A DNA stretch of 22,544 bases from Gryganskiella cystojenkinii. Its lineage: Eukaryota > Mortierellomycota > Mortierellomycetes > Mortierellales > Mortierellaceae. The number at the start of each line of letters is the position of its first letter. Within the stretch, counting starts at the first letter, position 1. The notes under the pieces are model-generated. The model did not search any database, was not told the DNA's origin, and was given only the letters and a program-made list of their open reading frames with translations. The stretch is taken from the NCBI GenBank assembly GCA_015852425.1, contig JAAAIG010000650.1, positions 1-22,544 of the forward strand, written 5' to 3'. Positions 1 through 22,544 of this stretch are shown here, one piece after another. The translations under genes were made by a program, and so were the position numbers.

Positions 1-324
1 CTAGTCAGTCAGAACACCCTCAACCTTAGTCTTAACAACCTTATTTTCACCTTCAGTAAACATATCTTCCACCTACCTTGTCCTTGTCCCAGTCCTTTTC
101 CTTGTTTCCCTGTTTCCTTGTCTCGAGTTTCCTTGTCTCTTCCTCTTTTCCCCCGTCTCCTGTCTGCCCATTCTTTATTCTATCTCCACCAATTGCACAT
201 TCTTGCTCTTGCCCAAAGGTAAAATATAAAAAGATGACTAGGTTTTGCATTTACACTATCACAAACAATAGCCAATTAGCAATTGCCACCATAGCCGCCA
301 CCACTCTCTACCTCTCCTCGTTTG

Positions 325-330
325 TATAAA
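325..330 (+). promoter_or_regulatory. TATA-like box upstream of the small secreted protein gene
   Basis: TATAAA lies 144 nt before the ATG at 474. A second TATAAA sits at 225-230 and a CCAAT box at 189-193. The first 330 bases are strongly pyrimidine-rich on this strand (CCTTGTCC/TTCC runs), which is common for fungal promoters. I see no convincing gene in 1-473. Which TATA box is used cannot be told from sequence. Confidence 0.35.
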
Positions 331-473
331 CACCCTTTCCTTTGTCCCTTGACATACACTATTCACTAATCGACACTCTTGCTTTGCGTCCTTGCCACCA
401 CATACTACTTACAAGATACACACAGCACACCCAAAGACACGCGTCTTCAAGGCTTCCAGAATTGAAAAACAAA

Positions 474-941
474 ATGTTGTTCTCCAAGTTTGCCATGGTT
501 CTATTCACTAGTATGCATCTGCGCACACGCGTCCTAATTAGAAAACCTGCTCCAACGCATAAACGCAAGTCTTGAGTTGCATGTTCCTTATCATCGTTCC
601 TTTCTTTGCTCCTTTTCTTTTTAGTTGCCGCAGTGGTGACAGTCTCGGCCTCGACCGTGGAGTACGGCTCGAAAGAGTGGGAGGAAGGTGACGTTACTTT
701 ATCGGGAGTAGCCACCTGCGTCTGCGGCCCTGATGGCAACTCAGCAAAAAGCATAATGGCCACCCAGACTATGTGCAAGGCGATAATTCGGAAGGCCACC
801 AAGCCTGCCAACCCCGACGACCCTTGGACGTGTAGCTTTGGCCTTCCGTTGAGCAGCGGACATGACAGATTAATACTTGCTTGCACCGGAAGGAAAGGAG
901 ACGACGGCTTGGGTTGCAAACTTTTGTTTTATCTGAAATAG
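474..941 (+). CDS. Small secreted cysteine-containing protein (117 aa, two exons)
   Basis: Exon 1 is 474-510, the intron 511-624 (GTATGC...TTTTTAG), exon 2 625-941 (TAG). Splicing joins ...VLFT to IAAVVTVSA and creates a textbook signal peptide (MLFSKFAMVLFT-IAAVVTVSA, cleavage probably after residue 21) that neither exon encodes alone; this is the main reason for the model. The mature chain of about 96 residues has six cysteines (residues 44, 46, 63, 82, 99, 110), an acidic N-terminal part and a hydrophobic C-terminal end (KLLFYLK). An even cysteine number suggests disulphide bonds in an extracellular protein. I do not recognise the family. The size and cysteine content fit fungal small secreted proteins, which include effectors, but function is unknown. 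An AATAAA at 1088-1093, about 150 nt after the stop, may be the poly(A) signal. Confidence 0.72.
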
Positions 942-1716
942 GCGTGCCGAATTGCAAAGTCGTGTATCTCTGAGTAGCAGCAGCAAGTACAGCGAAAACA
1001 AGATCGAGCATGACTGAAAGGTGCTGCTGGAAAGGATAGAGGGGAGGTCGAGAGATTATTGAATGCCCGTATCCGTAGTTGGAGTCAAATAAATTAAAAT
1101 GGTTTGGCCTACAGTACAGTAGCATAATAGAGGTTCTGAGGTGGTGTATGGCGCAGAGAAAGGTCGGAGGCGTCAACCCAATGATTGCCTTTCTTAGGTA
1201 TGGAGAGAGGATCTTCCGAGCCGTCAGATTCTGGGTTGTGTTCAATATCCAAGAGCGCGTTCCCTCTTTTATAGAGAAAAAAATAAAATATGAAAGAGAT
1301 AAGTGAAACACTTTGAGAGAAGGAATTGAAAGAAAAAATGACGAGCGAAAGAGGGAAGGGACGAGGAGTGAATATCATGACGTCTTTTCTCAACCAGCAG
1401 CGCAACATCCCAGTCGCAAAGAACATTGCTGGCTGAAGAAAAGAGAATTGGAAAACAAAGATACTACTTATATAAAAATGTTTGACAATAGGGAAAGGCA
1501 GGGCCACGTGGAGGATAGTGATGAACAGAGTTGAGACGCGAGACAGTCTCCATTCTGAGGTGCCTGGCATCCCAAGAGTTTGCATGTCACTTTACGTGGT
1601 GAAGATTGTTCGTTTTGTTTTATTCTAAAATGGTTCGTTATGTTCGAATACTACACTGGGCAAGTAAAACAAATGCTCTTGAGCTGGGAGTGTTCTTGAT
1701 TACGGAGTGTTCTAGA
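942..1716. other. Intergenic region between convergent genes; no supported gene
   Basis: This separates the convergent genes ending at 941 (+) and 1717 (-). It holds a possible poly(A) signal AATAAA at 1088-1093 (+) and a purine-rich stretch at about 1265-1455. The open frames here have low-complexity compositions that follow base bias, and none shows recognisable protein features or splice logic. Confidence 0.5.
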
Positions 1717-2559
1717 TTAAGGAGTGTAGCTCATATTCCGGAACTGACTAACGATGGATCTTCCATCAGTCGGCATCTCAAATCTCCCAGCCCATTGATC
1801 ATCTTCATTATGCGTCCAAGAGTTCATTGCCAATTTGAACTCTGTTGTCTTGGGATCCGCAACTTCCACATCCGACCTCTGATACACCTTTTTTCCATCA
1901 ATATACCAAGCAATGAACTCCTTCCTCCATTCGATAGCATAAGTATGCCATCCCTCCGATGCATCAAATCCTAGATCAATCTTGACAGGATGCTGTGTCT
2001 TGCCTTTCCAAACGTTCAACCAACAGACCGTTGACACGATGCCTGTGAGCTCAACATCGATCTCATTGATGCCATTGGCGATCAGGAAGAACGCTGTGAC
2101 ATGACCCTTGTTGTTGGTTGAGATCATGTCACACGAGTAGATTCCGTAATCTAACCCCGTTTCTCTTGAGATGAGCTCTCCTCCAGAGAAGGGTTTCACA
2201 GAGGATTTGGTTCCTATGGATATTTGGGCGCCATTAGGCGTGAACTGGACTTCGTCGCGAATATAGTTGCTGCTCCAACGGTCGGGACCCTTTTCGTGGG
2301 GGATGATGAATTTTGAGGCCAAGTTGGCGCTGGTGCTCACGCCGCCGTCATCAGCAAGTGCCAGAGACTCACAAAATGGTTGGCGAGTGCTCTTGGGCTG
2401 CTGAGGTTGCTCGTGGCTGAAGACTTGTTGCTCCTTATGCTGTTGGTCGAAGGGATTCAGGTTCTCCGCAATGTTATTATTGTTGTTGTTGTTGTTGATT
2501 TGGTTGTTATTATTATTGCCGCTATTAGCGCTGCGACGTTTACTCTCCTTGTTGCCCAT
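1717..2559 (-). CDS. GH16-type glycoside hydrolase domain protein with N-myristoylation-type N-terminus (280 aa)
   Basis: Single exon, ATG at 2559, stop TAA at 1719-1717. Residues 80-280 form a concanavalin A-like glucanase fold of glycoside hydrolase family 16. The signature is NEIDVELTG with E166, D168 and E170 in the E-x-D-x-E arrangement of nucleophile, assisting Asp and acid/base. Further on come GWHTYAIEW (203-211) and WYIDGKKVYQ (218-227), typical of the family's second half, and the chain ends in a terminal strand (FRNMSYTP). Known GH16 enzymes cleave or transfer beta-1,3/1,4-glucans or link chitin to glucan in the wall. The exact specificity is not readable here. Unusually there is no signal peptide: the protein begins MGNKESKRR, matching the MGxxxS/T N-myristoylation pattern, followed by Asn-rich tracts (residues 15-29). 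The frame stays open upstream to an ATG at 2796, but those 79 residues look like translated leader; the start at 2559 is my choice. Confidence 0.78.
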   Translation of the reverse strand: MGNKESKRRSANSGNNNNNQINNNNNNNNIAENLNPFDQQHKEQQVFSHEQPQQPKSTRQPFCESLALADDGGVSTSANLASKFIIPHEKGPDRWSSNYIRDEVQFTPNGAQISIGTKSSVKPFSGGELISRETGLDYGIYSCDMISTNNKGHVTAFFLIANGINEIDVELTGIVSTVCWLNVWKGKTQHPVKIDLGFDASEGWHTYAIEWRKEFIAWYIDGKKVYQRSDVEVADPKTTEFKLAMNSWTHNEDDQWAGRFEMPTDGRSIVSQFRNMSYTP

Positions 2560-3100
2560 CTTGCTTGATATTTTCTCCGATGTAAAAAGCCCTTGTGTGC
2601 GTAATCGAATAGAGTGACGCTTTAGAAAGGAAGAACAGGACAGGAAGAGATGGATACCAAAGAGACAAAGAGGGACAGTATACGTTCTCAAGAGAAGGCA
2701 ACGAATGGGTTGATGACAAGGTGTCGGGATGACATCATTAAAAGCACCAGTATCAAAAAGAATAATGATATTAAAATTACGATAGGCTAGGATCACGGAA
2801 GTTCATGCGGAAGTTACTAGAATGTGAGAACATCTACATTCAGAATCCCAAGACAAGAGAGTATGGAATTCAAATGCACTCTCTCGAGGAATCTTTCCTT
2901 CAGCTGAAAGACTTCCTTACCTAAAGTGCAGGAATTATACTTCGTAGGACGAGAGCTTGACCATCCTGAAAGTTTTCGGCGATTTTTAGTAGTATAAGAG
3001 GTTTTTTATTGTCTCTTTATTCTCGTCCTATACAAGCTCCTAACAACGTGAGATGAAATCACAACTTCGGTGGAAAAAGAAAAGAAGCGAGAGATGAGCA
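2560..3100. other. Upstream region of the GH16 gene; no supported gene
   Basis: The minus strand stays open in the GH16 frame up to an ATG at 2796, so a longer N-terminus cannot be excluded. Beyond 2800 I see no coding signal on either strand. This is probably the GH16 promoter and leader, plus the space downstream of the relic at 3101-5139. Confidence 0.45.
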
Positions 3101-5139
3101 TTAAAAGAAGTAACAAACGAGATCAGCGAAATAGCCCAGGATTAGCCCGTTAGGACCCAAAAGTGAGCGGTAGTAGTCATCAACAGGGTCCAGTAGAAGA
3201 GGGAAGAGGATTCCAGTGATGGTTGGGAAGCCAATGCTCCAGTATAAAAGAAAACGAGAGGGCCGGAAAACGCTCATCAAAGCCGTATAATTCAACCAAG
3301 GACTATCATTTGTTGAACTTTTTGAAGGTCTTTGCGGACAAGGTCATTTGAGACACTTAGTGACATGAAAAACTCTCATAGAACACCTTGACAATTGTCC
3401 ACAGCCCTGAACACCCTTACTCACAGCACACTCCATCGCCCTTGTACCAGCCTGGAAGGTCATTCTTGCCTTGCCTTAGTCGTGCTTCGTGACACCCTGT
3501 GTCAGAGGTCTATGGGTAGTTGACGCAACCCCCCTTTTCATCTGGCTAGTGTCTGCCTACTTGCATTTTCGTTCATACGTTTTCGCCCATGCCATTTAGC
3601 CCTGTCGATCTTTCGCCGGTCGCGACCATCTTTTGCTGTCCCTGCTGATCTTTGCCGTTCTGAAAGTCTTCTAACACTGCTGTGGAAAACTCTTGATCGT
3701 GATTCTATGACTGTGATCATGACAGAGCGATATGTCAGAATAAAGATAAGCCCTTACCGTACTTGGAGGATCTCAATCACCATCTTCTCGTCACTTTCAT
3801 CTCGGAACTTGGACAGAGCCCCTTTCCAATTCGGCCTTCAAGTCTTTTAGATCAGTTTCCAGGATATCGTCGCCATCATCGACAACAAACTTTGTCATGT
3901 ACGTTTCTAAGAGATCTTTAGGCACTCCGACGTTCTTTTGTCATGGTCAAGGAACATCTTGTGAACGTACAAGTCCACGATCCACTAATGGCGACACTAC
4001 GAAAATAGATGAATAGTACATAGTTAAAGTAGAGCGATCAAGCACACGAAATTCAATGCCACCGATATGATATCCTTACAAGAAATCCTTGAGTTCGATA
4101 GGTGGCAACGCGGTGAGCTTCTCCAACCTTTCCCAAACAAAGTTGCAGTGGAAATCTTGTGATGCGGACGATTTTGTTCGACCACGAGGTTTCTCAAAGT
4201 GCTCTTTTCGAAGCTAGGATGCGCAGAAGCAGAAGCGTTAACTATCGATGAGTGTGACATCTATATATAACAGCATTTAACCCCCCCCCCCCCTCCGGCT
4301 CTTACTTTCGATCAGCTCCACCAGTTCCATGGACAAATCCTCGATACTCTCGACAACTTTGTCATCCACAGCTTCCCCAGTATTATCCTCGTAGCCTACC
4401 TCATCGTCGAAGACTTCCTGACTCTCCAGAACCTTCAAATCCTCTATGGCAGTCTCGTTATCTTGGCCTCTGTTTGCATCTGCGGGCAATCGGACTGAAG
4501 TGAACCAGAAATGCGATGAAAGGTTGCAAAGAGACCATGTGTCTATACGCCAGCTCAAAAAAAAAATACTCACATCCGTTCCTTGGACTCTTTGAAGAGA
4601 GATGGGATCATCACTGAAGGAGCCACGCAGTGGCTTTTGTCCGAATAATAAAGCTCTAGAGTATTGGGGAGTGTACAAATTAACGGGTGACAGTTAGGAT
4701 GGGCAAAGTTGATGAGTCAAAGACAAATAAAACGAAAATCCCAGATTGAGATAATGTTGTTTACCAGGACTGCGGTTGTATGGCGAAGGTGCCAAGTTTA
4801 TCGTTAAGGCTTAATCTGTGGCCGATTGTTTCTCTTGGTGTAGTCACTCTCCTCAACCCCTGTCGGAGGCCAATAGCTCTTGTCAGTGTCGACCATTGAC
4901 TCCAATTCACTCCAGAATATTCCCTCCGAATCTGAACTCCTTGAAATCCTGCTGATGTTCTTCCGACCGCCGACTTTTAATTTGAGAATTCTCAATAAGT
5001 ACAGAGTATGCCGAGTCCTTGTTCGTATAACCAAAACTTGTGTTGGAAATTGGGAGCGTCACATGCTCCTTGACCTTTTCATTTTCCAACGCCTAGAGAG
5101 CATGCTCTCAAGAGGACGTTTAGCAGTTGATACTTCCAT
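3101..5139 (-). pseudogene. Broken copy of an uncharacterised multicopy fungal gene family
   Basis: Protein-like segments occur in order on the minus strand but in different frames. The ATG at 5139 starts MEVSTAKRPLESMLSR, which shifts at about 5088 into KVKEHVTLPISNTSFGYTNK, then shifts to SDSEGIFWSELESMVDTDKS (stop 4804). Next come a PLRGSFSDDPISLQ piece at about 4620, LPADANRGQDNETAIEDLKV...DLSMELVELIES (about 4490-4310), NFVWERLEKLTALPPIELKD (about 4140-4080), KDLLETYMTKFVVDDGDDIL...DLKAELER, shifting to ALSKFRDESDEKMVIEILQ (to 3758), and a Gln-rich piece at 3700-3580. Good donor sites remain: GTAAGG after 4081, GTAAGG at 3757, GTGAGT after 4570. The piece at 3480-3101 is the least certain. 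Several segments resemble, from memory, an abundant uncharacterised Mortierellaceae family, part of it Crinkler-like; I could not verify this. At least four frame changes make a functional product unlikely. Confidence 0.6.
4281..4293. repeat. Homopolymer run (13 C)
   Basis: Thirteen consecutive C on the plus strand, just downstream on the minus strand of the ...VELIESK coding segment and its GTAAGA donor. It probably lies in intron or decayed sequence. The length may be misread in the assembly. Confidence 0.9.
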
Positions 5140-5813
5140 AGTTGCCGTATTGTCGATGGTCGAGTCCCGGACAAAAAAAACGACCTCTCATCTTTTCATA
5201 ATACTTGGCATCACTTGATATCATTGCACGTGGCTTGGCGTTACACAAAACTGATGGCTATAGAACAACGTTTTCTTGTTGTCAATTTTCCAAACCAAAT
5301 TCAAAAAGGATTTAATTCAAAAGTATCACTTTCCGACGAATAGGTCGTGTTTTTCGTCCAGGACTCTACAGGGAAGAGATATGCCATACATAGCAAATTA
5401 AATGCGATTGGAGTAGTAATGTAAAAGAAGAAAGGAGATGGGAATGGATAACAGCCGACCTGGCTAGACCGCTCGACGCTAAATCTGTGTGCAGCTCATA
5501 GAACCGAGATTACGTACCGTCTTGTTTCTTATGAGCACATAAAGAGAGACAACACTTTCCTTAGAATCCTTGAGAAGATGAGAGAGAGAAAACGAGAGAA
5601 AGAGAGAGAGAGAGAGCGAGCGAGAAAATCAATAGGGAGCAGAGCCCGAGAGATTGCCAAGACACCAACAAAGGGCGAGGAAATCTGGCGATAGTGTGCG
5701 ATGTAAAGAATAGCCATGATATTGTTGAGGGCGTGACAGTGGCGACAAAAAAGAGGTGAAACAGGTGCGAATTGTGGCAGAAAATTTTGGAAGCAAGGGT
5801 GTGCAAGTGATGA
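5140..5813. other. Region without a supported gene, containing a GA-rich microsatellite
   Basis: No frame shows convincing protein character. Apparent Ser/Leu-rich frames on the minus strand at 5529-5827 are translations of the GA/CT repeat. The segment separates the relic at 3101-5139 from the unresolved open frame at 5814-6227. Confidence 0.45.
5577..5628. repeat. GA-rich purine microsatellite
   Basis: A nearly pure purine tract made of GA dinucleotides with single A or C interruptions (GAGAGAGAGAAAACGAGAGAAAGAGAG...). Such tracts are length-variable, and this one is not coding. Confidence 0.85.
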
Positions 5814-6227
5814 TTAAAAGGGACCAAGCACAGTCATGCGCTCACACCACAAGTTTGAGGTCCTCTGCGAAGGCTTCGTGTTTACACGGATTTCTGCCCG
5901 TTCGTCAGGCGATGACCAGGGTTTATGAGCGTAGCGAGACCGTTGTAGGTTTCCGTCACATTGCACCACCTCCATGTCGTTGACTTCGATGACGTCGTCT
6001 TTCTGGTCGAATGAACCCATGGCGATCATGGATTCCATAATCGTGAGTCCATCTCTTGACCGTAGAAATAGCGAGCCCTGGACTGGTTGTGCGACTCTTG
6101 TTCTGGTAGTGACGATATGTGCAGTTACAATGACCGAGGTTCGATGACTAGACGAAGATGATCCCTTTGTGTTCTGTTGACTGTAATATTTTGATGGAAT
6201 CTCACCTCCATCCTCAGAAAAAGTTAG
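5814..6227 (-). other. Unresolved open reading segment, possible exon or gene remnant
   Basis: The minus strand is open for about 137 codons to a TAA at 5816-5814. It follows a CTAAC...CTGAG sequence that could be a branch point and 3' splice site (exon start about 6227). The translation has ordinary composition: a Gly/Ser/Lys stretch (GGEIPSKYYSQQNTKGSSSS), then VIVTAHIVTTRTRV, then MESMIAMGSFDQKDDVIEVN and NDMEVVQCDG. The first Met is at 6038. It lies just downstream of the membrane protein gene at 6503-8361. I see no domain. It could be a terminal exon of that gene by alternative splicing, a small separate gene, or a relic. Function unknown. Confidence 0.3.
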
Positions 6228-6502
6228 CAGAGAACATTATCATTGCCGTGAAAATTCAAAAATACGGAGGGGGGCACTGAGCATGGAGAGGAGTGACATT
6301 TTTATTGGGCTCAGAAAATATTTTCAATGCAAGTAAGCAACACTTTACACAAGGTGCTCTGAACATTCCTTCGCTTTTTCTTTTTCTACTCCGCCCGCCG
6401 AGAGTGGCGTTCCATACCAATCGCATGTCATCATCGTCCCTCATCATCATCATTATATTTTTTTGTCGTTGGACCTGTCTCCTTCGTTCTTCAACCTTCA
6501 TA

Positions 6503-8361
6503 TCATGTCCCCTTTCTCAGGTTCTTCTCCGGCTCATATCCATCCTCCTGCAGCTGCTGCAGTTGCACCTCCGATCCCCCACCTGATGGCCGTTTCCTGC
6601 AGCACCTCAGGCAGCTCTTCAGACACTTTCTAAAGCAACAAAACAGCACAACCATTATGCAAAGAAAAGCTGCGCCAACGCCAATCAGTATATTCCGTGC
6701 CATTCTGTCAAACACTCGAGAAACAACCTTGCACAGGTCGTCGCAGTCGGGTGGTCTGGCCGGTGCCTGGATATCGGCTGCGACCACAAATGCATCGGCA
6801 AACGAGTAGCCGTTGGAAGAACTCGAGCTGTCGAGGGATGAAAGTTGGATGGCGTACACGTTGCTCGCGAAGGTCAAGATGGCAAGCTGTGCTCCTGCTC
6901 TTGCTGCTCCTGCCGATGAGTTGGAAGGGGAGGCGTCAATGATGGACATTTGGTTCGGCGCCTCGTTTTCTTTGGGGAGTAAAAAAGGACCCGAGGCCTT
7001 GTTCTGGACACTGTCAAACATGTGCAGAGCGGCTTGACCTTTGTCAGTCTATGTGAGAAAACAACAAATGGGATGATGGGCGCGGGGGTGAGTTGAAAAA
7101 AGTGCTGCAAAAAAAATAGAAAGACAATCCGTGTTTTTTTTTTTCTAGTTCTTCTTTTATTGTACTGTACTGTACCCGGCAAACTTGATAGAAAACCCCA
7201 TTCTTGACCGCAGTGGTCGATGAAAGACTGCGAAGGCATCCAACCTTCCAGGGCGCCGTGACAGCCCCTTCTGGAGGGCTCGCAAGAACGGTAGGCGGAC
7301 GGAATGGGAAATAAGTCAACGTGCGGTTTGGGATGCCTGATCCTAGATATCGATCCGGCACTTGACTCTCCACGAAGTGGACTGAGAACACTTGATTGTC
7401 GCCGTACTTGACCAGGTCAATGACTCCCGGTGCTAGTGTCTTTTTTTTTTTTTTTTTTTTTGGGGGGGCGAAAGTGAGAGCAGTTGTTAATGTTGTTGTT
7501 TGTCAAATGCCTTGTATATTGTGCTTGGGTCTTCGACAGTGGGCTGTTGTGTTTACAGTATTCAGAACAGTTTATAAAAAAAGCACTCACCACCTTCGTC
7601 TTCCTTGGAGAATCACTGTCAGGCACCGTGGCTTTGAGATAACCATAAGAGATGGTTGGAATGTCCGTAAATGGGTCCAAGCTCTCAGGCATAGGATAGC
7701 TAAAGTAGATGCTGCTGTTCTTCGTGAGCTTCGAGTTGCTGTTTTGCACAGTGGCCTTGTCTGGGGTGATCCACTCTTCATTCCCGTAGTCGATTTTTGC
7801 AGGCAGGTAATAAGACCGGTCCACCCACTCTCCTCGGGTCGTGGTGGTGTTTTCTGAAGAGTAGTGGACAGTTTTCAGGGCCGGGTCCAAGGGTGCATTC
7901 GGGTCGTAGCTGAAGTAGCGTATATAGAGAGATTCGACATTGAAGCGCATGGAGAAGATGCCGTCGTCGTCGACAGTGCAAAAGAAGCCAGGGAGGCCCT
8001 GGGTGGAGAAAAGCGTTTCGAATGATTCCATGGGTGTGGTGCTGACGAGGGACCACTTCGTATCGGACAGGGATGTAGCTGGAATAGAGTCGGATTTGAG
8101 GAGAGCCACCAGTGGTTTGCCAACATCGGTGGCGTTACTGTGCCTGGTGGCCCTGGCGATAGAGTAGAGTGCGTTGTTGTTGGCGACAACGCAATGGGGG
8201 ACGAGTTTGCCCATGATGAGTGCACCTGTGGAGGGGATGAGGGGAAAGAAAGCGAAGAAGGAAAGTGAGAATGCGAGAACGAAGGACGAGAGACGAGAAT
8301 ATTCACAGAGAAAAGAGAAAAGGGAAAGAGAGAAAAAAAGAAAAGAGACAGGGGAACCCAT
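6503..8361 (-). CDS. Single-pass membrane protein with extracellular N-terminal domain and Cys/Arg-rich juxtamembrane tail
   Basis: Three exons, all joined in phase 0: 8361-7591, 7439-7176 and 7048-6503. The introns are 7590-7440 (GTGAGT) and 7175-7049 (GTACAG...CACATAG). With the start at 8361 the protein has 526 residues and a strongly hydrophobic leader (SFLFFSLSLFSFL...). The first clearly protein-like Met is at 8214 (MGKLVPHCVVANNN), and a pyrimidine tract ending CCACAG at 8226 could be an intron end, so the true first exon is uncertain. The ectodomain has several N-x-S/T sites (for example NSNSKLTKNSS) and no recognised enzyme motif. A transmembrane helix (NILIGVGAAFLCIMVVLFCC) near the C-terminus is followed by a Cys/basic stretch (FRKCLKSCLRCCRKR), a candidate for palmitoylation, and a short Gln-rich tail. 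It resembles, from memory, a large uncharacterised Mortierellaceae surface protein family. The ligand is unknown. Confidence 0.72.
7441..7461. repeat. Homopolymer run (21 T) followed by 7 G, at an intron end
   Basis: Twenty-one T on the plus strand then seven G (7462-7468). On the gene strand this reads C7-A21-G and sits directly before exon 2 of the membrane protein gene, so the inferred 3' splice site AG|ACACTAGCA follows a poly(A) run rather than a pyrimidine tract. The length is likely polymorphic. Confidence 0.9.
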
Positions 8362-9017
8362 TCCACGGATTGTCGTTCTTTGTCCAATGCTCTCCATTTC
8401 ACATGGGTCACTCTCTCTGTCCAATGCTCATTGAAAAGTGGCAAACGGTTCGCTGAAGGAGCAATACCGAGGTATTGCTAATTTGATTTGCTTTGCCCTG
8501 CGAGCATATTTCGATCATGGTTGCACGAAAGAAATTCCAAGAGTTCTGAGGATTCTGAAAGAAATAAATAAATAAAAATACTGTTTAAAATATGCTGAAT
8601 AATATTATAATAGACCAACTCCATTGAACTTAAATTATCCGGCATGGAATAATCTTCGTCCGCTGTCACGACTTTACACGGAGAATCCACATCGCCAAAC
8701 AATGATCTCATGCCTCTCCTTCCATCCGCTCCGCACACTGGTCCCTAGAGAGCATTCTTCTACATTCCTTGACTCTGCCACGACTCCTTCTGTGCTCATC
8801 CATCGCGAGCCATCTCCATCAATCCACTCATTCATTCATCAATTAATTCTCCTTTGCACTCCGACTGGACCCTATTACATTGCGAACACGTCTTCCCGCC
8901 ATGCCAAACTCGTCAGTTGCTGGCAACACTTTCTAACCTTTCGGTACAAGGACGAGGATCCGATCCGTATCCAGACCTATCTCCACCCGACACTACCACA
9001 AGTTATTCGTCATTTAG
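8362..9017. other. Divergent intergenic region; may include the first exon of the downstream relic
   Basis: It lies between the start of the minus-strand membrane gene and the first clear exon of the plus-strand relic at 9018. There is an AT-rich core at about 8555-8620. A protein-like stretch at about 8905-8950 (LVSCWQHFLTFRY) may be a remnant of the relic's first exon, but no splice model connects it in frame. No other gene is seen. Confidence 0.35.
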
Positions 9018-11347
9018 AGTGATATCCAGGATTGTTTTCCAGGTGTCATCAGGATTCAGGATGATGACCTCTTTAAGACTTTTCTCCGAGATAAAAGTCT
9101 ACACAGGTTAGGTTTTTCCCGTCGGTTCTTTGTTACTGTTACTCAGTTTTGTCATTGCTATGAGAAATTCAGCTATTGTTGTGCGATTCTGATATTGGTT
9201 ACGATATTTTGCTATGTGATTCGTTACTCTCATTGCTACAGCCAAGCTGATAGCGTGTTTGCTTTTAATTTAATCCATGATAGATGCAAGCCACACGGAA
9301 TCGAGCATGCACCGGGGGCCGTTCTCTCAGTGATCCGAGGACCGAACTGGGAAGAGGCTCAAAGGATTCAGCGTATGGCGGATAGGACGACTTTTCCAGC
9401 AGCATTGCCCTATCAAACTTCAGCAACCACGGGCTCAGCGAGACCATTCTCATCCTCGTCATCCTCATCATCGTCGTCATCGTTGTCATCATCATCCACA
9501 CTAACAGCAACGCCATTTGCGGGAATACCATCAACCTCGGAAATGAACAAACACGCCACCGTTGCATCAATCGTAGAGCCCAAAATTGCAACAAACGTCA
9601 ATCCTGCCCACAATATTTCGGAAATGGACAGTGCCAGCATTCCCGAGATCGGCACCTTTGAACTAGGAGAGCATTACCAACGACTCTCTGTGAATTCTGT
9701 CTTGGAGCAGGATGCTTTTCGAGCCCTTCGTCACTTGGCCTTGGAGACCGTGGAAGAGGTCGAGGTGCAGTCGTCTCAGTACCAGTATCAGTCAACACCT
9801 ACACTCACTGGAACTGAGGCCCCTAGTCCTGAAAAAAGTTCTTCCACCACACCAGTCTCACATCCATCACCTGGATCTAGGAGCGCTCCTCAAGAGACCT
9901 CATCAAGATCAGCAAACCTGTGCCGAAATTAGGTCAACGGACGCTTACAAAGGAAGAAATCGCTGTCCTCTGCGGCAAGGACATTCTGGCCAAGAAATAC
10001 AGCTGGATCAAGAGTCCGTGCTCGAAGCTGATGTACATCTTACCACAGGACCCAGACGTCGCGATCCGCGAAATGACCTGGGAAGATTTCGACGTTCATT
10101 TCCTCTGTGACTGCGCCGACATAGGAGCCATCAGCGAGAGGTCTGAGGTTCCAACGACTGCTGCAGCCCGCACAGCCTTCCAAGACAGTTGCCCAATAGT
10201 CGACGACGTTAGCCATTACGGTGATCAGTTCATGACGGTGCTCGAGATGATGAAATACAGCGTGACGATTGACGGAAATGTGAAAGTCAAGAAGATTGAG
10301 AACCCTGATGTTCAAGAATTGATTTCGATCGCGATTGCGTTCTTGGTTCTCAAAGATTTCATGTCCTGTGAACAATTCGCTGTCAAAAGGCTCTTCGACC
10401 TTGGAGACTATCTGACCCATCGCCCCTCTCCTGGCATTGGACCTTGAGCACCTATATGAGAATCTGATCGACGTTGGCAACAGCTTTGGCAACAACTTTG
10501 CGGTTGCGGTCAAGACACCCAAGGGCGATATTCGATATGTCTGTGCGAACCATCGAATGCAACTTTTCCCAGAGTTTGATCCGCAACTAATCTTCAAGTG
10601 TATCCGTCCAGGATTGAGTAGCAACCACTCGTGGGATCCGCAAACAGGAACACTTTTTATTCATCTCCAGTCTAGAGAAGATACCGAGTCATTTTATCAA
10701 CTTGTACCCAAGTTGCGGGCGATCGTAGTTCTGGCGGTCTTTTTGGACTGGGATCTGTACGCCGAGGACAACCTTAAACTTCAGCTGATGATTTCCAACA
10801 TCACTTCCAAAGATTGGATGCGCATGTGTCAAAATCATGGTCCGCAGACGAGAGGTGGGGGAGGATGCACTGATCCCGGGTTTCGGACATCGATACTACC
10901 AGACGTTGTTGTCTGCTATCCTGAACACACGGATCGACGCTTTTTCGCTTGAGAGACTGTCTCCAGGGGATGAAATCGAGGAGATTGATCTCTGGGAATT
11001 TCGATCACTTTCCACAGACACGGACGTTTGCATTGCGAGATTCACAAGGACATTTGAAGAGCATGGTATGGACCTTGGTGTCCTCATGACGGATATCGAT
11101 CAAGCCGTGGCGTCGCTCTAGAGGGACATTAAAGGACTCTGTGGTCCACATAGGGTCACGCTCGAGGTTGAACTGCGAGAAGCCACGGACCGTGATCCAG
11201 TTCTTCAACAACCAAGTGGATCTTACCGGCAAGGGATCGATGAAGGAGAGACTCGGCGAGTCTGTGAACTGGCTACAACATAGGAACAAGATGATATTGA
11301 TGGTTCAGAGTAATGCGGACAGCAAGATTGATTTGTACTGCTTGTAA
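9018..11347 (+). pseudogene. Multi-frameshifted relic of a large uncharacterised multicopy family
   Basis: The exon at 9018-9106 (SDIQDCFPGVIRIQDDD...FLRDKSLH-R) is spliced across 9107-9283 (GTTAGG...ATGATAG) to 9284 (CKPHGIEHAPGAVLSVIRG). A Ser-rich linker (11 Ser near 9452) follows. The reading then changes frame near 9915 (to KPVPKLGQRTLTKEEIAVLC), near 10430 (to LALDLEHLYENLIDVGNSFG), near 10830 (to KIMVRRREVGEDALIPGFGH), meets a TAG at 11119-11121 inside AVASL*RDIKGL, and changes frame again near 11165 (to KPRTVIQFFNNQVDLTGKGS, ending DLYCL). The protein thread is continuous across all these breaks, so this was one gene of more than 650 codons. There is no known domain. From memory it is very close to a multicopy Mortierellaceae family of hypothetical proteins; unverified. 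Its N-terminal module recurs in the intact gene at 13897-14615. Confidence 0.75.
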
Positions 11348-11419
11348 AAAAATATATATGAAAAAGGCAGTGATAGGAAGGCTATAGCGCATTTACCCAC
11401 ACATGGGAACGCAAACACA

Positions 11420-12927
11420 AAATCAGATCAAGCCACACTCTCAGCTGCCGAGGTTACATTGGTCTTTAATTTCTGTCGAGTTTTCGACGAATATCGATCG
11501 ACTCCTGTCACACCGGTCACCCTGTGGCCCTCTGGTGATCCTATGTATCTCCCTTTAATAAAGAATGTTGCCACGGTTACAGCTCTCTCGGGATACTTGC
11601 TGATCGCTCATTGCTTGCTTCTCCAGTGCTGTAGGAACAGAAACGGCAGCTGTTTTGCTGGAGTCGAGAATTAATATATCCTGCCAGGATTTAATGTCTT
11701 CGAGCTCTTAGGCTCCTATGATGGAAGACACTGAGTTTTCTCTCTACTGCTGCATCGACGCTATCTCAATTGGAGGAGGAGGCGTTTAAGAATCATTTCA
11801 AGAGGACGTTGAAGGGTAAATTCCTCTACTATGTTTGCGTTGTTTCATTACCTCATTTCTCATCTTTGCAGCCGGAGTCTTCATTCATTGTCTTCAATGG
11901 ACAACTTCCAGGTCTTTTGAACTTCCTTTCAGGCATTGCTCTTAAGGAAACTCAACGGGTGTTGATGAGCCGTGCAGCCTCTATCGTTTCCAGAATCTCC
12001 TCGGCCGATCCCACCGCCCAAGACGCGACCGCGGTTTGAATGTTATGGACATCTTGGTTTTGATCCTGAACATCTGATAATGTTGCTTTTATTTGTTCCA
12101 GGTTCCAGGCCCTGCCGTAAATCTCTATCAGAGACTCGATCGATACCTTACCTTACCATCCAACCGTCCATTCGTTCCAGATATCCCTGAACGATTCGAG
12201 GTCACGCATGGAGAAGGGGAATTGAGTTGGAATAAGTTTTTGCAGCTTCTTGGGGAGTGGTTCTTGTTTATCCACAGGTTCATGGTAGCGTGCCTGCTCA
12301 TAGGCAGATGTCCTTTTATGCTGATACTCCGACAAACGGATATAGTTATGAAGCGTTCCCAGAACCATCGGTCCTCAAAGATGCTCCAAAGCTCGAATGG
12401 CTTGCTCATTCGAGTAGCTTGCTGCAGCCACGAATCGGATATACTCTCTCACGATGCTGGTTCGGATGATATACTGAACTCGATCGCTGTCGTTCCTCCA
12501 GCGGTTAGTGTACTTTACGTTGAGATCCTGAAAGGTTGGCCCACCTTGAGTTCCAAGGAGCCATTCCTGAAGAACACAGGGAACGGCCCTGACATCTTCG
12601 TTCACACTATAAGTGATTGAGGACAAATCGTCAGGAAGGGGGAACTATTGCTGTCGTTCTTGTCGATCACGGTTGGTCTGTTCACCACGACGATTTGATC
12701 ACCTTAAACTCTACTGCCTTGAACATAGCAAATGCAGAGGAGAAGATAACAATATCGGCAACGTCGAAGGGGAAGTCGATTCAAGACCAACGCTGCCTTG
12801 ACTTTTGCTTCCTCTGTTGTTATTTCGCCGTCGTCATAATTACTAACCACAACAACCTTTATTTCCTTGTTGTTCTCGTCATCAAGTCACTCTTCTGGTT
12901 GTTGTTGCTCTTGCCGATGGTTTGGTA
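11420..12927 (+). pseudogene. Relic of a type I membrane protein gene, uncharacterised family
   Basis: Ordered protein segments in changing frames: VFDEYRSTPVTPVTLWPSGD (from about 11477); AVGTETAAVLLESRINISCQ (about 11630) then a TAG before APMMEDTEFSL; EEEAFKNHFKRTLKGKFLYY...PESSFIVFNGQLPGLLNFLS (11773-12033); a 68-nt intron 12034-12101 (GTTTGA...GTTCCAG) that still splices in frame to VPGPAVNLYQRLDRYLTLPS; a shift to SVPAHRQMSFYADTPTNGYS (about 12290); a shift to DDILNSIAVVPPAV and WPTLSSKEPFLKN; then TGA near 12618 and a shift to GGTIAVVLVDHGWSVHHDD. The end encodes a hydrophobic membrane segment (LYFLVVLVIKSLFWLLLLLP), stop at 12926-12928. The arrangement suggests a secreted or surface ectodomain plus one C-terminal helix. 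Several frameshifts and stops make it non-functional. The family is uncharacterised to my knowledge. Confidence 0.65.
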
Positions 12928-12928
12928 A

Positions 12929-13896
12929 CCGTATCCGTCTTTCTTACTCGTGGTGGAGGCGATAACGTTGGCTCGTGAGTTGAGAACACACGTGAGGGTG
13001 GGGTTGACGCGGACGTGGGTCTGTGTGGTGATGAGGAGGACCGCGATACGGACGGTGCGGAATGAGGCCACATTGTCGGGACTCTGATACATCGACTGTA
13101 CTGTCGGATGGTGTGGTAGCCGTCTTTTCCTCTGTAGTCTAAAAGTCTTTGAAATGCGCCAGACTGGAGCCGCCTTCAGTCACTTCTTAACAACCGTCAT
13201 CTTGACTCGGTTGGTTTTGATCACTTTCATTCTGATATTTCACCAGGTGATGCAATTTGACACTGGAGCCATGAAAATCTTCGACTTGGACCTCCCAGGG
13301 TCAAGAGCTAAGTTGTGTTTCTCCTGGAGGTATTCGAAGACACGCAAGAATCTCCTCTTGACTAGTAATTTTCATCAACAACGGGACACACTTTGCCGAG
13401 TACCCGAATAGTTTGTCAGGTGTCGGTTCCTCCTAGCTCCAGCCCTCTCCGTACAATAGTCCTGACAAGAGAGAAAAGGTCGTCGACCTTGGTTTCCGGA
13501 TACAATTGCCTTGTTTCCGAAAAGGGTAGGGAGCAGCGTTCTTTTTTCGAATGAATGGAACAGAAGTTAGTGCTCTAAGCCACACGATGTGGCGAGTTGT
13601 ACTTTGCGCCACAGCGCATTTCCCCTGCAGCTCGTCTCTGTTTTGCCTGCCAATTTTTGTGGCGTCTTTGCTGAAGGGTCAAAATGTATTGTTGCTATGA
13701 ACACCTCCCCTTGAAATTTTCTTTTGTGCGACATTGGTTGAAATCGGCTGACAATTTCAGGCAAAGCAAGTACTGTACAGCCAATTTGAGTTGAACTCCC
13801 AACTTTCTTTCTTCTTGTCACTTCCTATACACTACTTTCTCTTTCCATAAAATCGCTATTTTCATTCCAATCCTCGGCAGCCACCTTTGATAAGCT
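12929..13896. other. Region without a supported gene; promoter of the 13897 gene at its right end
   Basis: This follows the membrane-segment end of the preceding relic. An 85-codon plus-strand frame at 13154-13411 (HQVMQFDTGAMKIFDLDL...) has a hydrophobic start but no recognisable homology or splice support. The last 100 bases are pyrimidine-rich (CTTTCTTTCTTCTTGTC, CTTTCTCTTTCC), as expected upstream of a fungal start codon. Confidence 0.4.
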
Positions 13897-14615
13897 ATGC
13901 AGAAGACTCAATCGTTTCGCTTACTCAGGGAGGATGACATCGAGGAAATCCCATGCTGCCATGTTGATGGGCACTATATCATCTACTGGGAGGACATCGA
14001 ACTAGTCTTCCCCCATTTTAAACATATCAAGAATGGCAAGGTCACTGTCACTCCGATGAGGGATTCAAATGAAACAAGGTAAATAAATGATGCATAGGTG
14101 GATCATATCTCTTTGCTGGCGAATACTATCCTAAGCAGTTCAATTTTGCCTTTAGAATAGTACCTCATCGTATCAAGCATTGCCCAGGTGTAATCCTGGA
14201 TGTCGTCTTGTCCACCATTGCCAAGCCTGTTCCTACTGACGGTTCAAGGGCGCCTTCAAGTCTAGTTCCCCTCAATGGTCGAGTCCACACTCCAATGCTT
14301 GCTACAACAACGCCTCCGCATGTCATACGTTCCACCCACTGCATGATTCACTCCTTCAACAATCAGACGACTTTTACGATTAATAATTGGAATGGTCAAG
14401 TGCGTTGCATGTGGAGCAGTGGTGGTTATTCCACCATTCTAATGGATTCCGGTATCCCTGTACCTTGGGTCGCTGGCATGGTTTGTACCATCATACCTGC
14501 TGGCTCTCGTGGCCTCTTCTTCCGCTCCACGCCTCTCATTCAGCCCTCCTGGGACAACTGGCCAGTAAAGCAGGAGATCACCTTTGAGAATTCTGAGGAA
14601 CCTCTATCCTCTTGA
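13897..14615 (+). CDS. Two-exon hypothetical protein with the N-terminal module shared with the 9018-11347 relic (213 aa)
   Basis: Exon 1 is 13897-14078, the intron 14079-14155 (GTAAAT...TGCCTTTAG, 77 nt), exon 2 14156-14615 (TGA). Splicing completes an Arg codon (AG|A) and gives ...MRDSNETR-IVPHRIKHCPGVILDVVLS. The first 80 residues are a compact module: acidic RLLREDDIEEIPC, then VDGHYIIYWEDIELVFPHF, then a short basic stretch, then PHRIKHCPGVILDVV. The same pattern, with an intron at the same residue and phase, occurs at 9018-9340 (SDIQDCFP...FLRDKSLHR-CKPHGIEHAPGAVLSVI). The remaining 130 residues are Ser/Pro/Thr-rich and then a globular-looking end (FNNQTTFTINNWNGQ, GGYSTILMDSGIPVPWVAG) that I do not recognise. 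There is no signal peptide or membrane segment, so it is likely intracellular. It may be a short, rearranged or truncated member of the larger family. Function unknown. Confidence 0.65.
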
Positions 14616-15424
14616 AGCCGCCTCTGGGGTGAGACGGTGAATCGATTTTTACTTGCCGAAAAGACAACGCCTTCAAATCCAGGGTTCATAGCCTTGATTC
14701 GATCAACCCTGGACGTTGGTTGTTCCATCAATGTTGATGAATAGTCGCGTTTGTAATGTTTTTGGTGCTTGAGGGGATAGTGATTGCTGCAATGTACGCG
14801 ATGGGGTAGCACCAGAGAGAAGGAAAGGAGTAGATACTAGATGTGAGAAAGAGAAACGATGGATGCAAATAAAAATGAAGCAAAGGACGACATTCGAAGG
14901 AGATTAAAGATGTGATCGATGGCGTGGTGTTGTGTAGTAGCGCGAAAGGTAATACATTAAATTTTCTGCCACTAACGCAAAATAGGCTTGCACGCGAGAA
15001 GGTAATTTGCCAGTGCGTAGGAATGACTGCTACTCAAGTCGGATTGTTATGGTTGTTGATTGAAACACAATGGAAAGTAGCAAAAAGAAAACGAAGGACA
15101 ATCATGCACAAGAAGGGGACGCGTAAAAATTTACGAGCTGTCGAAGTCTTTCGAGCGACAGAGAAAGAAATTGAAGTCTTGCTCTCCATTTTCGTCACCT
15201 ACGCTCCTTTTTCCTTCTCGTTTCCCCAGGGGATAGCCTCACAACAGGATGTCGGCATTGAAACAGACATGACCGCCTCCTCATGTCCAAGGCGACTCAG
15301 ATCCAAGGAACCACTCCACCTCCTTTCGATGCAATTAAATGTTAGAACAGATCTTTGTTTCTGAACAGAGGGCATCTAAATATTGTTGACGTTGTCTGTG
15401 TTATGACCTGATGGAGTCGGAGTG
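14616..15424. other. Region between convergent genes; no supported gene
   Basis: It lies between the plus-strand gene ending at 14615 and the minus-strand F-box gene ending at 15425. A 150-codon plus-strand frame at 14912-15364 has no recognisable features and no splice or promoter support, so I do not call it. The 3' UTRs of both neighbours lie here. Confidence 0.4.
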
Positions 15425-17563
15425 TTAATCGCTCTCTTCTTCATTCTCTTCCCCCCCTTGCTCGATCATGCCTTCCTCTTCTTCAGCCCTGATGCATATC
15501 AGGTCCAGATTCTTGACATGTCCTTTCAAAATGGTCTCCACCTCATCATCTTCCTCAAGGTACGCAAACCCGTCTAGTGTTTCAAGATGAGTCCAATGTC
15601 TGACTACCCATCGCGCCTCATTAACATCCCACAATGTCCTTGACGATCCATTGAACATGAACATGTGCGAAAATGAGCTCATTTCGCTCCCAACAACGGT
15701 TTTCAATCGTCCTAGGTTGCGCAACTGATCGAGGCCGTACTCCAGATTTAACCGAAGAGTGCGTGCCATGGGTTGCAAAAGAGTAACGATAACATAAGTT
15801 CTACACGGTTTCATGTTCAGATCTAAGACCTCGAGATGAGTCAGACCTGCCAGTCGATCGAGTATCAAGCAGTGCGTTTCCAAGTCCGGGTCCTCGCGGA
15901 GCGAAAACGCAAGGCGAAGGTCCTTGAGTCGTGTACATACCCACGGTCGATCATCCCATAGCAAGTCCGTATCAGTCATGTATTCAGCGTCAAGCTTCTC
16001 AAGGTTGGTCATGGAACACATGATTGATTGGACGGTATCGCCTCTGACCAAGTAACAACTCCTGAGGGAGATCTCTGTAAGCCTAGTCAAGCATGCTGGG
16101 ACGGCTGCTGCCATAGCAGAGTAGGTTATGCGTCCAAAAGACGAGTGTTTCAAGCTGAGAATTCAGAGCAAAGGCAGAGACTGAAGTACAACGACAAAGT
16201 CCTCATCGTCGAACTGCTCGAAATGGACGGCGAGAGAGATTATTCGCTGACAACAAACGCCGGTCCGTGCCAAGGCTGCCAGAACAACCATAGGATTTGA
16301 TTCCGGTGCATCAATGTCAGTGACTTGAGACTTCCAAGACAATTGGACGAGATCAGGGCTTCTTTTGATCAGGAAGATCTGAATCGCGGCGATGATTGAG
16401 CTGTACCTAGGGGATGACATTTTGAGAATTTGAAGGTTGGTTTTCCCTTGGATATTTTCCAACCTGGCCATAATATCCTCTGTCGGTTGGCCGGAGGGAG
16501 TGAACCAGGGTCCAGAGAGGTCGAGAAGCCGTAAGCAAGACCATAATGGGTAACAAATCATCCATTTTTCAGGCGATATGATCTCCAGTTCCTCGACTTT
16601 GAGACTCGTCAAAGCATTACAGTCAGTGACAGTATCTAGGAGTTCCTTAGTACAGAGAGTCTGTAGACACAGGTTCTTGAGCGTTGACTGGTGGAGTTTA
16701 ACCATGACTGCCACTGGCAACTCGTCCTCGTCGTAGACAGGGTTAAGATCGCCGTTGAGAGTGAATCGCAAATCAGATAGGTGTGGGAGGATAAAAGGCC
16801 CTTCACGGAAACGACTACTGGAAAAAACGATATCCTCCAGGGATTGGATGGATACGGCAAGGGTATTGATATGGTTCGCATGGTTGCAAATGGTTGTGGT
16901 ATCGAGATTCAAGAAGCGATGATAAGGATGATTCTGCTGGTTTGTTTCCACCACCGACCAGACTCGAGGCAGAAATGTGCGATACCATTCCTTGCTGACC
17001 CGGAGACAAATCGCAAGGCTAGGTCGTTCAAGGTTCCCGCCAATGAGAAAAAGGAGCTCGGGGATCCTCAGAGGGCTTATCTCGTAACCGGGAACGACGC
17101 GAGGTGCATAACTTCTGCGGGCCTGGTTCATACCAACGATAAAATTGTCCTCTGGAATGACTGCACTAGGACCTGCCGCATCTGTTGTAGGGTTACTTGA
17201 TATTGCTTTCATTTGGGGTGCAGGAAGCGATGACAGTCTAGAAGCACACGGCTGTCCGCTGAGAGAAGAAGGACGGCGACTGACTCGAGAATACACGGTT
17301 CGCTCAGGACTTTTAAGAAACGCGGCCAATCTACGACCAAGAGATCGTCGGATAAAGGTGCGGTCATGATGGTAATTCAAAGTGATGATGACAACGGAGC
17401 TGGAGGACGGGGATGTCATGCGGAAAGTGTTCGAGAATATGACAGGAGGAGCCACTGATGAGCGTCCCCGGGCAGTGGATTGAGGATTGGACTGAACTCT
17501 TAGGGCCGAGGGGTTTGAGGTAGGATGAAACATCTGTTTGACAGAGCCGAAAAAAATAGGCAT
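15425..17563 (-). CDS. F-box / leucine-rich-repeat protein, interrupted by one in-frame TGA
   Basis: One continuous minus-strand frame runs from 17563 to TAA at 15427-15425 (712 codons), broken only by a TGA at 16165-16163 between ...VVLQSLPLL and ILSLKHSSFGRITYSAM. The F-box is at residues 163-205: ISPLRIPELLFLIGGN, then CLRVSKEWYRTFLPRVWSVV. Leucine-rich repeats follow (LTSLKVEELEI, LRLLDLSGPW, LTEISLRSCYL, LEVLDLNMKP), and then an acidic tail (EEEEGMIEQGGEENEEESD). In the known family the F-box binds Skp1 in an SCF ubiquitin ligase and the LRRs recruit substrate; the substrate is unknown. The start is uncertain: in-frame Met codons lie at 17563, 17533, 17419 and 17212, and the region before residue 118 is Ser/Arg-rich. 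If TGA is a real stop, the product is 466 residues and lacks its last LRRs. A decayed paralogue lies just upstream in the same orientation (18612-20006). Confidence 0.8.
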
Positions 17564-18611
17564 TCATCAAGAGGGAGAAAAAATGGTGAGCTATTATGCA
17601 GTTTTCTCTTAAAAGCAAAAACAAAATATGGGTGGCCAGAGTATGTTCTGTTACCTTTACAGATCGTCTGGTAACCTCGTACTTGAGAGGACCAGGGAAA
17701 GAAAATTGGATGTCGCTCGTCACTCCTTGTGTCTAGATACAAATATATAGAAACGTAAGACTGAGGAGGTCTGAACTGGACAGATGATAGTCTTGGTGGA
17801 TGGATGGATGCGGACTTGAGTAAGAAGAGGAAATTTGAAACGACGAAAAATGGGAGAGAGGGTAAAGAGGTTTAGAGGTATAAATGCCAGGAAAAAAAGT
17901 GGTGTGGTCCCTTTCTTTTGTTCCGAAAAGGTGAGGGTCAAAGGCTCTCAATTCGCATGGATCGATTCACGTCTGAAATGATCTTTTGGCGAAACAAAGG
18001 GGATAAAAAATACAGGTCTTGCTTCAGATAGAAGGGAAAGGCTAAGCCGAAAAACGAAATAGTAAGGCAGATTATTTTAATTTTCACCAGGGAGACAAAG
18101 AAATGGGAGACCGAGGAGGGAAAAAAGATGAAGCGAATCCGAATCCGACGCATGGAGAAGTCTAGAACATTATGAAAGTGGGGCTGATTTACTGATGATG
18201 ACGAAATATCACGCTGTCCACGATGGAGGAAATCAAGTAGTAAGTTTGGGCCACGATATAATCAAGTTTAAGCCAGGTGTTTCGTGTCAAAACTGTACTG
18301 TGATAAGCGAAGAATATCGCAGTGAGGAATGTACGCCATAGTATTTTGGATGTCAAGGTCAAACATTCGAGACACAACACTCTGTGCCAACGCTCATGAT
18401 TCTTGTCTCCCGAGAAGCCACTCAACTTCACGAGCTGTTCCTCAAGTACAGTACAGAGCAAACTCCAAGATTGTCCTAGGTAATCCGAGCATGCAACTAC
18501 CTCATTTTAAGATTCGCATTTGGGCGGTAATGCTGCTACTCCTAGTATATATTTATAACTAATGTCAGTGTGCGCCATCTTCCTCTCAATTTTCCCATAC
18601 TCCTGGTCATC
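17564..18611. other. Spacer between the F-box gene and its decayed paralogue; no supported gene
   Basis: On the minus strand this is pyrimidine-rich near 17720-18150, giving Phe/Ser/Leu-rich false frames, and is probably the F-box gene's promoter and leader. A 90-codon minus frame at 18189-18461 has no recognisable features. The spacer would also contain the 3' end region of the ancestral upstream copy. Confidence 0.45.
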
Positions 18612-20006
18612 CTACACGACCTCCTCCTCCTCGTCGTCAACAGTCGTGATGCATTTGAGGCCCAGATTCTTGACATGATCTCGCAAGATTTCATTCATTT
18701 CATCATGGGCCTTCGAAGTATCCGAACCCCTCTAGGGTCTCCAGCCCAGGCCAATGTTCGACAACCCATCGCGCCTCACCCACGCCCCACAATGTGCTCA
18801 AAGAACAGCAAAACCTTTCCGAAGACGGATCCAACTCCTCTCCACAGCTGGTTTTAGTCAGCTCAAAGTGTGCAATCGATCCAAATTATGCTCGAAATTC
18901 AACTTTAGGGTACGTGTTTCGTGGATCAACATAGTAAGGACGACAAAAGACCTGCACGGTTTGATATTTAGATGCAGGTTCTCGAGATGCTTTGTCATGA
19001 GAGCCGGCTCAGGACCATGCGATACATTTCCTAGCCTGCTCCCAAACGGAGCACAGAAGTGAGGCGAAGTACCTTGAGTTGTGTGAAAACCCAAGGTCGA
19101 CTATGCGGTGGCCATCTTCTCGAGATTGGCCACGGCACACATGATAGCCTGGACGGTGTCCCCCTTCGCAAAATAACAACTTAGAAGCGAGATATCTATG
19201 AGTCTCATCAAGAAAATAGGGTCCTCTGTTTACATCGCGGTAAAGGTGGCGGGAGAACTAGTACCTCAAGCGTAAAACCATAAGGCACGGCATGCACCCA
19301 CGGATGTTAATCAAGTCATCGTGAGTGAACTGCTCAAAATTGATGGCCAAGGTAGTCAAAATAGCGTCTGGTCTGCGCCAAGGCTGTCATATTTTCCATA
19401 GTATTGGACGCTTGTGGATCAAGCTTTGCAACCCGTGATTTCCAAGTCAATTGAACAAAGTCTGGACTATTTGCATCAAGGCGACGATTGGCACGAATAG
19501 AAAGTACGACAGCTTGAGAACTTGTAGACTGGTTCTCTCTCGGAGCACTTGCAACTTGTCTATCGCATTCATTATCCGATAATTTTCTTCCAGAGACCAG
19601 CCCCGAGAGATCGAGACACCGTAACTGCGTCCAAAGTGTGGTGCAATCCATCCATTGATAGAGCAGTTGAGGGAACTTGAGGTAACAGGACAAGGGGATC
19701 TTCCTGAGATCCATAAGCAAAAAGAATGTTCTCTGTCGATTCCAGGGATATAACCAGGGTGTGAACATTGGCCAAGTTTGAAGACAGCGTCGCGCGATCC
19801 AGATCCATCAAGCGAGAGTAAGTGTGTCCACGTTGGTTCATCTCGAGCACAGACCAGGCTCGAGGTAGAAACGTCTGGTACCACAACTCGTTGATTCGGA
19901 GATAAATTGTTAGGGTATGCCGGTCGAGTTAAACGCCGATAAAAAGAAGCTTTGGGCCAGGGAAGGATGACGTCTTAGGTCGTTTGCTGTCGTTGTCCTC
20001 GATCAT
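18612..20006 (-). pseudogene. Decayed tandem paralogue of the F-box/LRR gene
   Basis: The ATG at 20006 begins MIEDNDSKRPKTSSF, and the F-box remnant follows: LLFIGV, a TAA at 19931-19929, then NELWYQTFLPRAWSVLEMNQ. Compare YRTFLPRVWSVVETNQ in the intact-looking copy. LRR pieces recur in shifted frames: LMDLDRATL and VHTLVISLESTE near 19790, a CLDLSGLVSGR piece near 19610, PDFVQLTWKSRVAKLDPQAS near 19440, LHLNIKPCRSFVVLTML (about 18960; compare LDLNMKPCRTYVIVTLL), EARWVVEHWPGLETLEGFGY (about 18750; compare EARWVVRHWTHLETLDGFAY), and LRDHVKNLGLKCITTVDDEE with stop TAG at 18614-18612 (compare LKGHVKNLDLICIRAEEEE). Collinearity over the full length shows a tandem gene duplication. It is also shorter than the other copy, so internal deletion is likely. 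The multiple frameshifts and early stop make it non-functional. Confidence 0.82.
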
Positions 20007-20420
20007 TGTCGCGAAAGGGATCGCGCCTGGGTGATCGTGGCGAAGACCTTTCCAAATAAAAAAGTGTCAGAGGTCGACGGTTTTGTCCCTAAATGGTGTT
20101 ATTTCTTTTTCAACCGTTTTATCGCGACCGATCTTGGTCAACATTTTGTTGCAATCCAACTTCAGTCACCCCTTGGTAGAGTATTGGTATCAACATACCT
20201 ACGTAAAGACTGATCTCTGCCTCAATTCTTTAAATCGACACTGTCGCCAAGTCACATATCATACCAATTTTGCCACTAGCTCGATAAAAGCAATAATAGC
20301 TATTAAACTTACTATGATAAAAATCGTAAAATCTCACCTGCAAAGTCTGGCGAATGTTCAGCAGCCAGTGCTTTTTTTGAGTTTTATTATCAAAGGTTAT
20401 GTACTGCCCAGTTGGGCATC
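20007..20420. other. Intergenic; no supported gene
   Basis: It lies between the start of the F-box relic and the 3' end of the defensin-like gene, both on the minus strand. It is AT-rich from about 20270 to 20400 and likely carries the defensin-like gene's 3' UTR. Open frames here are short and have no recognisable features. Confidence 0.45.
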
Positions 20421-20636
20421 TTAGATCCAGGAGCAATAGCACCTGTAGCCAGCAATTATAGGGAAACAGAATCCTGTAATACGGCCTTCATCTTTCTGAC
20501 AGTGGTCTATACAATCTTGTTTGTAGCCGGGGCATCCATAGTCGGCCTGTACTGGATGAACACTTGATGTCAGGACAATGACTAATGACGCTGTAAATGC
20601 ATAAGCAGCATACTTTCGAAGGCGTGAGGTATACAT
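20421..20636 (-). CDS. Defensin-like secreted peptide precursor with CS-alpha-beta cysteine pattern (71 aa)
   Basis: ATG at 20636, TAA at 20423-20421, no intron within the coding part. Residues 1-31 are a signal peptide: basic start (SRLRK), hydrophobic core (AFTASLVIVLTSSV), small residues before the cut (VQA). The mature part is about 40 residues with six cysteines at 35, 42, 46, 57, 66 and 68. Spacing is C-x6-C-x3-C-x10-C-x8-C-x-C, with C-x3-C (CIDHC), G-x-C (GFC) and C-x-C (CYC). That is the hallmark of the cysteine-stabilised alpha-beta fold of insect and fungal defensins. Known members are secreted antimicrobial peptides, some of which bind cell-wall precursors. The fold also occurs in peptides with other targets, so activity here is inference. 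The frame extends 19 codons upstream to 20693, but the inner ATG gives the better signal peptide. The upstream TTTTTGCAG (20713) could be the end of a leader intron. Confidence 0.75.
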   Translation of the reverse strand: MYTSRLRKYAAYAFTASLVIVLTSSVHPVQADYGCPGYKQDCIDHCQKDEGRITGFCFPIIAGYRCYCSWI

Positions 20637-20752
20637 GGTGAAGGAAGAATGAATGGAATATTGCAAATATCGAAGGACTGTGGGTGGAATCAAATATGTT
20701 CTTGGCTACACTGCAAAAACCAGATGTCAGATAGCGTATGAATCATCAATAC

Positions 20753-20950
20753 CTCTTGCAAAATTTTCGGTGGTCTAGCCGCAATCTTCAAGAAGAGGAG
20801 GTAATAAAAGAGTTCAGGTCCTCTGGTGAGCGCATCAGGGAACACTCTGATAGCGCCAAGCAACGCTTTTGCAAAGGGCTGTGAGAGGGAGAAATTCCAA
20901 TGTCGAGTACAGCACTTACAATGGTATTGTAGGTGTTACCGTCGCGAATC
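20753..20950 (-). other. Orphan exon-like coding segment with very short flanking introns
   Basis: A 126-nt segment at 20878-20753 encodes 42 residues (PFAKALLGAIRVFPDALTRG, then PELFYYLLFLKIAARPPKIL, then QE). On its 5' side is a 41-nt GTAAGT...CTCACAG intron (20919-20879), preceded by IRDGNTYNTI, which itself follows a pyrimidine tract ending CTCAAG. On its 3' side is a possible 42-nt GTATTG...TTTGCAG intron (20752-20711). All junctions are phase 0. The residues look like a real helical protein segment, but I cannot identify the protein, and upstream and downstream frames close quickly. It may be a fragment of a lost gene captured in the defensin-like gene's 5' region, or a noncoding coincidence. 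Confidence 0.4.
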
Positions 20951-21520
20951 TTGAGTATGGGGAATAGAAAGAGGTTGGTTCACGACACCTGGACGATGCC
21001 TATATTTATTATTTATATAAGCGAATAGGTGATGTAGAGGATGAAAGGCAAACGATTAGTGTTGTACCACTCCCTTTTGGACACCTGGTGAGGATGAGAA
21101 AATTCCAGGTGAGAGACAACAAATCCAGCCGGCAGCAACAGATCAGAGACGGGTGTTAGGTACATACGTTAGTTTAAGGATGAGGGATTCAGAAAGTGGT
21201 GAGTCAAAAACAAAGCAAAGGAGGCTGAGAGAACTCAGACAAAGAGAGAGTGGAGAAAACAGAATCGAAGAAATGATCAGCATTCCCGCCTATCGTAGGT
21301 GGATTATGGAATGGGGAGCATTCAGGGACAGGGACGTTCAGGGGCACTACTTTTCTTTTTTGTTTCCTAGTCATGACTGAGTCATATTAACATAATATTA
21401 TTACTGTAATATACCGCTATTAAACTTATATAATACAAAATCTTATTATTCTCTATTCATGTGTTATTCATCATTCCAGCATTGTTCTTTTATCCTGTGT
21501 CTCAAGTCGCAGCTCCAAAT
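20951..21520. other. Intergenic, AT-rich near 21375-21460
   Basis: No supported gene. An AT-rich stretch TATATTTATTATTTATATAA at 21001-21020 may serve as promoter for minus-strand transcription toward the defensin-like gene, though it lies over 350 nt from its ATG. The AT-rich block at 21375-21460 is probably the 3' UTR/terminator area of the gene ending at 21521. Confidence 0.4.
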
Positions 21521-22543
21521 CTAGACTTTTGGATTGGTAACCCAACAGCTCAAGATGGCCTCAAGTCCATTGAGAATGATGTTGAGGGCATCTGTAATTC
21601 CTTTGAGGTCGAATGGAATGCCGAACCAACCAATAAGTAAATTAGCGGCGCTAACAATACCTGAAGCCGAACCGATAAGACTTCTCAGAGCCGCCGCAGC
21701 ATCAGTGATGAGTGTGGTTGAGCCACTGTTGAGACCCTGCGTAATGTTGTTGACTATCGGTGTAAGCAAATCCGTTATGCCTTTTGGAACACCAAGTTTG
21801 TTAAGGAGGGCCAATGCGGCGTTTAGAAGCATCTGGACGGCCATGATAACGCCTTGGCATCCCCCTCCCTGTGCGCACTGAGGAGGAGGATTCGTTATGC
21901 CGACCAGGTTCAAGATGTAACCCCTGATCTGGTTAGTGGCGTCATTAGGCCCGGCGACGTCGAGGATTGTGAGAAGAGCCTGTATGGCCGCTAGGATTCC
22001 GCCAGCGGCCGTGGCCATACCAGTTTGCGCATCAACGAGCAACTTCTTAAACTCGCCCAGGACAGGGTCCACAACATAAGGACCAACGATCGGGATCTTG
22101 TTGAGGTTTTGTTGAATGAAATTAACGAAATCGGCCAAAAATCCGCTTGATCGCTGTGCGAAAATTTTGCAGGGATCCCTCCAGTCCGTCACATTGAGTC
22201 CTAATAAAGAGGAAGCAGGTAAGCGTTGCGCAGGAAAGTGAAAACAAAAAAAAAAAGTCATCAATACACTTTCATCCAGGGTCTTACCTGCACATTCTGC
22301 TGCATAACCAACAGCATCGTAAGCGAAGCCCATAACCGCCGCGGAAGATCCGTATTTTGGATCCATGGCAAGACCAATGGTCTGGTTGAGGAGCAATCCG
22401 GCAGCATTAAGCTTGGTCTGGTCGTTAGTCGCGATAGCAGAGTCGAGATCAGTGATTGCCGATGCAAACTGTACACTGAACGTTGCTGTTGCGCCTGAGG
22501 CTGCGCCAACTCTGTTATCCTTCACGGGGGTGGTGTATGCGGC
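21521..22543 (-). CDS. Hydrophobic/amphipathic, probably secreted or surface protein (5' end beyond the window)
   Basis: The exon at 22543-22288 continues beyond the right edge. The intron is 22287-22201 (GTAAGA...TTTATTAG, 87 nt), the last exon 22200-21521 (TAG). The join is AECA-GLNVTDWRDPC. About 311 residues are visible. The protein is rich in Ala, Leu, Ile, Gly and Asn, with a succession of amphipathic helices (GGILAAIQALLTILDVAG, VQMLLNAALALLNKLGVP, ITDALNIILNGLEAIL), N-glycosylation sites (NQT, NVT, NIT) and a few cysteines, including a Cys pair in a PPPQCAQGGGCQG loop. There is no charged catalytic signature. The composition suggests an extracellular or cell-wall/hydrophobic surface-associated protein; a signal peptide, if any, lies outside the window. 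I do not recognise the family. The mutation-free frame and good splice sites support a working gene. Confidence 0.7.
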   Translation of the reverse strand, partial: AAYTTPVKDNRVGAASGATATFSVQFASAITDLDSAIATNDQTKLNAAGLLLNQTIGLAMDPKYGSSAAVMGFAYDAVGYAAECAGKTLDESVLMTFFFCFHFPAQRLPASSLLGLNVTDWRDPCKIFAQRSSGFLADFVNFIQQNLNKIPIVGPYVVDPVLGEFKKLLVDAQTGMATAAGGILAAIQALLTILDVAGPNDATNQIRGYILNLVGITNPPPQCAQGGGCQGVIMAVQMLLNAALALLNKLGVPKGITDLLTPIVNNITQGLNSGSTTLITDAAAALRSLIGSASGIVSAANLLIGWFGIPFDLKGITDALNIILNGLEAILSCWVTNPKV

Positions 22544-22544
22544 G

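What the first reader, a model, noticed from the sequence alone, without database searches (positions are those of the whole stretch)
20421..20636. Candidate fungal CS-alpha-beta defensin
Seen: a 71-residue precursor with a clean signal peptide and a 40-residue mature part carrying C-x6-C-x3-C-x10-C-x8-C-x-C, including the paired C-x3-C, G-x-C and C-x-C motifs. Known: this set defines the cysteine-stabilised alpha-beta fold shared by insect and fungal (plectasin-type) defensins. Inference: an antimicrobial peptide of an early-diverging fungus, perhaps acting on bacteria in soil or on resident endobacteria.
Basis: partly seen in the sequence, partly recalled or inferred. Interest (0 to 1): 0.82.

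Follow-up and report, generated by a model that had tools for sequence, protein, structure and literature searches.

The report
Fungal defensin-like peptide gene
A soil fungus related to Podila carries a small gene that looks like a real, secreted six-cysteine defensin-like peptide, probably an antibacterial weapon of a kind already known from its relatives, though its expression and target are untested.

Summary
On the MINUS strand, window 20636→20421 encodes 71 aa: a 31-aa predicted signal peptide and a 40-aa mature part with C-x6-C-x3-C-x10-C-x8-C-x-C. Chance is unlikely: a relaxed motif arose in 2 ORFs in 144 Mb of shuffled window, neither with a hydrophobic N-terminus. TATA-, 5'-UTR-intron- and AATAAA-like signals surround it. 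AlphaFold2 on the sequence alone gives helix-strand-strand, pLDDT 79. The same genome holds a second defensin over the Pfam Defensin_2 cut-off with a similar leader and N-loop. A neighbouring gene places the host in Mortierellaceae, nearest Podila clonocystis (85%). Defensin-like 'malpisins' are already reported from Mortierella alpina (PMC4165938), so this is a new member of a known kind. It is divergent: slightly anionic, no candidate homologue in a word-based search of 5.8 billion proteins, and by hand alignment only 3 of 9 plectasin residues linked to lipid II binding are kept. A secreted CS-alpha-beta peptide is very likely; antibacterial action through lipid II is plausible and untested. 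I saw nothing that supports the endobacteria idea.

The parts
20421..20636 (-). Coding sequence of the 71-aa precursor, single exon, stop TAA at 20421-20423
20544..20636 (-). Predicted signal peptide, residues 1-31, cleavage after VQA
   Evidence: best 9-residue hydropathy mean 2.62; cleavage rule recalled; similar PVDA site in the paralogue
20424..20543 (-). Predicted mature 40-aa six-cysteine peptide, no propeptide
   Evidence: AlphaFold2 H8-19, E23-29, E32-38, mean pLDDT 79.2
20711..20919 (-). Putative 5'-UTR intron: GTAAGT donor 20919-20914, CTGAC branch-like site and TTTTTGCAG acceptor ending at 20711 (a second branch-plus-CAG match ends at 20823)
   Evidence: by eye, coordinates; consensus only, no transcript
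21014..21019 (-). TATA-like element starting 383 bases upstream of the ATG
   Evidence: consensus match only
20383..20388 (-). AATAAA poly(A)-type signal, starting 35 bases after the first base of the stop codon
   Evidence: consensus match only

Best explanation
A functional gene of a Podila-like Mortierellaceae fungus for a secreted, three-disulphide CS-alpha-beta defensin-like peptide. Steps: the precursor enters the secretory pathway (inferred from the leader), is cut after VQA to release a 40-residue peptide without a propeptide (inferred), folds as a helix plus two-stranded sheet (predicted) with disulphides 1-4, 2-5, 3-6 (inferred from the family), and is released around the hyphae (inferred). 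Most likely action (inferred): it inhibits competing Gram-positive soil bacteria by binding lipid II through the N-terminal aromatic-Gly-Cys-Pro loop, the His before the third Cys and the hairpin, with the hydrophobic hairpin tip (FPII) and C-terminus (SWI) touching the membrane. I put about 0.9 on gene and fold together, and about 0.45 on the whole statement with the lipid II mechanism.
Confidence: 0.45

Rival explanations
1. A secreted CS-alpha-beta peptide whose target is not lipid II: it acts on fungi or microfauna (membrane lipids or ion channels), as plant defensins or scorpion-type peptides do.
For: Best Pfam family is PF14866 (E 1.3e-5, under cut-off); best single-sequence PDB match is the beta-KTx-like LaIT2 (E 0.057); slightly anionic with a changed alpha-beta loop (hand alignment); structural neighbours include plant antifungal defensins and scorpion peptides.
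Against: The paralogue is nearer to antibacterial-type defensins; the two-sequence profile prefers 2b68 and eurocin over beta-KTx peptides (7e-4 vs 0.18), though part of that signal comes from the paralogue; fold similarity shows no function.
Confidence: 0.25
2. A secreted signalling or symbiosis peptide (small secreted cysteine-rich protein) acting on the fungus itself, on roots or on resident bacteria, with no killing activity.
For: Small, cysteine-rich, secreted, slightly anionic, and without a close relative found.
Against: The GXGCP features point to defensins; no endobacterial rRNA seen among the scored candidates.
Confidence: 0.15
3. A decaying or unused defensin copy: the frame is still open but the gene is not expressed.
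For: No conservation evidence and no transcript; neighbouring fragments of what looks like a broken F-box/LRR-type gene.
Against: Intact frame, leader and six cysteines; promoter-, intron- and poly(A)-like signals in place.
Confidence: 0.08
4. A chance open frame, not a gene.
For: No homologue found.
Against: 0 signal-bearing motif ORFs in 144 Mb of shuffled sequence; relation to a canonical defensin of the same genome; defensin-like fold from the sequence alone.
Confidence: 0.02

Closest known systems
Malpisins, defensin-like peptides of Mortierella alpina (PMC4165938)
   Same: Same fungal family; size and charge in range; signal peptide; one malpisin type lacks a propeptide
   Different: Their letters are in a figure that is not held, so no alignment was possible; here 2 loci were found on two contigs, against 14 and 10 members, partly in tandem, in the two M. 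alpina strains
Second defensin of the same genome, P0002 (G000 contig C125:6223-6420, +)
   Same: Leader ending PVxA, x[YF]GCP N-loop, HCQ, C-x-C near the end
   Different: C-x5 first loop; passes Defensin_2 and Gamma-thionin cut-offs; matches bacterial actinodefensin NF038042 at 37.6 bits (cut-off 65); 31% identity over 55 residues
Eurocin, micasin and plectasin (fungal defensins)
   Same: [FY]GCP or FGC-type start and His before Cys3 in eurocin and micasin (alignments); eurocin and a plectasin variant among structural neighbours
   Different: Single-sequence E-values 0.25 (eurocin) and 0.66 (micasin); anionic alpha-beta loop and x8 hairpin loop here
PF14866 Scorpion_toxin_alpha-beta and beta-KTx peptides
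   Same: Best family match, E 1.3e-5; LaIT2 best single-sequence PDB match, E 0.057
   Different: Below the curated cut-off; six cysteines, not eight (eight recalled for the long-chain family)

Membership tests
Fungal defensin-like peptides (fDLPs) | Signal peptide followed by a six-cysteine CS-alpha-beta pattern | tested here: met
   signal peptide by hydropathy and cleavage rule only
Fungal defensin-like peptides (fDLPs) | Helix plus two-stranded sheet fold | tested here: met
   AlphaFold2, single sequence, pLDDT 79.2, H8-19 E23-29 E32-38; prediction only
Fungal defensin-like peptides (fDLPs) | Disulphides 1-4, 2-5, 3-6 | not testable with these tools
   coordinates not available; needs disulphide mapping or NMR
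Fungal defensin-like peptides (fDLPs) | Antibacterial activity | not testable with these tools
   needs the peptide
Malpisin group | Sequence similarity to M. alpina malpisins | tested here: inconclusive
   only size, charge and precursor type could be compared (Table 2 and text of PMC4165938)
GXGCP subfamily (PMC12284004) | Short N-loop with aromatic residue, then G, C, P | tested here: met
   D-Y-G-C-P; the first G is D here; 52 of 88 members in that paper begin GXG, 80 of 88 have the Pro
GXGCP subfamily (PMC12284004) | His before the third cysteine | tested here: met
   D-H-C; paper: 72 of 88
GXGCP subfamily (PMC12284004) | Plectasin residues linked to lipid II binding kept | tested here: inconclusive
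   3 of 9 kept or conservative, by hand on recalled plectasin cysteine positions
Pfam PF01097 Defensin_2 | Score over the curated cut-off | tested here: not met
   not listed for this peptide at E up to 10 (HMMER filters drop most weak matches) nor in the genome scan at E up to 1; the paralogue passes with 31 bits
Pfam PF14866 Scorpion_toxin_alpha-beta | Score over the curated cut-off | tested here: not met
   25.9 vs 27 bits; 25.2 in the genome scan

The most novel reading that the evidence does not exclude
Mortierellaceae have evolved an anionic defensin branch that keeps the GXGCP scaffold but has swapped the cationic, lipid II-linked alpha-beta loop and carries a hydrophobic hairpin tip, giving a target other than lipid II (for example fungal or microfaunal membranes, or tolerated symbiotic bacteria).
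Probability: 0.15. Interest if true: 0.55.

Novelty: new member of a known kind. Interest (0 to 1): 0.32.

Why it matters
If made and active, it adds a sequence-divergent peptide antibiotic from a Podila-like fungus and a natural test of which plectasin residues lipid II binding needs. The pair in one genome, one canonical and one divergent, makes that comparison direct.

Tried and rejected
Plus-strand reading: rejected, four stops in the frame translated. Homologues by protein search: no candidate for the peptide or for the two-sequence alignment; the method needs three shared 5-residue words, so this is not proof of absence. Prokaryote genomes (77 stretches matched a pattern, 0 confirmed) and viral contigs (19 stretches, 0 confirmed): nothing.

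Literature searches: 'fungal defensin'+Mortierella (1 paper); plectasin+lipid II+His18 (10); defensin+Mortierellomycota (15); Mortierella+antimicrobial peptide+defensin-like (3); Podila+defensin (9, none about a Podila defensin by title or abstract start); malpisin (1). Three papers were opened: PMC4165938 (abstract, passages, first part of section 4, sections 5 and 6), PMC12284004 and PMC13139365 (passages only). The others were seen as listings. No paper on this peptide was seen in these searches.

Full report
Observation. The reported ORF is real, on the minus strand: ATG at 20636, stop at 20421-20423, 71 residues. The leader is strongly hydrophobic (best 9-residue mean 2.62) and ends VQA|DYGC. 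The 40-residue mature part has C-x6-C-x3-C-x10-C-x8-C-x-C. In 6400 dinucleotide-preserving shuffles of the window (144 Mb), a relaxed CS-alpha-beta pattern appeared in 2 ATG-started ORFs of 45-150 aa, 0 of them with a hydrophobic N-terminus; a first run of 400 shuffles gave 0. The real window has 1 among 90 such ORFs, the reported one. The pattern was written after seeing the peptide.

Gene anatomy. On the minus strand (coordinates): a TATA-like element at 21019-21014, a GTAAGT donor at 20919-20914, CTGAC then TTTTTGCAG ending at 20711, the ATG at 20636, a single coding exon, and AATAAA at 20388-20383. A second branch-plus-CAG match ends at 20823. These are consensus matches without transcript support, but their order is that of a complete gene with a 5'-UTR intron.

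Host. The window is a whole contig (C713) of a 35 Mb, 1050-contig assembly. Its GH16 neighbour (1717-2559, minus) is 85% identical, over 100% of its length, to a Podila clonocystis protein; the named sources among the next strong hits are Linnemannia, Podila, Mortierella and related genera (65 proteins at E 1e-10 or better). So the host is in Mortierellaceae, probably Podila or close to it; this rests on one gene.

Family evidence. Pfam gives PF14866 at E 1.3e-5, 25.9 bits under a cut-off of 27; PF00537 at 0.017; AtDEF-like at 0.35. PDB sequence search with the peptide alone gives only weak matches: LaIT2 0.057, 2b68 defensin 0.19, eurocin 0.25, micasin 0.66. The protein database gave no candidate.

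The paralogue. Scanning the same genome with PF01097 found one locus over the cut-off, contig C125:6313-6414. It is a 66-aa precursor (P0002) with Defensin_2 at 31 bits (cut-off 20.4) and Gamma-thionin at 29.6 bits (cut-off 25.1); its best PDB matches are 2ru0 (E 7e-6), BmKDfsin3, MGD-1 and micasin, and titles 2ru0 as actinomycesin. Peptide and paralogue align at BLASTP E 1e-6, 31% over 55 residues. Against shuffles that kept the cysteines in place and shuffled leader and mature part apart, 5 of 20000 reached the observed score; for mature parts alone 536 of 20000 and for leaders alone 1250 of 20000. So the relation rests on the stretch across the cleavage site, and is probable rather than certain. 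A profile of the two mature parts matches 2b68 (7e-4), eurocin (7.8e-4), 2ru0 (3.6e-3), micasin (4.7e-3) and BmKDfsin3 (5.7e-3), with LaIT2 at 0.18; part of that signal comes from the paralogue, and the alignment misplaces the fourth cysteine.

Mechanism. PMC12284004 (passages) separates a trans-kingdom GXGCP group, with an aromatic residue before GCP and a conserved His before the third cysteine, and lists plectasin residues linked to lipid II binding: F2, H18, K20, I22, K23, Y25, K26, Y29, Y40. Aligned by cysteines (plectasin's positions recalled), this peptide keeps the aromatic N-loop residue, the His and the aromatic before the fourth cysteine, but has Q, D, E, R, I and S at the others, and a net charge of about -1.2. 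PMC13139365 (passages) argues against the His18 salt bridge. The N-loop is preserved and the cationic alpha-beta loop is not. I commit to an antibacterial, lipid II-binding peptide as the most likely function, at about 0.45, with another membrane or channel target as the main rival.

Comparison with what is known. PMC4165938 (abstract, passages, first part of section 4, sections 5 and 6) reports 24 malpisins in two Mortierella alpina strains, sizes 33-48, charges -3.5 to +5.4, 14 without a propeptide, and says that some fungal defensin genes have no introns. The peptide fits these ranges, so it is a new member of a known kind. Membership in the malpisin group itself could not be tested because the letters are in a figure.

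Endobacteria. The best bacterial-type small-subunit rRNA match in the assembly (contig C269) lies in DNA of 27% G+C with open frames under code 4 that I recognise by eye as nad2-like and homing-endonuclease-like: the mitochondrion. The other match is better explained as eukaryotic rRNA. Only 5 of 433 first-look candidates were scored, so an endobacterium is not excluded.

Verdict. A sound annotation of a secreted defensin-like gene, modestly interesting for its divergence and for the pair in one genome, and ordinary in kind.

Noticed in passing
L003:1411-1611 (G000 contig C125:6223-6423, +): A second, canonical defensin gene in the same genome, closest in the PDB to 2ru0 (actinomycesin) and matching the bacterial actinodefensin model NF038042 at E 2.4e-9, below its cut-off; a fungal-bacterial resemblance worth a phylogeny.
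   Followed up: partly
window 1717-2559, -: Open GH16 frame, 85% identical to a Podila clonocystis protein.
   Followed up: yes
window 15425-17563 and 19334-19841, -: F-box/LRR-type frames (recognised by eye; Pfam only LRR_4 at E 0.00087, under cut-off, for 15425-16114); the second set echoes the first (RSPDLVQLSWKSQV vs NSPDFVQLTWKSRV), perhaps a broken copy.
   Followed up: no
window 21521-22366, -: 281-aa frame with no Pfam match at E 0.001 next to the defensin gene.
   Followed up: no
L009 (G000 contig C269:39909-41441): Small-subunit rRNA of probable mitochondrial origin with homing-endonuclease-like neighbouring frames, 27% G+C.
   Followed up: partly
L010:1308-1982: Eukaryotic rRNA match reported from end to end of the 1831-position model in only 675 bases: a truncated or rearranged copy.
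   Followed up: no
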